Source: Coriobacteriales bacterium OH1046
GTDB lineage: Bacteria; Actinomycetota; Coriobacteriia; Coriobacteriales; Atopobiaceae
Assembly: GCA_004010535.1 (NCBI GenBank)
Contig: RQYE01000002.1
Coordinates: 1-64,000, forward strand
DNA length: 64,000 nucleotides
Reading direction: 5' to 3'
The translations under genes were made by a program, and so were the position numbers. The notes below the pieces were generated by a model. That model saw only the letters and a list, made by a program, of their open reading frames with translations. It did no database searches and was not told where the DNA came from. The first letter of the stretch is position 1; every line of letters starts with the position of its first letter. Shown here piece after piece: positions 1 to 64,000 of the stretch.

Positions 1-465
1 CGGGAGGGAGAACCGCCCGGACCTGTCTGCTGGCGGCGAGTTGCCCCTGAAAGCGGTCGCCGCTCCGCCCATCCTCCCCGCCCCCTCCTCCTGGTGCCGC
101 TGGCATCCATGAGATTATCCAAGACTGCGGGGGCCTTCCCGGTCTGAGGTGGGCGCAATCGGGGAAGCTGTACGATGAGCAGGGGGATGCGGCCCCTAAA
201 GCTCTGCGGCCTTGACAAGCGTTCCCGCTCCGATCAAACATCGGCCCAAGTGCCATCCGGTCAGGAATGTCATCGAACATAGGGTCAGATGGCTGCTCGG
301 TCAAATCTATGCTCGGCAACGCCGATGGCGCCATGCAAAGGGGCGGCGGTCAGGACTCGACCCACGCGCTTCTCTACTCGCGCAATAATAAACAGATGGT
401 CGAAGAGGTACTGCATCAAGTCGGCGTTCTCGATGACGAACGCGGAGAAAAGGAGGCGGGAGCAG

Positions 466-606
466 CGGTCGCTCCTGTTAACCGGAGATGGATTCAAAAA
501 GATCATCATCACGAAAGACGCGTTGGCCCCGCTTTACGACGATGAAGGGGTTCTGATGATGAGCGTCTTCGATTTCCTGATGGACCCCGGCAGCCTAGAT
601 CTTTGA
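466..606 (+). pseudogene. C-terminal remnant of an AAA/DUF4143-type ATPase
   Basis: The last ~45 codons before the TGA at 604-606 read like the C-terminus of the two-domain ATPases with an N-terminal AAA domain and C-terminal DUF4143 domain: a short strand KKIIIT, then LYDDEG and FDFLMDPGSLDL. Nothing upstream in this frame carries a Walker motif or a credible start, and the neighbouring frames look scrambled. I read it as a decayed 3' end. The rest of 1-465 contains no gene I can support. An intact but different DUF4143 ATPase lies at 11194-12462. Family assignment comes from recalled C-terminal similarity, so confidence is moderate. Confidence 0.45.
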
Positions 607-774
607 GCCGGCTCTAACGTGTGCTGGTGAAACGCGGTGGCTCGATGTACCAGGGATTGTGCGCGCACTTCTCCGGGAGAACCAGGTACCCGGCAGTCTT
701 GGGCGGGGGGCGCTACGATCGCCCGAGCCCGCTCGTAGTACACTATCGCGTATACGGAAGAGGAGGTGGGGCAC

Positions 775-1797
775 ATGGCATTCGATCCCAGGCGCGAGGA
801 TTACCAGCGCCTCGGCCTCCGTTTCGCGCGCGGTCTCGATAGCGGCGATCCTGCGGGGGCCATGCGCGCCTTCTCCACCTTCGGCCGCCGCTTCGCGCGC
901 ATGCGCGACACGCTGCCGCAATCCGATGCCGATCGCGCCTTCCATCTGGTGGCGGATGCGGCGGTCATCATCGATTACCAGCTTCCCTTCGTAACCGACG
1001 AGCAGGTCGAGCCGTTCGTCTCCCGTGCGGGGAAGCTGATCGACGAGGCGCTCTCCCTCGACGTGCTCTGCCATGATGCCGTGCGGATGCGTTTTGCAGG
1101 AGCGCATCCCAGTTTCGAGAACAGCTACGATTTCCTGCGCGAGGGTGCCCGCGCGGTGCTTGCCGCATGCCGCGAGCAGGCTGCGCGCGAAGCTGCCGAT
1201 GCATCCGCCGAGCGTGCACATCTGGCAGCCGAGATCGCCATGCGGCCCTACTACCGCTGGATGGCGAGCCTCGCCGAGAAGGCCCTCATCTGCGGCCGCA
1301 ATCGCGCCTGCATCCAACTCGCGCATGAGCTTCTCGAGCTCGATCCCGCAGACAGCGCAGATGTGCGCTTCACCTGCGCGCTCGCGTACGCCAAGCTCGA
1401 GGATGAACAGGGCCTCGATACCTTCGCAGCAAAGAATGCCCAGCTCGAGCGGGGTATCGGAGCGGAGGACGCATGGATGCTCCTTTCGCGCTGCGCGCTT
1501 GCTTTCAAGCGGCGCGACTTCGACGGCGCCCGGGTGCAGCTGCGCCGGATCACCGAGAATTACCCTCACGCCGTGCTCGACCTCATTGATCAGAAGGAGC
1601 TGCCCGAAGGCGTCTTCTCGCGCTTGGCCGTGGGCCCCGGCAGCGAGGATGAGCTCATGCTCGCAATCTCCGAGGCGACGGTGCTTCTGCTCGATGGCCG
1701 CTACCCCTTCGGCGCTTGGGTCGAGGAGGAGGCGCGCCGGCTCGCAACACCCCAAGACCTGCGCGAGCTCGCAGAATCTGAGGAAGAGCTGCGATGA
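775..1797 (+). CDS. Repeat-helix (TPR-like) protein, paralogue 1
   Basis: This 340-residue protein has no signal peptide or membrane segment and is rich in Ala, Glu, Leu and Arg helices. A segment around residues 185-260 (LELDPADSADVRF, then ALAYAKLEDE, then LSRCALAFKRRDFDGARVQL) has the spacing of tetratricopeptide-like helical hairpins. The same landmarks recur in the next gene, so the two are tandem paralogues. ATG 775 is chosen because AGGAGG lies 8 bases upstream; an in-frame GTG at 766 overlaps that ribosome site. The stop overlaps the next start (ATGA), so the pair is translationally coupled. Function is unknown; such proteins usually act as protein-protein scaffolds. Confidence 0.75.
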   Translation: MAFDPRREDYQRLGLRFARGLDSGDPAGAMRAFSTFGRRFARMRDTLPQSDADRAFHLVADAAVIIDYQLPFVTDEQVEPFVSRAGKLIDEALSLDVLCHDAVRMRFAGAHPSFENSYDFLREGARAVLAACREQAAREAADASAERAHLAAEIAMRPYYRWMASLAEKALICGRNRACIQLAHELLELDPADSADVRFTCALAYAKLEDEQGLDTFAAKNAQLERGIGAEDAWMLLSRCALAFKRRDFDGARVQLRRITENYPHAVLDLIDQKELPEGVFSRLAVGPGSEDELMLAISEATVLLLDGRYPFGAWVEEEARRLATPQDLRELAESEEELR

Positions 1798-2741
1798 GGG
1801 CGCGCGAGGAACTGGTCATGCGTTTGGCCGAGACCCGCCGCGCAACGCTCGGCGGCATATCGGACAGCGCTTTCGATGAGCTTAAGCGGGCGGTGCAAGA
1901 TGCCCCCGAGTCCTTCATCGACACCCCTGCCAACCAGGCGTTCTATCTGGTCTGCGTGGCGGTCGAGCGCTTCGAGAGGGACGGAGAGGGAGACGATGCG
2001 CTCGATGATGATGCGTACCTGCGGGCACGTCGGCTCCGCCACATGCGGATGGTCTCGGATTGCGATCAGATCCTTGCCATCGATCCCGCATGCACCGATG
2101 CGCATCTGCTCAAAGCGCTCGCCGAGAATGACAATGCGGAGGCCCTGCTCGGCATCCTCCTCGATATGGAGGATGCGATCGCGGCCGAGGGGGACGCATG
2201 GAGTGACGTGCTCCTGCGTCCGCAGCTGAGGGTTCGGGCGGCGGTGGTGCGTACCTGCATGGAGACCGCGCGGTACGGTATGGCGCTCGGAAAGGCGGCG
2301 GAGAGCCTTGCGCTCTCGCCCCTCGATACGCTCGGCTGCCGCCATTCCGCCGTGCTTGCATATGCCCGCCTCGAGGACGAGGCGGGCTTCGAGGCGCTCG
2401 ACGCCCGTTTCGATCATGCGAGCAGTGCTTGGTCGCTTCTCGCCCGCGTGATACTGAATTTCAAATTGGGCCGCATGAGCGCTGCCCGCCGCGCGCTCGC
2501 CGGCTATTCGGCGTTGGTCGAAGGGGGTGCCTACGCCCTGCTCAGGCCCATACTCGTCGACACCTACATGCCCGACCGGCCTGCCTGCGCGCCGTGCAGC
2601 TTCACCGAGGCTCTGTTCGCCGTGCACGAGGCCGATCCCATCGTGGTCGACGTGCCCGACTTCGCGCTGTGGGCGGAGGATCAGCCCGTTGTACGCGCCG
2701 CCGCGCGCTCCTATGCGGATGCGCACGGCTTCGATTGGTAA
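1794..2741 (+). CDS. Repeat-helix (TPR-like) protein, paralogue 2
   Basis: This 315-residue cytoplasmic protein starts inside the stop codon of the preceding gene (ATGA overlap). It shares with it the landmarks QILAIDPACTDAHLLKALAEND, LAYARLEDEAGFEALDARF and LLARVILNFKLGRMSAARRAL, and so arose by tandem duplication. The N-terminal third has diverged and is shorter. There are no catalytic motifs, cysteine clusters or membrane segments. The gene ends 12 bases from the convergent diguanylate cyclase gene. The role is unknown; a helical scaffold is the most that can be inferred. Confidence 0.75.
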   Translation: MRAREELVMRLAETRRATLGGISDSAFDELKRAVQDAPESFIDTPANQAFYLVCVAVERFERDGEGDDALDDDAYLRARRLRHMRMVSDCDQILAIDPACTDAHLLKALAENDNAEALLGILLDMEDAIAAEGDAWSDVLLRPQLRVRAAVVRTCMETARYGMALGKAAESLALSPLDTLGCRHSAVLAYARLEDEAGFEALDARFDHASSAWSLLARVILNFKLGRMSAARRALAGYSALVEGGAYALLRPILVDTYMPDRPACAPCSFTEALFAVHEADPIVVDVPDFALWAEDQPVVRAAARSYADAHGFDW

Positions 2742-2753
2742 CGGGCGGGGATC

Positions 2754-3917
2754 TCAATCACGCGCGGCGTGCCGTGCCGCCTTCTCCTCGTACATCGCTT
2801 CATCGGCCTGCCGCATGAGCTTCTCTATGCTATCGGTGCCATCGATGGTGCCGCTCGCCGTTCCCATCGAGAAGCTCAAAGGGTTGCCGTCCGCAATCAA
2901 CCCGTATCGTACAGCCCGGCGCTGCAGCACCTCCCGGCTGCAGCGGGCGCGCATGAGGGTGTCTTCCCGCTGGGAGGCGAGCGAGACGATGATGAACTCA
3001 TCGCCGTGCATGCGGTAGAGGGAGGCGGTGCCGTCGAACTCCATCTGGAGGATCGAGACGAGCAGCGAGAGGGCCCGGTTGCCCGCTTCGTGGCCGTAGA
3101 GGTCGTTGAAGAGCTTGAAGTCGTCGAGATCGAGCATGACGAGCGTGACCTCCTGACCCGCCAGCTGCCCCATGTCGCGGTGGAAAGCGCGCAGGTTGTC
3201 GAGTCCTGTCAGCGCGTCGCAATACGATTGGTCCATGAGACGCTCGTGTTGGGCGGCCTCGCGCATATGGCGGTAGTACTTGATGCAGCTCGAGATCGTG
3301 AGGATGAGCCAGAGCATCTGCAGGTTGATGGAGGTGCCGTGGCTCAGCGCTCCCGCTTGCTCGGCGGTGTCCATCATGTACGCGAACGAGCCGAGCAGCA
3401 GCGGGGCGAGGGCGACGGGCCTTATCACGAAGATGCATACGATGCTTATCGCTTGCGTCAGAAAGGCGTAGAGGCCGTTGCCGCGCTCGAGGTCGCCACC
3501 GGAGATGTAGATCCCGAAAGCGAGGGAGATGGCGATGAACTGCGCGATGACGATCTTTATGGGAAGCAGGGGCAGGCTCCGCCCATCCCGTTCCCCGCGC
3601 CTCGCGAGGAGGAAGGCGGCCACGAGGATAAGCGCGCTCAGCAGCTGGACGCAGTAAGCTATCCCGTGATGGATGATCCACTCCCAGCCTACCTTGGCGA
3701 TCACCTCGGGATTCTGGGACATGGCGAGGCTGTTCCTGATCATGAGGACCTCGAGGATGGCGGCGACCGATGCCAACGTCGTCCCATAGCGGAGGTTCGA
3801 GATGGTGATGGACCGGTCTATGTAAGGAGTGATCCTGTTGAGGCCCAGCAAGGTTGCCAAGATCTCATCGAACGGACGACTCTGCCGGGCGTTCGCATCC
3901 TCGGAGGTATGCTCCAC
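2754..3917 (-). CDS. Membrane diguanylate cyclase-like protein (GGDEF domain)
   Basis: A 387-residue protein with about five hydrophobic segments in residues 38-215, followed by a GGDEF domain (about 230-385) with the usual DALTGLDNLRAF entry, LDLDDFKLFND and YGHEAGN motifs. The active-site loop reads RMHGDEF (HGDEF at 304-308), so the first glycine of GGDEF is histidine; some cyclases tolerate changes at this position, so activity is uncertain. No RxxD inhibitory site is visible at the expected place just upstream. GGDEF proteins make cyclic di-GMP from two GTP. The gene is divergent from a c-di-GMP riboswitch and pilus operon, which suggests that it supplies the signal for that switch. Confidence 0.9.
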   Translation of the reverse strand: MEHTSEDANARQSRPFDEILATLLGLNRITPYIDRSITISNLRYGTTLASVAAILEVLMIRNSLAMSQNPEVIAKVGWEWIIHHGIAYCVQLLSALILVAAFLLARRGERDGRSLPLLPIKIVIAQFIAISLAFGIYISGGDLERGNGLYAFLTQAISIVCIFVIRPVALAPLLLGSFAYMMDTAEQAGALSHGTSINLQMLWLILTISSCIKYYRHMREAAQHERLMDQSYCDALTGLDNLRAFHRDMGQLAGQEVTLVMLDLDDFKLFNDLYGHEAGNRALSLLVSILQMEFDGTASLYRMHGDEFIIVSLASQREDTLMRARCSREVLQRRAVRYGLIADGNPLSFSMGTASGTIDGTDSIEKLMRQADEAMYEEKAARHAARD

Positions 3918-4231
3918 GGGAGGCGCCTCCTCTCTGTGCCGGGCCGCTGCCGGGAGTTTCCGCTGATACGCTCTCTGCCGTCTTGAGGCGATGGCATATC
4001 GACTTGATTATACTATGCAACGAGGGGCCTCGGGCATTTCCGGTACCTCTCCGCGCTCGTCCCGAGCTTGCCACGCCTGCCCTGAATCCGCGGTTAGGCG
4101 GGAGGGGCGTCAACGGTGGGAGCAGGGCCGCCGGCTGGCGCAGGACAGGGCGGCATATGCATGCGCACGAGAATACTATGCAGTTTTATAGTCCTGTGGG
4201 GACGATTTTATGACCGCACGGAGAGAATCCG

Positions 4232-4260
4232 TTGACGGTCTTCAAATAATGCTCTACACT
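4232..4260 (+). promoter_or_regulatory. Promoter of the riboswitch-pilus transcript
   Basis: TTGACG (4232-4237) and TACACT (4255-4260) are separated by exactly 17 bases, a good sigma-70-type promoter. Transcription would begin near 4267, just before the riboswitch aptamer. The prediction is by eye. Confidence 0.6.
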
Positions 4261-4275
4261 TCCCATTCGAAAAGA

Positions 4276-4353
4276 GAATAGCAGTATCCGGCAAACCCGC
4301 CGAAAGGCGGCGACGCAAAGCTACAGGGCCTTTACTGGCAGCCAGCTGCACCG
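4276..4353 (+). promoter_or_regulatory. Cyclic di-GMP-I (GEMM) riboswitch aptamer
   Basis: The conserved GEMM core is present: GGCAAACC, a hairpin CCGCC-GAAA-GGCGG (4297-4310) with the GNRA tetraloop, then GACGCAAAGCTACAGGGCC (4312-4330), and the closing GGCAGCCAGCTGC. The P1 helix can form between GCAG (4281-4284) and CTGC (4346-4349). GEMM-I RNAs bind cyclic di-GMP. The 3' strand of P1 lies in the 5' arm of the following terminator, so ligand binding should block termination and switch the pilus operon on. The direction of switching is inferred. Confidence 0.9.
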
Positions 4354-4384
4354 TTCCATGGAATGATGCAGCTGGCTGTTTTTT
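4339..4384 (+). terminator. Riboswitch-controlled intrinsic terminator
   Basis: A perfect 12-bp stem, CAGCCAGCTGCA (4339-4350) with TGCAGCTGGCTG (4367-4378), is followed by six T. The 5' arm overlaps the end of the c-di-GMP aptamer, so the two structures compete. Confidence 0.9.
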
Positions 4385-4464
4385 GTTGGACGGTCGGGTT
4401 CGGTCCCCGCAGGCTCGTGCGAGAAGGGCAGAGGATGTCAGGCTCCCATGCGGGGCCGGGAGAG

Positions 4465-7128
4465 ATGATGGAGAATGATATGATCTTGAAATTCAGCGCG
4501 GGGGGGCGCCATTCAATAGCTAGAAGGCTCTATGCCTTGCTGGCTCTTCTCCTGTTCATCATCGGGATCTGCCCGCCCCTCGCCGCATCTGCGGATGAGC
4601 CGGGCGTGTCCATCACCACCCCTCCGATCCACCGGAAACAGCTGGGCGACAACGGCGACGGCAGTTACGATCTTACGCTGACGGTCCGGGGCGAGACGGA
4701 CTCGGCGATTGCAGAGCAGCGTGCCAACGTGCTCGTCATCTTCGACAACTCCTCGAGCATGGAAACGTGGGTTCCTGTGTATGGGACGCGTTTGGCGGCC
4801 GCGAAGCATTCGGTCAACCAGCTCTCGTCGACCCTGCTCGGCCTCAACACCGCTGCGAACGCAGATATCGTCGAGATGGCCCTGCTGTCCTTCAACACCG
4901 GTACGACTCTCGAATGCGATTGGACCACCGATCTCGGCACATTCCAAGGCGCGACGAACGGGATGGGAACCGACCTCGGCACGAACTGGGAGCTCGCCTT
5001 GGATCAGGGAAAGCAGGTTGCCGATGCCAAGGCCGCCGATGGCGATCCCACCTACGTCATCTTCGTGACCGACGGCCTGCCCACCAAGGACAAGACCGGC
5101 AATTGGGTTGACAATGACGTTGGATATGCGCATTCCCTCGACGAGGCGAAGGCGATCGTGGATGCCGGTTACCACCTCTACTCGGTCTACATGTACGGGG
5201 GGCACAACTATCTGAACCAGCTCACGAACTACGCCTACACGGGCGACCCCAACGGGAACCCCGGCGGTACGTACTACTATCAGGCCTCCGATACGCCGGC
5301 CCTGCAGGCCGCGCTCGATCAGATCGCCGCCGTCATCACCAAGACCATCACGTACAAGGATGTCTCCGTCGACGACAGGCTCGACGCCGTGAATATGGAC
5401 TTCGCGGATATCGGGGCGGCCGGCACGCCGGAGTACGTCCTGACCAAGACGCGCGTATCCACCGGCGAGGAGATCGCCACCTACGATTCGGCGACCGGTA
5501 TGCTCACCGGTACATGGGACTACGAGCTTCCCACGTTCGACCTCGGCGACAAATCCCTGTCGTGGAGGCCCGAGGCGAACGCGGATACCGTGCTCGACAA
5601 CGATGTCACCTACTCCATAACCGTGAAGGTGAAGCCTACCCAAGCGGCCTACGACGCCATCGCCGACGGAACGGCACCGCTGCAATCCGGTGACAACGAC
5701 GGCGATGGGGTGGACGATGCCGAGGGCCTCTATTCCAACGACAACGACCATGCGACCATCACATTCAGCACGATCCTGACGGAGACCTCCTCCAGCGGCG
5801 GCACGACATCGACGGTGACCGGACCGCAGACATCCCCCTACAACAAACCCGTCGCCTCGCCTCCCACGTCCACCCTGACGCTCACCAAGCGCTGGGTTGG
5901 CGACGATCATGACCAAACCACGCCAAGCCGGCCGACCGAGCTCCACGGCACCGTCACGCGCGATGGCGGGACAGCCGATGAGAAGACCTACGACGTTACC
6001 CTGACGCCATCGGCAGGCGACCCGAACGTCTACACCACCACTTTGGAGGTTCCCGCCGGACCGACCGGGCATACCTACACGTTTGCCGAGGAGATGCTCC
6101 CCTCGTACTACACGGCCTCGGCGGTGACGGCAGCGACGTCGGGTGCCACGTCCTCGGCTTCCGGCGCTACGCTGACGCTCGCGGGCTTTTTGCCGCAGGC
6201 CGGCAGCTTCGAGATCGCCAATACCTATGCCGCATCCGGCTCGGTGGAGCTGTCCGCGACCAAGATCCTCAATGGGAGGGATCTCGAGGCCGATCAGTTC
6301 GAGTTCACACTTACCGGCGCGGATGACGGCGTATCGCAGGTCAAGAAGAACGCGGATGACGGCACGGTCGACTTCGATGCGATCACGTACACCGCGATAG
6401 GCACCTACCGGTACACCATCGTCGAATCGGAGGGTGGCGGCATCGGCTATGTGAATGATACGCATACCGAGAACATCACCGTCACGGTCACCGATAACGG
6501 CGACGGCACGTTGGAGGCGACTGCCGAGTATGATGCCGACGGCGCGACGTTCATCAACGAGTACGTGGCGGTTCCCGTCGCCGTCCTCAAGCAGAGCTCC
6601 GGAGACGGTACTCCCGCGCTGGGAGGAGCGCAGTTCACGCTCTACCTCGATGACGGCGACGGAGTCTTCGGCAACGGGGACGCTGTGGCGACAACCTACA
6701 GCGACGATGCCCTGACGACTGAGATCCCCGGGTCGGTGGTGACCACCGGTGCCGATGGCAAGGCGGCCTTCTATGGCCTGATCGCGGGCGAGACGTATTG
6801 GTTGAAGGAGACGCGTGCCCCCGTTGGCTATAACCTCGACGCCCAAGCCCATGCCATCGTCGTCGCTGCGGACGGGACCATCAGCACCCTTGACAGCGCC
6901 GGAACGAGTGCCGCGCTTCCGATTGCAGGTGGAATCGCAACCATAACGATCGCGGACGACCCGCTTCCGATCCTTCCGGGGACGGCAGGCGCCGGCATCG
7001 TCGGCATCCTCCTTGCGGGATCGACCTTAGTCCTCGGCGGAGGCACGGCAGCCCTCCATGTGCGGAGGCGCGGCGGACGCAGGAGCTTGGGAGGGTCTTA
7101 TAGCCCGCGCCACATGAAGCGCGAGTAG
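4465..7128 (+). CDS. Pilus tip/ancillary adhesin with vWA and CnaB-type domains, LPGTA cell-wall anchor
   Basis: A surface protein of about 887 residues. A signal peptide (RRLYALLALLLFIIGICPPLAASA) precedes a von Willebrand A domain with the MIDAS motif DNSSS (about 94-98) and TDGLPT. Next come a CnaB-like domain (LTLTKRWVGDDHD), a Spy0128/FctA-type isopeptide domain (SATKILNGRDLEADQFEFTL) and a SpaA-type prealbumin fold (GGAQFTLYLDDGDG, LKETRAPVGYN). The C-terminus has the sorting signal LPGTA (about 837-841), a hydrophobic stretch and a basic tail. This layout matches sortase-pilus tip adhesins. Start is uncertain: ATGs at 4435, 4465, 4468 and 4480 are all in frame, and 4480 has a good GGAGA at 4470. 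First gene of the riboswitch-controlled pilus operon. Confidence 0.9.
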   Translation: MMENDMILKFSAGGRHSIARRLYALLALLLFIIGICPPLAASADEPGVSITTPPIHRKQLGDNGDGSYDLTLTVRGETDSAIAEQRANVLVIFDNSSSMETWVPVYGTRLAAAKHSVNQLSSTLLGLNTAANADIVEMALLSFNTGTTLECDWTTDLGTFQGATNGMGTDLGTNWELALDQGKQVADAKAADGDPTYVIFVTDGLPTKDKTGNWVDNDVGYAHSLDEAKAIVDAGYHLYSVYMYGGHNYLNQLTNYAYTGDPNGNPGGTYYYQASDTPALQAALDQIAAVITKTITYKDVSVDDRLDAVNMDFADIGAAGTPEYVLTKTRVSTGEEIATYDSATGMLTGTWDYELPTFDLGDKSLSWRPEANADTVLDNDVTYSITVKVKPTQAAYDAIADGTAPLQSGDNDGDGVDDAEGLYSNDNDHATITFSTILTETSSSGGTTSTVTGPQTSPYNKPVASPPTSTLTLTKRWVGDDHDQTTPSRPTELHGTVTRDGGTADEKTYDVTLTPSAGDPNVYTTTLEVPAGPTGHTYTFAEEMLPSYYTASAVTAATSGATSSASGATLTLAGFLPQAGSFEIANTYAASGSVELSATKILNGRDLEADQFEFTLTGADDGVSQVKKNADDGTVDFDAITYTAIGTYRYTIVESEGGGIGYVNDTHTENITVTVTDNGDGTLEATAEYDADGATFINEYVAVPVAVLKQSSGDGTPALGGAQFTLYLDDGDGVFGNGDAVATTYSDDALTTEIPGSVVTTGADGKAAFYGLIAGETYWLKETRAPVGYNLDAQAHAIVVAADGTISTLDSAGTSAALPIAGGIATITIADDPLPILPGTAGAGIVGILLAGSTLVLGGGTAALHVRRRGGRRSLGGSYSPRHMKRE

Positions 7129-7265
7129 CCCCAAGGCCGCAAAGCCCGGGAATCCGGGCGTACCGATTCGGTGTTACCGCGACAACAGGCAGACAACTGC
7201 GCGCATGCTGTCGCAGAGCATAGTGAAGAGCAGTAGAGAGAGCAATCGATCGAAAGGAACGTACC

Positions 7266-8705
7266 ATGAGGAGAAATCTGAAAACGACCCTCCATAAGCT
7301 GGGCGCTGCATTCGCAGCCCTTGCCGTAGCGGTGTCTCTGGCACCCGCCGCGCTTGCGGCGCCGACCAGCGTGACGGATGTCGATGACAGCACGGTGACC
7401 ATCACCGGTCTGCTCGACGGCGATACGGTCAGCGCCTACCTGATCGCCGATGCGGATATCGACGACACGAACAACCTCACCTACACGATGGCCGGGAACC
7501 TTCCCGCCGCCTATGACACGATCGACGAGCTCGTCGCGGTCACGTCCGACGGCTACGCCTTCACGCAGGGCACTGATATGCAGAACGCCGCTGCAGCCAT
7601 CGCGAAGTCCCTGTCCGATGCCGGCGTGGCGGCGGCGACCACCGCTACCGCGAGCGGCACATCGGCCGAGCTCGCTCTTGGCAGCGGCTACTACCTGATC
7701 CGGGTTACGAGTACGAACGGCGAGACCCGCGTCTACCAGAACATGGTGGTCGATGTGAGCCCCAAGGCCAATGACGGCGGTACCTATGATCCGCATGACG
7801 ACGTGAGCGTTGAGGTCAAGAAGACCGATGTCACCGTGACAAAGACGGTCGGTGCCAACTACACCGAGTCCACCGATGAGTACTCCGTCGGAGACGAGGT
7901 TCCCTTCAAGGTCGAGACCGTCATCCCCAGCTACCCGGCTGACTCCACGAACGCCACCTTCATCATCGCCGACACGCCGTCGGCCGGCCTTGAGATCGTC
8001 GTGTCATCCATCCAGGTCAACGGCGTGGATGCAGCTAACGGCGCTGCGTACACGATCGTTGCTACCACGGGCGGCTACACCATCACCTACAGCAAGGACT
8101 ACATCCTCGCGCACCCCGGCGAGGCCGTTGCGGTGACCTACAACGCGAAGCTCACCTCCGCTGCATTCTCCCATGCCGCCGACGATGTGACCGGCAACAC
8201 CGCGACGGTCGAGTTCAACCCGAACCCCTATGAGAACACCACCGTCACGCCGGGTGATGACACCACCGTCCAGACCTACGGCTACGTATTCAAGAAGGTA
8301 GACGCCAACGGGGGCGACCTTGCCGGTGCGACCTTCACGATCACGCTCGATAACGGCGAGGTGCTTACCTCCACGTCCGGTTCGGACGGCTACATCTGGT
8401 TCGAGGACCTGGCCGCTGGTACCTATACCGCCACCGAGACCGTTGTTCCCGCTGGCCATCTGAAGGCTCCCGACCAGACCTTCACGCTGAGTGCCGCCAC
8501 GGCGACTGCGGACAACCCCGCGACCGCTGGCGTGACCGAGAACAACTACCTCGTCGCCACGGCCGATGTCGTCGACCCCGATCAGCCCACGCTGCCCACG
8601 ACCGGCGGTGCCGGCACCCTCATCATCACGGCGGTCGGCGTCGGCCTGCTTGCCGCCGGCGGCGTTGTGATCCTCCGTGCCCAGAAGAAGCAGCGCGAGC
8701 AGTAG
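7266..8705 (+). CDS. Major (backbone) pilin, LPTTG-anchored
   Basis: A 479-residue secreted shaft pilin. It has an Ala-rich signal peptide (cleavage likely after ALAA, about residue 32) and a pilin-motif-like lysine in VVDVSPK (Lys about 167), the residue a class C sortase would use to cross-link subunits. An isopeptide-forming middle domain (VTKTVGANYTESTDEYSVGDEVPFKVE), a SpaA-type domain (YVFKKVDANGGDLAGATFTI) and the sorting signal LPTTG (443-447) with hydrophobic segment and KKQREQ tail follow. GAAAGGA precedes the start. It lies 137 bases after the tip adhesin and before two sortases. Its high Thr and low Cys content is typical of pilins. Confidence 0.93.
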   Translation: MRRNLKTTLHKLGAAFAALAVAVSLAPAALAAPTSVTDVDDSTVTITGLLDGDTVSAYLIADADIDDTNNLTYTMAGNLPAAYDTIDELVAVTSDGYAFTQGTDMQNAAAAIAKSLSDAGVAAATTATASGTSAELALGSGYYLIRVTSTNGETRVYQNMVVDVSPKANDGGTYDPHDDVSVEVKKTDVTVTKTVGANYTESTDEYSVGDEVPFKVETVIPSYPADSTNATFIIADTPSAGLEIVVSSIQVNGVDAANGAAYTIVATTGGYTITYSKDYILAHPGEAVAVTYNAKLTSAAFSHAADDVTGNTATVEFNPNPYENTTVTPGDDTTVQTYGYVFKKVDANGGDLAGATFTITLDNGEVLTSTSGSDGYIWFEDLAAGTYTATETVVPAGHLKAPDQTFTLSAATATADNPATAGVTENNYLVATADVVDPDQPTLPTTGGAGTLIITAVGVGLLAAGGVVILRAQKKQREQ

Positions 8706-8782
8706 GAGCAGGATCCTCGATCCCATTCAGGCTTCTCATGGGTAGGGAACTGACACGTGTCTCCCGAGCAGGAGGGCAGCAT

Positions 8783-9691
8783 ATGCGCCCTCCTGCTCCC
8801 CTGCGGCGCGGGCAAGGCGCGCTGCGCTACCGCATCCAGATGGTGATCGCGCTCGCCGTCTGCCTTGCCGGCATCCTTTTGATCAGCTATCCGTTCGTGA
8901 GCAACCTCCTCAACCAGATCGCGCAGGACAAGATCAGCGATAACCAGATAGCGGCGGTCGGCGTCCTGAACGAGGAGGATCTGTCCGCCGAGAGAACAGC
9001 GGCTCTCGACTACAACGAGCGCCTCCTCGACGGGAGCGTCAAGGTGGTCGACCCGTTCGATGAGAACGACAGCGCTCCCGGCAACGACGAGTACGAGGCC
9101 GTCCTGAATGTCGTCGGCGACGGCGTGATGGGCCGTCTGGCCATCCCCTCCATCGCTGTAGACCTGCCCATATACCATTACACGACCGAAGATGTGCTCG
9201 CCCATGGCGTCGGCCATCTGCCGGAGACCTCCCTGCCGATAGGAGGCGCGCCCGCGCATTGCGTCCTCGCCGGGCATACGGGCCTGCCGACTGCGGAGAT
9301 ATTCAACCGGCTCGACGAGATCGAGGTCGGCGACTGGTTCGTCATCCAAGTGCTCGGCGAGGACCATGCGTACCGTGTGACCGCGATCGAGACTGTTCTG
9401 CCCGAGCAGGTCGAGAGCCTTGCCGTCGATCCCGGACGCGATCTCGTCACGCTCGTCACCTGCACCCCCTACGGGGTGAACACGCACCGCCTGCTCGTGC
9501 ATGCCGAGCGCTGCGACGTTCCGCCCGAGTGGTCTGATGGCAGCGGTCCGGTCGTCCGGTCGGTGGAGACCATCATCCCCGAGGGGCCGCCCCTGTGGCT
9601 CTACTCGCTTGCAGGCGCTGCCATCGCCGTGGCGATCGCCATCGTGGTCCTCATCGTTATCAGGCGGAGGAGGCGGCGCCGTGAGGATTAG
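8783..9691 (+). CDS. Class C (pilus) sortase 1
   Basis: A 302-residue membrane transpeptidase. It has an N-terminal membrane segment (about 18-38), the sortase beta-barrel with catalytic His in AGHTGLP (His about 165) and Cys in TLVTCTPYG (Cys about 227) followed by an Arg (THRLLVH), then a second C-terminal membrane segment and an RRRRRR-rich tail. Two membrane segments and the TLxTC-TPYG signature fit class C pilus-polymerising sortases. ATG 8783 is preferred because GCAGGAGGG lies just upstream; an ATG at 8738 lacks this. It overlaps the second sortase by 11 bases. It probably polymerises the LPTTG pilin. Confidence 0.92.
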   Translation: MRPPAPLRRGQGALRYRIQMVIALAVCLAGILLISYPFVSNLLNQIAQDKISDNQIAAVGVLNEEDLSAERTAALDYNERLLDGSVKVVDPFDENDSAPGNDEYEAVLNVVGDGVMGRLAIPSIAVDLPIYHYTTEDVLAHGVGHLPETSLPIGGAPAHCVLAGHTGLPTAEIFNRLDEIEVGDWFVIQVLGEDHAYRVTAIETVLPEQVESLAVDPGRDLVTLVTCTPYGVNTHRLLVHAERCDVPPEWSDGSGPVVRSVETIIPEGPPLWLYSLAGAAIAVAIAIVVLIVIRRRRRRRED

Positions 9692-10649
9692 GCGCGTCTC
9701 GGCGGGTTCCATCATAGGCACCCTCATGTTCTTGGCGGGAGCCTTCATCTTCCTTCTGCCCGGATTCGACGTCCTGCGCCTTCAGCGGGGGTACGACCGG
9801 GAGCTGGAGAGCTTTCTCGGTAGGGACAGTCTCACGCTGCGGGAGGATGCGGAGCCCAGTGCTGCGGAAACGATGCCCGATGACGATGCCTATCGCTTCC
9901 TCCTCTCCTACAACGAGCACGTTATCGGCGGGACCGCCGGGGCCGTGAACGACCCTTGGGGGCTCGGCAGCGACACGGATGCCCTCGAGAGTGTGGGCAT
10001 CCGTGATGCAGTGGTGGGCGTGCTGCGTGTGGAGCGCCTCAATCTCGAGGTGCCGATATTCCTCGGCGCATCATACGATCATATGGAACGCGGATGCGCC
10101 ATCATCTCGGGGACGTCTGCCCCGCTCGGACAGCCTACCTCGAACGTCGTGATAGCGGGGCATCGGGGGACGCTCTTCAGGGATATCGAGGACATCCAGC
10201 CGGGGGATACGCTCACCATCGAGACCAGATGGGAGACGTTGTCGTATCGGGCCGTGGAATCGCGCATCATCTCGCCGAACGATGCCGAGGCGATCGCGAT
10301 ACAGAACGGTCACGATATCGTCACCGTCCTCACCTGCCACCCCTATGGGTACAGCCTTCAGCGCTACCTGGTGTTCTTCGAACGGGTCCAGCCAGGCTCG
10401 GCGGGCGGGACGGGGGAGTTGGATGGCGGCGGGTTCGACAGCTTGGCTCCTTTCAGTCCGGTCAGGGCGATTTCCGAGGCTCTCGCCCCCTGCGATTCGA
10501 TCCAGCTGCGCGCCGAGCGCTGGTTGAGAGTGGCGGGGTTTGCCCTGCTCGTTCTCATTCCGACGCTACGCCTCCTGACGGCGTGCCGGCCCCGTCGGCA
10601 TAAGAGGGTGGCTGCGCATAGCGCGGAACGGAGAAGGCAGTCGGGCTGA
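9681..10649 (+). CDS. Class C (pilus) sortase 2
   Basis: A 322-residue sortase starting at GTG 9681 within the end of sortase 1; GGAGGAGG at 9666-9673 is the ribosome site. It has an N-terminal membrane segment, the catalytic His in AGHRGTLF (His about 161), Cys in TVLTCHPYGYS (Cys about 219) and Arg in LQRYLVFFER, then a C-terminal hydrophobic segment (WLRVAGFALLVLIPTLRLL) and a basic tail. It is clearly diverged from sortase 1. Two sortases with two substrates carrying different anchors (LPGTA and LPTTG) suggest some division of labour, but which enzyme serves which substrate cannot be read from sequence. Confidence 0.92.
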   Translation: MRIRRVSAGSIIGTLMFLAGAFIFLLPGFDVLRLQRGYDRELESFLGRDSLTLREDAEPSAAETMPDDDAYRFLLSYNEHVIGGTAGAVNDPWGLGSDTDALESVGIRDAVVGVLRVERLNLEVPIFLGASYDHMERGCAIISGTSAPLGQPTSNVVIAGHRGTLFRDIEDIQPGDTLTIETRWETLSYRAVESRIISPNDAEAIAIQNGHDIVTVLTCHPYGYSLQRYLVFFERVQPGSAGGTGELDGGGFDSLAPFSPVRAISEALAPCDSIQLRAERWLRVAGFALLVLIPTLRLLTACRPRRHKRVAAHSAERRRQSG

Positions 10650-10703
10650 GTTGACCTGGTGTGGTAGAACACGGGTATTTTCTGCTATACTCGCTTGTGC
10701 TAC

Positions 10704-10778
10704 GTCCCCATCGTCTAGCGGCTAGGACATCGCCCTTTCAAGGCGGCAACCGGGGTTCGATTCCCCGTGGGGGCACCA
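10704..10778 (+). tRNA. tRNA-Glu (anticodon TTC)
   Basis: A full cloverleaf. The acceptor stem GTCCCCA pairs with TGGGGGC (one T-G wobble). The D arm has TCTAGCGGCTAGGA, the anticodon loop CTTTCAA gives TTC, the T loop is GGTTCGATTCC, and the CCA end is encoded (10776-10778). Confidence 0.97.
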
Positions 10779-10800
10779 CCACTCGATACTGATGCCACCC

Positions 10801-10867
10801 GTGACAAGGGGACAGGTCATTTGTCACGCCCGCAAGAGGCATGACAAATGACCTGTCCCCTTGTCAT
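10801..10867. repeat. 67-bp palindromic repeat, copy 1 (GACAAGGGGACAGGTCA family)
   Basis: Two nearly perfect 27-base arms (10801-10827 and 10841-10867) containing GACAAGGGGACAGGTCA are separated by GCCCGCAAGAGGC. A further partial copy, TGTCCCCTTGTCAG, follows at 10867-10880. The element resembles REP sequences mobilised by REP-associated tyrosine transposases, but no transposase is in the window. Copy 2 lies in the same orientation at 12596. Confidence 0.9.
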
Positions 10868-11193
10868 GTCCCCTTGTCAGAGGCTGTATCGAAGCCCCCC
10901 TTGCACATGATTCAACCGAGCTCAGTGGGCTTATGGTAATCCGGAGCGTGCTGCATGATGATACCGTAGGACGCTATCTGCGCAAATACCGCTCAAGAAC
11001 ATCCCGAGCGGGGAGGGGCATTACCATAAGTTCCCCCTGCTCGGAATGCCGCCTGTTCGATCCGCCTAGGAAGGCATCCCGAATCACGGCCACAGGCTCT
11101 TTCGCCGGGGTCGGGGGTTTTCAATATGGCCCCGCCACCGTGCGCCTGCCACGTAGCTGTGGGACGGCAGCTTTCGCTGTAAAAATGTGCGGT
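10868..11193. other. Non-coding stretch between repeat and ATPase gene
   Basis: No gene can be supported here. The stretch holds an 11-bp inverted repeat, CTTATGGTAAT (10930-10940) and ATTACCATAAG (11020-11030), about 80 bases apart. It is the 3' flank of the leftward ATPase gene. Confidence 0.5.
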
Positions 11194-12462
11194 CTATGGC
11201 TCCAAGCACCCGAGGGGAACCACCCAAACGCCGTCAGCGCGCTTATAGGCGACGCCGGTGGCCGAGAGAACCATGAGGAATTCCGGCCCGCGCCCCTCCA
11301 CTTTTGCAGCCAGTCGCCTGAGATGCTCCGCCCCCTCATCAATCGAATCCTCGCTCGCCAGCTTGACTTCGACTGCCGCCCACGCGCCTCCGCGCAGACG
11401 AAGGACGGCATCCGCCTCAAGACCTCCGGAGTCCCGATAGTGGCGAACCTCTCCATGCAGGGCCTCGGTAAAGATGCGCAGATCCCTCACGCACAGGGAC
11501 TCGAAGAGCAATCCGAAGGTCTTGAGGTCGGCAAGGAGATCACCCGGCCCCAAGCCTAACGCCGCGCAGGAGATGGAAGGATCGACGAGATGCCGTGTCT
11601 CCGAGGTCCGCACGGCGGTTTTAGAGCGCAGGTTGGGATTCCATGCCGCGAGGTTCTCCACAACGTAGAGCCTTTCGAGGGCGTTGAGGTAGGAAGCTAT
11701 GGTGTCTACGTCCATGGCATCGTTGTCGTTGGCAATCATGTCCTTGCGGATCGTCGCTATCGGCATCTCGGATGAGACTGCCCGCGCTAGCGAGCGCATG
11801 AGCCTTCTGACCCTCTCAGGATTCCTCTTGTTCTTGAGGACTCGCTTGAGATCGTCCTCCACGAGGCCATTATAGAAGATATATGCCTGCTCCAGAGCTG
11901 CATCGTCGGCGAGCCCGAGTGCGGAGGGCCAACCGCCTCGGCAGGTGAGGAAGGCGTAGTCTCGAAATCCGAGCCTCGACTGGGCGGGTCCTGGGGTCTC
12001 ACCCGAGAAGAGCCGGCTGAGAGAGATGCCCCCCGTGCTGTCGTCAGACTCCCAAAGGCTCATGGGGCGCATGATCATGGGCGTGATGCGGCCTATGCCG
12101 CTATGCTCGCGCGCGTCGTCATCGTCATCCAATGGGGTAGCCGAACCTGTGATGATGAACTGCCCCATCTTGTCGCGGTGATCCACCTCGTAGCGAATCT
12201 GATCCCAGATGAACGGGACGACCTGCCATTCGTCGATGAGCTTGGGGCTTTCTCCTGCAAGGAAGAGCTCTGGAGCGTTTTTTGCCAGAGCGATCTGCTG
12301 TGCGCTCGTCGACCTGTCCTGAAGGTATGCGGCGCTCTTCGCGACTTGCTCGGCAGTAGTGGACTTACCACACCATTTAGGACCTTTGATCCATACCGCA
12401 CCGCAACTCCTCAGTTTGAAGGCGAGCGTTTGGTCCGCTATGCGAGGATAATATCTCTCCAT
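11194..12462 (-). CDS. AAA-family ATPase with C-terminal DUF4143 domain
   Basis: A 422-residue protein with Walker A motif GPKWCGKST (about 27-35), a Walker B-like KLIDEWQ (about 74-80) and sensor-like ITGSATP (about 104-110). The C-terminal half is the DUF4143 region, a nuclease-like fold in this large family of ATPases common in gut anaerobes; GLEADAVLRLRGGAWAAVEVKL resembles the DxxExK core of PD-(D/E)XK nucleases. The cellular role is unknown. The gene stands alone, is bracketed by direct copies of a 67-bp palindromic repeat, and reads opposite to its neighbours, which fits a recently inserted module. The upstream region is AT-rich. Confidence 0.9.
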   Translation of the reverse strand: MERYYPRIADQTLAFKLRSCGAVWIKGPKWCGKSTTAEQVAKSAAYLQDRSTSAQQIALAKNAPELFLAGESPKLIDEWQVVPFIWDQIRYEVDHRDKMGQFIITGSATPLDDDDDAREHSGIGRITPMIMRPMSLWESDDSTGGISLSRLFSGETPGPAQSRLGFRDYAFLTCRGGWPSALGLADDAALEQAYIFYNGLVEDDLKRVLKNKRNPERVRRLMRSLARAVSSEMPIATIRKDMIANDNDAMDVDTIASYLNALERLYVVENLAAWNPNLRSKTAVRTSETRHLVDPSISCAALGLGPGDLLADLKTFGLLFESLCVRDLRIFTEALHGEVRHYRDSGGLEADAVLRLRGGAWAAVEVKLASEDSIDEGAEHLRRLAAKVEGRGPEFLMVLSATGVAYKRADGVWVVPLGCLEP

Positions 12463-12769
12463 TCGATCCCCTTCTATTCTTTCGGTATATTATAGATTAA
12501 AAATTCGGTTAAAAAATGATAATTCTTTCTACAGTTTGACGAGAGGCGCCATCTCCAGGGGTGTGACAGGTGTGGCAAGAAAACGAAACGTGAACGTGAC
12601 AAGGGGACAGGTCATTTGTCACGCTCGCAAGAGGCGTGACAAATGACCTGTCCCCTTGTCACGTGCCTTGGCGCGACGACCGCTGGGGACCGCTTTGCCT
12701 CCCGCTACGCCGTGCTACCATTGCCTGTGCAAAACCAACCGATCGAGCGCTCGATTCTAGGAGAAGTGT
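12463..12769. other. Promoter region between the DUF4143 ATPase and the ABC transporter
   Basis: An AT-rich patch (about 12480-12535), likely carrying the leftward ATPase promoter, is followed by repeat copy 2 (12596-12662) and the leader of the ABC transporter gene. I see no small gene here. Confidence 0.5.
12596..12662. repeat. 67-bp palindromic repeat, copy 2
   Basis: It has the same arms as copy 1 at 10801 (27 bases each, 12596-12622 and 12636-12662) and the loop GCTCGCAAGAGGC, which differs from copy 1 by one base. It is in the same orientation, so the two copies are direct repeats around the DUF4143 ATPase gene. Confidence 0.9.
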
Positions 12770-14575
12770 ATGTCGCAACGCAGCGCTGCGCCCCTGCCCG
12801 GCTCGCTTGTGCGCCGAACCCTCCACCGCTTCTGGTGGGTCACCAAGAAGAAGCCCTTCGCCGCGTTCATGGCGGTGTTCACGTCCGTCGCCTATACGGC
12901 GCTGCTCACCTATGCCAACACGTGGATGATGGGCAGGATCGTCGACCGCGTGCAGGCCGAGCCCGTCTCGGCCGATCAGGTCCTCGCCGTGTTCGGACCC
13001 TACGTGCTGGCCCTGCTCGCCATCAATGCCGTAGGGCAGGCGTGCTCCAAGCTGCAGGACTGGTCGGTCATGGAACTCGAGCTCAACGGCAACTACCATC
13101 TGGCGCGCCTCTGCTTCGATACGCTCTCCAACCAGTCGATGACCTTCCACACGAGCCGGTTCGGCGGTGCGCTCGTCAGCCAGACCAGCCGGTTCATGAG
13201 CGGCTATACCGGGCTCGTGGATGTGGTGGTGTATTCGCTCATCCCCACCATCGCGAGCATCATCTGCACCATCATCACCTTAGCGCCCGTGGCCCCGCTC
13301 TTCGTCATGATCCTTTTCGCGCTGCTCATATTCTACGTGGTGGTAGCCTACATCATGTACCAGCGTATCCTTCCCCTCTCGGCTGCCACATCCACTGCCC
13401 AGAACACGCTCTCGGGCGTGCTGTCCGATGCCGTGACCAATATCCTCGCCGTCAAGACCTACGGCCGCGAGGACCACGAGCGGGGGCTGTTCGACGCCGC
13501 CGACAAAGACGCCATGGCAGCCGAGAAGCGCTCGATGGACGCCATGATGCGCCGAGGCGCCATGACGTCTGCGCTTATCACCGTCATCATGCTGGTGACT
13601 TCGATTTTCGTGGTGGGCGGCAACGCTTGGTACGGTATCTCCGCCGGCACGCTCGTGATGATGTTCTCCTACACCTATCAGCTCTCCATGCGCTTCAACT
13701 ACATCAGCTCGATGATGCAGCGGATGAACCGCGCGGTGGGCGACGCTGCGGAGATGACGCGCATCCTCGACGAGCCGCGTTTGGTGGAGGACATGCCGGA
13801 TGCGGAGCCGCTCGTGGTGCGCGAGGGTGCTATCGATTTCGAGGGCCTCTCGTTCCGCTATCTCGATGCCGCCGAGGGCGATTATGTGTTCTGCGATCTC
13901 GGTCTCCATGTTCCGGCAGGGCAGCGGGTCGGTCTTGTGGGCCGCAGCGGATCAGGCAAGACCACGCTCACCAAACTGCTGCTGCGCCTAGCCGATGTGC
14001 AGGAGGGCCGCGTGCTCGTGGACGGCCAGGATATCTCCCTCTGCACGCAGCAGAGCCTGCGCCGCCAGATCGCCTATGTGCCGCAGGAGGCGCTGCTCTT
14101 CCACAGGAGCATCCGCGAGAACATCGCATACGGCAGGCCGGACGCGGCCGAGGACGAGATCCGCGAGGCGGCCCGGCTCGCCAACGCGCTCGAGTTCATC
14201 GACCGCCTGCCGGCGGGGATGGACACCATGGTGGGCGAGCGGGGCGTCAAGCTCTCCGGAGGGCAGAGGCAGCGCGTGGCGATCGCCCGAGCGATGCTGG
14301 CCGACTGCCCGATCCTCGTGCTCGATGAGGCTACTTCGGCGCTCGACTCCGAGTCCGAGGCCGCCGTGCAGGGCGCGCTCGAGAACCTGATGCGCGGACG
14401 TACGAGCATCGTGGTGGCGCACCGCCTCTCCACCGTGGCCTCGCTCGACCGCATCGTCGTGATCGAGGGTGGCGCCATCGTGGAGGACGGAACGCATGCC
14501 GAGCTTTCCCGCGCGGGCGGCGTCTACGGGACCCTCTGGGACCGCCAGACCGGGGCGTTTTTGGAGGCTGAATGA
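12770..14575 (+). CDS. ABC transporter, fused permease and ATP-binding protein (exporter type)
   Basis: A 601-residue half-transporter. Residues about 1-320 hold six membrane helices of the ABC exporter fold. Residues about 340-600 are the nucleotide-binding domain, with Walker A GRSGSGKTT (about 392), Q-loop YVPQEALLF, signature LSGGQRQRVAIARAML (about 496) and Walker B ILVLDEATSALD, then H-loop VAHRLST. GGAG precedes the ATG. Such proteins homodimerise or pair with a second half-transporter; none is adjacent, so a homodimer is likely. The substrate (drug, lipid or peptide) cannot be told from sequence. Confidence 0.93.
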   Translation: MSQRSAAPLPGSLVRRTLHRFWWVTKKKPFAAFMAVFTSVAYTALLTYANTWMMGRIVDRVQAEPVSADQVLAVFGPYVLALLAINAVGQACSKLQDWSVMELELNGNYHLARLCFDTLSNQSMTFHTSRFGGALVSQTSRFMSGYTGLVDVVVYSLIPTIASIICTIITLAPVAPLFVMILFALLIFYVVVAYIMYQRILPLSAATSTAQNTLSGVLSDAVTNILAVKTYGREDHERGLFDAADKDAMAAEKRSMDAMMRRGAMTSALITVIMLVTSIFVVGGNAWYGISAGTLVMMFSYTYQLSMRFNYISSMMQRMNRAVGDAAEMTRILDEPRLVEDMPDAEPLVVREGAIDFEGLSFRYLDAAEGDYVFCDLGLHVPAGQRVGLVGRSGSGKTTLTKLLLRLADVQEGRVLVDGQDISLCTQQSLRRQIAYVPQEALLFHRSIRENIAYGRPDAAEDEIREAARLANALEFIDRLPAGMDTMVGERGVKLSGGQRQRVAIARAMLADCPILVLDEATSALDSESEAAVQGALENLMRGRTSIVVAHRLSTVASLDRIVVIEGGAIVEDGTHAELSRAGGVYGTLWDRQTGAFLEAE

Positions 14576-14953
14576 GCAACGCCAGATCACCGGCTCGTAT
14601 CCGCCCATGAGCTCATCGACTTTAGCGCTTTCCGAGACCGTGCCTATGAGCAATTCGGAGTTGTAGGAAGATCTGGCGCTTGCTCTCCGCGTCGCATGCG
14701 CGGGCGGATCGATTTCCGCAGGTAGATCGAGCTCTGCAGACTGCGCTTCCATGAAGGGGGTCGGCAATCTTCCTACAACTCCGAATGTACGGTCTTCAAA
14801 GCTGCCGCAAACCCTGTCCGAGGCGTCCGGTCGAGCTCGAGCGCGTCCAAAAGCTTGTTGCCGAAAGGTTCTTGGCGAGGCGCTGGGGCGGCAGCTGTAT
14901 GCTACGAGGTGCGTGCGTTCGAACCGTTGGACCCCGTCGGCCCTGGAGGGAAC
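14576..14953. repeat. Non-coding region with two nested inverted repeats
   Basis: A perfect 20-bp inverted repeat, ATTCGGAGTTGTAGGAAGAT (14653-14672) with its complement at 14767-14786, is overlapped by a second pair: GAGCAACGCCAGATC (from 14574) and GATCTGGCGCTTGCTC (14670-14685). The latter includes the last bases of the ABC transporter gene. No ORF with a ribosome site lies inside. It may be an insertion scar or a small repeat element. Confidence 0.6.
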
Positions 14954-15472
14954 ATGCTGGATGCGCTGAGGTGCAGATTCGAAGCGAATAGGGAACGTCA
15001 TGAGGGTTTGAGCTGGGATGACGTGGAGCAGTGCCTCGCAGGCAATCCCTCGGCGCTTGAAACGCTCCGCATTATGGAGGAAACGGGCGGGGAGCCGGAC
15101 GCCCTCCTATTCCCCAACGGCTCGATCGCCCTCTGCGATTGTTCGAAGGAGTCGCCTTCCGGACGCAGGAGCCTCTGCTACGACGAGGCTGCACGGGCGG
15201 GGAGGAAGAGGAACCCGCCCCGATCGAGCGTCGAGGAGCAGGTGCGGCATATGGGCGCGTACGTCATGGATGAGGCCCAGTATCGCTACCTTCAGACGCT
15301 CGGAGAGTTCGACTTGAAGACCTCCAGTTGGATATCCACTCCGGCAGAGATTCGGAAGCTGGGTGGCGCGCTCTTCTGCGAGCGTCGCTACGGCGCCGTG
15401 TTCACGTTCCACAACGGAGCGGATTCCTACTATGGATCACGAGGGTGGAGGGCGGTCCTCATCTTGAGATAG
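14954..15472 (+). CDS. DUF4256 family protein
   Basis: A 172-residue cytoplasmic protein that matches the DUF4256 pattern along its length: an N-terminal LRCRFEANRERHEGLSW, the METGGEPD-like EETGGEPDALLF, CSKESPSGRRSLCYD, EAQYRYLQTLGEFDLKTSSWISTP, and IRKLGGALFCERRYGAVFTFHNGADSYY. Members are widespread and uncharacterised. ATG 14954 is chosen since it sits just after TGGAGGG and matches the usual family N-terminus; longer in-frame starts upstream run into the inverted-repeat region. The gene stands alone. Confidence 0.88.
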   Translation: MLDALRCRFEANRERHEGLSWDDVEQCLAGNPSALETLRIMEETGGEPDALLFPNGSIALCDCSKESPSGRRSLCYDEAARAGRKRNPPRSSVEEQVRHMGAYVMDEAQYRYLQTLGEFDLKTSSWISTPAEIRKLGGALFCERRYGAVFTFHNGADSYYGSRGWRAVLILR

Positions 15473-15686
15473 CGTGCTGCCGAGACGAACGGCGTCGTTC
15501 GGCTTTGCGGGGGGCACCGAGGAGATGCCTCTGCGGCGTATGTTCAACACCATCGAATATGTTATATATATAGATATTATGGGGAGGAAGTATGTAGAAA
15601 CCTGCTCGCACGCTCCCCGTAGGTGCGGCCGGCAGATCGGCCGCAAGGATCGGCATTCCGGCAGTGCATGGGGAAAGGAGTGTTGA

Positions 15687-17183
15687 ATGGCTGAGTTCGA
15701 TCTTATCGCCGCAACAGGTTGTCCTACGGGCATCGCGCACACCTTCATGGCCAAGGAGGCGCTCGAGAAGGCAGCTAAGGCCAGGGGGCTCGCCATCAAA
15801 GTCGAGACCCACGGCCAAGTCGGCATCGAGAACGAGGTGACCCCCGCAGAGATCAAGGCGGCCAAGGCGGTCATCATCGCGGCGGATAAAGATGTCCAGG
15901 CCGAGCGCTTTGCTGGCAAGCCCCTCGTTTCCGTTGGTGTTACCGCCGCCATCAAGGATGCCAACGCCCTCATCGACAAGGCGCTCGCCGCCAAAGCCTC
16001 CGGCACGCTTTCCGCCGAGGTCGCTTCCGCAGCCGCAGATGACTCCGCCGCCGAGAAGGAATCCATCGGGCACGTCATCTACAAGCACCTGATGAACGGC
16101 GTATCCCACATGCTGGTCTTCGTCGTCGCGGGAGGCGTCCTCACGGCGGTCTCCTTCCTGTGGGGCATCACATCCTTCGATTCCACGGCGGCCGATTACA
16201 ACAGCTTCGCCGCATGCCTCAAGATCGTCGGCGGAATAGCCATGGGCCTTATGGTGCCCGTGCTCTCCGCCTATATCGCCGAGTCCATCGGCAAGCGTCC
16301 GGCACTCGTTCCCGGTTTCGTCGCCGGCATGATCGCCATCCAGGGGCTGCCGGTGAATGCTGCCACAGGCCTTATCGATGCGGGCGGATCCGGCGTCGGT
16401 TTCGGTTTTCTGGGAGGTATCGTCGGCGGCTTCATCGCCGGCTACGTCATCCTGGGCCTCGAGAAGCTCCTTGTCGGGCTTCCCAAGAACCTCGACGGCC
16501 TCAAGGCGATCTTCTTGTACCCGTTGCTCTCCACGCTTGTCGTCGGCCTCATCATGTTGGGCATCTCCGGACCCATGGCGGCGATCAACACGGCGATGAT
16601 GGATTTCCTGAAGGGACTCTCCTCCTCCGGCCCGATCGTCCTCGGCCTGGCAATCGGCTGCATGTGCGCGTTCGATATGGGCGGCCCCGTGAATAAGGCC
16701 GCCTACGTTACCGGCACCGCGCTGCTCACCGAGGCGCTCACTGCCGGCGTGGGCACCGAGACCTACAACTTCGGCACCAACTTCATGGCCGCCGTTTCCG
16801 CAGCGTGCATCGTCCCACCGCTGATCACCACCTTCGCGGTCATCGTGGGCAAGAAGTATTTCTCGCAAGAGGACCACGATGCGGGCATCGTCAACTTCAT
16901 CCTGGGCTCCACCCACATCACCGAGGGGGCCATTCCCTTCATGACGAAGAACATCTGGCCCGTCATGCCCATCATGATGCTCGGCTCCTCCATCGCCGCC
17001 ATCTTGACCATCTTCTTCGGCGTCCACGACCCCGCCCCGCATGGGGGCTTTTTGGTCCTGCCCGTCGTCGAGGGCGGCGGCCTCTGGGTGCTTGCCATCC
17101 TGATCGGCGCTCTTGCAGGCGGTGTCCTGTTCGTCGCCTTCAAGAAGTACGACTACGATAAGAACGGCCGGAAGGTCCAGTAG
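15687..17183 (+). CDS. fruA: PTS fructose-specific EIIBC component
   Basis: A 498-residue fructose-family PTS permease. The N-terminal IIB domain (1-~100) has the phosphocysteine in ATGCPTGIAHT (Cys12); the IIC domain (~130-498) has about 8-10 membrane segments and the family signatures FDMGGPVNKAAY and HITEGAIPF. It imports and phosphorylates fructose to fructose-1-phosphate. The IIA domain seen in many FruA proteins is missing, so IIA must come from elsewhere. A GGAAAGGAG site precedes the ATG. A terminator separates it from the 1-phosphofructokinase gene 130 bases on, so that gene may have its own promoter or depend on readthrough. Confidence 0.95.
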   Translation: MAEFDLIAATGCPTGIAHTFMAKEALEKAAKARGLAIKVETHGQVGIENEVTPAEIKAAKAVIIAADKDVQAERFAGKPLVSVGVTAAIKDANALIDKALAAKASGTLSAEVASAAADDSAAEKESIGHVIYKHLMNGVSHMLVFVVAGGVLTAVSFLWGITSFDSTAADYNSFAACLKIVGGIAMGLMVPVLSAYIAESIGKRPALVPGFVAGMIAIQGLPVNAATGLIDAGGSGVGFGFLGGIVGGFIAGYVILGLEKLLVGLPKNLDGLKAIFLYPLLSTLVVGLIMLGISGPMAAINTAMMDFLKGLSSSGPIVLGLAIGCMCAFDMGGPVNKAAYVTGTALLTEALTAGVGTETYNFGTNFMAAVSAACIVPPLITTFAVIVGKKYFSQEDHDAGIVNFILGSTHITEGAIPFMTKNIWPVMPIMMLGSSIAAILTIFFGVHDPAPHGGFLVLPVVEGGGLWVLAILIGALAGGVLFVAFKKYDYDKNGRKVQ

Positions 17184-17205
17184 GCGCCCCTGTTTCTGCA
17201 TCCTT

Positions 17206-17237
17206 AAGACCCGGTGCTTCCGCATCGGGTCTTTCTT
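17206..17237 (+). terminator. Intrinsic terminator after fruA
   Basis: The stem AAGACCCG (17206-17213) pairs with CGGGTCTT (17226-17233), extended by inner pairs, and is followed by TTCTT. It lies between fruA and the kinase gene and could attenuate the latter. Confidence 0.75.
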
Positions 17238-17311
17238 GTGCGCTGTCGGGCCCATCTCATCTCGGTCCGGCGGGTACGATACAATGCGGCCAGCCGCCGA
17301 GAGGAGCATCC

Positions 17312-18229
17312 ATGATCTACACGCTCACCACCAACCCCGCAATCGATATGAACGTGAACTCCTCCACCATGTCCACCGAGACGGTCAATCGCACGAGCGA
17401 TGCCGTCTACACCCCCAATGGGAAGGGGCTCAACGTCTCTTTCACGCTGCGCCACTATGGGGTTCCCTCGGTTATCCTCGGCTTCTTCGGTGGTTTTTCA
17501 GGCGACTACATCGTGGATGGAGCCGCTAGGATCTGCCCGGTCAGACCCGTCCGCATCGACGGGATCACCCGCATCAACCTCTTCGTCACCACGCCGCAGG
17601 GAGAATACAAGCTTCCCAACGCGGGGGCTCCGGTGGGCCGCGCCAAGCAGGAGGAGATGCTCGAACTCATCCGCAGCCTCGACGATCTCGCGTGCCTCGT
17701 TATCTCGGGTTCGCTGCCGCCCGGTGTGGACCCGTCCTATTACGACGAGCTTATCGCCGTGGTCGCAGAGAAGGGCGCGGAATTCGTGCTCGACATCTCC
17801 CATGGGCATCTTGCGGAGCTTGTGGAGAAAGGCCCCTTGCTCATCAAGCCCAACGACGAGGAGCTTTCCGATGTCTTCGGAATCGAGATCCGCAGCGAGG
17901 GGGATGCCGTCCGCGCGCTCCGCGAAATCGGCGGTCGGGGAGCCCGTAATATCCTTTTCACGCTGGGCGGCGAAGGCGCCTATTTCTACAACGGCGAGCA
18001 TGTCTGGCATGCCAGCGCAGCCAAGGTGGATGTCCTCTCGACAACCTGCTCGGGCGATGCGTCGTTGGCGGGATTCCTCTCGACGTGGCTTTTCGATCGC
18101 TCCGCGGTGGAGAGCGCCCTGGTACGCGCTATGGCAACCGGCGGCAACGTTGCCATGTGCGCGGGTCTGGGCGACTTCGGCCTTGTGGATAAGCTATCGG
18201 AAGATATCCACGTGAGGCTCGTCGGATAG
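17312..18229 (+). CDS. fruK: 1-phosphofructokinase (PfkB family)
   Basis: A 305-residue PfkB/ribokinase-family sugar kinase. It starts with MIYTLTTNPAIDMN, has the N-terminal signature GKGLNVSFTLRHYG and the C-terminal TTCSGDASLAGFLS, in which the catalytic Asp is kept although the usual GAGD reads CSGD. It phosphorylates fructose-1-phosphate to fructose-1,6-bisphosphate. Its place right after the fructose PTS supports this over tagatose-6-phosphate kinase; the other PfkB gene at 19219 belongs to the amino-sugar region. A GAGAGGAG site precedes the ATG. It converges on the aldolase gene 50 bases downstream. Confidence 0.9.
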   Translation: MIYTLTTNPAIDMNVNSSTMSTETVNRTSDAVYTPNGKGLNVSFTLRHYGVPSVILGFFGGFSGDYIVDGAARICPVRPVRIDGITRINLFVTTPQGEYKLPNAGAPVGRAKQEEMLELIRSLDDLACLVISGSLPPGVDPSYYDELIAVVAEKGAEFVLDISHGHLAELVEKGPLLIKPNDEELSDVFGIEIRSEGDAVRALREIGGRGARNILFTLGGEGAYFYNGEHVWHASAAKVDVLSTTCSGDASLAGFLSTWLFDRSAVESALVRAMATGGNVAMCAGLGDFGLVDKLSEDIHVRLVG

Positions 18230-18280
18230 CCTGGGCCTAGCGACCTTGCGGTTGCGCCAGCGGAACGGGTGGATGGGGCG

Positions 18281-19132
18281 CTAGGCTTTGCCGGTGCTGC
18301 CCAGATTGTCCATGTGGCTCTCGACGATGGCTTGGATGGCGGCCATGCCGGCTCCGGCGGGCTTCTTGGGGTCGAAGGCGTCGGGGTTGCCGCCCATGTA
18401 GCCCATGAAGCCGCGCATGAATTCCTGACGCAGCTCGGTGGCGTAGTTGACCTTGCAGATGCCGTTGGCGATCGCCTCGGCTACCTGGTCGTCGGGCACG
18501 CCGGAGGTCCCGTGCAGCACCAAGGGGATGTCGAGACGGCTGCGGATGGCCTTGAGCACGCGTTGCTCTATATGCGGCGTACCTGCGTAGACGCCGTGCG
18601 CGGTTCCCACGCCGATGGCCAGCGAGCTGCAGCCGGTGCGCGCGACGAACTCCTCCGCCTCATCGGGATCGGTGTAGGGGCTCTCGCCTTCCACCGCGGG
18701 GCCGTCATCCTCCTTGCCGCCGACCTTGCCGAGCTCGGCTTCCACCGGGATGCCGAGGGGGCGGGCGACCTTGGTCACGCTCGCCGTGAGCGCGATGTTG
18801 TCCTCGAAGGGGACGTGGGACCCGTCGATCATGACGGAGGTGTAGCCGGCGTGCATGGCTTGGATGCAGCGGTCGAAGCCATCCCCATGGTCGAGGTGGA
18901 TCGCCACGGGAACGCTGGCGCTCTCGGCGGCGACCCGGCATAGGGCGGCGAAATAGTCGAGCGAGGCGTACTTGACGGTGCCCGGCGTGGTCTGCATGAT
19001 GACAGGGGAGCGCTTGGCTTCGGCGGCCGCGACGACGGCCATCGCGAACTCGAGGTTCTCCACATTGAAGGCGCCGACCGCATAGCGGCCCTCCTGCGCA
19101 CGGACCAGCATGTCCTTGGTGGTGACGAGCAT
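18281..19132 (-). CDS. gatY: Class II tagatose/fructose-bisphosphate aldolase
   Basis: A 283-residue Zn-dependent aldolase. The metal and active-site residues are in HLDHGD (about 80-85), the Glu of VEAELGKVGG, GVGTAHGVY and VLHGTSGVPD. Length and motifs fit the GatY/KbaY/AgaY group, which splits tagatose-1,6-bisphosphate into glyceraldehyde-3-phosphate and dihydroxyacetone phosphate; fructose-bisphosphate activity cannot be excluded. A GGAGAACCCT site precedes the ATG. It follows the PfkB kinase by 86 bases on the same strand, and the pair is divergent from an amino-sugar PTS operon, giving the last two steps of GalNAc catabolism. Confidence 0.9.
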   Translation of the reverse strand: MLVTTKDMLVRAQEGRYAVGAFNVENLEFAMAVVAAAEAKRSPVIMQTTPGTVKYASLDYFAALCRVAAESASVPVAIHLDHGDGFDRCIQAMHAGYTSVMIDGSHVPFEDNIALTASVTKVARPLGIPVEAELGKVGGKEDDGPAVEGESPYTDPDEAEEFVARTGCSSLAIGVGTAHGVYAGTPHIEQRVLKAIRSRLDIPLVLHGTSGVPDDQVAEAIANGICKVNYATELRQEFMRGFMGYMGGNPDAFDPKKPAGAGMAAIQAIVESHMDNLGSTGKA

Positions 19133-19218
19133 AGGGTTCTCCTTTCATAAGGCCGGCGCAGGGCCGATCCTTGCCTTCGGATCCACGTTTCGGGCGCGGT
19201 CCACATCGGGGCTGCGCC

Positions 19219-20151
19219 TCAGGCCATCCGCTCGACGACGGTCTGCTCGAGGAGCCTCTCGGCGACCTCCATCTCGAAATGGCCGGTCGAGGCGGACAGG
19301 CAGTTCGCCGAGGCGCATGCCATGGCATAGCGCAGCAGCTCGGGTGCTGCAAGCCCCCTTTTCATGCCGACCGCAAGGGCCCCGACCATGGTGTCTCCGG
19401 CTCCGACCGGATTCACGACCTCGATCTTAGGCGCGGTGCCGCGGAAAACCCCTTCGGCGCATGCCACGAGGGATCCGTCTCCGCCCAAGGAGACGATGAC
19501 CTTCCCGATGCCACGATCGCGCAGCTCGCGGGCGGCGTCGGCAAGCTCTTCGATAGGGCCCGCCTCCTTGCCGAGGATCTGCGCGATCTCGTCGGCGTTC
19601 GGCTTGATGGCAGTCGGGAGCGAGTCGATGGAAGCCATGAGCGCGCTGCCCGACGTGTCGAGGATGCACGGCTTATCATGAGATTTTACCAGCGAGATGA
19701 GGCGGGAGTAGGTATCGGTGGGAAGGCCTTTGGGGATGCTCCCGCTGATGGTCACCACGTCCGCTGCGGGGAGCAGGGACGAGATCTTCTGCTCGAGCTG
19801 CGCGAGCGACTCCAAGCCGACCGTGCGGCCGGGTTCGAGGAACTCGGTCGAACGGCCGCTGGGTTCGAGAACGTTGATGCAGCACCTGGTCTCATTCGCA
19901 ACGGAGACGAAGTCGTGGGGCACGCCGTCGCGGTCGAGGAGCTCGCGGAGCAGCCGACCGTTGTTGCCTCCGGCAAATCCCGTGGCCACGACCTCCTCGC
20001 CGCAGGTCATGATCGAGCGGGACACATTGAGGCCTTTTCCGCCCGCATTGTCGATGCACTCCTCCACGCGCATCACCGTGCCATTCACGAGGGGCGCCGC
20101 GAGGCGGTAGGCTTTGTCGATGGAGGTGTTGAGCGTGATGGTCAAGATCAT
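19219..20151 (-). CDS. lacC: Tagatose-6-phosphate kinase / 1-phosphofructokinase-like (PfkB family)
   Basis: A 310-residue PfkB-family kinase beginning MILTITLNTSIDKAYRL, with the N-terminal signature NAGGKGLNVSRSIM and C-terminal GAGDTMVGALAVGM holding the catalytic Asp. LacC-type kinases phosphorylate tagatose-6-phosphate at C1. The neighbouring aldolase, deacetylase and AgaS isomerase make that reaction the likeliest; 1-phosphofructokinase is the alternative, but FruK at 17312 already covers fructose. First gene of the leftward unit. Its promoter lies in an unusually AT-rich divergent region with four TAATACC-type motifs. Confidence 0.85.
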   Translation of the reverse strand: MILTITLNTSIDKAYRLAAPLVNGTVMRVEECIDNAGGKGLNVSRSIMTCGEEVVATGFAGGNNGRLLRELLDRDGVPHDFVSVANETRCCINVLEPSGRSTEFLEPGRTVGLESLAQLEQKISSLLPAADVVTISGSIPKGLPTDTYSRLISLVKSHDKPCILDTSGSALMASIDSLPTAIKPNADEIAQILGKEAGPIEELADAARELRDRGIGKVIVSLGGDGSLVACAEGVFRGTAPKIEVVNPVGAGDTMVGALAVGMKRGLAAPELLRYAMACASANCLSASTGHFEMEVAERLLEQTVVERMA

Positions 20152-20539
20152 GGCGAGCCCCTCCGGTCCGAGATCGTGCGGTGGCTTTTAAAATTAATAC
20201 CAGTTCTAATACCAATTTCACAGACAGAGGTGCGTTTAGGCACTTTTTTCGCTTAAAACAATAGCATGTTTGACTCATAATACAAATAAAAAAGCAAGTG
20301 GTATTATAAAAATATGACCAATAAATCATATTAATTACTGTGAACGGTATTAAAATACACGTAAACGGTCATATATCGAAAAAATCTTCATATGAACAAA
20401 AGTCGAGCAAATCTCTTGTAGAATTTGTGCAAGCAGAAAAGTGGTTGTAACCAGTAATCGTTTCGGCATCGTTGGCCCTGTGCTTCTCGAACATATCATG
20501 GGCATCAGGATGGTGCCTCCGGAAGAGGGAGTGAGCGAG
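20152..20539. promoter_or_regulatory. AT-rich divergent control region with TAATACC(A) repeats
   Basis: This intergenic region separates the leftward kinase-aldolase unit from the rightward PTS operon. It carries TAATACCA at 20195-20202 and 20207-20214 (12 bases apart), TGGTATTA at 20299-20306 and GGTATTA at 20346-20352, i.e. two copies in each orientation, one pair facing each gene set. They are good candidates for operators of the GntR/HutC regulator at 23907, which controls such sugar operons in other bacteria. That the regulator binds here is inference. Confidence 0.6.
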
Positions 20540-20983
20540 ATGGTGGGATTCGTGCTTACCGGTCATGGCGACTTCGCGCCCGGTCTCGCGAGCTCGGTCG
20601 AGATGATCGCCGGGCCGCAGCCCGATTTCGATACCGTCGCGTTCCACGAGGATGCAGCCGGGGAGTATCCCCGGCTTCTCGCCGCAGCCATCACCGTGGC
20701 TCTGGAGAGGTGCGGATCGGCCGTCGTGTTCTGCGACCTCATGGGGGGCACCCCGTTCAATCAGGCCATGCTCGTCTCCCAAGCCCGTCCCGGCGTCGAG
20801 GTCGTCGTGGGGACGAACCTGCCGATGCTCCTCGAGGCGCTCATGGGCCGGGGCGACATGTCCACGGCAGCCGGCCTTGCCGACGAGGCGGTTTCGGCGG
20901 GCATGACCTCGATCGCGCATGCGCGGCTCGATGTCGATGAGGATGCAGACGACGATGAGCTGTTCGATGCGGATGGCATCTGA
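20540..20983 (+). CDS. agaF: PTS mannose/GalNAc-family EIIA component
   Basis: A 147-residue cytoplasmic IIA protein with the phosphohistidine in VLTGHGDFAPG (His9) and the family segment VVFCDLMGGTPFNQA. It passes phosphate from HPr to IIB. The start at 20540 gives the normal IIA N-terminus; in-frame ATGs at 20498 and 20510 would add an unusual extension. The C-terminus is acidic (DEDADDDE). It overlaps the next gene by one base (TGATG). First gene of the amino-sugar PTS operon. Confidence 0.85.
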   Translation: MVGFVLTGHGDFAPGLASSVEMIAGPQPDFDTVAFHEDAAGEYPRLLAAAITVALERCGSAVVFCDLMGGTPFNQAMLVSQARPGVEVVVGTNLPMLLEALMGRGDMSTAAGLADEAVSAGMTSIAHARLDVDEDADDDELFDADGI

Positions 20984-21261
20984 TGAGCCTCGAGAGCATC
21001 CTGTCGTCCTGTGCGGCTCTGCTCATCCTCCTTACGGCGATGGGTATCGTCTATGCGATCTACAGCGCTGTCAGGGCGGGCAGGCAGAAGGATTACTTTG
21101 CCGCGATCCACAAGGAGCTCAAGGTCGGGCAGCGCGTCGCCTTCGCAGGCGGCCTGTACGGGAAGCTCGTCCGCATCGGCGCGGAAACGTGCGATGTCGA
21201 GGTCAAGTCGGGGATGGTCGTGGAGGTATCCCGCTACGCCATCCAGAAGATCGTCAACTAG
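20983..21261 (+). CDS. YajC-like small membrane protein
   Basis: A 92-residue protein with one N-terminal membrane helix (about 5-30) and a cytoplasmic segment VGQRVAFAGGLYGKLVRIGAE that matches the YajC fold. YajC is normally an accessory of the SecDF translocase. Here the gene is translationally coupled to the PTS IIA gene and precedes IIB. Small YajC-like genes occur inside other mannose-family PTS operons, so a PTS-linked role such as helping assemble the IIC-IID membrane complex is possible but unproven. Confidence 0.8.
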   Translation: MSLESILSSCAALLILLTAMGIVYAIYSAVRAGRQKDYFAAIHKELKVGQRVAFAGGLYGKLVRIGAETCDVEVKSGMVVEVSRYAIQKIVN

Positions 21262-21291
21262 GGTTTTGCAGTGCGGAAGGGGTAACACAAG

Positions 21292-21774
21292 ATGGCCGAA
21301 CCGAACATCCTGCTCACGAGAATCGACAACCGCCTCATCCACGGGCAGATCGCCACGCAGTGGGCGAGCACGCTCGGCGCGAACCTGCTCCTCGTCGCGA
21401 ACGATGAGGTTGCCGGCAACAAGATGCGCCAGAATCTGATGAACATGGCGGCTCCGACAGGCGTGGACACGAGGTACTTCTCCATTCAGAAGACCATCGA
21501 CATCATCCACAAGGCCGCGCCGCGCCAGCACATTTTCATCATCGTCGAGAGCCCTGCCGATGCGTTGCGCCTCGTCAAGGGCGGCGTGCCCATCAAGAAG
21601 CTCAACGTCGGCAACATGCACATGTCCGAGGGCAAGCGCCAGGTGGCCACCACCGTCGCCGTGGACGATGCCGATGTCGCCGCCTTCCACGAGCTCAAGG
21701 ACCTGGGCGTCGAGCTCCAGATCCAGCGCGTCCCGAGCATCGCGCCCGAGGACCCCGAGAAGCTCTTCAGGTAA
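21292..21774 (+). CDS. agaV: PTS mannose/GalNAc-family EIIB component
   Basis: A 160-residue cytoplasmic IIB protein. The phosphohistidine is His17 in RIDNRLIHGQIATQW, and GGVPIKKLNVGNMHMSEGKRQ is the typical second half. It takes phosphate from IIA and hands it to the sugar during transport by IIC-IID. Context (deacetylase, AgaS, tagatose pathway) points to N-acetylgalactosamine or galactosamine; a mannose or glucosamine specificity cannot be excluded by sequence alone. Confidence 0.92.
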   Translation: MAEPNILLTRIDNRLIHGQIATQWASTLGANLLLVANDEVAGNKMRQNLMNMAAPTGVDTRYFSIQKTIDIIHKAAPRQHIFIIVESPADALRLVKGGVPIKKLNVGNMHMSEGKRQVATTVAVDDADVAAFHELKDLGVELQIQRVPSIAPEDPEKLFR

Positions 21775-21912
21775 CACCCCGTGCGCCTGCGCGGCGCAGG
21801 CAAACAACCGATCGGATCGTATGGCACCTCGGGGAGAACAGGTGCTGGCGATAGCTCTGTCCCAGTCAGAAGCACGGCAATCAATGGTTTTTGGAAGAAA
21901 GGAGGAACAAGG

Positions 21913-22716
21913 ATGGAATACTCAGCTCTCCAGGTGATCTTGGTCTTCATCGTCACGTTCATCGCAGCTATCGACCAGTTCAGCTTCCTCGAGTCTCTGT
22001 ATCAGCCGATCGTCACCGGCATGGTGATCGGCCTCATCCTCGGTGACGTGCAGACCGGCCTCATCGTCGGCGGCACGTACCAGCTCATGACCATCGGCAA
22101 CATGCCGATCGGAGGCGCCCAGCCTCCCAACGCGGTCATCGGCGGCATCATGGCCACGGTCATCGCCATCTCGCTCGGTCTCGAGCCGAACATCGCGGTT
22201 GCGACCGCGATCCCGTTCTCCCTGCTCGGCCAGTACGGCGTGACCCTGATCTTCACCCTCATGTCCCCGCTCATGTCGGTGGCCGACAAGTACGCCGCCG
22301 AGGCCAACCCCGAGGGCATCGAGAGGATCAACTACCTCTCCATGACGCTCCTCGGCCTTGTCTTCGGCATCGTCGTCACCCTCTTCTTCATCGGCGGTGC
22401 GACCATGGGGCAGGCCGTCGTCGACGCGATTCCCCTATGGCTCAGCAACGGCCTCTCCGCCGCCGGCGGCATGATGCGCTTCGTCGGCTTCGCCATCCTG
22501 CTCAAGTTCATGATGAATCGCGACATGTGGGGCTTCTACTTCCTGGGCTTCGGCCTCGCGCTGGTCGTTACCAATACCGCCGCCCTCGCCACCCCGGCCC
22601 TGCTGATCCTGGCCCTCATCGGCTTCGGCATCGCGTACTGGGATTACCAGCAGAGGACCCAGCTGGGCGGCTCCGCTCCTGCACGATTCGATGGAGGTGA
22701 GGAAGATGGCATCTAA
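21913..22716 (+). CDS. agaW: PTS mannose/GalNAc-family EIIC component
   Basis: A 267-residue integral membrane protein with about seven to eight helices. The family motif GGTYQLMTIGNMPIGGAQPPNAVIGG lies near residues 55-80. It forms the sugar channel with IID. The start at 21913 follows GGAGGAACAAGG. It overlaps the IID gene's ribosome site region. The tail YQQRTQLGG... is short and cytoplasmic. Confidence 0.92.
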   Translation: MEYSALQVILVFIVTFIAAIDQFSFLESLYQPIVTGMVIGLILGDVQTGLIVGGTYQLMTIGNMPIGGAQPPNAVIGGIMATVIAISLGLEPNIAVATAIPFSLLGQYGVTLIFTLMSPLMSVADKYAAEANPEGIERINYLSMTLLGLVFGIVVTLFFIGGATMGQAVVDAIPLWLSNGLSAAGGMMRFVGFAILLKFMMNRDMWGFYFLGFGLALVVTNTAALATPALLILALIGFGIAYWDYQQRTQLGGSAPARFDGGEEDGI

Positions 22717-23740
22717 CGACCAGACCGAGTACACCAACCTGAGCACCGCCCCCGATCTGGACCAGAAGACGCTCAACAAGATGGCGTGGCGCTCCTGCTT
22801 CCTGCAGGCGTCCTTCAACTACGAGCGTATGCAGGCTGCCGGGTGGCTCTACTCCATCCTCCCGGGCCTCGAGAAGATCCACACCGACAAGGACGACCTC
22901 GCCACCGCGATGACCCACAACATGGAGTTCTTCAACATCCACCCGTTCCTCGTCACCTTCGCCATGGGCCTCGTCCTCTCGATGGAGCAGAAGAAGATAG
23001 ACATCCCCACCATCCGCGCCGTCCGCGTCTCCCTCATGGGCCCCTTGGGCGGCATCGGCGACGCCCTGTTCTGGATGACGCTCGTTCCCATCTCGGCGGG
23101 CATCTGCTCCAACATGGCCATCGGCGGCAGCATCTTCGGCCCCATCCTGTTCCTCATCATCTTCAATGCCGTCCAGTTCGCCCTGCGCTTCGGCCTCATG
23201 AACTGGTCCTACAAGATGGGCATGGACGCGCTCGACTCCCTCATGGCGAGCATGAAGGCCTTCACCCGCGCCGCCTCGATCCTGGGCGTCTTCGTGGTGG
23301 GCTGCCTCACCGTCGCCATGGGTCCCACCCAGATCAACGCCGTGATCCCCAACGGCACCACCGAATCCTACGTGGCCCACACGGTGACCCTTCCCACCGA
23401 GGAGGTCGACGGCATGCTCGACATGGTCTACGCCGATCCCTCCGCCGCCGAGCCCACCGCCCTCGTGAGCGCCGATGGCATCAGCGCCGGCGTGAACGAT
23501 CTGGGCAACGGCTACGCCGAGGTCACCTATATGGAGAAGGTCACCTCCCCGGTCAACATCAGCATCGCCAACATCCTCGACAGCATCTGCCCCAAGCTCG
23601 TCCCGCTCTCGATCGTCATGCTCCTGTACTACCTGTTCTCCAAGAAGAATTTCACGCCCATGAAGGGCATCGTCCTGGTGCTCATCATCGGCATCCTCGG
23701 AGCCGGCCCCTTCGGTCTGTGGCCGAGCATCTGGGGCTGA
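22706..23740 (+). CDS. agaE: PTS mannose/GalNAc-family EIID component
   Basis: A 344-residue membrane partner of IIC. The N-terminal signature LNKMAWRSCFLQASFNYERMQAAGW and the glycine-rich MGPLGGIGDALFW loop are typical. It is longer than common IID proteins because of an extra polar segment of about 60 residues (about 215-275, including EEVDGMLDMVYADPSAAEP), probably an extracytoplasmic loop. The start 22706 follows GGAGGTGAGG and overlaps the end of the IIC gene by 11 bases. A perfect 12-bp hairpin (23757-23784) follows the gene. Confidence 0.9.
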   Translation: MASNDQTEYTNLSTAPDLDQKTLNKMAWRSCFLQASFNYERMQAAGWLYSILPGLEKIHTDKDDLATAMTHNMEFFNIHPFLVTFAMGLVLSMEQKKIDIPTIRAVRVSLMGPLGGIGDALFWMTLVPISAGICSNMAIGGSIFGPILFLIIFNAVQFALRFGLMNWSYKMGMDALDSLMASMKAFTRAASILGVFVVGCLTVAMGPTQINAVIPNGTTESYVAHTVTLPTEEVDGMLDMVYADPSAAEPTALVSADGISAGVNDLGNGYAEVTYMEKVTSPVNISIANILDSICPKLVPLSIVMLLYYLFSKKNFTPMKGIVLVLIIGILGAGPFGLWPSIWG

Positions 23741-23756
23741 GCACCCCCCTCCCCAT

Positions 23757-23784
23757 CCGGAAGGCAGGTCCGCCTGCCTTCCGG
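23757..23784 (+). terminator. Hairpin after the PTS genes
   Basis: CCGGAAGGCAGG (23757-23768) pairs perfectly with CCTGCCTTCCGG (23773-23784). There is no T-run, so it may act as an mRNA stabiliser or partial terminator between the PTS genes and the downstream regulator. Confidence 0.5.
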
Positions 23785-23906
23785 ATGATTCCTGCCCGCC
23801 GAAGAGGCTATGCTATATTCTTGGCAGGCCGATCCGGAACGTATGGACGTGTGGATGGCGCGGGTGCGGGTTACGCGTCCGCGCCATTTGAGTCGAGGAT
23901 GAGATC

Positions 23907-24635
23907 ATGCCGAGAGTTTCCAAAAAGCAACCGCTGTATGATCAGCTATTCGATCTGATCCACGACAAGATCGACAACGAGCTGAATCCCGGCGACCCGC
24001 TGCCCTCCGAGCGCACGCTCTGCGAGCGGTACGGCCTCTCGCGCACGACGGTACGCCTTGCCATGGCGGAACTCGAGGCCCGGGGCCTTATCGTGCGACG
24101 GCATGGAAGGGGCACGTTCGTCGCGGATACCGTCCAAGAGCCGTCGAATCTCATGGATGCCTACAGCTTCACCGAGCAGATGAGATCCTTGGGGAGGAAT
24201 CCGAGGACCGAGATCCTCGAGTTCGAGTACTGCGAGGCTCCAAGGTATATCGCCGAGCAGCTCGACATCGGGCTCGGAGGGCAGACGGTGAGGATGAGCC
24301 GGCTGCGCATCGCCGACGGGATCCCCATGATGGTCGAGCGCACCTACCTGCCGGCGCGCGAGTTCAGGGGGCTCAGCCGCAGCGACGTCGAGACCAAGCC
24401 CCTCTACGACATCATCGAGAAGGACTACGGGCAGGTCGTCCGCGTCGCAGATGAGGAATTCTGCGCAAGCGTGGCGCGGGCGAACGAGGCGTCGATCCTC
24501 GACATCGCCGAGGGGGCCCCCGTGCTGAGGCTCTACCGCACGACCCGCAACATACACGGCACCGTCATCGAGTACACGCGCAGCGTCGCACGTGCCGATC
24601 AGTTCCGTTACAAGATATCCCACCAGAGGGGCTGA
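23907..24635 (+). CDS. GntR-family (HutC/UTRA type) transcriptional regulator
   Basis: A 242-residue DNA-binding regulator. The N-terminal winged helix (about 8-72) has LPSERTLCERYGLSRTTVRLAMAELEARGLIVRRHGRGTFV, the GntR hallmark; the C-terminal ~160 residues form a UTRA effector domain that binds sugar phosphates. In Firmicutes and related bacteria such regulators (NagR, AgaR2) control amino-sugar genes. It sits between the PTS genes and AgaS, so it likely controls this region, responding to GalN-6-P or GlcN-6-P. The motifs at 20195-20352 are the proposed targets. Confidence 0.9.
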   Translation: MPRVSKKQPLYDQLFDLIHDKIDNELNPGDPLPSERTLCERYGLSRTTVRLAMAELEARGLIVRRHGRGTFVADTVQEPSNLMDAYSFTEQMRSLGRNPRTEILEFEYCEAPRYIAEQLDIGLGGQTVRMSRLRIADGIPMMVERTYLPAREFRGLSRSDVETKPLYDIIEKDYGQVVRVADEEFCASVARANEASILDIAEGAPVLRLYRTTRNIHGTVIEYTRSVARADQFRYKISHQRG

Positions 24636-24662
24636 GTCCCCTCGCGAAAGGAGCGTGCAAGC

Positions 24663-25832
24663 ATGTTCGAGAAAGACGAGGAGGCTCTGAGGCTCCTCGG
24701 TGCCCCTATCACCACGGCTGAGATCAAGCAGCAGCCCGATCTCTGGGAGGATGCCTTCGGCATCTACCAGGACAACGCATCCTCGATCGAGGACTTCCTA
24801 ACCCGCGCCCGCGCGCTCGGCGGCACGCGCCGCACACGCGTCATCTTCTGCGGTGCCGGCACATCCGCCTATGTGAGCGATACCGTCGTCCCCTATCTGC
24901 GCCGCGCCGGCGACAACGACGCTTTCGCGTTCGCAGCCGTCGCCACGACCGATATCGTGAGCGCCCCGCTCGACTACGTGAACCCCGACGACCCCACCGT
25001 CATGGTCTCCTTCGCCCGCAGCGGCAACAGCCCCGAGAGCGTGGCGGCCGTCGATGTGGTGGGGAAGGTGGTTAAAAACGTCCTCTTCCTCAACATCACC
25101 TGCGCCCCCGAGGGACGCCTCGCCCAAGAGAGCGCGGGCAACGAGCATGCGCTCACACTCCTCATCCCAGGGGCGAACGACAAGGGCTTCGCCATGACCG
25201 GCAGCTATAGCTGCATGACGCTGCTCGCCACGCTGATCTTCGACACGGGCTCCTCGGCCGACAAACGCGCATGGGTCGAGACGGCCGCCGCCATGGGCAG
25301 GGAGGTCATCGGGCGCGAGGGGGAGATCCTCGACCTTGTCGGCCTCGACTTCGATCGCGTCACCTACCTCGGCTCCGCAGGGCTCTCCGGCCTCGCCCGC
25401 GAATCGCAGCTCAAGATCCTCGAGCTGTGCGCCGGGAAGATCGCGACCTCCTTCGATTCCTCCATGGGCTACCGCCATGGGCCCAAGTCGTTCGTCAACG
25501 ACAGGACGCTGGTCTTCGATCTCGTGAGCAACGATCCCTACACGCGCCAGTACGATCTCGACATCCTGCACGAGATCGCCGGCGATCAGGTCGCGTGCGC
25601 CGTGGTTGCCGTGCAGCAGAAGACGGGTGCCGATTTTGCGGGGAGGAGCTTCTCCTTCGAGGGTTATCCCATCCTCCCCGCAGCCTATCTCGCGCTTCCC
25701 TTCGCGATGTTCGCCCAGACCCTCGCCCTGAACGCGTCGGTCAAGGTGGGCAACACCCCCGATACGCCTTCCGCCAACGGCACCGTCAACCGCGTGGTCA
25801 AGGGCGTCACCATCCATCCGATCGAGGTTTGA
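24663..25832 (+). CDS. agaS: SIS-domain galactosamine-6-phosphate isomerase/deaminase (AgaS-type)
   Basis: A 389-residue sugar isomerase with two SIS domains: GAGTSAYVSDTV (about 61-72) and SFARSGNSPES (about 118-128) in the first, YLGSAGLSGLARE and the catalytic-type MGYRHGPKSFV in the second. AgaS converts galactosamine-6-phosphate to tagatose-6-phosphate plus ammonia. Related SIS proteins act on glucosamine-6-phosphate, but the adjacent tagatose kinase and aldolase favour AgaS. AAAGGAG precedes the ATG, and the deacetylase gene follows 10 bases on. Confidence 0.88.
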   Translation: MFEKDEEALRLLGAPITTAEIKQQPDLWEDAFGIYQDNASSIEDFLTRARALGGTRRTRVIFCGAGTSAYVSDTVVPYLRRAGDNDAFAFAAVATTDIVSAPLDYVNPDDPTVMVSFARSGNSPESVAAVDVVGKVVKNVLFLNITCAPEGRLAQESAGNEHALTLLIPGANDKGFAMTGSYSCMTLLATLIFDTGSSADKRAWVETAAAMGREVIGREGEILDLVGLDFDRVTYLGSAGLSGLARESQLKILELCAGKIATSFDSSMGYRHGPKSFVNDRTLVFDLVSNDPYTRQYDLDILHEIAGDQVACAVVAVQQKTGADFAGRSFSFEGYPILPAAYLALPFAMFAQTLALNASVKVGNTPDTPSANGTVNRVVKGVTIHPIEV

Positions 25833-25842
25833 GGAGCCGGCC

Positions 25843-27003
25843 ATGTCTTCATATGCGCTGCATGCCGAGAGGTTCGTCCTCCCCGGAGGTCTTGCAGGAG
25901 CGGGCTATCTCATGGTCTCCGACGGGCTGTTCGGCGCCTGGAGTGCCGAGCGGCCGAGCTGCGAGATCGTGGAGTTGGGGGATTCCTGGGTGGGTCCCGG
26001 ACTCGTGGACACGCACATCCACGGCTTCTTCGGGCATGCCACGACCGATAGGGATCCCCAGGGCATCAACGAGGCGAGCCTCGAGCTCGCGCGCCGGGGC
26101 ACCACCGCATGGCTCCCCACCACCTTCACCGATTCCGTGGAGAGCATCGCCGCCCAGTGCGCGGCGATCGCAGATGCCAGCGACGCCCGCGAGAAAGGTT
26201 TCATCGGCGCGCGTATTCCGGGCATCTACCTCGAGGGCCCCTTCTTCACCGAGAAGCACAAGGGCGCTCAGAACCCCGCCTATCTCAAGGCTCCGTCCTA
26301 CGAGGATTTCTCCCTGTGGCAGGAGCATGCCCGGGGCCTCATCGTGAAGAGCGCGCTCGCGGCCGAGCACGAGGAGGCGCCCGCCTATATCGCCCGGCTC
26401 GCCTCGGAGGGCGTCATCACGGCGCTCGGCCATTCCGATGCGAGCTTCGAAGAGGGCATCGCGGCGGTCAATGCAGGTGCCACGGTCTTCGTGCACACCT
26501 ACAACGGCATGAGCGGGCTTCACCATCGCAATCCCGGTTTGGTGGGGTGCGCCATGGTCACCCGCGATACCTACGCTGAGCTCATCTGCGACGGGCTCCA
26601 TGTGGCTCCCGGTGCCTGCGAGGCCCTCGTGAAGGCGAAGGGATGGGAGCATGTCGCCCTCATCACCGACTGCCTCGGCTGCGGCGGCCTTCCCGAGGGG
26701 CGCTACATGAGCGGCGGCCTGCCCGTCGTGCTCAAGGGGGGCCTCTGCTATCTGGAGGATTCGGACAGCATCGCAGGCTCGATCCTCACGCTCGCCCAAG
26801 GGGTCAAGAACATGGCCGACTGGGGCATCGTGGGCGCGGAGCAGGCCATCCGCATGGGCAGCGAGGTTGCCGCGCGCTCTGCGGGCATCGATTTCGAGTG
26901 CGGCTTCATCCTGCCCGGCCGCGATGCCGATCTCAACGTCTATGCCCCCGACCTGTCGCTTCGTGCGACCTATGTCGGAGGGGAACCGGTCCCCGCCGAG
27001 TAG
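25843..27003 (+). CDS. agaA: N-acetylgalactosamine/glucosamine-6-phosphate deacetylase
   Basis: A 386-residue amidohydrolase of the NagA family. The metal-binding HxH is in VDTHIHGFFGH (about 51-61), a Glu ligand in YLEGPFF, His residues in LGHSDAS and HTYNGMSGLHHRNPG, and the catalytic Asp in TDCLGCGG. It removes acetate from N-acetylhexosamine-6-phosphate. Its position after AgaS in a tagatose-pathway cluster suggests that GalNAc-6-phosphate is the main substrate; NagA activity may overlap. A terminator-like hairpin follows at 27036. Confidence 0.9.
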   Translation: MSSYALHAERFVLPGGLAGAGYLMVSDGLFGAWSAERPSCEIVELGDSWVGPGLVDTHIHGFFGHATTDRDPQGINEASLELARRGTTAWLPTTFTDSVESIAAQCAAIADASDAREKGFIGARIPGIYLEGPFFTEKHKGAQNPAYLKAPSYEDFSLWQEHARGLIVKSALAAEHEEAPAYIARLASEGVITALGHSDASFEEGIAAVNAGATVFVHTYNGMSGLHHRNPGLVGCAMVTRDTYAELICDGLHVAPGACEALVKAKGWEHVALITDCLGCGGLPEGRYMSGGLPVVLKGGLCYLEDSDSIAGSILTLAQGVKNMADWGIVGAEQAIRMGSEVAARSAGIDFECGFILPGRDADLNVYAPDLSLRATYVGGEPVPAE

Positions 27004-27035
27004 GGTGCCTCGGCTTGCAGGAAGGACCTTCGCGA

Positions 27036-27062
27036 GGGGCCGCAGCATGATGCTGCGGCCCC
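27036..27062 (+). terminator. Hairpin at the end of the amino-sugar operon
   Basis: A perfect 12-bp stem, GGGGCCGCAGCA and TGCTGCGGCCCC, with loop TGA. There is no clear T-run. Confidence 0.55.
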
Positions 27063-27344
27063 CTGCTCATTATGCGGGCGAGTCGAGCAGGTCCATGGCG
27101 GCCCCGTTTCTCAGCGCGGCGACCGCCGCTTCCGCAGCTGTGGCGAAGGGCGTCCCGGTGGCATGGAAGGGCACGCCGGCCTTCGCCGGCGTTCGGAGGC
27201 CGGGCGTACGTTCTGCTCGATATGCAGTCGTTCGGCAACCCGTCGATGTCCATCCCATAGTCTTTTCAGGGGAGAGTTGAGCGCGACCTGCAGATTAACT
27301 AGGATGGTGCATGCTGTACATCATCGACCGATCGGAGGGATGGG
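27063..27344. other. Intergenic region with a possible leftward gene remnant
   Basis: A leftward open frame (27258 to 27070, 62 codons) ends in ATAAEAAVAALRNGAAMDLLDSPA, which looks protein-like, but it has no ribosome site and no family I recognise. It also holds a GC-rich hairpin (CCGGCCTTCGCCGG) near 27180. The promoter of the lic genes probably lies in the last 100 bases. Confidence 0.3.
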
Positions 27345-29123
27345 ATGACGCTTACGAGAGGCGAATTCCTCGTGCTGCGGGAGCTTCGCGAGCACGGCGC
27401 CTGCTCCCCTCATGCCTTAGCAGCATCCACGGGCCTGCCTGAAGACGCCGTCGACGGGATCCTCGAATCCTGTGACCGGCGCGCGTTCGTGGCGGACGGG
27501 GCTATCACGGATACGGGCATGGCTGCTCTCGAGCCCTACCGGGTCGAAAACGCCGTCATCATGGCAGCCGGGGTCTCCTCCCGCTTCGCCCCCATCTCCT
27601 ACGAGATTCCCAAGGGCCTGCTCAAGGTTCGCGGGGAAGTGCTCGTGGAGCGCCAGATCCGCCAGCTGCGCGATGCGGGGATAGACGACATAACGCTCAT
27701 CGTCGGCTACCTGGGGGAGAAGTTCTCCTACCTCGAGCAGGAATTCGGCGTGCGTATCGTGGTGAATCCCGATTATCTCGATCGCAACAACAACTCGTCG
27801 CTTTGGCACGTGCGTGACCGGCTCTCCAACACCTATATCTGCTCGTCTGACGACTACTTCACCGAGAATCCGTTCGAGCGCTATGTGTACAAGGCCTACT
27901 ACGCCGCGGAATATGCCGAGGGGCCGACCCGGGAATGGTGCCTCGAGCTCGACCGGCAGGATCGCATCATCGGCGTCGCCATCGGCGGTTCCGATGCATG
28001 GTACATGCTGGGCCACGCCTATTTCGATCGGGCGTTCTCCGATCGTTTCGTCAAGATCCTGGAAAATGAGTACGATCTCCCCGAGACCGCGTCCAAGCTC
28101 TGGGAGCAGATCTATGCCGACCATGTCGGCGCATTCGACATGGAGGTCCGCCGCTATCACGGCATCATCCACGAGTTCGACTCGCTGGACGAGGCTTGCG
28201 GCTTCGATCCGGGCTTCATCGATGAGGTGGACTCCTCCGTCCTCGACAACATCGCCGCGACGCTCGGCTGCACGAGGAGGGACGTGCGGGGAATCGAGGT
28301 GCTCGAGCAGGGCCTCACCAACATGTCGTTCAAGTTCGACGTGGGCGACGCATCCTACGTCTACCGCCATCCCGGCGTGGGGACCGACAAGTTCATCGAC
28401 CGGCATGCGGAGACGGAGGCCGACAAGGCCGCCTACGAGCTCGGCGTCGATCCGACCTTCATCTACGAGGACGAGCGCCGGGGCTGGAAGATCTCCCGTT
28501 TCGTCAGGAATGCCCGCACGCTCGACCCCGAGAATCCCGAGCAGGTGCGCCGTGCCATGGAGACCTCGCGCTGGATACACGAGTCGGGGGTCGGCATCGA
28601 CACCGACTTCGATTTCTTCGAGAACGGCGTGGGGTACGAGACGCTCCTCAAGGGCCACGGGCCCATCGATATCCCCGGCTATTTCGAGACGCGCGAGAAG
28701 GTCGCCCGCCTCAACGCGTACCGTGCGGCGGACGGCTACCCGAAGGTCCTCTCCCACAACGACTACCTGCCGCTCAATCTTCTCTTCGACGAGGACGGCG
28801 GTATGAGCGTGATCGACTGGGAGTTCGCGGGCATGTCCGATCCCGGCAACGACTTCGGCACCTTCGTCATCTGCAGCCAGTACGATCGTGCCCAGGGAGA
28901 TGCGGCGCTCGCCGCCTACTTCGATGGGAACCCTTCCTTCGAGCAGCGCCGCCACTTCTGGGCGTGCGTGGTGCTCGGCGGTTGGTGCTGGTATGTCTGG
29001 GCGCTCGAGAAGGAGGCCGAGGGTGCGGGCGTGGGCGAGTGGCTCGACATCTATCACAGCTATTGCATCGACTATATCGACATGGCGCTCTCCTGGTACG
29101 AGAGCGGCGAGGGTGGGGAGTAG
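27345..29123 (+). CDS. licCA: LicC-LicA fusion: CTP:phosphocholine cytidylyltransferase plus choline kinase
   Basis: A 592-residue protein with three parts. Residues 1-~60 look like a winged-helix (FLVLRELREHGACSPHALAASTGL). Residues ~65-300 form a nucleotidyltransferase with AVIMAAGVSSRFAPISYEIPKGLLKVRGE, as in LicC, and a DDYF motif. Residues ~305-590 form a choline/ethanolamine kinase with LSHNDYLPLNLLFDEDG (catalytic Asp about 472) and VIDWEFAGMSDPGNDFG. Together they would phosphorylate choline and activate it as CDP-choline for attachment to surface glycopolymers. The next gene is the choline importer LicB. No LicD transferase is in the window. GGAGGG precedes the ATG. Confidence 0.88.
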   Translation: MTLTRGEFLVLRELREHGACSPHALAASTGLPEDAVDGILESCDRRAFVADGAITDTGMAALEPYRVENAVIMAAGVSSRFAPISYEIPKGLLKVRGEVLVERQIRQLRDAGIDDITLIVGYLGEKFSYLEQEFGVRIVVNPDYLDRNNNSSLWHVRDRLSNTYICSSDDYFTENPFERYVYKAYYAAEYAEGPTREWCLELDRQDRIIGVAIGGSDAWYMLGHAYFDRAFSDRFVKILENEYDLPETASKLWEQIYADHVGAFDMEVRRYHGIIHEFDSLDEACGFDPGFIDEVDSSVLDNIAATLGCTRRDVRGIEVLEQGLTNMSFKFDVGDASYVYRHPGVGTDKFIDRHAETEADKAAYELGVDPTFIYEDERRGWKISRFVRNARTLDPENPEQVRRAMETSRWIHESGVGIDTDFDFFENGVGYETLLKGHGPIDIPGYFETREKVARLNAYRAADGYPKVLSHNDYLPLNLLFDEDGGMSVIDWEFAGMSDPGNDFGTFVICSQYDRAQGDAALAAYFDGNPSFEQRRHFWACVVLGGWCWYVWALEKEAEGAGVGEWLDIYHSYCIDYIDMALSWYESGEGGE

Positions 29124-29126
29124 GAC

Positions 29127-30086
29127 ATGATGGGACTCGGATTCGGCCTCGGTGCCGCGCTCACGTGGGCGCTCGACACGGTGATCCTCGGCATCGCGCT
29201 CTCCAGCGCGGCCTTCACCTCGACTCCGCAGGCCGTGGCGCTTGCGGCTTTCGTGAGCACCTTCCTGCACGACGCCTCGTCGGCTGCCTGCGCCTTCATC
29301 TACATGGGGCTGCGCGGCAAACTCGCCGATACCTGGAGGACGCTTAGGAGCAAGGCCGGTCTCGTGGTGATCGGCGCCGCGTTGATAGGCGGCCCCATCG
29401 GCATGACGGGCTACGTGACGGCGATCGACAATATCGGCGCCGGCTATGCCGCGGCGATCTCGGCGTTCTTCCCTGCGTTCGGGGCCCTGCTCGCCACCTT
29501 CACCCTCCACGAGCACCTGAAGCCCTACCAGTGGGCGGGACTCATCGTGGCCGTGGCCGCCATTGCCGTGCTCGGCTACACGCCTGCCGATGGCGTTCCC
29601 GGCGACTGGACGGTCGGCGTCATGGGCGCGCTCGTGTGCGTGGTGGGTTGGGGATCCGAAGCGGTCATCATCGATTGGGGCCTCAAGAGCACTGCGGTTG
29701 ACGATGAGGTGGCCATGCAGATACGCCAGACCACCTCGGCCGTGACCTATGCCCTCATCCTGCTGCCGCTGCTCGGAGCATGGCCCGTCGCCATCTCGGC
29801 TCTCACGAGCTCCGCGATGCCGATCGTGGCGCTTGCGGCCGCGCTCGGCACGGCATCCTATATCTTCTATTACAAGGCGATCGCCGCGCTCGGGTCGCAG
29901 AAGGCCATGGCGCTCAACATCACCTACTCGGCGTGGGCCATCCCGTTCGCGCTCCTGCTCGTGGGCACGGTTCCCGAGCCTCGCGGGGTTATCTGCGCCG
30001 TCGTGATCATCATCGGCGCGATCGTGGCTGCCACCGATGTGAGGGCGCTGTTCTCGAAGGACGCCGGCGCGGCGGAGCAGGCCTAA
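29127..30086 (+). CDS. licB: LicB-type choline permease (DMT/EamA transporter)
   Basis: A 319-residue membrane protein with about ten helices, as in the drug/metabolite transporter superfamily. It starts MMGLGFGLGAALTWALDTVIL and has the second EamA repeat from about residue 165 (GALVCVVGWGSEAVIIDWGLKS). It begins 3 bases after the LicC-LicA gene, behind GGGGAGTAGGAC. In lic1 loci this member imports choline for phosphocholine decoration, which its place here supports. The repeat copy at 30113 follows shortly after the stop. Confidence 0.88.
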   Translation: MMGLGFGLGAALTWALDTVILGIALSSAAFTSTPQAVALAAFVSTFLHDASSAACAFIYMGLRGKLADTWRTLRSKAGLVVIGAALIGGPIGMTGYVTAIDNIGAGYAAAISAFFPAFGALLATFTLHEHLKPYQWAGLIVAVAAIAVLGYTPADGVPGDWTVGVMGALVCVVGWGSEAVIIDWGLKSTAVDDEVAMQIRQTTSAVTYALILLPLLGAWPVAISALTSSAMPIVALAAALGTASYIFYYKAIAALGSQKAMALNITYSAWAIPFALLLVGTVPEPRGVICAVVIIIGAIVAATDVRALFSKDAGAAEQA

Positions 30087-30112
30087 ACCTCTCCCCGTGC
30101 CCCCCTGCCCGC

Positions 30113-30186
30113 GTGACGAGTGACCTGTCCCCTTGTCACGCGTCACCCTTGTCACGCCAGTGACAAGGGGACAGGTCACTTGTCAC
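30113..30186. repeat. Palindromic repeat, copy 3 (GACAAGGGGACAGGTCA family)
   Basis: Two 27-base arms (30113-30139, 30160-30186) are related to those of copies 1 and 2 but read GTCACTTGTCAC instead of GTCATTTGTCAC; one internal mismatch. The arms are in the opposite order to copies 1 and 2 (the CCCCTTGTC arm first), and the loop is different. Confidence 0.85.
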
Positions 30187-30453
30187 GCCCATGATGGGTC
30201 GAGGCCGCTCGGATTGCCGTCGGTAGGCCGGTGATTCCCGGCCGATTTCCCTCTGCCGCCACTCACCGTTCCCATCGTACCTCTCGCATAGATGACACAT
30301 ACGTGCAGAATATTCGTTAAACAAATGGCGAGAATGGTGCTGTGGCTCCAAGGATACGGGCGGGAAGCCGTGTTCCTTGTCTGCTCGAGGGGGAGGTCGA
30401 AACGACATGAATGCGATGATCTACGTCATCTTGATTGAAGAGCGCTTCTAATC

Positions 30454-30474
30454 ATGCCCACCTGAGGTGGGCAT
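30454..30474. promoter_or_regulatory. Perfect palindrome, possible operator of the second PTS operon
   Basis: ATGCCCACCT (30454-30463) and AGGTGGGCAT (30465-30474) are exact complements around a single G. It lies about 140 bases before the PTS IIB start. With only one central base it suits a dimeric regulator site better than a hairpin. Binding by the SorC-type regulator at 34160 is a guess. Confidence 0.45.
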
Positions 30475-30616
30475 CTGGTACAGGCTGCCTCCGGGGCAAC
30501 CGCATATAGCCAACACCTCAATCCAGCATGTCCCAAGCTGCGGGGATATAGGTCCTGTTGCGGTAGGACGATCCTGCGCGTACAGGGACCGTCATGTCCG
30601 AAGGAGGTGAGAGAGA

Positions 30617-31096
30617 ATGAAGAATCTGGTTCTGGTCCGTATCGACGACCGCCTGATCCACGGTCAGGTGGTCACCCAGTGGATGAAGGATGCCCATGCC
30701 AACAAGGTGCTCATCATCGACGATGGGCTTCCCGACGATGCGCTTATGAAGCGCGTGCTCAAGGCTGCCGCCCCGCCCGGGGTCAAGGTCATCATCAAGA
30801 GCATCGCCGACTCCATCCCCTACATCCAGGGAGATCCCAAGACCGATGACGAGGCGATCCTCGTCCTGGTCAAATTCCCTGCGGTTATCGAGGCCCTCCT
30901 CGACGCCGGCATCACCATACCCAAGGTCATCCTCGGGGGCATGGGTATCCGCGGAGATCGCAAGGTCTTCAATAGGAATGTCGCCGCCAACGAGGAGGAG
31001 ATCGCGTGCATGAAGCGCATCGTGGCCAAGGGCTCTGCCTTGGTGTACCAGCTGGTACCTTCCGATGCGCCGGTAGATGTGCAGACGTATTTCTAA
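30617..31096 (+). CDS. PTS mannose-family EIIB component (second system)
   Basis: A 159-residue IIB protein with phosphohistidine His15 in RIDDRLIHGQVVTQW. The C-terminal half (KVILGGMGIRGDRKVFNRNVAANEEE) differs enough from the GalNAc-operon IIB to indicate another substrate. The ribosome site AAGGAGGTGAGAG precedes the ATG. First gene of IIB-IIC-IID; no IIA gene is next to it, so IIA must be supplied from elsewhere, possibly by 20540-20983. Sugar unknown. Confidence 0.9.
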   Translation: MKNLVLVRIDDRLIHGQVVTQWMKDAHANKVLIIDDGLPDDALMKRVLKAAAPPGVKVIIKSIADSIPYIQGDPKTDDEAILVLVKFPAVIEALLDAGITIPKVILGGMGIRGDRKVFNRNVAANEEEIACMKRIVAKGSALVYQLVPSDAPVDVQTYF

Positions 31097-31126
31097 TAGC
31101 TTGCTGTTCCCGAAAGGAGGAAGGTA

Positions 31127-31912
31127 ATGAGCATATTCCAAGCATTACTGTGCGGTATCTGCTACTACATGAGCGCCGGCACGTGGCTTGTGGGCGTAGG
31201 CTTCTATACCTTCGGAAGGGCCCTCATCCAAGGCTTCTTCACCGGTCTCATCCTCGGCGACCCGATCACGGGCACCATGGTCGGCTGCACGATCCAGCTG
31301 ATCTATCTGGGCGTCATGTCAACGGGCGGATCGTTCCCCGCCGATCAGGCGCTGGCCGGCATCATGGGCACCGCCGCCGCCATCACGGCGGGCCTCTCGG
31401 CTGAGGAGGCCATCGCCATCGCGGTTCCCATCGGCCTGCTGGGAACCGTCCTCTACAACTTCCGCATGGTCACCGCGACGGCATTCGTGCATATGGCCGA
31501 TAAATACGCCGCCGAGGGCAACACCAGGGGCATCTGGTATGCCAACGTCGTGTTCCCGCAGGTCGCGCTCTTCCTCATCTATGCTATCCCCTGCACGCTC
31601 GCCTGCTACTACGGTGCCCCCGCGCTGGCCGGCATCGTCGATTCGCTCGCTGGCTCCAATGCCATCCGCGTCATAGGCGTCATCGGCGGCATGCTGCCCG
31701 TCATCGGCATCGCGATGAACATGAAGGCGATCTTCAAGGGCGAGGCCCGCCTGTTCTTCTTCATAGGCTTCCTGATGGTCGTCTACTTGGACTTCAACAT
31801 GGTCGCCGTCTCCCTGTTCGCATTGCTCATGGCCCTTGTCTACGTCAATCTCAAGGGTGATGGCGCCGAGAAGGCGCTCGCATTCGCCGAGGAGGATGAT
31901 GACGATGAGTGA
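31127..31912 (+). CDS. PTS mannose-family EIIC component (second system)
   Basis: A 261-residue membrane protein with about seven helices and the motif GCTIQLIYLGVMSTGGSFPADQALAGIMG. It forms the translocation channel with IID. AAGGAGGAAGG precedes the ATG. It ends in an acidic tail (EEDDDDE) overlapping the IID start by 8 bases. Confidence 0.9.
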   Translation: MSIFQALLCGICYYMSAGTWLVGVGFYTFGRALIQGFFTGLILGDPITGTMVGCTIQLIYLGVMSTGGSFPADQALAGIMGTAAAITAGLSAEEAIAIAVPIGLLGTVLYNFRMVTATAFVHMADKYAAEGNTRGIWYANVVFPQVALFLIYAIPCTLACYYGAPALAGIVDSLAGSNAIRVIGVIGGMLPVIGIAMNMKAIFKGEARLFFFIGFLMVVYLDFNMVAVSLFALLMALVYVNLKGDGAEKALAFAEEDDDDE

Positions 31913-32732
31913 CGAGATCAGAAAGGTCTCCAAGACCGCACTCAACAAGTGCTTCTGGTACTGGGCGTTCTTCGCCCACGCGTGCTACAACTACGAGCGT
32001 CTCCAAGGGACGGGTTTCCTGCACTCCATGTGCCCGATCATCGACGACCTCTACGACAAGGACGACAAGGAGGGCAGGGCCGCCGCTATGACGCGTCACG
32101 CCGCCTTCTTCAACACCGAGCCGCGCGTCGGCACCGCCATCATCGGCCTTACCGCCGCCATGGAGGAGCGCATCGCCTCAGGCGAGGAGGGCCTTGCCGA
32201 GACCGTCACCTCCGTCAAGACCGGTCTCATGGGGCCGCTCGCCGGTATCGGCGACACCCTCATGCAGGCCATCCTCGCGCCGCTGCTGCTCTCGATCGCC
32301 ATCGGTATCGGCGAAGGCGGCAATGTCATGGGTCCCGTGCTCTATTTCGCGGCGTTCATCGCCATCGTCATCGTGCTGCATCGCCTGTTCTTCAATATCG
32401 GCTATAACCAGGGCGACGAGGGCATCGCCCAGCTGCTCGAAAGCGGCGCCATCAACAAGGTCATCGTCGGAGCGGGCATCATGGGCTGCACCGTCATGGG
32501 CGCCCTCGCCGCCAACTACGTGAAGCTCGACGCCATGGTCGTCATCCCGCTCACCACGGGCGAGTTCAACCTGCAAGAGAACTTCTTCAATGCCATCATG
32601 CCGAGGATCCTCCCGCTCGGCCTCACCCTGCTGGTGTGGTGGCTGATGGACAAGAAGGGCGTCTCCTCCACGAAGATGCTCGTCTTCATCGTGGTCATCG
32701 GTGCCGTTCTCGGTGCCATCGGCATCATCTAG
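31905..32732 (+). CDS. PTS mannose-family EIID component (second system)
   Basis: A 275-residue membrane protein of normal family length. It begins MSDEIRKVSKTALNKCFWYWAFFAHACYNYERLQGTGF and has the GLMGPLAGIGDTLMQ loop. The ATG at 31905 sits 8 bases into the end of the IIC gene, behind GAGGAGGATG. It lacks the extra loop of the GalNAc-system IID. The alcohol dehydrogenase gene follows after about 200 bases. Confidence 0.9.
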   Translation: MSDEIRKVSKTALNKCFWYWAFFAHACYNYERLQGTGFLHSMCPIIDDLYDKDDKEGRAAAMTRHAAFFNTEPRVGTAIIGLTAAMEERIASGEEGLAETVTSVKTGLMGPLAGIGDTLMQAILAPLLLSIAIGIGEGGNVMGPVLYFAAFIAIVIVLHRLFFNIGYNQGDEGIAQLLESGAINKVIVGAGIMGCTVMGALAANYVKLDAMVVIPLTTGEFNLQENFFNAIMPRILPLGLTLLVWWLMDKKGVSSTKMLVFIVVIGAVLGAIGII

Positions 32733-32934
32733 CCCTCCTGCCGCACGGGGGCGGCGGGCAAGGGCCGCTGCCCCCATGTGCCATGGAATCTCTGGGCGGC
32801 ATGGCCGTTTCGACCGTTTCAGGGCAGAACGGCTCTCCCGGGACGATAAAGGCAAACGCCAACTGCTACAAGAAGATGCCCGTCATCGCGGGGACGCAGG
32901 AACGGGCTTCTCATGATGCTAGGAGGTTAATCGC

Positions 32935-34116
32935 ATGCTTTCCGATTATGTGCATCACAACCCCGAGAAGATCATCTTCGGGAGGGGTGCCGAGGACAAG
33001 GTGGCCCGGGAGGTTGCGGCCTGCGGCGGCACCAAGGTGCTCATCCATTTCGATGCCGGCGACTTCATCCTGCCGCTCATCGCACGTATCCGCGCATGTT
33101 TGGAGAAGGCGGGCATCGAGGTGTTCGAGCTGGGCGGCGTCGTGCCCAACCCCAAGCTCTCCCTCATGCGGAGGGGTTGCGAGCTGGTACGCGGAAACGG
33201 CATCGACTTCGTGCTCGCTGTGGGCGGCGGCTCCACCATGGACAGCGCCAAGTACATCGCATGCGGCGCCTACTACGATGGCGAGATCTGGGACCACCCG
33301 GGCTTCGCGCCCATCTCCACCCGCATCCTCCCGCACGGCGCCGTGGTCACCATGCCCGGCACCGGCAGCGACGTGAGCACCGCCGCCGTGTGGCGCGACG
33401 ACACCGTCGAACCCGAGCGCAAGGTCTGCGTATTCGCACGTGAGCTGCGCTTCGATTTCGCGATCATCGATCCCGAGCTCACCTACACGCTGCCGCCGTT
33501 CCAAACGGCCGCAGGCTGCTTCGATATCATGGCGCACTCCATGGAGGACTACTTCTGCGTGCCCGAGGGCGTCGAGTTCGCATTGGCGGCTTATGAGGGC
33601 GTTATCAACGAGGTCATGAAAAGCGTGCGCGCGGCGCTCGACGATCCGCGCGATTACACGGCCCGCGCCAACATATGCCGCGTTGCCTACGTGCCGCTCG
33701 ACGACAGCCTCTCATCCGGCATCGATCGGGGCTACTGCGTCCATAATCTCGAGAAGCCCCTGACCGGAACCTTCCACCGCACGCATGGCGAGATGCTTGC
33801 CATCCTCTTCCCCGCATGGATGCGTTTCTGCAGCCCTATGAACCTGCCGCTTTTCACGAGGCTCGCCGTGAGGTGCTTCGGCGCGAAGATGGATTTCGGG
33901 CATCCCGAGGCGACGGTGGAGGAGGGCATCGTGAACCTCGAGCACTTCATCAGGGATATCGGGCTTCCCACGCGCCTCTCGCAGGTGGGTATCACCGCAG
34001 AGTGCTTCGGCGCCATGGCCGACCTTGCGATCGAGCAATCGGCGAACGACTATATCGGCCGCGGCATCAAGCTCTACCGCGATGATATCGTGAGGGTGTA
34101 CGAGCTGGCAGAATAG
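32935..34116 (+). CDS. Iron-containing alcohol dehydrogenase (butanol-dehydrogenase-like)
   Basis: A 393-residue NAD(P)-dependent dehydrogenase. The nucleotide-binding GGGSTMDSAK (about 95-104) and metal ligands in AGCFDIMAHSMEDYF and CVHNLEKPLTGTFHRTHGEML are all present, matching the YqhD/BdhA branch that reduces aldehydes to alcohols. AGGAGGTTAATCGC precedes the ATG. It probably serves redox balance or reduces an aldehyde made from the sugar taken up by the upstream PTS. That link is inferred from position only. It converges on the regulator gene at 34160. Confidence 0.9.
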   Translation: MLSDYVHHNPEKIIFGRGAEDKVAREVAACGGTKVLIHFDAGDFILPLIARIRACLEKAGIEVFELGGVVPNPKLSLMRRGCELVRGNGIDFVLAVGGGSTMDSAKYIACGAYYDGEIWDHPGFAPISTRILPHGAVVTMPGTGSDVSTAAVWRDDTVEPERKVCVFARELRFDFAIIDPELTYTLPPFQTAAGCFDIMAHSMEDYFCVPEGVEFALAAYEGVINEVMKSVRAALDDPRDYTARANICRVAYVPLDDSLSSGIDRGYCVHNLEKPLTGTFHRTHGEMLAILFPAWMRFCSPMNLPLFTRLAVRCFGAKMDFGHPEATVEEGIVNLEHFIRDIGLPTRLSQVGITAECFGAMADLAIEQSANDYIGRGIKLYRDDIVRVYELAE

Positions 34117-34159
34117 CCCATCATGGACGGATGTTGGGGCGGGATCCGCATCCTTCGCA

Positions 34160-35143
34160 TCACGCGTTCTCCTCGAGCGAGATGAGCTTGCGGGCGGTGA
34201 CCAGATCGGTGACGAGGCAGTTCACGTAACCGGACTTGATGGCCGTGCGGATGCCTCGCAGCTTCGCGGGGCCGCCCGCAACGCACAGCACCCGCTCGAT
34301 CTCGGAGAGGCGCTCGAGGGTGATGGCCGTTCTCACGTAGGCCTTGTCGAGTTCGATCTCGCTGCCGTCCTCGCGGAAATAGCGGGTGAGGAGATCGCCC
34401 ACGGCATCCGCCTTGGCAACCGCCTCGCGGTACTCCTCGGAAGCCTCGTTCAGGCTGAACGCATCGCCCGCCTCGTGATAGCGCACGCCGAGTCCCACGA
34501 TGACCGTATCGACCTCGCCCCAATGCTGCATGAGCTCGCCGAACCGGCTTGGGAAGAGCGTGCTCGCGACCTCGTGCTGATCGATGACGATGGGGATGTT
34601 GGTGTAATAGGATCGCGCGCCGAACGCCGATGCGATATTGTCCACGATGGTGTTCGATTGGGTTTGGGGCGAACAGGCGCCCGTCGTGCCGACGGCGGGC
34701 ATGAAGAGGACGTCGTGCGAGAGATGCCCGCGGGGGAGCGTCTTCGACATCGTGTAGAGGGCGGCGCCGAAGCCCAGCGCCACGACCCTGCTCTTCGAGA
34801 GGAAGTCGGGGAGGATGGCGTTCGCCTTAGCGGCGAGGATCTCGTTCATCGGATGGAAGAGCGAGCGCTTGTACTCGGACTCCGATACGTCGGCGATGGC
34901 GACGAACCTCAGTCCGTAGGCGGCGCGGAGGCGCTCCTCGAGATCTTGGACGGTGCGATCGAGGGGGTTCACCACGACGAAGGTCACGATCTTGCGCTCC
35001 TTGGCCTTATCGAGCAGCCGCGAGATATACGAGCGGCTGAACCCCACCTTTTTGGCGATGGCGTCCTGCGGCATCTCGTCGAGGTAGTACATCTTCGCGA
35101 TCTGATAGAGGAGGTAGTCGTCGTTTCCCGTGAAGCTATCCAT
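34160..35143 (-). CDS. SorC/DeoR-type sugar-binding transcriptional regulator
   Basis: A 327-residue regulator. The N-terminal HTH reads YYLDEMPQDAIAKKVGFSRSYISRLLDKAKERKIV (about 19-55), as in SorC-family proteins. The C-terminal domain has the sugar-phosphate-binding landmarks VVALGFGAALYTMSKTL, FMPAVGTTGA, VIVGLGV and CVAGGPAKLRGIRTAIKSGYVNCLVTD. Members respond to phosphorylated sugars. It converges on the alcohol dehydrogenase, so it is the natural candidate to regulate the second PTS operon. No strong ribosome site is seen at the chosen start. Confidence 0.88.
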   Translation of the reverse strand: MDSFTGNDDYLLYQIAKMYYLDEMPQDAIAKKVGFSRSYISRLLDKAKERKIVTFVVVNPLDRTVQDLEERLRAAYGLRFVAIADVSESEYKRSLFHPMNEILAAKANAILPDFLSKSRVVALGFGAALYTMSKTLPRGHLSHDVLFMPAVGTTGACSPQTQSNTIVDNIASAFGARSYYTNIPIVIDQHEVASTLFPSRFGELMQHWGEVDTVIVGLGVRYHEAGDAFSLNEASEEYREAVAKADAVGDLLTRYFREDGSEIELDKAYVRTAITLERLSEIERVLCVAGGPAKLRGIRTAIKSGYVNCLVTDLVTARKLISLEENA

Positions 35144-35406
35144 GAGAATGCCAATCTGTGCGCAATTATGTTCCGCTTAGATATGGTACCTCTGAATCCG
35201 CAGCGATTCATCTCCAGGGCGCATACTGCAGGAAATCTACCATTCGCCGGCCATGCCTCCGTCAACCCCCATCCCCCGCCATTCGCTTACCCCGATCCCC
35301 GCCGCCTCAGCCCATGATCGCCTATCGGCCCATGTGCCTCTATACCCTCGAGTTTTCCAAAAGCAGGCAGGCGCTCTGCGGTTTTCGGCGAGAGGGGCAG
35401 GCGCCC

Positions 35407-36693
35407 TCAGGCCAAGAAGACGATAGGCGCCCCAGAACAGGCGAGCTTGCCGCCGCGCACCTCGATGGGCAGGCCATCGAGCAGGTCGGCATAACTGCCG
35501 TCCGATACATCGACGGCCACCTCCACCGGCTTCCCGCAGAGCGAGAACACGCCGAGGGCGCGTCCCCAAGCGCCTGCGCGCTCAAGCACCGCGACCTCGT
35601 CCTCGTCGTATGCGCGCGCACAGAAGAAGTCATCGCATCCGAGAACCTCATGCTTGATATGGGCGAGCCGCGCCATCAGCGGCGAGAGATCGGTTCCCGT
35701 GTTCCATCCGAGGGGGTCTCGGTCGAAGAGCGAGACCGCGTGATCGGATGCGACTTCCTGGCCGGCGTAGATGAGCGTGGCTCCCTTGAGCAGGTAGATG
35801 AAGGACGTGAGATTCGCCAGATCCAGCCCGCGCCCCAGGCGCGACGCGATGCGCGGCAGATCGTGATTCTCGAGATAACGCAGCTTGTTGAAACCGCGCG
35901 GGTAGACGCTCTCCTGGAAATCGAGGAGGTCGAGGTAGTGGGAGAGGGGTGCGGACCCTTCGATCCACGCATCGAAGACCTCTTGGATGTCGTAGGCGTA
36001 CTCGATATCGAAAGCGGCATAGGCTTCGGTATCGGTGGCGCTGTAGAGGCCGCGACGGCGCATCTCGGCACCGAAGGCGCGGTGCACCGATTCCGCGAGC
36101 CAGATGCAGCCCGGGTGGACCTTCTCGACCTCGGCCCGCGCCCGCTCCCAAAACGCCACCGGCACGAACGAGGCCACGTCGCAGCGGAACCCGTCCACGA
36201 TGCGGGCCCACTGCACGAGCGTGTCGATCTGATAGTCCCAGAGCGCGGGATCGGAGCTGTAGTCGAGGTCGATGATGTCGGTCCAATCGCCCACACGGTT
36301 GCCGGGCGTGCCGTCGGGCCTTTTGTAGAACCATGCAGGATGCCCGTCCCAAAGCACGGAATCGGGGGAGGTGTGGTTGTAGACCACGTCGATCATGCAT
36401 TGCATGCCCTCTCCGTGGATGGCGTCGACGAGAGCCTCGAAATCCGCCAACGTGCCGTATGCGGGGTTGACGGCGCGGTAATCGCGGATGGCATAGGGGC
36501 TGCCGAGCGAACCTTTGCGTGCCTTCTCGCCCAGCGGATGGATCGGCATGAGCCAGATGCAGTCCACGCCGAGTGCGCGGATGCGCGGCAGGTCGTCGAC
36601 GAGCGCGCGGAACGTGCCCTCGGACGTGTGGTTGCGCACGAATACCGAGTAGATGACCATCTGCTGGAGCTTGCCGTTGATTTTATGGGGCAT
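35407..36693 (-). CDS. Cytoplasmic alpha-amylase family enzyme (GH13)
   Basis: A 428-residue glycoside hydrolase family 13 protein without signal peptide. The catalytic residues are Asp in VDGFRCDVASF, Glu in CIWLAESVH and Asp in ENHDLPR; region I is MIDVVYNH. It acts on alpha-1,4-glucosidic bonds of imported maltodextrins. ATG 36693 is preceded by GGGGGAGG, while a longer frame starting at 36894 includes non-protein-like sequence. It lies beside the maltodextrin operon and is transcribed away from it. CG-centred LacI-like motifs occur about 100 bases upstream (for example GCAAGCGTTCC at 36797), so it may belong to the same regulon. Confidence 0.88.
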   Translation of the reverse strand: MPHKINGKLQQMVIYSVFVRNHTSEGTFRALVDDLPRIRALGVDCIWLMPIHPLGEKARKGSLGSPYAIRDYRAVNPAYGTLADFEALVDAIHGEGMQCMIDVVYNHTSPDSVLWDGHPAWFYKRPDGTPGNRVGDWTDIIDLDYSSDPALWDYQIDTLVQWARIVDGFRCDVASFVPVAFWERARAEVEKVHPGCIWLAESVHRAFGAEMRRRGLYSATDTEAYAAFDIEYAYDIQEVFDAWIEGSAPLSHYLDLLDFQESVYPRGFNKLRYLENHDLPRIASRLGRGLDLANLTSFIYLLKGATLIYAGQEVASDHAVSLFDRDPLGWNTGTDLSPLMARLAHIKHEVLGCDDFFCARAYDEDEVAVLERAGAWGRALGVFSLCGKPVEVAVDVSDGSYADLLDGLPIEVRGGKLACSGAPIVFLA

Positions 36694-37237
36694 GCCATCC
36701 TCCCCCAAAAGAAGAGACGGCTGTTGCCGCCTTGAATATGAACCATCGACAAGTATAGCAGCTACCTGCGGTTTCTCAAGTCTAGCGTTTTGGCTTGCAA
36801 GCGTTCCACGCGGTTCTGCAAGGCCCAGCCGGACTGCAACGGGGGAGTTGCCGTTCGGAGAATGCTGCGCTGTTTTCGGATTATCGCCGTGCACTCCAGG
36901 CTATCTTGCCAAAGGAGGAGGATCGGGGTACCGCCTACAGATCTGAGAAGAGAACAGTCGTGAAGAAGCGTATCTGCAGCAGCTCTTCGAGCCAGCCGAA
37001 ATGGGATTAGCGGGAGATCGTTTCCAGCTTCGGCAATCATGGCACGAGGGGCATTGGGTTGGCTGAACTCGAAGCTGGTGTTTGCCGATACCCTCTCGGC
37101 TTACCCCACGGGTGGACGAGAAGCTTTCCTCGCTTGCTACCGTATTAAACTGCATTGAGGCAAATAGATACGATAGAGGCCTCGCGGAGCATCGTTGAGA
37201 ACGATCAACGCTGTCCGTCGCCTGCAACCGGAGGGTA
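36694..37237. other. Intergenic region upstream of the GH13 gene
   Basis: It carries the GH13 promoter region, with two LacI-like motifs (CTAGCGTTTT near 36782 and GCAAGCGTTCC at 36797-36807). From about 36900 to 37237 I find only short open frames with no recognisable domain; some look like decayed coding sequence but none can be assigned. Confidence 0.4.
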
Positions 37238-37870
37238 TGATGCTTAGAAGGAGAGAGAGGGTTCGCCCTCGCAGCGTTTGCTTTTCCATCGGTCCTTTGG
37301 AGTGCGCTATGCGCAGAAGAACCTGCTGCGGGGCGCGATGATGGGCACCCAGAAGACGAGGCCGGCAGCCCGAGAGAGCACGCGAACGGCGAGAACGTGA
37401 TCGGTGTGTTCCTAGTCTCCCTCGATTCATGCTCGTCGGAAACCCCGATAAACATACCGGGCGGTATGAGCGGCGGGCGGGACAACGTGTTTTTCGTCGT
37501 TCTGGATTCCGGGAAAACGATAACGATGGGGACGGGCGGAGAATACGCGTTCTATGACTCGGTTCTGTACAACAGCAACTATACGGCGTGCCAGAACCTC
37601 ACCGACCTGTACTATGAGCTCATCCAGCAACGAGGGGTAGGAGAAGCGCGCTCGGCTGGATTCAGGGCGGTTTCATCGACCGCTGCATCGGTTGCTCGGG
37701 CGCATGCGCGTCCAAATCATTAGGATGGAGGTGCGGCACCGCCACCGCCCTACGCATGAAATCGGAGCAGCTCGCCGGTGAACGCGTGGCTGGCTTCGCC
37801 CCGTGCCCTGCCCTGTCGTTCATCGTGAAAGCGAGCCCCTGCAGGATGCGAGCAATGCCGTTTGCCGGTT
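37238..37870 (+). pseudogene. Broken gene for a putative secreted protein of unknown family
   Basis: A protein-like frame ending at 37723 reads FALAAFAFPSVLWSALCAEE (signal-peptide-like), then a charged linker, then VIGVFLVSLDSCSSETPINIPG, VFFVVLDSGKTITMGTGGEYAFYDSVLYNSN and LTDLYYELIQQ. No start codon precedes the signal-like part in that frame: the only ATG pair with a ribosome-site-like context (37239-37243) is in a different frame that stops at 37340, so one base appears to have been gained or lost near 37260. After LIQQRG a second shift is likely, since another frame continues GWIQGGFIDRCIGCSGACASKS. I do not recognise the family. Confidence 0.4.
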
Positions 37871-37888
37871 AAACGGCAACGCTCGCAG

Positions 37889-37917
37889 GATACAAGTAGC
37901 ATTCCTTGTACTATAAT
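37889..37917 (+). promoter_or_regulatory. Candidate promoter of the maltodextrin operon
   Basis: TATAAT (37912-37917) lies 17 bases after GATACA (37889-37894). The -10 element is perfect, the -35 weak. It sits just before the operator array, which would overlap the transcript start. Confidence 0.5.
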
Positions 37918-37943
37918 CCTCCCTAACAGGTCATTATTGATAT

Positions 37944-37991
37944 GGAAGCGTTTCCAGTAACGCTACCAGTAGCGCTACCAGTAACGTTACC
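37944..37991. promoter_or_regulatory. Four tandem 12-bp LacI-type operator palindromes
   Basis: Four adjoining 12-base units: GGAAGCGTTTCC (37944), AGTAACGCTACC (37956), AGTAGCGCTACC (37968) and AGTAACGTTACC (37980). Each is a CG-centred palindrome of the kind bound by LacI-family proteins. They lie directly downstream of the promoter and 38 bases before the lacI-family gene, so the regulator very likely controls itself and the transport operon. Confidence 0.8.
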
Positions 37992-38029
37992 GTCCCTTAT
38001 CGCGCCCGTCTCATCTTCAAAGGAGACCC

Positions 38030-39070
38030 ATGGCAACCATCAAGGACATTGCAGCATATTGCAACGTTGCCGTGAGTACCGTGTCGCGTGTGCTCAACGA
38101 CCACCCTGATGTGAGCGACGATACCCGCGAGAGGGTTCTCAGCGCTGCGCGCAACCTCCACTACGTTCCCAACAGCAGCGCCCGCGACCTTGCCCACCAG
38201 CAGACCGACTCCATCGGCCTCGTGGTGCGCGGTGCCGAGAACCCCTTCTTCACGCCCATCATCCGCGCCATCGAGCACAGCTGCGAGGACAAGGGCTATT
38301 CGATGTCCCTCCACCAGATTCCTACAGGCGCCGACGAGGTGGGCGAAGGAGCCAGGCTCGTGCAGTCCAAGCGGCTCAAGGGCCTTATCCTGCTCGGCGG
38401 TCGCTATGACTACACCGGCGAAGAGGTTTCGACGCTCGGCGTTCCCTTCATATGCTGCAGCTATACCAACCACTTCGGCGATCTCGACCCCGCGTCCTTC
38501 TCGTCGGTCTCCATCGATGACAAGACCGAGGCGTATCGCGCAACCGAGCTGCTTATCGAGCGCGGGCACAGCAGGATCGCCGCTCTGCTCGACTCCATAC
38601 ACGACCGCTCCATCAGCGAGCGCCGTTACCGCGGCTACTGCGCGGCCCTCGCCGATGCCGGGATCCCCCTTGATGAGGGGCTCGTATGCCAGACCATCGA
38701 TTTTACGATGGAGGCCGCATACAAGCGCACGATCCGCCTGCTCGAGGAGCGCCCCGATGTCACGGCCCTCTTCTCGGTTGCCGATTCCATGGCTATCGCC
38801 GCCATGAAGGCGATCTCCGATGCGGGCCGTTCCGTACCGCAAGACATCTCGATCATCGCCATCGATGGCATCGAGATGTCGCTCTATACCACGCCTACGC
38901 TCACCACGCTTGTCCAGCCGCAAGCGCTGATGGGCGAGAAGGCTGTGGAGATCTTGGTTGACGTGCTGGACGGCAAGGCTCCCTGCAGCCACGTCCGGCT
39001 TGAGACGACCCTGAGGCCCGGGGGCACCGTGGACCGCTTACATCCGCAGACTTGGCGTGAAGGACGCTGA
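38030..39070 (+). CDS. LacI-family transcriptional regulator of maltodextrin genes
   Basis: A 346-residue regulator. The N-terminal HTH is TIKDIAAYCNVAVSTVSRVLNDHPDVSDDTRERVLSAA, and the hinge is YVPNSSARDLA. The periplasmic-binding-like effector domain (about 62-335) begins TDSIGLVVRGAENPFFTPII and contains FSVADSMAIAAMKAISDAG and IIAIDGIEMS. AAAGGAGA precedes the ATG. It heads the maltodextrin operon (22 bases to the binding-protein gene) and sits behind the four tandem operators. The inducer is probably maltose or a maltodextrin, by context. Confidence 0.93.
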   Translation: MATIKDIAAYCNVAVSTVSRVLNDHPDVSDDTRERVLSAARNLHYVPNSSARDLAHQQTDSIGLVVRGAENPFFTPIIRAIEHSCEDKGYSMSLHQIPTGADEVGEGARLVQSKRLKGLILLGGRYDYTGEEVSTLGVPFICCSYTNHFGDLDPASFSSVSIDDKTEAYRATELLIERGHSRIAALLDSIHDRSISERRYRGYCAALADAGIPLDEGLVCQTIDFTMEAAYKRTIRLLEERPDVTALFSVADSMAIAAMKAISDAGRSVPQDISIIAIDGIEMSLYTTPTLTTLVQPQALMGEKAVEILVDVLDGKAPCSHVRLETTLRPGGTVDRLHPQTWREGR

Positions 39071-39092
39071 GCGAAGACAGGAGGAGTTTGTT

Positions 39093-40409
39093 ATGAGCAC
39101 CAATCTTTCCCGTAGGGCCTTTCTGGGCACCACCGGCCTCATGGCCGCAACGCTCGCCGCATGCAACAACGGCGGCGAGGGAGGCGGAGAGGGGGGCGGC
39201 AGCTCTGCCGCTGCCGGCTCCGTGTACTGGCTGAACTTCAAGCCCGAGCTCGATGAGACGCTCCAGGCCTTGGCCGGCACCTACACCGAGTCCACCGGCG
39301 TACCCGTGAAGGTCGTCACCGCCGCATCCGGGACCTACAACCAGACCCTGATCGCCGAGATGGACAAGTCCGAGGCCCCGACCCTCTTCGTCATCGGCAA
39401 TGCCGCCGGCGTCAAGGAGTGGGGCGACCATGCGCTCGACCTCAAGGGCAGCGCCATCGAGTCCGAGCTTTCCACCGACGCCTACAACCTGTACGATGAG
39501 GCCGGCAAGCTCGTCTCCATGGGCTACTGCTACGAGTGCTACGGCATCGTCGCCAACACCGACCTCATCGAGAAGGCCGGCCACAGCGTCGATGACATCA
39601 AGGACTTCGCGTCCCTGAAGACCGTCGTCGAGGATATCCATGCCCGCGCCGCCGAGCTGGGCTTCGACGCCTTCGTTGCTACCGACATGGACGATTCTTC
39701 CAACTGGCGCGTCACCGGCCACCTCGCCAACCTCGAGTACTACTACGAGGCTCGTGACGCCGGCGGTTGGACCGAGTGCCCCGCCGAGCTCAAAGGCACC
39801 TATATGGAGAACTACAAGAACCTCTACGATCTCATGATCAACAACTCCATCGTCGAGCCCACCGCGCTGGCCACCGGTGGCCATGACCCCGCGAACCAGT
39901 TCACCAGCGGCCAGGCCGCGTTCTTCCTCACCGGCTCCTGGGACTACACGGGCATCTCAGCCGCCCAGCCGAACGTCAAGATGCTCCCGTACTACTGCGG
40001 CGTTGCCGGCGAGGAGAAGGCCGGGCTGAACTGCGGCACCGAGAACTGCTGGGCCGTCAACGCCAACGCATCCGAGGAGAACCAGAAGGCCACCATGGAC
40101 TTCATGGTGTGGCTGGTCTCCGATCCCGACGCCTCCGCCAAACTGGTCGAGCAGCTCGGCATCATGCCGTACAAGAATTCCGCGCCGTCCACCAACGGCT
40201 TCCTGAACGATGCCGCCTCCTACACTGATATGGGCTGCTATGTCCTCGACTGGGTCACCACCTACCAGCCCAACGTCGACCAGTACCGCGCCGCCTTGGT
40301 CTCCGCGCTCAACGCCTACAACGCCGACCAGTCGGACGCCAACTGGGAGAAGGTCCGTACTGCCTTCGTCGATGGCTGGGCGACCCAGTACAAGGCTGCC
40401 AACGCCTAA
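39093..40409 (+). CDS. Maltodextrin ABC transporter, substrate-binding lipoprotein
   Basis: A 438-residue extracellular binding protein. The N-terminus has a twin-arginine-like SRRAFLGTTGLMAATLAAC with a lipobox (Cys about 28) followed by a Gly-rich linker. The rest is a family 1 carbohydrate-binding protein: PTLFVIGNAAGVKEWGD, a FFLTGSWDYTGIS motif typical of family 1, and PYKNSAP near the end. AGGAGGAG precedes the ATG at 39093. A strong hairpin follows before the permease genes, as is common where the binding protein is made in excess. Confidence 0.92.
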   Translation: MSTNLSRRAFLGTTGLMAATLAACNNGGEGGGEGGGSSAAAGSVYWLNFKPELDETLQALAGTYTESTGVPVKVVTAASGTYNQTLIAEMDKSEAPTLFVIGNAAGVKEWGDHALDLKGSAIESELSTDAYNLYDEAGKLVSMGYCYECYGIVANTDLIEKAGHSVDDIKDFASLKTVVEDIHARAAELGFDAFVATDMDDSSNWRVTGHLANLEYYYEARDAGGWTECPAELKGTYMENYKNLYDLMINNSIVEPTALATGGHDPANQFTSGQAAFFLTGSWDYTGISAAQPNVKMLPYYCGVAGEEKAGLNCGTENCWAVNANASEENQKATMDFMVWLVSDPDASAKLVEQLGIMPYKNSAPSTNGFLNDAASYTDMGCYVLDWVTTYQPNVDQYRAALVSALNAYNADQSDANWEKVRTAFVDGWATQYKAANA

Positions 40410-40432
40410 AGATCCGCTCCGTCCGTTGCCAT

Positions 40433-40470
40433 AACCGGGACGGGCGGGCGGAGTTCCGCCCGCCCCGGTT
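40433..40470 (+). terminator. Intercistronic hairpin after the binding-protein gene
   Basis: A 15-base stem (40433-40447 with 40456-40470, one mismatch) is followed only by CATATCAA, no T-run. It probably protects or partly terminates the upstream mRNA, giving more binding protein than permease. Confidence 0.55.
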
Positions 40471-40500
40471 CATATCAAGGTGAAAGGAGTTGACACGAGC

Positions 40501-41394
40501 ATGGCATCAACCAAGAATTCCATCAGGAGCGCTACCCGGCGTTGGTCGTGGCTGTTCCTCGGCCCCGTCGTCGCGGCGTTCATCATCGGCTTCGTTTGGC
40601 CTTTCTTCCAGGGCATCTACCTGTCGTTCTGCAGATTCAAGCTCATCTCCGACGCGCAGCTCACCGGTCTTGACAACTACGGCCAGGCGCTTGCGGATAT
40701 CAGCTTCCAGCATTCGTTCTGGTATACGGCGCTCACTGCGGTGGTGAGCCTCGTGCTCATCAACGTGCTTGCCTTCATGGTGGCCTACGTGCTCACCCAG
40801 AACATCAAGGGCTCGAACCTGTTCCGCACGGTGTTCTTCATGCCCAACCTCATCGGCGGCATCGTGCTGGGCTACATCTGGTCGATGATCTTCGACGGCA
40901 TCCTCGCCGCCTACAACACCTCGATCCTCCTGAATACCACCTACGGTTTCTGGGGTCTCATCATCCTCATGTGCTGGCAGCAGGTCGGCTACATGATGAT
41001 CATCTACATCGCGGGCCTGCAGGCCGTGCCCGAGGATATGCTCGAGGCTGCCAAGATCGACGGTGCCACCAAGTGGCAGACCCTGTTCAAGGTCACCATC
41101 CCCAACGTCATGCCCTCGATCACCATCTGCATGTTCCTCTCGCTCACCAACGGCTTCAAGCTGTTCGACCAGAACCTCGCGCTGACGGGCGGCCTTCCCT
41201 ATATCATCCAACCCGACGGCTCGACGGTGAACACCACCGAGATGCTGGCCTTGAACATCTACAACACCTTCTACACCGCAGGTGCCGGTGTACGCGGCGT
41301 AGCCCAGGCCAAGGCCGTCATCTTCTTCATCTTGGTTGCCGGCCTCGGACTCGCCCAACTTGCCTATACGCGCAGGCGGGAGGTGCAGCAATGA
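40501..41394 (+). CDS. Maltodextrin ABC transporter permease (MalF type)
   Basis: A 297-residue membrane protein with six helices. The EAA loop, which contacts the ATPase, reads EAAKIDGATKWQTLFKVTIPNVMPS. It starts at ATG 40501; an in-frame GTG at 40480 overlaps the AAAGGAG ribosome site. Its stop overlaps the start of the next permease (ATGA). Confidence 0.93.
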   Translation: MASTKNSIRSATRRWSWLFLGPVVAAFIIGFVWPFFQGIYLSFCRFKLISDAQLTGLDNYGQALADISFQHSFWYTALTAVVSLVLINVLAFMVAYVLTQNIKGSNLFRTVFFMPNLIGGIVLGYIWSMIFDGILAAYNTSILLNTTYGFWGLIILMCWQQVGYMMIIYIAGLQAVPEDMLEAAKIDGATKWQTLFKVTIPNVMPSITICMFLSLTNGFKLFDQNLALTGGLPYIIQPDGSTVNTTEMLALNIYNTFYTAGAGVRGVAQAKAVIFFILVAGLGLAQLAYTRRREVQQ

Positions 41395-42254
41395 TGAACA
41401 AGGAGCAGACCCTCGCGGCCGAGCAGCGTCGCAAGACCATCCTGTCAGCGGTGCTCGCCGTTATCTGCGTCATCTACGTCCTGCCCGTGGTCGCCGTGGT
41501 CATCAATTCGTTCAAGCAGAACACCTTCGTCAAGACCGAGACGTTCGCGCTCCCCACCGAGCAGAGCTATGCGGGTTTCGACAACTTCATCACGGGTATG
41601 ACCTTCGGTAACTATCCGTTCGCGAGCTCCGTGCTCTACAGTACGGTCATCACCATCTTGTCTACCGCGCTCATCCTGATCTTCTGCTCGATGGCGGCGT
41701 GGTATATCGCACGTGTTAGCTCCAAGTTCTGCAAGATCATCTACTACCTCTGCGTCTTCTCGATGGTCGTGCCGTTCCAGATGGTCATGTTCACCCTCTC
41801 GAAGACGGCCGATGCCCTGAAGCTCAACACGCCGTGGACGATTCCCATCGTCTATCTGGGTTTCGGCGCTGGTCTCGCCATCTTCATGTTCGTGGGCTTC
41901 GTCAAGTCGATCCCGCTCGAGATAGAGGAGGCGGCCGCCATCGACGGCTGCGGTCCCGTCCGCACGTTCTTCTCGGTGGTGCTGCCCATGCTCAAACCCA
42001 CGCTCATCTCGGTGGGCATCCTCGAGATCATGTGGGTGTGGAACGACTATCTGCTGCCGGTGCTCGTGCTCGACATCAACCAGTACCGCACGATCCCCAT
42101 CCACATCCAGTACCTCAAGGGCAGCTACGGCACGGTCGATCTGGGAGCCACGATGGCGCTCATCCTGTTGTCGATCATCCCGGTCATCGCCTTCTACCTT
42201 GCCGCGCAGAAGCACATCATCAAGGGTGTCGCTGCCGGCGCCGTGAAAGGCTAG
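41391..42254 (+). CDS. Maltodextrin ABC transporter permease (MalG type)
   Basis: A 287-residue membrane protein with six helices and the EAA loop EEAAAIDGCGPVRTFFSVVLPMLKP. It begins MMNKEQTLAAEQRRKTILSAV. It is translationally coupled to MalF and followed by the 4-alpha-glucanotransferase gene after 3 bases. The two permeases form the channel energised by the MsmX-type ATPase at 43748. Confidence 0.93.
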   Translation: MMNKEQTLAAEQRRKTILSAVLAVICVIYVLPVVAVVINSFKQNTFVKTETFALPTEQSYAGFDNFITGMTFGNYPFASSVLYSTVITILSTALILIFCSMAAWYIARVSSKFCKIIYYLCVFSMVVPFQMVMFTLSKTADALKLNTPWTIPIVYLGFGAGLAIFMFVGFVKSIPLEIEEAAAIDGCGPVRTFFSVVLPMLKPTLISVGILEIMWVWNDYLLPVLVLDINQYRTIPIHIQYLKGSYGTVDLGATMALILLSIIPVIAFYLAAQKHIIKGVAAGAVKG

Positions 42255-42257
42255 GCC

Positions 42258-43745
42258 ATGGAACGCTCGAGCGGCATCATCCTACCCATCTACGCGCTGC
42301 CGTCACCGCATGGTATCGGCACGCTGGGGCAAGCTGCCTGCGATTTCGTGGATTTCCTTGCGGACGCAGGCCAGTTGTGGTGGCAGGTGCTGCCGGTGGG
42401 CCCCACGAGCTTCGGAGACTCGCCCTATCAGAGCCCTTCCACCTTTGCCGGCAACCCCTATTTTGTCGATCTCGACCAGCTGGTGGCCGATGGGCTCCTC
42501 ACCCAGGACGAGATCGGTGCCGTGAACTGGGGCGATGACCCCGCACGCGTGGACTACGGTCGCCTGTTCGAGGAACGCGAGGTCCTGCTCCGCGCAGCAT
42601 ACAGGCGCGGATGGGAGCGCGATGCCGCAGCTGTCGAGGCGTTCGCGCGGGACAACGCCGCATGGCTCGACGACTATGCGCTGTTCATGGCCGTAAAGCG
42701 CCATTTCGGCATGAAGTCGTGGATAGAGTGGCCCGATGAGGCCATACGCCTGCGCAAACCCGAGGCGCTCGTGCACTACCGCTCGCTCCTCGCCGATGAC
42801 GTGCGCTTCAACGAATATGTGCAGTACCTCTTCTTCAAGCAGTGGGAGGCGCTGCACGCCTACACGCGCAAGAAGGGCATCAAGCTGATCGGCGACATGC
42901 CCATCTACGTGGCGCTCGACTCGGCCGACGTGTGGGCGTATCCGACGGGCTTCATGCTCGACGGGCGCAATCTGCCTGTCGAGGTCGCGGGCGTCCCGCC
43001 CGATAGCTTTACCGGCGACGGCCAGCTGTGGGGCAATCCGCTCTACGACTACGAGGCCATGGAGGCCGATGGCTTCGACTGGTGGATCAGGCGCGTCGCG
43101 GGCGCAGCCCGTCTCTACGATATGATCCGCATCGACCACTTCCGCGGTTTCGAGAGCTTCTGGGCCGTGCCTGCGGGTGCGAGGACCGCCAAGGACGGCC
43201 GTTGGGTCAAGGGCCCGGGGATGGAGCTCGTGGGTACGCTTATCAGGCGATTCCCGCATACCAGCTTCATCGCCGAGGATCTGGGCTATACCACGCCCGA
43301 GGTGACGAAGCTCCTCGCCGATTCGGGGCTGCCTGGCATGAAGGTGCTCGAATTCGCGTTCGATTCGCGCGATGGGGATGCATTCATGCCCCACACCTAC
43401 AGCCCGCGCTGCGCATGCTACGTGGGCACGCATGACAACGCGCCGCTCATGGCGTGGAAGGAGGAAGCCGTCCCCGCAGACGTCGAGCTGGCGCGCGCCT
43501 ATTTCGGCCTCAACGACGACGAGGGTTTTACCTGGGGGTTCATCCGGGGCGGCATGTCCAGCGTTGCGGAGCTGTTCGTGGCCCAGATGCAGGATTATCT
43601 GGAGCTGGGCGAATGGGCGCGCACCAACACACCCGGTACGATAGGCAACAACTGGCAATGGCGCCTGCTTCCCGGCCAAGCCTCGCCCGAGCTGGCCGCG
43701 CGCATCGCCGCCGCAACGAAACGATACGGAAGGAGTGCTCGATAG
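42258..43745 (+). CDS. malQ: 4-alpha-glucanotransferase (amylomaltase)
   Basis: A 495-residue GH77 enzyme. It starts with SSGIILPIYALPSPHGIGTLGQAA and has LPVGPTSFGDSPYQSPSTFAGNPYF. The catalytic residues are Asp in IRIDHFRGF, Glu in FIAEDLG and Asp in GTHDNAPLM. It transfers glucan chains between maltodextrins, releasing glucose. It sits inside the transporter operon, between MalG and the ATPase gene. Length is normal for the bacterial family. Confidence 0.95.
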   Translation: MERSSGIILPIYALPSPHGIGTLGQAACDFVDFLADAGQLWWQVLPVGPTSFGDSPYQSPSTFAGNPYFVDLDQLVADGLLTQDEIGAVNWGDDPARVDYGRLFEEREVLLRAAYRRGWERDAAAVEAFARDNAAWLDDYALFMAVKRHFGMKSWIEWPDEAIRLRKPEALVHYRSLLADDVRFNEYVQYLFFKQWEALHAYTRKKGIKLIGDMPIYVALDSADVWAYPTGFMLDGRNLPVEVAGVPPDSFTGDGQLWGNPLYDYEAMEADGFDWWIRRVAGAARLYDMIRIDHFRGFESFWAVPAGARTAKDGRWVKGPGMELVGTLIRRFPHTSFIAEDLGYTTPEVTKLLADSGLPGMKVLEFAFDSRDGDAFMPHTYSPRCACYVGTHDNAPLMAWKEEAVPADVELARAYFGLNDDEGFTWGFIRGGMSSVAELFVAQMQDYLELGEWARTNTPGTIGNNWQWRLLPGQASPELAARIAAATKRYGRSAR

Positions 43746-43747
43746 CC

Positions 43748-44932
<1,185 letters not shown>

Positions 44933-44974
44933 TCGGGTCGTATACGGCAGGGTTTTCCCGCCCTCCTTCCTTCC

Positions 44975-45008
44975 GGACGGGGCCGCGCGATGCTGCGCGG
45001 CCCCGTCC
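44975..45008 (+). terminator. Terminator-like hairpin of the maltodextrin operon
   Basis: A perfect 14-bp stem, GGACGGGGCCGCGC and GCGCGGCCCCGTCC, with a six-base loop. It has no T-run downstream. Confidence 0.6.
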
Positions 45009-45356
45009 GCTCCTATGAGGATGGGCATCCTCATCGCCCGGTAGGCACACCTGCGCCCCGAGCCATCCGCAAGCGTATCCTGGTTCATCTTGTAGAGCTC
45101 CGAAGTCGCGACTTCCCCCAGTTGAGTTGGACGAAGATCCGATCATTCCCACATTAGGATCGCGCGAATCGCGTGGAATCCGGGAAACGGGAGCATGGGC
45201 AGCTTTTAAACATCGGAAGCCCCGTGCCTGTCGGGGACGAAACGGCATAATCACCGCGAATTCATCCGCCCTTCATCTTCTCCTCATGTTGGTCGGGTAT
45301 ATCTATATCCAGTGCGGGCGAGAGGCGCCTGCGGATTATCTGAAGGAAAGATCGCC
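45009..45356. other. Intergenic region with no clear gene
   Basis: Short open frames only. A TATATCTATATCC stretch near 45298 may belong to the promoter of the small membrane protein gene. I see no RNA fold I recognise. Confidence 0.4.
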
Positions 45357-45587
45357 ATGATCACCATGACCCTTATCGCCTTGCTCGCCCTTTCGATCGG
45401 CGTCCACGCCATCGGGTTCGCTCTGAGGTGCCTCGGCGGGGTCATGCGCCTCGCGTTCGGCCTCTTCGGATTGCTCCTCCTACCTCTGGCGCTCCTCTTC
45501 TCGCTTGCGTGGGGTCTGGGGCGGATCGTCCTGCCGGTCCTGCTCGTCCTGCTCGTGCTCCAGCTCGCCTTCCCGCGGGAGGCATAG
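45357..45587 (+). CDS. Small hydrophobic membrane protein
   Basis: A 76-residue protein, nearly all hydrophobic, with two or three membrane helices (about 3-24, 30-50 and 52-71) and Leu/Ala/Gly-rich composition. GAAGGAAAG precedes the ATG at a good distance. No family is recognised. It converges on the amylase gene 28 bases downstream. The ribosome site and clean helices support a real gene, but conservation is untested. Confidence 0.5.
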   Translation: MITMTLIALLALSIGVHAIGFALRCLGGVMRLAFGLFGLLLLPLALLFSLAWGLGRIVLPVLLVLLVLQLAFPREA

Positions 45588-45615
45588 CCCCTTTTGACCC
45601 CTTCGGGATCACATC

Positions 45616-47097
45616 CTAAGCGCGGTCGGACCTCACGATGATGGGGATGTTCGAGAGGGCTTCGGCGGCTTTCTCGGGCAGGTAGACCGAGAGGAGCGCG
45701 CCTGCGGCGGGAAAGTCTGCGAAGCCGTCCCCGTCGATCTCGACAAGACCCTCCTCGCCGAGCACGCATACCCAGCGCTCTCCGGCATGGCCGCCGCCCA
45801 CCTCCATGCGCTTCACAGCGCCGTCGCGGCGCGAGACCAGCACGGCGCAGCCCGGACCTTCCTCGGAACCCTCGCGTGTCCAGCCGACGACATCGGGCTC
45901 GTCGAAGCGGTCGCGCTGCTCGCCGAAGGCGCATCGCTCGCGGATCTCCATAAGAAGCGGCAGCTCGGCCACGGCGGGGATGCCGTCATTGGGCAGACCG
46001 TAGAGGTCTGCGAAGAACACGCACGGGTAGCCCGCCTCGCGGAGCAGGATCAGCGCGTAGGCAGCCGGCTTGAGACAGTGTTGCACCGTGGATTCCAGCG
46101 CCTGGTCGGGCTGGGTATCGTGGTTCTCCACGAAGGTGACGGCACGGATGGGGTCGGTGGCCACGAGCGTCCCGTCGAAAAGGCGGCTGAAGTCGGCGCC
46201 CTCGGGGTCCTCGCCCATGTGGAAGAAGTTGAAATGCAGCGGCACGTCGAAGAGCGAGAGCGATTCCTCGTCGCCGATATAGTCTTGAAGCGCGGCGAGG
46301 TCGCGCGTCCAGTATTCGCCCACCACGAAGAGCTCGTGGTCGACGGAGGCACGCATATCGGCGAGCCAGCGCTGGTAGAAGCTGCGGCTCATATGCTTGA
46401 GCGCATCGAGGCGCAGCCCGTTGACGCCGGTGGTGCGCAGATACCAGCGTCCCCACGTGGCGAGCTGGGCGTAGACGCGCTCGTCGGAGAGGTCGACATC
46501 CATGCCCATGAGATAGTCGAAGTTGCCGTTCTCGGAGAGATCCACATCGTCGGCCCAGGTCTTGCCGCCGAAGCGCCAGATGCCCGGGCGTTGCTCGGCC
46601 TCGTTCCAATCGCAGCCGGTGAAGCAGCTTGCGTCCCAGGTAAAGCGGTCGAGCTTCCCCTTGCGGCCCGGAAAGGTGAACCGCGACCATGTGCTGATCA
46701 CGCCGGTATCGGCGATCTCCTGGGTGCGGTTGTGGGAGTCCACCTCGACGGCTTCGATCTGCTCCAGCTCGTCGCCGCCCATCTTGTGGTTGAGCACGAT
46801 ATCGGCGAGAACCTGGATACCCGCGCCTTGGAGCGAGCGCACGGCATCCATATACTCGTCGCGGGTGCCGTATTTGGTGCGCACGGCGCCCTTCTGGTCG
46901 AACTCGCCCAGATCCCAAAGGTCGTAGGCACCGTATCCCACGTCGGCGGTGCCCGCTTGGCCCTTGTAGGCGGGAGGCAGCCACACGGCGGTGAAGCCGC
47001 GTGCTGCAAGATCTGAGGCGCGCTCGGCCATGCGGCGCCAGTGCTGCCCGTCGGGCGGCAGGTACCAGCTGAAGCCCTGGAGCATCATCCCGTTCAT
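45616..47097 (-). CDS. amyS: Cytoplasmic alpha-amylase (GH13, AmyS-like)
   Basis: A 493-residue alpha-amylase without signal peptide. It begins MNGMMLQGFSWYLPPDGQHWRRM, the usual start of cytoplasmic liquefying-type amylases (GH13_5). Catalytic residues: Asp in GLRLDALKH, Glu in VVGEYWT, Asp in FVENHDTQP; region I is LADIVLNHKMGGDE. ATG 47097 follows CGGAGGCGCAT; a longer frame to 47121 lacks support. It hydrolyses maltodextrins brought in by the neighbouring importer. It is convergent to the operon and has its own promoter region. Confidence 0.92.
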   Translation of the reverse strand: MNGMMLQGFSWYLPPDGQHWRRMAERASDLAARGFTAVWLPPAYKGQAGTADVGYGAYDLWDLGEFDQKGAVRTKYGTRDEYMDAVRSLQGAGIQVLADIVLNHKMGGDELEQIEAVEVDSHNRTQEIADTGVISTWSRFTFPGRKGKLDRFTWDASCFTGCDWNEAEQRPGIWRFGGKTWADDVDLSENGNFDYLMGMDVDLSDERVYAQLATWGRWYLRTTGVNGLRLDALKHMSRSFYQRWLADMRASVDHELFVVGEYWTRDLAALQDYIGDEESLSLFDVPLHFNFFHMGEDPEGADFSRLFDGTLVATDPIRAVTFVENHDTQPDQALESTVQHCLKPAAYALILLREAGYPCVFFADLYGLPNDGIPAVAELPLLMEIRERCAFGEQRDRFDEPDVVGWTREGSEEGPGCAVLVSRRDGAVKRMEVGGGHAGERWVCVLGEEGLVEIDGDGFADFPAAGALLSVYLPEKAAEALSNIPIIVRSDRA

Positions 47098-47360
47098 ATG
47101 CGCCTCCGTTCGCAGCGGCACGTCTCGTCGGATCCGTACGGGCCTTCGATCCGAAGATGCACTATCCTACCCAGTTTATTCCCGCGATATGCAAAATGAT
47201 AGAAGCTCTTCACGGGTGCCACGCCCGTGACCTGCGCCTTGCAACCGGAAGGCGCATCGGGATAGCGGAAAAAGCAGCCTCGGATTGGTGGCCCGGGCAG
47301 TCGCGCTACCATACTGTAGATGGTGCCGGCATCCAAAGGCACTCGACGAAAGGCACGATC

Positions 47361-48347
47361 ATGGGTTTCCGCGACAACCTCCAGCACCTGCGCGCCACGC
47401 GCAACATGACCCAAGAGCAGCTTGCCATGCTGATGGGCGTATCCCGCCAATCGGTGACCAAGTGGGAGGCCGAACGGGCCTACCCCGAGATGGACAAGCT
47501 CATCAAGCTCACCCAGATCTTCGACTGCACCATCGACGAACTGGTTTCCGGCGACCTTACCGGACGGGCTCCCGAAGCGGCGCGCTCGATCCCCGCGAGA
47601 GCCGCGCTTGCCGATGTCTGCGGATACGATGAGCATAAAGTCAAGCTCGCCAGAAACATCGCGCTCGGTGTCGCTATCATCCTTCTGGGGGCTGGCGGCG
47701 CAACGTTTCTTGAGGGGATGACGGCGCAGCTGGCCGATCCCGATGCCGGCTCCGCCATCGCGATGTTCGGGGGCCTTGCCATCGGCTTGGCGCTGATCAT
47801 CCCTGCGGGCATCTCGGATTCCGCCTATCAGAAGTCCCATCCCTTCATCGAGGACTTCTACACCTCCGAGCAGAAAGATCGGGTGCGTCGCGCGTTCGGC
47901 TACGAGCTCACGGGCGGCATCGCGGCCGTCCTCCTTTCCGCAGCCCTGAGCGCGGGATTCGAGTCCCGGCTTGCGGGTGCGCTCTTCTTCGTGGGAGCGG
48001 CCATCGGCGTCTTCCTCATCGTCCACGCGGTCTTCCTGGTCGATCGCATCGATATCGAGGATTACAACATAGACGCCCTGTCCGAGCTCAACGAGGAGGA
48101 GGTCGCCTCCATCGTAGGCGAGGCGCGGGCGGCCCAAGTGCTCGCCAAGGTCCGCAAGAACCGCTGGAACGGGGCCCTGTGCGGCATCATCATGATCGTC
48201 GCCACCATCCTCGGGCTCATCTCGATGTTCTGGGGGCGGGCGAATCCCGGATCGTTCTTCGAGCGCTTCTTCTGGATCTGGTGGGTGGTCGGCGGCCTGC
48301 TCTGCGCCATCGTCAGCATCGCTCTGTCTTTGCGGGATAGGGGCTAG
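47361..48347 (+). CDS. XRE-family regulator fused to a membrane domain
   Basis: A 328-residue protein. The N-terminal Cro/CI-type helix-turn-helix (about 5-60) reads NLQHLRATRNMTQEQLAMLMGVSRQSVTKWEAERAYPEMDKLIKL, then a linker with DLTGRAPEAARS, and about six membrane helices from residue ~95 on. A cytoplasmic loop between helices 4 and 5 carries LSELNEEEVASIVGEARAAQVLAKVRKNR. Membrane-bound XRE regulators of this type are common and mostly uncharacterised; they may sense envelope state. GAAAGG precedes the ATG. Targets are unknown. Confidence 0.88.
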   Translation: MGFRDNLQHLRATRNMTQEQLAMLMGVSRQSVTKWEAERAYPEMDKLIKLTQIFDCTIDELVSGDLTGRAPEAARSIPARAALADVCGYDEHKVKLARNIALGVAIILLGAGGATFLEGMTAQLADPDAGSAIAMFGGLAIGLALIIPAGISDSAYQKSHPFIEDFYTSEQKDRVRRAFGYELTGGIAAVLLSAALSAGFESRLAGALFFVGAAIGVFLIVHAVFLVDRIDIEDYNIDALSELNEEEVASIVGEARAAQVLAKVRKNRWNGALCGIIMIVATILGLISMFWGRANPGSFFERFFWIWWVVGGLLCAIVSIALSLRDRG

Positions 48348-48483
48348 GCGCATCTACGGTGTCGCATGCCTGAACGCCGGATCCCGTGCAACATCGGCAT
48401 CGAATGAGGGTATACTCTCAAAGACCGAGGATCTCGACAACGTACCTTGACATCCGCATGGTGGCGATTCAGCCCCAAAACCT

Positions 48484-48846
48484 GGGGGCGACTGGTTTCG
48501 ACAGGGTGTGTTCGAGACGGGCAGCAGGCCGTGGTCTCCTCGCCACGTTAAACAGGGGTACCGTCAAACGAATTGACGACAACACCTATCAGGGCTATGC
48601 CCTCGCTGCTTAAGTAACTAGCAGCCGCTGATCTGGGGATCTTCTCCTGTTCCCAAGGAAGCGTCATTCAGGGAGATGCACTGCGCGGACGTGGCGGGTA
48701 TGCCGCGCAGCCAAGATCGAACCGGCTAGGGTGTGCGGAGTTGGTCGCTTGGCACCGAACACCCGAACCTTCCCAAGCGACTGAGCCTGGAGACACCTAT
48801 CGGGAATGCGCTTTGGACCGGAGTTCGATTCTCCGCGCCTCCACCA
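48484..48846 (+). ncRNA. ssrA: Transfer-messenger RNA (tmRNA)
   Basis: It begins GGGGGCGACTGGTTTCGACAG and ends with the tRNA-like TTCGATTCTCCGCGCCTCCACCA; GGGGGCG pairs with CGCCTCC. The internal reading frame ends ...DDNTYQGYALAA and TAA at 48611-48613, so the likely tag is VKRIDDNTYQGYALAA with resume codon GTC. It rescues stalled ribosomes with SmpB and marks the product for proteolysis. A terminator follows directly. Confidence 0.97.
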
Positions 48847-48857
48847 TGCAGGTTCAG

Positions 48858-48888
48858 GCCCCGGTGCGGCAACGCGCCGGGGCTTTTT
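48858..48888 (+). terminator. Intrinsic terminator of tmRNA
   Basis: The stem GCCCCGG-GCG pairs with CGC-CCGGGGC around GCAA and is followed by TTTTT (48884-48888). Confidence 0.9.
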
Positions 48889-49125
48889 GGTGCGGGGAGG
48901 ATGGCTGGCGGCGAGAAGCCCGATCATATCCAAGACAGCGCTTCCGGTTGGGGTCGGGCCGCCTCGAAACGGCACGCTCTTGCCGCGTGGGGGAGATCGT
49001 GGGGTTCTTCCCGAGGGCCATACGGGGTGTTGCGAGGCCCGGGCGCACACGGATTGAAGAGTACAATGGTCTCGTTACTTGGATTTCTTTCCGTGAGAGC
49101 AGAACCTAAGCCGAGAGGAAGCGTG

Positions 49126-50826
49126 ATGGGCATGAAGCTCGTTGTCATTGGCGGTGTCACCGGCGGGATGTCGACTGCGGCGCGCATGAGGCGCCTCGAT
49201 CCCAAGGCGGACATAGTCGTCTTCGAGCGCGGCAAGAACGTGTCCTTCTCGAACTGCGCCCTCCCGTACTACCTGGGCGGGGTCGTGGAGCAGAGCGACG
49301 ACCTCATCCTGATGACCCCCGCATCGCTCAAGCGCCAGCACGACCTCGACGTCCGCGTCCGCTGCGAGGTCACCGCCATCAACCGTGATCGCAAGACGGT
49401 CACGGTCCGCGACCTCGCAAGCGGCGAGACCTTCGAGGAACCCTACGATAAGCTCATGCTCTCGCCCGGCGCGAGCCCCATCATGCCCCGCAGCATCGCG
49501 GGGATCGATCGCAGCAACGTGTTCAGCGTGCGCAACGTGGGCGATGTCGTCGCCATCAAGCAGTGTATCGACCAGGTCGAGAGCGTCGCCGTGGTGGGCG
49601 GAGGATTCATCGGCATCGAGGTCGCCGAGAACCTCAAGACGGTCGGCAAGCGGGTGGCCCTCATCGAGGGGATGGATCAGGTGCTGGCCCCATTCGATTA
49701 CGATATGGTCCAGATCCTGCATAAGGAGCTCGATGACAACGGCGTCGAGCTGCATCTCTCCTCGACCGTCACCGCCATCGGAGATGAGGGCGTCACGGTG
49801 AGCACCCCGCAGGGGGAGGCGCTCGTGCCCGCTCAAGCCGTCATCATGGCCATCGGCGTCGCGCCCGAGACCGAGCTTGCAGCCGATGCGGGTCTCGAGA
49901 TCGGCCAGGCGCGCGGCATCCGCGTCAATAACAACTATCAGACCTCGGACCCCGATATCTACGCCGTAGGCGACGCCATCGAGACCTACGATGCGCTCGC
50001 ACATCGTTGGGGGAGGCTCGCGCTTGCCGGGCCCGCCCAGCGGCAGGCACGCGCCGCTGCCGATCACATGTGCGGGATGCCGGTCTCCAACAGGGGCTAC
50101 ATTGGCTCGTCCTGCCTGCGCATCTTCGGGCGCAACGCGGCCTGCACCGGTCTCTCCGAGAAGGCCGCCAAAGCGGCGGGCTATTCCTACGACTCGGTCC
50201 TCCTGTTCCCCTCCGATAAGGTCGGCATCATGCCCGGCAGCCATTATATGGCGTCCAAGCTGGTCTTCGAGGTGCCCACGGGCAAGATCCTCGGTGCCCA
50301 GGCAATCGGCGCAGGCGAGGTTGACAAACGGGTGGATGTCATCGCGACCATGGTTACCATGGGCGGCACCATCGCAGATCTCAAAGATCTCGAGCTGTGC
50401 TACGCCCCGCTCTTCTCGACTGCGAAGGACGTGGTCAACTTCGCCGCGCTCGTGGCCGAGAACGTGCTCGCCGGCCGCATGCCGCAAGTGCATGTGTCGG
50501 AGGTGCGTGCCCTGGTGGAGGAGGGCGCCTATATCGTCGATGTCCGCGAAGAGGGCGAGTTCGCCCGAGGCCATCTCAAGGGCGCCCACAACATCCCGCT
50601 CTCGCAGCTGCGTTCACGCACGGGCGAGATTCCCCGCGATGTCCCCGTCTACCTGCATTGTCGATCGAGCCAGCGCAGCTACTACGCGCTGTGCTTCCTG
50701 AGGGGCAGCGGCTGGTCCAATGTCAGCAACATCAGCGGCTCGTTCCTCGGCATCAGCCTGTACGAGTACTTCAACGACAAGGCGCTGGGCCGCGAGCCCA
50801 TCGTGACGGATTACAACTGCAACTAG
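49126..50826 (+). CDS. CoA-disulfide / persulfide reductase with C-terminal rhodanese domain
   Basis: A 566-residue fusion. Residues 1-~450 are an FAD/NADH disulfide reductase of the CoADR group: VVIGGVTGGMSTAARMRR, active Cys44 in FSNCALPYYLGG, NADH site VAVVGGGFIGIEVAENL, FAD site DIYAVGDAI. Residues ~470-566 form a rhodanese domain with Cys about 512 in LHCRSSQRS. Such fusions reduce CoA disulfide or per- and polysulfides with NADH and help manage sulfur or oxidative stress. ATG 49126 follows GAGAGGA; 49132 is also possible. The next gene, a Cys-rich protein, starts 18 bases downstream. Confidence 0.92.
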   Translation: MGMKLVVIGGVTGGMSTAARMRRLDPKADIVVFERGKNVSFSNCALPYYLGGVVEQSDDLILMTPASLKRQHDLDVRVRCEVTAINRDRKTVTVRDLASGETFEEPYDKLMLSPGASPIMPRSIAGIDRSNVFSVRNVGDVVAIKQCIDQVESVAVVGGGFIGIEVAENLKTVGKRVALIEGMDQVLAPFDYDMVQILHKELDDNGVELHLSSTVTAIGDEGVTVSTPQGEALVPAQAVIMAIGVAPETELAADAGLEIGQARGIRVNNNYQTSDPDIYAVGDAIETYDALAHRWGRLALAGPAQRQARAAADHMCGMPVSNRGYIGSSCLRIFGRNAACTGLSEKAAKAAGYSYDSVLLFPSDKVGIMPGSHYMASKLVFEVPTGKILGAQAIGAGEVDKRVDVIATMVTMGGTIADLKDLELCYAPLFSTAKDVVNFAALVAENVLAGRMPQVHVSEVRALVEEGAYIVDVREEGEFARGHLKGAHNIPLSQLRSRTGEIPRDVPVYLHCRSSQRSYYALCFLRGSGWSNVSNISGSFLGISLYEYFNDKALGREPIVTDYNCN

Positions 50827-50844
50827 GGCAGGGAGGGGGCCGGC

Positions 50845-51306
50845 ATGGCGGAGAGGATGACCGAAGCCTTGGCCAACCAGATGATGGATCAGGGCTACCA
50901 CTGCTCGCAGTGCGTGCTCATGCACGCCGCCGAAGTGCTCGGGCGCGACAAGGACGATGCCCTGCGTATCTCATCGGGCTTGGGCGGAGGTCTCTTCCAC
51001 GGCGAGGTCTGCGGTACGGTGAGTGCGGCGGCAGTGGCGATAAGCATGGCCTATGGTTTCCACGAGCCCAATCCCGGTGAGAGGGATGACCTGCTCAAGG
51101 CCAAGATCCATGAGTTCGAGGACCGTTTCCTCGAGCGTTATGGCACCATGTGCTGCCGTGAGCTGCTGGGTGGCTATGACTGCACACGCGGCGACGATGG
51201 CCAACCCGAGGGTGTGCCCGAGAACCCTTGGGAGCACTGCGGCGAGTACTGCGCGTTCGCCTGCACCGTGCTCGACGAGATCCTAGCCTGCGGGGCCATA
51301 CCCTAA
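50845..51306 (+). CDS. C-GCAxxG-C-C family Cys-rich protein
   Basis: A 153-residue soluble protein with the conserved cysteines of this redox-associated family: HCSQCVLM (about 19-22), GEVCGTVSAAAVAIS in place of the GCAxxG segment, MCCREL and the C-terminal HCGEYCAFACTVLDEIL. Members are often found beside oxidoreductases and are uncharacterised. GGGAGGGGG precedes the ATG. It likely forms a two-gene unit with the persulfide reductase, suggesting a thiol or sulfur role. Confidence 0.85.
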   Translation: MAERMTEALANQMMDQGYHCSQCVLMHAAEVLGRDKDDALRISSGLGGGLFHGEVCGTVSAAAVAISMAYGFHEPNPGERDDLLKAKIHEFEDRFLERYGTMCCRELLGGYDCTRGDDGQPEGVPENPWEHCGEYCAFACTVLDEILACGAIP

Positions 51307-51379
51307 AAGCGGGCCACCCGCTGCGTGGGTAGTCGTGACTTGCAGGGGCTTCGGGTATCTGAAGCCCCATCTGGATCTT

Positions 51380-51424
51380 GAGTTTGTATTTTCTGGAGCA
51401 AAGTCATGTAGAAGCTACAAACTC
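51380..51424. repeat. GAGTTTGTA/TACAAACTC inverted repeat, copy A
   Basis: The arms GAGTTTGTA (51380-51388) and TACAAACTC (51416-51424) are separated by 27 bases. One of four copies that flank the Ior operon. Confidence 0.75.
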
Positions 51425-51475
51425 GGGTGGTATGCCGGCGGTGTTTGCCCAGTTGTGGCATGAAATGCGCGGCTT

Positions 51476-51510
51476 GGGTTTGTACCCTCGCGTGCGCAAG
51501 TTACAAACTC
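51476..51510. repeat. GGGTTTGTA/TACAAACTC inverted repeat, copy B
   Basis: The arms GGGTTTGTA (51476-51484) and TACAAACTC (51502-51510) are separated by 17 bases. One base differs from copy A in the left arm. Confidence 0.7.
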
Positions 51511-51642
51511 GATCTTTTGGCCATGTCCGGTGCGCGAGCATCGCACATGGTTCCGCTTGTTAACACGTTGATGCAGATTGCGATGGCGGCCTGAGCGTGC
51601 GCTATCCTGTTCGGAGTTCTCCCTAGCTTCGAAGGGAATGTC

Positions 51643-53325
51643 ATGTCCGAGCCCATGCCCGCGATGACCGTCGTCGATATGCTCCGCAAGAACGTCGCGC
51701 TCTACGCCGACGAGGTCGCGCTCGTCGAGGTCAACCCCGAGGTCCAAGAGCCCCATCGCGTCACATGGCGCGACTTCGATCTCGTCCACTCCACCGAAAC
51801 CGAGCCCTACCGTCGCCAGATCAGCTGGCGTGTGTTCGACGAGAAGGCCAACCGTTTCGCCAACCTGCTGCTCTCGCGCGGTATCGGCAAGGGCGACAAG
51901 GTTTCCGTCCTGCTCTACAACTGCCTCGAATGGCTACCCATCTACTTCGGCATCCTGAAGACCGGCGCCGTGGCCGTGCCGCTCAACTTTCGCTATACCG
52001 GCGCGGAGATCCAGTACTGCGTCAACAAGGCCGAGGTGGACGCCTTGGTCTTCGGCCCGGAGTTCGTGAGCCGCGTGGAAGATCGTCTCGAGTCCATCTC
52101 ACGCAACCGCCTGCTCTTCTTCGTGGGCGGCGTCTGCCCCGACTTCGCCGAGGACTACTTCGAGCTCTCGTGCAACTGTCCGAGCAACGATCCGCGCATC
52201 CCCATCTCGCTCGACGAGGACGGTGCCATCTATTACTCCAGCGGTACCACCGGCTTTCCCAAGGCCATCCTGCATGCGCACATGTCGCTCGCCCAAGCCG
52301 CCGAGATGGAGGCCCGCCACCACGAGACCGTCCACGACGATGTCTTCCTCTGCATCCCGCCGCTCTACCATACGGGTGCGAAGTTCCACTGGATGGGCTC
52401 GCTCTATACGGGCGGCCGTGCAGTGCTTCTCCGCAGCGCTTCTCCCAAGGCCATCTTCGAGACGGTGAGCAACGAGCGCTGCACGCTCGTGTGGCTGCTC
52501 GTGCCGTGGGCGCAGGACATCCTCACGGCCATAGAAAGCGGCGAGCTGTGCCTTGAGGACTACCGGCTCGGCCAGTGGCGCCTCATGCATATCGGCGCCC
52601 AACCCGTGCCCAAGAGCCTCATCCGCAGGTGGAAGCAGGTCTTTCCCCATCACGACTACGATACCAACTACGGCCTTTCCGAGAGCACCGGCCCGGGTTG
52701 CGTGCATCTGGGAATGGAGAACATCGACCGCGTGGGTGCCATCGGCGTGCCCGGCTACCGCTGGCAGTGCAAGGTCTGCTCCGATGCCGAGGGCACCGAA
52801 GTTCCGCCGGGACAGACCGGCGAGCTTTGGGTGAAGGGTCCCGGCGTCATGCGCTGCTACTACAACGATCCCAAGGCCACGGCCGAGACGCTTCACGATG
52901 GTTGGCTGCTTACCGGCGATATGGCGCGCGTGGACGAGGACGGTTTCATCTGGCTTGTCGACCGCAAGAAGGATGTCATCATCATGGGCGGCGAGAACAT
53001 CTACCCGGTGCAGATCGAGGACTTCCTCGCGGGTTATCCCGCCATCCAGGATGTGGCCGTCATCGGCATCCCCGATGAGCGTCTCGGCGAGGTGAGCTGC
53101 GCCATCATCCAGCTCAAGCCCAACCACCTCGACGCTGGCGGCAGCCCCGTCGATATCACCGAGCAGGATATCGAGGACTTCTGCCTCGACTTGCCACGCT
53201 ACAAGCGCCCGCGCCGCGTGATCTTCGCGCCCGTGCCGCGCAACCCCACGGGCAAGATCGAGAAACCCGCGCTGCGTGCCAAGTACGGTGCCGAGAACCT
53301 CGTCGACCGCGAGAACCAAGCATAA
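51643..53325 (+). CDS. AMP-dependent acyl-CoA synthetase/ligase
   Basis: A 560-residue ANL-superfamily enzyme. The ATP-binding loop YYSSGTTGFPKAI (about 198-210), TNYGLSES, LLTGDMARVDEDGFIWLVDRKKD and the C-terminal catalytic Lys in NPTGKIEK are all present. It forms an acyl-CoA through an acyl-AMP. The neighbouring IorA/IorB suggest an aryl-acetate or related acid as substrate, but the sequence alone does not fix it. It begins the operon, 46 bases before IorA. Confidence 0.9.
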   Translation: MSEPMPAMTVVDMLRKNVALYADEVALVEVNPEVQEPHRVTWRDFDLVHSTETEPYRRQISWRVFDEKANRFANLLLSRGIGKGDKVSVLLYNCLEWLPIYFGILKTGAVAVPLNFRYTGAEIQYCVNKAEVDALVFGPEFVSRVEDRLESISRNRLLFFVGGVCPDFAEDYFELSCNCPSNDPRIPISLDEDGAIYYSSGTTGFPKAILHAHMSLAQAAEMEARHHETVHDDVFLCIPPLYHTGAKFHWMGSLYTGGRAVLLRSASPKAIFETVSNERCTLVWLLVPWAQDILTAIESGELCLEDYRLGQWRLMHIGAQPVPKSLIRRWKQVFPHHDYDTNYGLSESTGPGCVHLGMENIDRVGAIGVPGYRWQCKVCSDAEGTEVPPGQTGELWVKGPGVMRCYYNDPKATAETLHDGWLLTGDMARVDEDGFIWLVDRKKDVIIMGGENIYPVQIEDFLAGYPAIQDVAVIGIPDERLGEVSCAIIQLKPNHLDAGGSPVDITEQDIEDFCLDLPRYKRPRRVIFAPVPRNPTGKIEKPALRAKYGAENLVDRENQA

Positions 53326-53371
53326 GGATGCGGGGAAAGGGGTACCCTTTCCTTGCAAGGAGGGGAATGCA

Positions 53372-55144
53372 ATGAGCAAGCAGCTGCTTTCGGGCAACGA
53401 GGCCATCGCCCAGGGAGCGTGGGAGGCCGGCGTCAAAGTGGGCGTGGGCTATCCCGGTACCCCCTCGACCGAGGCCCTCGAGACCCTCGTCGCCAAGGAC
53501 GGTGTCTATTGCGAATGGTCTCCCAACGAGAAGGTCGCCCTCGAGATGGGCATCGGCTCGTCGCTGGGCGGGGTCCGCTCACTCGTCGCTATGAAGCATG
53601 TCGGCGTCAACGTGGCGGCCGACCCCTTCATGAGCGTGTCCAATACCGGCGTCAACGCGGGCCTCGTGCTGCTCGCCGCCGATGACCCCAGCTGCTACAG
53701 CAGCCAAAACGAGCAGGATAGCCGCAATTATGCGGCGTTCGCACGCATCCCCTGCCTCGATCCATCCGACAGCCAAGAGGCCTACGAGATGGCCCGTGCC
53801 GCCTTCGGGATCTCCGAGCGCTTCGATACCATCGTCATGCTGCGCGAGACCATGCGCATCGCGCACACGCGCACGATGGTCGAGGTCTTCGGCGAGCGAA
53901 CGGTTCCCGCTCAGCCCCCTTACGAGAGCCATCCCGAGAAGTACGTCATGATGCCGGCGAACGCCGTGAGCCGCACGCTCGCTGCCAACGATCGCGAGGA
54001 CGCTCTGCTCGCATGGGCCGACGAGACGCCGCTCAACCGTATCGAGCTGCGCGACAGGACCGTGGGCATCATCTGCGCAGGAGCCCTTTACACGCACGTG
54101 CGCGAGGCGCTGCCCGAGGCGTCGGTGCTCAAGCTGGGTGTGACGTGGCCGCTGCCCTCAGGCAGGATCGCTGAATTCGCCAGGGAGGTCGATGCCCTGT
54201 ACGTGGTGGAAGAGGCCTGCACCTACCTCGAGACCCGCATTCGTGCGCTGGGTATGCCGGTTCAGGATCCTCCCGCTGGCCGCTTGCCGCGTTCCGGCGA
54301 GGTCACGCCCGCACATATCCGCACCGCTTTCGGTATCGAGGATCCGTCGCACCTGCCTCCTGCCGAGGGCCTGCCCCCGCGCCCGCCTGCCTTCTGCACC
54401 GGATGCCCGCATCGCCTCGTCTACTGCGAGCTGCGCCGTATCAAGGCCATCGTCACCGGCGATATCGGCTGCTACACGCTCGGTGCCGTCGCGCCGTACC
54501 GTTCCGTCGATTCCGTCATCGATATGGGTGCGTCGCTCTCGATGGCGCACGGCATGGAGCTGGCGGGGGTGAGCGGGCAAACCGGTCGTCCGGTCATCGG
54601 CGTCATCGGAGACTCCACCTTCGCGCATTCCGGCATCACGAGCCTGCTCGGCACCGTCTACAACGGGGGCACTGGCACGCTCTGCATCCTCGACAACCGC
54701 ACCACGGCCATGACCGGCACGCAGGGCAACCCCGTGAACGGCGTTACGCTCGCGCAGCAGGCCGCCCGCGTGAGTCCGCTCGACAACCCGTCCGGCAAGC
54801 CGCTCGACCTGGTGAGGCTATGCGAGGCCATCGGCGTCGATGAGGTCGAGCTTGTGGATGCCCAGGATCTCAAGGCTATCCGCGCTGCGCTCAAGAGCGC
54901 TGTCAACCATACCGACAAACTTTCCGTCATCATCTTCAAGGCACCGTGCCGTCTGCTCGACCGCTCGAAACGGCCCATGCCCGTTATCCGCGATTGCCGC
55001 CGCTGCGGCACCTGCGTGAACATCGGCTGCCCCGCGCTCGGCAAAGATGAGACGGGCCATCCCGTTATCGACCCCGCCCAGTGCATCGGCTGCGGGCAGT
55101 GCGCCCAGTCGTGCCCGTTCGGCTGCATTACCCAGGAGGGATAG
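53372..55144 (+). CDS. iorA: Indolepyruvate:ferredoxin oxidoreductase, alpha subunit
   Basis: A 590-residue thiamine diphosphate enzyme. The N-terminal pyrimidine-binding part begins QLLSGNEAIAQGAWEAGVKVGVGYPGTPSTE; the ThDP-binding part has GDIGCYTLG, GASLSMAHGMELAG, VIGDSTFAHSG and DNRTTAMTG; the C-terminus carries two [4Fe-4S] clusters (CRRCGTCVNIGCP and CIGCGQCAQSCP). It oxidatively decarboxylates aryl pyruvates to aryl-acetyl-CoA, reducing ferredoxin. AAGGAGGGG precedes the start. Its partner IorB follows after 2 bases. Confidence 0.95.
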   Translation: MSKQLLSGNEAIAQGAWEAGVKVGVGYPGTPSTEALETLVAKDGVYCEWSPNEKVALEMGIGSSLGGVRSLVAMKHVGVNVAADPFMSVSNTGVNAGLVLLAADDPSCYSSQNEQDSRNYAAFARIPCLDPSDSQEAYEMARAAFGISERFDTIVMLRETMRIAHTRTMVEVFGERTVPAQPPYESHPEKYVMMPANAVSRTLAANDREDALLAWADETPLNRIELRDRTVGIICAGALYTHVREALPEASVLKLGVTWPLPSGRIAEFAREVDALYVVEEACTYLETRIRALGMPVQDPPAGRLPRSGEVTPAHIRTAFGIEDPSHLPPAEGLPPRPPAFCTGCPHRLVYCELRRIKAIVTGDIGCYTLGAVAPYRSVDSVIDMGASLSMAHGMELAGVSGQTGRPVIGVIGDSTFAHSGITSLLGTVYNGGTGTLCILDNRTTAMTGTQGNPVNGVTLAQQAARVSPLDNPSGKPLDLVRLCEAIGVDEVELVDAQDLKAIRAALKSAVNHTDKLSVIIFKAPCRLLDRSKRPMPVIRDCRRCGTCVNIGCPALGKDETGHPVIDPAQCIGCGQCAQSCPFGCITQEG

Positions 55145-55146
55145 AC

Positions 55147-55779
55147 ATGGCGCACAGCATCATGGACGGATCGATCGGTATAGGCGAGAAACGCGTAGAG
55201 CTCGACCGCACCCTCACCATCCTGCTCGTGGGTGTTGGCGGCCAGGGAACCATCTTGGCCGGCAATATCCTCGCCATGACGGCGGCCGAGGCGGGGCTTG
55301 ACGTGAAGGTCTCCGAGATCCACGGCATGAGCCAGCGCGGAGGATCCGTATCGACCGTCATCCGCGTGGGCGAGAAGGTCGAATCCATGGTCTGCGATCC
55401 CGGTTGCGCCGACATCGTGGTTGCGTTCGAGATCGTCGAGGCCCTCCGTGCCCAGCAGTACCTGCGTGAGGGCGGCACGATGTTTGTCAACGACGAGGAG
55501 ATCGTGCCCGTCTCGGTGAATGTGGGTAATTTCAGGATGCCCGAGAAGGCTGCCATGCATCTGGATGAGATTGGCGCGATCCGCATCGATGCGGGCGAGA
55601 TCGCACGCTCGGCTGGTAGCCCTCGCTCGACCAACGTGGTGCTTGTGGGTGCGCTCTCCACGGCCCTGCCGTTCGCGGTGGAAAAGTGGGAAGATGCCAT
55701 CAGGCGCCGCGTCCCGCCCAAGACCGTCGGCGCCAATCTCGAGGCCTTCGCCCGCGGTCGCGCGTCTGTTGGGGCGTGA
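55147..55779 (+). CDS. iorB: Indolepyruvate:ferredoxin oxidoreductase, beta subunit
   Basis: A 210-residue gamma-type subunit of 2-oxoacid:ferredoxin oxidoreductases: LLVGVGGQGTILAGNILAMTAAEAGLDVKVSEIHGMSQRGGSVSTVIR is the family core. A short N-terminal extension of about 20 residues precedes it. CAGGAGGG lies before the ATG. With IorA it makes aryl-acetyl-CoA from transaminated aromatic amino acids. It ends 62 bases before repeat copy C. Confidence 0.94.
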   Translation: MAHSIMDGSIGIGEKRVELDRTLTILLVGVGGQGTILAGNILAMTAAEAGLDVKVSEIHGMSQRGGSVSTVIRVGEKVESMVCDPGCADIVVAFEIVEALRAQQYLREGGTMFVNDEEIVPVSVNVGNFRMPEKAAMHLDEIGAIRIDAGEIARSAGSPRSTNVVLVGALSTALPFAVEKWEDAIRRRVPPKTVGANLEAFARGRASVGA

Positions 55780-55841
55780 TTCTGGGGACGAAAACCGCTT
55801 CAGAGCCTGATCTGCAGACGAAAATTTCCCTATATAAGGTT

Positions 55842-55877
55842 GAGTTTGTACTTTGTGACCTACGGGAATACAGACTC
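55842..55877. repeat. GAGTTTGTA/TACAGACTC inverted repeat, copy C
   Basis: GAGTTTGTA (55842-55850) and TACAGACTC (55869-55877), one mismatch between arms, lie just downstream of iorB. Confidence 0.65.
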
Positions 55878-55925
55878 GACACAGGTTACCCGACCGTTAA
55901 CTGGAAAAATGTGGAATGATGCACC

Positions 55926-55974
55926 TTGAGTTTGTACTCTGTGCCTGCGTCACTTTTTTAAAGTACAAACTCAA
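55926..55974. repeat. TTGAGTTTGTACT inverted repeat, copy D
   Basis: This is the longest copy: 13-base perfect arms TTGAGTTTGTACT (55926-55938) and AGTACAAACTCAA (55962-55974). The right arm lies at the 3' end of the leftward gene remnant. Confidence 0.75.
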
Positions 55975-55979
55975 TGTCG

Positions 55980-56321
55980 AGGGCGCCTTCGTCAGCCCGA
56001 AAGAGCCCCTTCATGACTTTGGTGAAAGCCGCGTATATCAAGCAGGACGGCCAACGCGTGTTTGCCGCCGAAGATGGTGCGGGCGACCTTGGTCTCCGAG
56101 ATCTTGAGCGGGCCAATCTTAGCGAGGTCTTGATCGGTCTCGAATAGGAGCAGGCGATCCTTGGTGCGGGCATAGTCTATCGCTGCGCCAAGCATGGCGA
56201 CAACGTGGATGCTCAACACCACGGTATCAAGGACGAACAGCGCCATGTCCCTCACAAGCTCGGGCCTCTGAACGGACCCTTGCGCAACATCCTTTGGATC
56301 CAGTCGCCTTTCTCCAATCAT
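55980..56321 (-). pseudogene. Leftward gene remnant of unknown family
   Basis: A 109-codon frame starting at 56321 has protein-like content: LVRDMALFVLDTVVLSIHVVAMLGAAIDYARTKDRLLLFETDQDLAKIG and ISETKVARTIFGGKHALAVLLDI. Near its end the adjacent frame becomes the better one (TKVMKGLFRADEGALDIEF), which suggests a frameshift close to 56040. No ribosome site is seen. I do not recognise the family; it seems to be a C-terminal piece of a larger gene. Confidence 0.4.
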
Positions 56322-56520
56322 AAAACCGTAACGGCCTCTATTCTCCTGCCCTTACGGTTCTCGATGAGACGGGGGAGATGCATCTTGCTTCGCGGGCGTG
56401 CGCATGCGGATCTCGGACTACACTCTGCTGAGAATGTTGCTATAGCAACAGAATAAATCCTATCAAACCAGTATCCTTAAGACGGAAGTAAGAATTTTCT
56501 AACTCAAAAGGGGAGACGAT

Positions 56521-56883
56521 ATGGCAGGCAAGCACATCGACCTCGGTGTGCCCGTCTTCGAGGCGGTTTCGGCGAGATCGACAAACCGGGCATGCTGCAG
56601 ACGATGGGTCGCATCATGACTCTGCGCAAAGGCTCGTATGCGAGGGGCGTGGCGCTCGGCACGGTTGTGGCGGCGCAGCAGGGGCGTGGCCTTGCGGTCG
56701 CGGGCTACAGACGATCGAGCCGGAGGCGCTGGAAGAGCAGCCCGCCCCGCCGATTCCATTCGCATGCGCTATTTGGAGGTCTACGACGATGCCGGGGAGT
56801 ACCTCGGCGCGCTCGAAGTCGTCCAGCGCTTTGCCGCCATGCCCCCCAAGCCCGGCGAGATCCTCGTCGATGGACAAAGGTAG
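56521..56883 (+). pseudogene. Frameshifted DUF1858/DUF438-type gene
   Basis: It begins MAGKHIDLGVPVFEAVS behind GGGGAGACGAT, like DUF1858 domains, then shifts frame: GEIDKPGMLQTMGRIMTLRKGSYARGVALGTVVAA continues the same domain in another frame. A third stretch, RMRYLEVYDDAGEYLGALEVVQRF (end at 56883), resembles the PAS-like end of such proteins. At least two frame changes and a shortened middle mean it is broken. The cupin gene follows after 8 bases, so the two once formed an operon. Confidence 0.6.
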
Positions 56884-56891
56884 GGGACTCC

Positions 56892-57542
56892 ATGGATGAG
56901 CAGACAGGAAAGGTTTTCTCCATCGCTGCCGAGAACTTCCCGGTACCGGGCTGCACAGCGTCTCGTACGGTTTGGCAGGCGCCTACGGCGTCGCTCGCGT
57001 GCTTCTCGCTCGCGGAGGGCACCGATATCAGCGCGGAGCTCTATGGCTACCCCAAGCTGCAGATGGCTGTTGCGGGAGAAGTCCAGGCCACCGGTGCTCT
57101 GAGCGCGCTGCTCGGGCCCGGAGGCACCATCGTCACCCCCACGGATGTCCCCGTCGGCATGCGCGCCGATAGGAACGCCGTCTTCATCGAGCTTTCTATG
57201 GATAAGGAGACCGCTATGAACCCCATCATCGAAACCGGCGCAGTGTTCTCGCTCAAGGATCTCGTGCCGTATCAGGATGGTCGCATCGTGAATATGGACG
57301 TTGCGGGCAGCCCCGCCTACAAGGTCGTAGCCATGAGCTTCGATGCCGGCACGGCCCTTTCGGAGCATGCCGCCCCAGGCGAGGCCCTCGTCTTCGCGCT
57401 CGACGGGGAGGCGACGATCGCCTACGAGGGAAAGGAGCACCTGCTCCATGCGGGCGAGGCCTTCAAATTCGACGCCGGCGGCCGTCATGCGGTGCGTGCC
57501 GACAAGCGCTTCAAGATGGCGCTTTTCCTCTCGCTCGCATAG
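56892..57542 (+). CDS. Two-domain cupin protein
   Basis: A 216-residue protein with two cupin barrels. The second (about 115-216) is clear: YKVVAMSFDAGTALSEHAAPGEALVFALDGEATIAYEGKEHLLHAGEAFKFDAGGRHAVRA, with HxxPGE and a late His. The first (about 1-110) is weaker (EGTDISAELYGYPKLQMAVAGEV, GGTIVTPTDVPVGMRA) and lacks most metal ligands. The start at 56892 follows GGTAGGGG. The function is unknown. In related genomes, such cupins sit beside Crp-family regulators, as here (convergent, 9 bases apart). Confidence 0.82.
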   Translation: MDEQTGKVFSIAAENFPVPGCTASRTVWQAPTASLACFSLAEGTDISAELYGYPKLQMAVAGEVQATGALSALLGPGGTIVTPTDVPVGMRADRNAVFIELSMDKETAMNPIIETGAVFSLKDLVPYQDGRIVNMDVAGSPAYKVVAMSFDAGTALSEHAAPGEALVFALDGEATIAYEGKEHLLHAGEAFKFDAGGRHAVRADKRFKMALFLSLA

Positions 57543-57550
57543 GGCTGCAG

Positions 57551-58219
57551 CTACAGTGCACGCAGGCGCTTCCCATCCATTTGGATGATGCCCCCATCGA
57601 CCATGCGCCCGAGCTCGCGGGAGAGGGCGCTGCGGTTGACGCTCAGATAGCGTGCGAGCTCGGTCCGCGTGAGCGGCAGGGTAACCCAGCCGTCCTTCCC
57701 GATGGGCAGGTTCTGCAGGTACGCGAGGATGCGGTCGCGCAGGCCGCGCTGCGAGAGGATGCGCACCTTCATGTTGAGGAACGCATCCTTGCGGGCGAGG
57801 CTCAAGGCCAGATTCGACAGGAGCCGCGCGCCGATGAGACCGTTTCGGCTCGGGATCTGCTCGACCAACGATGCGACGTCGAGGAAGAGCACGCAGCCCG
57901 CCTCTGCGGCGCGCAGCTGGATGGGGCTCGTCCCGCCGAGGCAGGCGATCGCCTCGCCGAACAGCAATCCGGCTCCGAAGCGCTCCATATCCACCTGATT
58001 GAATTGCTCGCTGACGAACGATCCCTCGACGACGCCCTCAAGGACGAGGCCTGCGCTCGGCACCGCTTCCCCTGCGCGCAAGATGATCTCCCCGCGTTTG
58101 AAGCGGCGCACGCGCGCATGGAGTGCGTCGAGCGCGGCACCGACCTCGGCGGGACCGACGCCCGCGAACAGCGGGCAGGAGCGGATGAGATCTCGATGCG
58201 GTTCGGTCAGGGTATCCAC
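57551..58219 (-). CDS. Crp/Fnr-family transcriptional regulator
   Basis: A 222-residue regulator. The N-terminal cyclic-nucleotide-like barrel (about 10-125) is followed by the dimerisation helix and a C-terminal helix-turn-helix TRTELARYLSVNRSALSRELGRMVDGGIIQMDGKRLRAL. There is no Fnr-type N-terminal cysteine cluster. It is convergent with the cupin gene, and such regulators often control a neighbouring cupin or redox gene, which may hold here. Confidence 0.88.
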   Translation of the reverse strand: MDTLTEPHRDLIRSCPLFAGVGPAEVGAALDALHARVRRFKRGEIILRAGEAVPSAGLVLEGVVEGSFVSEQFNQVDMERFGAGLLFGEAIACLGGTSPIQLRAAEAGCVLFLDVASLVEQIPSRNGLIGARLLSNLALSLARKDAFLNMKVRILSQRGLRDRILAYLQNLPIGKDGWVTLPLTRTELARYLSVNRSALSRELGRMVDGGIIQMDGKRLRAL

Positions 58220-58228
58220 AGGAGCCGC

Positions 58229-58756
58229 CTACAGTTCGCGGTGCTCGAAGCGCCCGTGCTCGTAGATGCCGTACGAATGCGTGCCGTCCTTGGGGATGCC
58301 CACACTGCCAGGATTGAAGATCGTCACGCCGTCGATCTGGCTCAGCACCTTGATGTGGGTATGGCCATAGAGCAGGGCGTCGCCCTCGACCAGCTCGGGC
58401 ATGCGCTCGATGCTGTTGTGGAAACCCGGTCCCCAGATGTGTCCGTGGGTGAGGAAGATAATGCGTCCCGCATCGTCGATCGTGGCGTAGTCGTCCATGC
58501 AGGGAAAGTCGAGCACCATCTGGTCGACTTCGGCATCGCAGTTGCCGCGCACGGCCATCACCTGGTCGGCGATGCCGTTGAGCATCTCGATGACCTGTTT
58601 GGGAGCGTAGTCTTCGGGCAGGTCGTTGCGCGGCCCATGATAGAGCAGGTCGCCGAGGAGCACCACGCGGTCGGGATGCTCGTCCTCGATGGCGCGCAGG
58701 AGTTTCCCGCACCAGGTGGCAGCACCGTGGATATCGGATGCGATCACGAGCTTCAT
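58229..58756 (-). CDS. Metallophosphoesterase (YfcE-like)
   Basis: A 175-residue calcineurin-type phosphodiesterase. The metal motifs are SDIHG (about 7-11), LGDLLYHG, VRGNCD, THGH and GHTH (YGHTHIKV). Length and motif set match YfcE, which cleaves phosphodiesters; the natural substrate is unknown. The start at 58756 follows GGAGG and overlaps the end of the acetyltransferase gene by 4 bases, so the two are co-translated. Confidence 0.9.
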   Translation of the reverse strand: MKLVIASDIHGAATWCGKLLRAIEDEHPDRVVLLGDLLYHGPRNDLPEDYAPKQVIEMLNGIADQVMAVRGNCDAEVDQMVLDFPCMDDYATIDDAGRIIFLTHGHIWGPGFHNSIERMPELVEGDALLYGHTHIKVLSQIDGVTIFNPGSVGIPKDGTHSYGIYEHGRFEHREL

Positions 58757-59232
58757 AGGATGGCCTCCATTTCCGTCTTCTGGACCTGCATCCCCATGGC
58801 CTCGTAGAATCTGCGTGCCGAGGGGTTGCATTCCCAGACATTCAAGGTGATATTGTAGAATCCCTGATCACGGGCCCAATCGAGCACATATTCGTAGAGC
58901 GCGGTGCCTACATGCTGCCCGCGTGAGTCCTCGTCGACGCAGAAATCGTCGATGTAGAGCGTACGGATGGGCTGCATGCTGTGCGATGCGGGGCGATCCC
59001 TCACCGCGCAGAGCGCATATCCCAGAAGCGCGCCCGGCGCGGCATCTTCGTCGAGCGCCACGAAGCAGGGACGCTCGGTATCGGCGATAAGCCCGAGGAT
59101 CTCGTCGTCGGTGTACTTGCGGGTACCTGCACGGAAGAGATCGGGACGTCCTTCAGCATGAACCGCGAGCACCTGGCCGAGCAGGCGGCGGATGCCGGGC
59201 AGATCGGCATCGACGGCGCATCGGATGAGCAT
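58753..59232 (-). CDS. GNAT-family N-acetyltransferase
   Basis: A 159-residue acetyltransferase. The acetyl-CoA-binding motif is around IDDFCVDEDSRGQHVGTALYEYVLDWARDQG (about 95-125), followed by LNVWECNPSARRFYEAMGM. The substrate is unknown. It is the first gene of a two-gene leftward unit with the phosphoesterase. GAAAGGGG precedes the ATG. Confidence 0.9.
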   Translation of the reverse strand: MLIRCAVDADLPGIRRLLGQVLAVHAEGRPDLFRAGTRKYTDDEILGLIADTERPCFVALDEDAAPGALLGYALCAVRDRPASHSMQPIRTLYIDDFCVDEDSRGQHVGTALYEYVLDWARDQGFYNITLNVWECNPSARRFYEAMGMQVQKTEMEAIL

Positions 59233-59330
59233 GGTGGGCCCCTTTCGCGCGAGGACATCACCTTGCAGTGTAGCAGGGGGAGCGTCTGATGGCGCTATAC
59301 TAGCCTAAACGAAACAGAGGGGGCTTTATC

Positions 59331-60215
59331 ATGGCAGGCGTGGCACTTGTCCTCGAGGGTGGCGGATACCGTGGCATCTACACGGGCGGTGTGCTCGACG
59401 TTTTCATGGAGCGCGGCGTCGACCGCTTCTCATCGGTCTGGGGCGTTTCGGCCGGCGCCATGAATGCGGGCAACTTCCTTGCGCGCCAGATAGGGCGCAC
59501 CATGCGCGTCATGCTCGCCTTCCGCGACGATCCGCGTCTCATGTCGCTCATATCGCTCGCCAAGACCGGTAACATCACCAGCCCCGAGTTCATGTACGAC
59601 GAGATCCAGAACCATCTCGATCCTTTCAACAACGAAACCTTCAACGCCAATCCCACGCCCCTGTACGCGGTTGCCTCCGATGTGGTCTTCGGGGGACCCG
59701 TCTACCTCGCCGTGAGCAAGATGCCCGATGATCTGCCCAAGATCCAGGCGTCGGCATCGCTCCCCGGCATCTCGCAGGCCGTCGAGATCGACGGCATGCG
59801 CCTTCTGGACGGCGGCACCGCGGACTCCGTCCCCTTTGCCGCTGCGCTCGGTCTTGCGGACTCCGATCCTCCCCAGGGATACGAGCCGGCGGATCGCGCA
59901 CTGGTGGTCCTCACGCAGGATCGGGCCTATCGCAAGCGCCCCGATTGTGAAAAACTTGCGATCCGCACGCATCGCTACGATAATTTCCCATATTTCCTCG
60001 AAGCGCTCAAAACGCGCGGGCAGCGCTATAACGAACAGCGTGAACAGCTCTTCGAGCTGGAAGAACAGGGCAGGATCCTCGTGATCGCCCCCGAGGAGCC
60101 CGTCACGGTGGGCGTCTCGGAGAGGGACGGGGCGCCGCTCCTCGACCTCTATCTGCAGGGCCGCGCCCAAGCAGAATCGAGGATAGACGAAATTCGCGCG
60201 TTTATCTGCGATTGA
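59331..60215 (+). CDS. Patatin-like phospholipase family protein
   Basis: A 294-residue serine lipase-type protein. It has the oxyanion loop GGGYRGIYTGG (about 11-20), nucleophile GVSAG (about 40-44) and catalytic Asp in LLDGGTADSVPF (about 160). It resembles the RssA/YlbK-type bacterial patatins with no signal peptide, so it probably acts on membrane lipids from inside. It stands alone, upstream of the ribosomal protein genes. Confidence 0.92.
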   Translation: MAGVALVLEGGGYRGIYTGGVLDVFMERGVDRFSSVWGVSAGAMNAGNFLARQIGRTMRVMLAFRDDPRLMSLISLAKTGNITSPEFMYDEIQNHLDPFNNETFNANPTPLYAVASDVVFGGPVYLAVSKMPDDLPKIQASASLPGISQAVEIDGMRLLDGGTADSVPFAAALGLADSDPPQGYEPADRALVVLTQDRAYRKRPDCEKLAIRTHRYDNFPYFLEALKTRGQRYNEQREQLFELEEQGRILVIAPEEPVTVGVSERDGAPLLDLYLQGRAQAESRIDEIRAFICD

Positions 60216-60324
60216 GTTGTAGTACAATTTTGAAGCTTTCTTTGCAGAGCCCCGTAATCTCTGACAAGAAGACCCGCGTCGGTATGTCCAGATGCCGCCG
60301 CACCAACGCAAGTGGAGGAGTCAA

Positions 60325-60765
60325 GTGAAAAAGTCGACTCATTACGCCAAGGCGGGCGAAGTCGAGCGCGCATGGGTGCTCATCGACGCCGATGGCCTCA
60401 CGCTCGGACGTCTTGCCACCAAGGCCGCCATGATCCTTCGCGGCAAGAATAAGCCCCAGTTCACCCCCAACACCGATACGGGAGATTTCGTCGTCGTCAT
60501 CAACGCCGACAAGGTCGTCCTCACCGGTGTCAAGGCCGACCATAAGCGCTACTGGCGCTACTCCGGTTGGTTGGGCGGCATCAGGTTCGAGTCGTTCAAG
60601 GAGGCCATGGCGGCCCATCCCGAGCGCGTTGTCGAGCACGCTATCAAAGGCATGCTTCCCAAGACCACCCTCGGCCGCAAGCAGGGTATGAAGCTCAAGG
60701 TCTATGCCGGCCCCGAGCATCCGCATGCGGCTCAGAACCCCGTCAAGATCGAAGTGGAGGCATAA
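60325..60765 (+). CDS. rplM: 50S ribosomal protein L13
   Basis: A 146-residue ribosomal protein starting at GTG 60325 behind GGAGGAG. Typical blocks are [64 protein letters not shown] and [12 protein letters not shown]. It is followed by rpsI after 3 bases, the usual pairing. Confidence 0.98.
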
Positions 60766-60768
60766 GCG

Positions 60769-61164
<396 letters not shown>

Positions 61165-61192
61165 CGCTTCGCGAGTATATATGCAAGCACGG

Positions 61193-61218
61193 GCCCGCCG
61201 CGTCTGCGGCGGGCTTTT
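61193..61218 (+). terminator. Intrinsic terminator of rplM-rpsI
   Basis: GCCCGCCGC (61193-61201) pairs perfectly with GCGGCGGGC (61206-61214) and is followed by TTTT. Confidence 0.9.
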
Positions 61219-61287
61219 CCGCATATAACTCGGCTGGCTTCCCCATGCCGTGCCCTCTCCCCACGAAACGCACGGTTTTTTCAGTAC

Positions 61288-61354
61288 GGTTCGCGAACAG
61301 TACGGTTTTCATGCACGCGGTTCGCGAACCGGCCGTATGTTTCGCGAACCGTAC
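61288..61354. repeat. Cluster of three TTCGCGAA palindromes
   Basis: GGTTCGCGAAC (61288-61298), GGTTCGCGAACC (61319-61330) and TTCGCGAACCGTAC (61341-61354). The first is preceded by GTAC and the last is followed by GTAC, so the outer two form one larger inverted repeat (GTACGGTTCGCGAA against TTCGCGAACCGTAC). Confidence 0.75.
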
Positions 61355-61472
61355 AGCGCGCAAAGCCCGCAACCCGTGCGGAGAGGCGCAAGCTCCGGGC
61401 CTGCGTGCGAATCCCGGGGATGTCCCCGTGAGAAGCCAGCTGTCCGTGCGGGTGCTCGGCGGGCAGGCGGGG

Positions 61473-61508
61473 GATGGGCGGAGAGGGGCATGCCCCTCTC
61501 CGCCCATC
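61473..61508. terminator. 36-bp perfect palindrome, possible bidirectional terminator
   Basis: GATGGGCGGAGAGGGGCA (61473-61490) is directly followed by its exact complement (61491-61508). It is 44 bases beyond the stop of the leftward membrane protein gene. No T-run is seen on either side. Confidence 0.5.
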
Positions 61509-61552
61509 ACAGCTTTGTTCAGAGATGACACGGCCTATGGCATGGCGTGCAG

Positions 61553-61771
61553 CTACTTGTTATCGTCGTCGAATTCCGACCAGCCGCTCTCCTCGTCATC
61601 GAACAGGTCCCAATCATCCTCGGATTTCTCGTGGTTGAAGTAGTGTTTGCGCGTGCGGCGCTCGAGCACGAATGCGATGATCAGGAACACGACGATACCG
61701 CCCGCGATGAGGACCAGAACGCCGGTCCGGTCGTTGAAGAGCCATGAGAACGCGTCGAGAATTGCTTCCAT
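61553..61771 (-). CDS. Small single-span membrane protein with acidic tail
   Basis: A 72-residue protein with one membrane helix (about 17-36, [20 protein letters not shown]), a basic stop-transfer RRTRKHYF and a strongly acidic C-terminus ([19 protein letters not shown]). GGGAGGTCGATAT precedes the ATG. The function is unknown. It is divergent from serS and shares with it a short promoter region holding a perfect 20-bp palindrome. Confidence 0.75.
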
Positions 61772-61805
61772 ATATCGACCTCCCGCGGGGCTACGTCTGA
61801 GTATG

Positions 61806-61825
61806 TACAAGTATATACTTGTACA
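61806..61825. promoter_or_regulatory. Perfect 20-bp palindrome in the divergent serS promoter region
   Basis: GTACAAGTATATACTTGTAC is its own complement. It lies 35 bases from one start codon and 42 from the other. It could be an operator for a dimeric regulator controlling both genes, or a symmetric divergent promoter core. Confidence 0.55.
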
Positions 61826-61867
61826 ACGGCTCGAACCTGCCGGGAGCCCGACGAAAAAGGAGTGGCT

Positions 61868-63151
61868 ATGCTCGACATCAAGTTTGTCCGCGAGAATCCC
61901 GATGCGATCGATGCGGCCATGGCGTCCCGCAACTCGTCGTGGGATCGCGAGGCCTTCTTCGAGCTTGACGGTGCCCGCCGCTCCTACATCGCCGAGGTCG
62001 AGCGCCTCCAAGCCGAGCGCAACACCCTGTCCAAGCAAATCGGCCAGCTCATGAAGGAAGGCAGGGCCGATGAGGCCGCAACCGCCAAGGCTGCGGTCGC
62101 CGCTGGCAAGGAGCGTATCGCCGAGCTCGACGAGAAGCGCGTCCGAGCGGATGAGGCCCTGCGCGATCTCGTGTGCCGTATCCCCAACATCCCCGATGCC
62201 AGCCTGCCCTACGGCAAGGACGACTCCGAGAATGTGGAGGCGCGTCGCTGGGGTGTTCCGCGCGTATTCGGCTTCGAGCCCAAGGCGCACTGGGATCTCG
62301 GCCCCGATCTGGGCATGATCGATTTCGACCGCGGCGTCAAGCTCGCCGGATCGCGTTTCTACGTGCTCGGCGGCCAGGGCGCCCGTCTTGAGCGCGCGCT
62401 CATCAACTTCATGCTCGAGACCCACGCTGCGGCGGGCTTCAAGGAATGGTGGCCGCCCGTCATCGCCAACCGCGATACCATGTTCGGAACGGGCCAGCTG
62501 CCCAAGTTCGAAGAGGATGCCTTCCATGTGGGCGGCGATATGTTCCTCATCCCCACTGCCGAAGTCGCCCTCACCAACCTCCACCGCGACGAGACGCTCG
62601 ATGCGAGTCAGCTCCCGCTGTGGTATACCGCCTTCACCCCCTGCTTCCGCGAGGAGGCGGGCAGCGCCGGCCGCGATACCCGCGGCATCATCCGCGTCCA
62701 CCAGTTCGACAAGGTCGAGATGGTCAAGTTCGCCGCACCCGAAGACTCCATGGCCCAGCTCGAGTCCATGACCGCCGAGGCAGAAACCATCCTCCAGCTC
62801 CTCGAGCTCCCGTACCGCGTGGTCACGCTCTGCACGGGCGATATCGGCTTCTCGGCGTGCAAGACCTACGATCTCGAGGTCTGGCTGCCCAGCTACAACA
62901 GCTACAAGGAGATCTCCTCCTGCTCCAACTGCGGGGATTTCCAAGCCCGTCGCGCCAACATAAAGTACCGCGATCCGGCCAGTTTCAAGGGCACGCGGTT
63001 CGTGCACACCCTGAACGGCTCCGGTCTCGCCGTGGGCCGCACCATGGCTGCCATCATGGAGAATTACCAGAACGCGGACGGCTCCATCGCTGTGCCCGAG
63101 GCCCTGCGCCCCTTCATGGGCGGCACCGAGACCATCACGCGCGAAGCATAA
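61868..63151 (+). CDS. serS: Seryl-tRNA synthetase
   Basis: A 427-residue class II synthetase. The N-terminal coiled-coil arm (about 30-105) precedes the catalytic core with motif 2 [28 protein letters not shown] and motif 3 [19 protein letters not shown]. The start ATG 61868 follows AAAGGAG; an in-frame GTG at 61862 overlaps it. No T-box leader is visible in the short upstream region. A strong terminator follows. Confidence 0.97.
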
Positions 63152-63177
63152 GCGTGCGCCTCCCTACGGTCGTTCGA

Positions 63178-63203
63178 AACAGCCCCGCAGAAGCGGGGCT
63201 GTT
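63178..63203 (+). terminator. Terminator-like hairpin after serS
   Basis: AACAGCCCCGC (63178-63188) pairs perfectly with GCGGGGCTGTT (63193-63203) around AGAA. The 3' arm ends in TT and CGTG follows. Confidence 0.75.
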
Positions 63204-63305
63204 CGTGTATCCATGCCTATCCCACGCGGCAGCCATGCAGGCGGGGTTTCTGTCTGGAGGGATACGTACACTTGTTCGCATAGTATCTTCGGATGAGGAG
63301 GCACC

Positions 63306-63680
63306 ATGCATGCTATCGAACGGCGTCTGATCTCCCGCTTCGCGTTCCCAGACGAGACCCGCAGCATCCATCTCGTCCCGTCCGGGCAGGGGGGCGTGCA
63401 TCTTCTGCAGTACAGCCGGGGGAGCCTCACCCGGCTCGCCTTCGGAGAGGACGCCGTCTGCCACAGGCTCTCGCTCGATGAGCGGGCATGCGCCTCCCTC
63501 GGCGGCTTGCTCGGCTGGGGAGACGATCTCCCGCGCGGGCTCGAGCGCTTCTTCAGTCGGGACGAGGCCCTGCTGGTCGACCTCATCGATGTCTGCGATC
63601 GGGCGGGGATCCCCTATGGGTTCTGCAGCATGGGAGGAGGTACAGGGGCGATGGTCCAGAGGGGAGAGCCTGCTGGTTGA
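63306..63680 (+). CDS. Hypothetical protein
   Basis: A 124-residue soluble protein behind GAGGAGGCACC, a strong ribosome site. It has no signal peptide or membrane segment and no family I recognise. Features include LVPSGQGGVHLLQYSRGSLTRLAFGED and ALLVDLIDVCDRAGIPYGFCSMGGGTGAMV. Codon use resembles its neighbours. It converges on the partial gene at the window edge and shares a hairpin with it. Confidence 0.6.
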   Translation: MHAIERRLISRFAFPDETRSIHLVPSGQGGVHLLQYSRGSLTRLAFGEDAVCHRLSLDERACASLGGLLGWGDDLPRGLERFFSRDEALLVDLIDVCDRAGIPYGFCSMGGGTGAMVQRGEPAG

Positions 63681-63682
63681 CG

Positions 63683-63726
63683 GCCTGAACGGGATATCCG
63701 GGCCGTCGTAGCCGACCCGTTCAGGC
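63683..63726. terminator. Shared inverted repeat between convergent genes
   Basis: GCCTGAACGGG (63683-63693) and CCCGTTCAGGC (63716-63726) are exact complements with a 22-base loop, between two convergent stop codons. A bidirectional terminator is likely. Confidence 0.55.
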
Positions 63727-64000
63727 TTGCGGCCGTCCTGCTCCTTCGGTCGGCTCGGCCTTCTCGGCTCCCTCGTCCCGACTCGCCTCCCCCTCTTGGC
63801 CGCGTCCTCCGGGGGAGTCGGCCGATACGGGCTGCGCGAGCATGAGCTCATAGGTATCGGCGTAGATGACCTTGTTCTGGTAGGGGACGAGGATGAAGGT
63901 ATCCTCGAAGCTGTACTCGGTGGTGACCGTCGCCGTCACTGTAGCCTCGTCCTCTGCGGAGCCGAACACGAGGGTGAGCGAAACGGTTCCGCCTGCGGCT
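63721..64000 (-). CDS. 3' end of an uncharacterised gene, cut by the window edge
   Basis: The frame is open to the window edge; only the last ~92 residues are visible. They begin AGGTVSLTLVFGSAEDEATVTATVTTEYSFEDTF and continue ILVPYQNKVIYADTYELMLAQP, followed by a low-complexity charged tail (GRGQEGEASRDEGAEKAEPTEGAG). A GTG at 63969 could be mistaken for a start, but the frame continues upstream. The disordered tail suggests a C-terminal extension. The family is not recognised. Confidence 0.6.
   Translation of the reverse strand, partial: AAGGTVSLTLVFGSAEDEATVTATVTTEYSFEDTFILVPYQNKVIYADTYELMLAQPVSADSPGGRGQEGEASRDEGAEKAEPTEGAGRPQA

Follow-up and report, generated by a model that had tools for sequence, protein, structure and literature searches.

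The window, by which we mean the whole stretch of 64,000 nucleotides analyzed here (Coriobacteriales bacterium OH1046, contig RQYE01000002.1, positions 1 to 64,000), carries near its start a gene for a predicted diguanylate cyclase, a divergently oriented leader with a c-di-GMP-I (GEMM-I) aptamer, and an operon of two pilin and two sortase genes (4480-10649). The features of this region are as follows.

766-1797, forward strand: open reading frame, working label 'tpr1', 84-89% identical in protein sequence to homologs on contigs C114 and C39 of the sister species (genome G001), a conserved neighbor of the cyclase gene there
1794-2741, forward strand: open reading frame, working label 'tpr2', 82% identical to its homolog on G001 C39, convergent with the cyclase gene
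2754-3917, reverse strand: predicted membrane diguanylate cyclase (PF00990, E = 1.4e-27), divergent from the riboswitch
4232-4260, forward strand: sigma-70-like promoter, TTGACG-17-TACACT, from a motif scan, its spacing recurring at two sites
4280-4353, forward strand: c-di-GMP-I (GEMM-I) aptamer (RF01051, 51.9 bits)
4280-4285, forward strand: 5' strand of P1, from covariation, partner 4350-4355, with one A-C mismatch in the window copy
4319-4347, forward strand: P3 hairpin, from the Rfam alignment, with a 3' strand (4337-4347) also used by the terminator
4339-4386, forward strand: intrinsic terminator, a 12-bp stem (4339-4350/4367-4378) plus T run
4480-7128, forward strand: large pilin, predicted tip or ancillary subunit (VWA, DUF7604, FctA isopeptide domain, SpaA; TIGR03786)
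7266-8705, forward strand: predicted backbone pilin (RrgB_K2N_iso_D2, SpaA, LPTTG anchor)
8738-9691, forward strand: class C (pilus) sortase (NF033745, 249 bits, cut-off 160)
9687-10649, forward strand: second sortase (PF04203, E = 1.2e-20; NF033745, 127.7 bits)

The downstream genes are those of a sortase-pilus operon, with isopeptide-domain pilins, a cell-wall anchor and a class C sortase, as the original prediction had held, although the span given there was too short and the operon in fact runs to 10649. The second sortase has class C as its best match, yet scores below the NF033745 cut-off of 160. The list of open reading frames places the start of the first pilin at 4363, within the terminator; the in-frame ATG codons at 4465, 4468 and 4480 are more plausible, which puts the likely start codon about 100 nucleotides past the terminator. 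From their domains, the products of the operon would be expected to assemble a pilus and to serve in attachment. No direct repeats of at least 10 bases flank the pilus segment, and we therefore claim no mobile-element mechanism for it.

A search of the window with cmscan, using the Rfam GEMM model as the original prediction had proposed, gave a match to RF01051 at 4280-4353 on the forward strand that covers the complete model (positions 1-87) and scores 51.9 bits against a gathering score of 35 (E = 3e-7, for the window as scope). A canonical GEMM-I aptamer thus does lie between the promoter and the pilus genes. The contact bases G20, A47 and C92 (Vc2 numbering) are, by what we take to be their equivalents, G4290, A4317 and C4349, read directly from the window; this is the G/A/C set of the c-di-GMP type and, with the covariance-model match, suggests an RNA that would bind c-di-GMP. 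As a point against this, the linker before G20 (4287-4289) reads TCC rather than the AAa of the RF01051 model, while the overall score passes; an A-rich linker is common in the RF01051 consensus and is not known to be a strict requirement. The predicted promoter, with TTGACG starting at 4232 and TACACT ending at 4260, is the sole sigma-70-like site within 3600-4700, a match that is weak if taken alone (shuffled sequences yield 0.4 such sites). As read by eye, the spacing between the -35 and -10 elements is the same at the two most similar sites, one on contig C6 of the same genome and the other on contig C31 of G001.

The terminator is as had been described: CAGCCAGCTGCA (4339-4350) is perfectly complementary to TGCAGCTGGCTG (4367-4378), six T residues follow, and the stem score has a p of about 0.003, the lowest value that 300 shuffles allow. 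Its overlap with the aptamer is of a different kind, however, from the one originally described, in which 4346-4349 formed the 3' strand of P1. The Rfam alignment places 4344-4347 at the base of P3, and an alignment of 13 c-di-GMP-I sites from the GTDB family shows that both partners vary at every one of the six pairs of a P1 formed by 4280-4285 and 4350-4355, only 56% of whose cells are paired. In the same alignment, covariation is present in P1 and P2, and pairing is found in 91-100% of the cells of P2 and P3 (98.5-100% in the P3 helices). For the earlier P1 (4281-4284/4346-4349) the fraction of paired cells is 52%, no different from its shuffles, and its covariation does not exceed that of the control; its pairing slides, and it clashes with P3. 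Thus the 5' arm of the terminator takes up the 3' strand of P3, the equivalent of C92 and the first base of P1. This correction leaves the prediction of an ON switch standing, because on the aptamer side it is mainly P3 that competes with the terminator; since the terminator takes its arm from P3 itself, aptamer and terminator are mutually exclusive.

A terminator overlapping the 3' strand of the aptamer was found at nine of the 13 sites (seven at p of about 0.003 and two near 0.03, with 300 shuffles) and was not significant by the shuffle test at the other four (G001 C114, G046, G047 and G120). Covariation in the terminator stem proved uninformative as evidence, since the 5' arm, being part of the aptamer, is almost invariant. 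The folding comparison that had also been proposed gave -48.4 kcal/mol for the leader with the terminator enforced and -21.0 kcal/mol with the aptamer enforced. When the growing leader was folded without ligand, the terminator won only after 4374-4378 had been transcribed, a late appearance that fits what a co-transcriptional switch requires; the full leader without ligand folds to the terminator. The covariance model, the conserved expression platform and the content of the operon support the view that the leader is a c-di-GMP-I ON switch for the sortase-pilus operon, its function and direction being predicted from sequence.

Four of the 13 sites precede sortase-pilus operons (the window, G001 C31, G047 and G120) and another four precede Cna_B adhesin genes (contig C6 of the same genome, G001 C114, Olsenella uli L019 and O. 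phocaeensis L022); the remaining sites lie before genes for a GGDEF-EAL protein, a sugar transferase and a lipoprotein-like product and before others whose role is not clear. The site before the GGDEF-EAL gene is in G046 (L023:10996-11071), and in an order-level genome (G280, L049) we observed a c-di-GMP-I site upstream of a GGDEF-PAS gene.

The second riboswitch of the genome, on the 5.7-kb contig C6, lies before a collagen-adhesin-like gene with six Cna_B domains. In G001 the order is riboswitch, adhesin, the sequence found at the end of C6, the sequence found at the start of the window, and the homolog of 766-1797. From this gene order, C6 probably joins the start of the window, and its riboswitch probably sits just upstream. 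Positions 1-148 of the window are identical to the end of C6, and the two contigs diverge beyond; these common 148 bases may reflect a repeat or a branching of the assembly. By eye, C6 (L014) also carries an AbiEi-like gene upstream of its riboswitch, at about 4.9-5.6 kb, with an AbiEii-like partner that is possibly broken.

The gene at 2754-3917, on the reverse strand, likely encodes a diguanylate cyclase, an activity predicted from its GGDEF domain (96.9 bits against a Pfam cut-off of 23.8). Its start codon agrees with that of the G001 homolog, and in the predicted structure the GGDEF domain is preceded by about six helices (low-to-moderate confidence; pLDDT 73, pTM 0.46). Pfam searches of the assembly, which is 98.6% complete, found no GGDEF gene in the genome besides this single match and returned no EAL, PilZ or HD_5 (HD-GYP) match. 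No Pfam family was assigned to the products of 766-1797 or 1794-2741. The original prediction of a link between riboswitch and pilus is supported, but it missed this sole, divergent GGDEF gene, which we consider the more interesting part of the locus.

A profile of the cyclase subfamily, built from four homologs and searched against 140 genomes of the family, scored 674-682 bits in four of them (G000, G001, G040 and G048) and no higher than 152 bits in the rest. G040 is probably O. uli and G048 is O. phocaeensis, both Atopobiaceae; such relatives in the same family support the actinobacterial host that had been proposed. Each of the four carriers has one GGDEF match in a Pfam scan (G001 has, outside that count, a weak second protein match that is interrupted by stops), and EAL is absent from all four. 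All four also have a c-di-GMP-I riboswitch, as against eight of the 140 genomes overall, a co-occurrence with a Fisher probability of 4.6e-6, uncorrected for relatedness. A scan of named genomes with the cyclase alignment matched only three loci. In O. phocaeensis one riboswitch is divergently oriented to the cyclase gene, and another is found 5.5 kb beyond it. In O. uli a degenerate c-di-GMP-I-like copy (L018:5047-5166) lies between the cyclase gene and a Cna_B adhesin gene; it scores 32 bits with R1, an RNAalifold consensus model that recovered only 14 pairs yet detects this copy, whereas Rfam does not report it at E up to 1. The divergent arrangement of cyclase and riboswitch thus recurs in O. 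phocaeensis and also in O. uli, where the riboswitch is degenerate.

The aptamer, the terminator overlap, the gene content, the uniqueness of the GGDEF gene and the co-occurrence with the riboswitch, all computed here, point to a self-contained circuit for surface adhesins that consists of one synthase and RNA receptors, a reading to which we assign a probability of about 0.7. The membrane cyclase would sense some signal and make c-di-GMP, which would bind the nascent leader (4280-4353) and stabilize P3 and P1. The stabilized aptamer would keep 4339-4350 out of the terminator stem, and RNA polymerase would continue into the pilin and sortase genes; without ligand the terminator would form and the pilus would be off. 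The Cna_B collagen-adhesin-like protein would be controlled by another riboswitch built in the same way, which synteny places just upstream of the window. More tentatively, and with somewhat less than even odds in our judgment, the system may be complete and minimal, with one cyclase, no recognizable phosphodiesterase or protein receptor, and the riboswitches of adhesion genes as its only receptors, cyclase and riboswitches being gathered at one locus and co-inherited in some Atopobiaceae.

An ordinary c-di-GMP ON switch might instead respond to a cell-wide pool, the neighboring cyclase being no dedicated partner and owing its position to shared ancestry or hitch-hiking. In G001 the cyclase gene is followed directly by a tRNA gene, the pilus segment (4.0-10.56 kb of the window) is missing there, and a riboswitch-pilus operon with its own riboswitch sits on another contig, C31, away from the cyclase; the presence of the segment at this locus therefore varies, and this weakens the case for a strict coupling. 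In addition, four riboswitch-positive genomes of the family lack this cyclase subfamily, and the four genomes positive for both are related to each other. Against this, no other GGDEF gene is available to supply the pool in the four carriers, and the cyclase is therefore its source by elimination, whatever its location. We consider a non-dedicated cyclase unlikely.

Somewhat less probable still is a cyclase that lacks activity or whose product is a different dinucleotide, for example 3',3'-cGAMP, in which case the circuit would have decayed or would use another ligand. The signature reads HGDEF, and N replaces the conserved D of GHxxGD, both in the window and in G001, the N also being found in O. 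uli; the RxxD inhibitory motif is absent from the window cyclase. The first position of the GG(D/E)EF signature tolerates substitutions. An A at the G20 position, which shifts the preference of GEMM-I RNAs toward 3',3'-cGAMP, is present in the aptamers at O. uli L019:8020-8093 and G120 L024:11781-11854 (for G120 the scan of the family gave no GGDEF match). The window aptamer, however, keeps G20, the O. phocaeensis homolog has D at the GHxxGD site and reads GGDEY, and the 65%-identical G001 homolog is likewise intact and shows nothing to suggest decay of the gene. Moreover, HGDEF introduced into VCA0965 supports c-di-GMP synthesis (PMC3974145). Finally, an OFF switch or translational control in place of ligand-dependent antitermination is very improbable: folding without ligand cannot settle the direction, as the free leader goes to the terminator anyway, but the direct exclusion of the terminator by P3 at nine of 13 sites, the lack of any recognizable separate antiterminator in the leader and the distance of the likely start codon all argue against it.

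Networks of c-di-GMP usually hold many synthases, hydrolases and receptors, so that cause and effect are hard to assign. If the self-contained circuit is as we propose, the whole network may consist of one cyclase gene and two riboswitches, deleting a single gene would test it, and the locus would be an unusually simple system for studying control of attachment by c-di-GMP. It would also extend control by c-di-GMP riboswitches to sortase-built pili in Actinomycetota, and the homologous loci in O. uli and O. phocaeensis are in named species in which the idea is testable. We know of no riboswitch on a sortase-pilus operon, and our searches of open-access papers turned up none; nor did searches on c-di-GMP or riboswitches in Olsenella, Coriobacteriia or Eggerthellaceae give anything on point. 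In Bacillus and Clostridioides, single sortase-anchored adhesins are already known to be under ON control; the novelty here lies in the pilus target, the phylum and the single-cyclase locus.

The closest parallels are riboswitches in Bacillus and Clostridioides and a known type of pilus. The Bc2 RNA of Bacillus thuringiensis, upstream of the collagen adhesion protein gene cap, is a c-di-GMP-I ON switch that acts by antitermination (PMC4933901). Like the window leader it precedes a surface adhesion gene, its target being a cell-wall-anchored collagen adhesin, but this is a single gene in a Firmicute and not a pilin-sortase operon. In Clostridioides difficile the sortase-dependent surface proteins CD630_28310 and CD630_32460 are raised by c-di-GMP via riboswitches (PMC6200980), a likeness to the window; unlike it, CD630_28310 has a class II riboswitch (Cdi-2-3), riboswitches are many per genome, and the pili controlled by c-di-GMP are type IV rather than sortase-built. 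The predicted pilus itself resembles the SpaH/EbpB type of sortase-assembled pili in Gram-positive bacteria (NF033902, NF033745) in combining isopeptide-domain pilins, an LPXTG anchor and a class C sortase in one operon, but the major pilin of the window, at 85.3 bits, falls under the NF033902 cut-off of 95. Elsewhere in the window, a tmRNA gene was found at 48484-48846 (146 bits).
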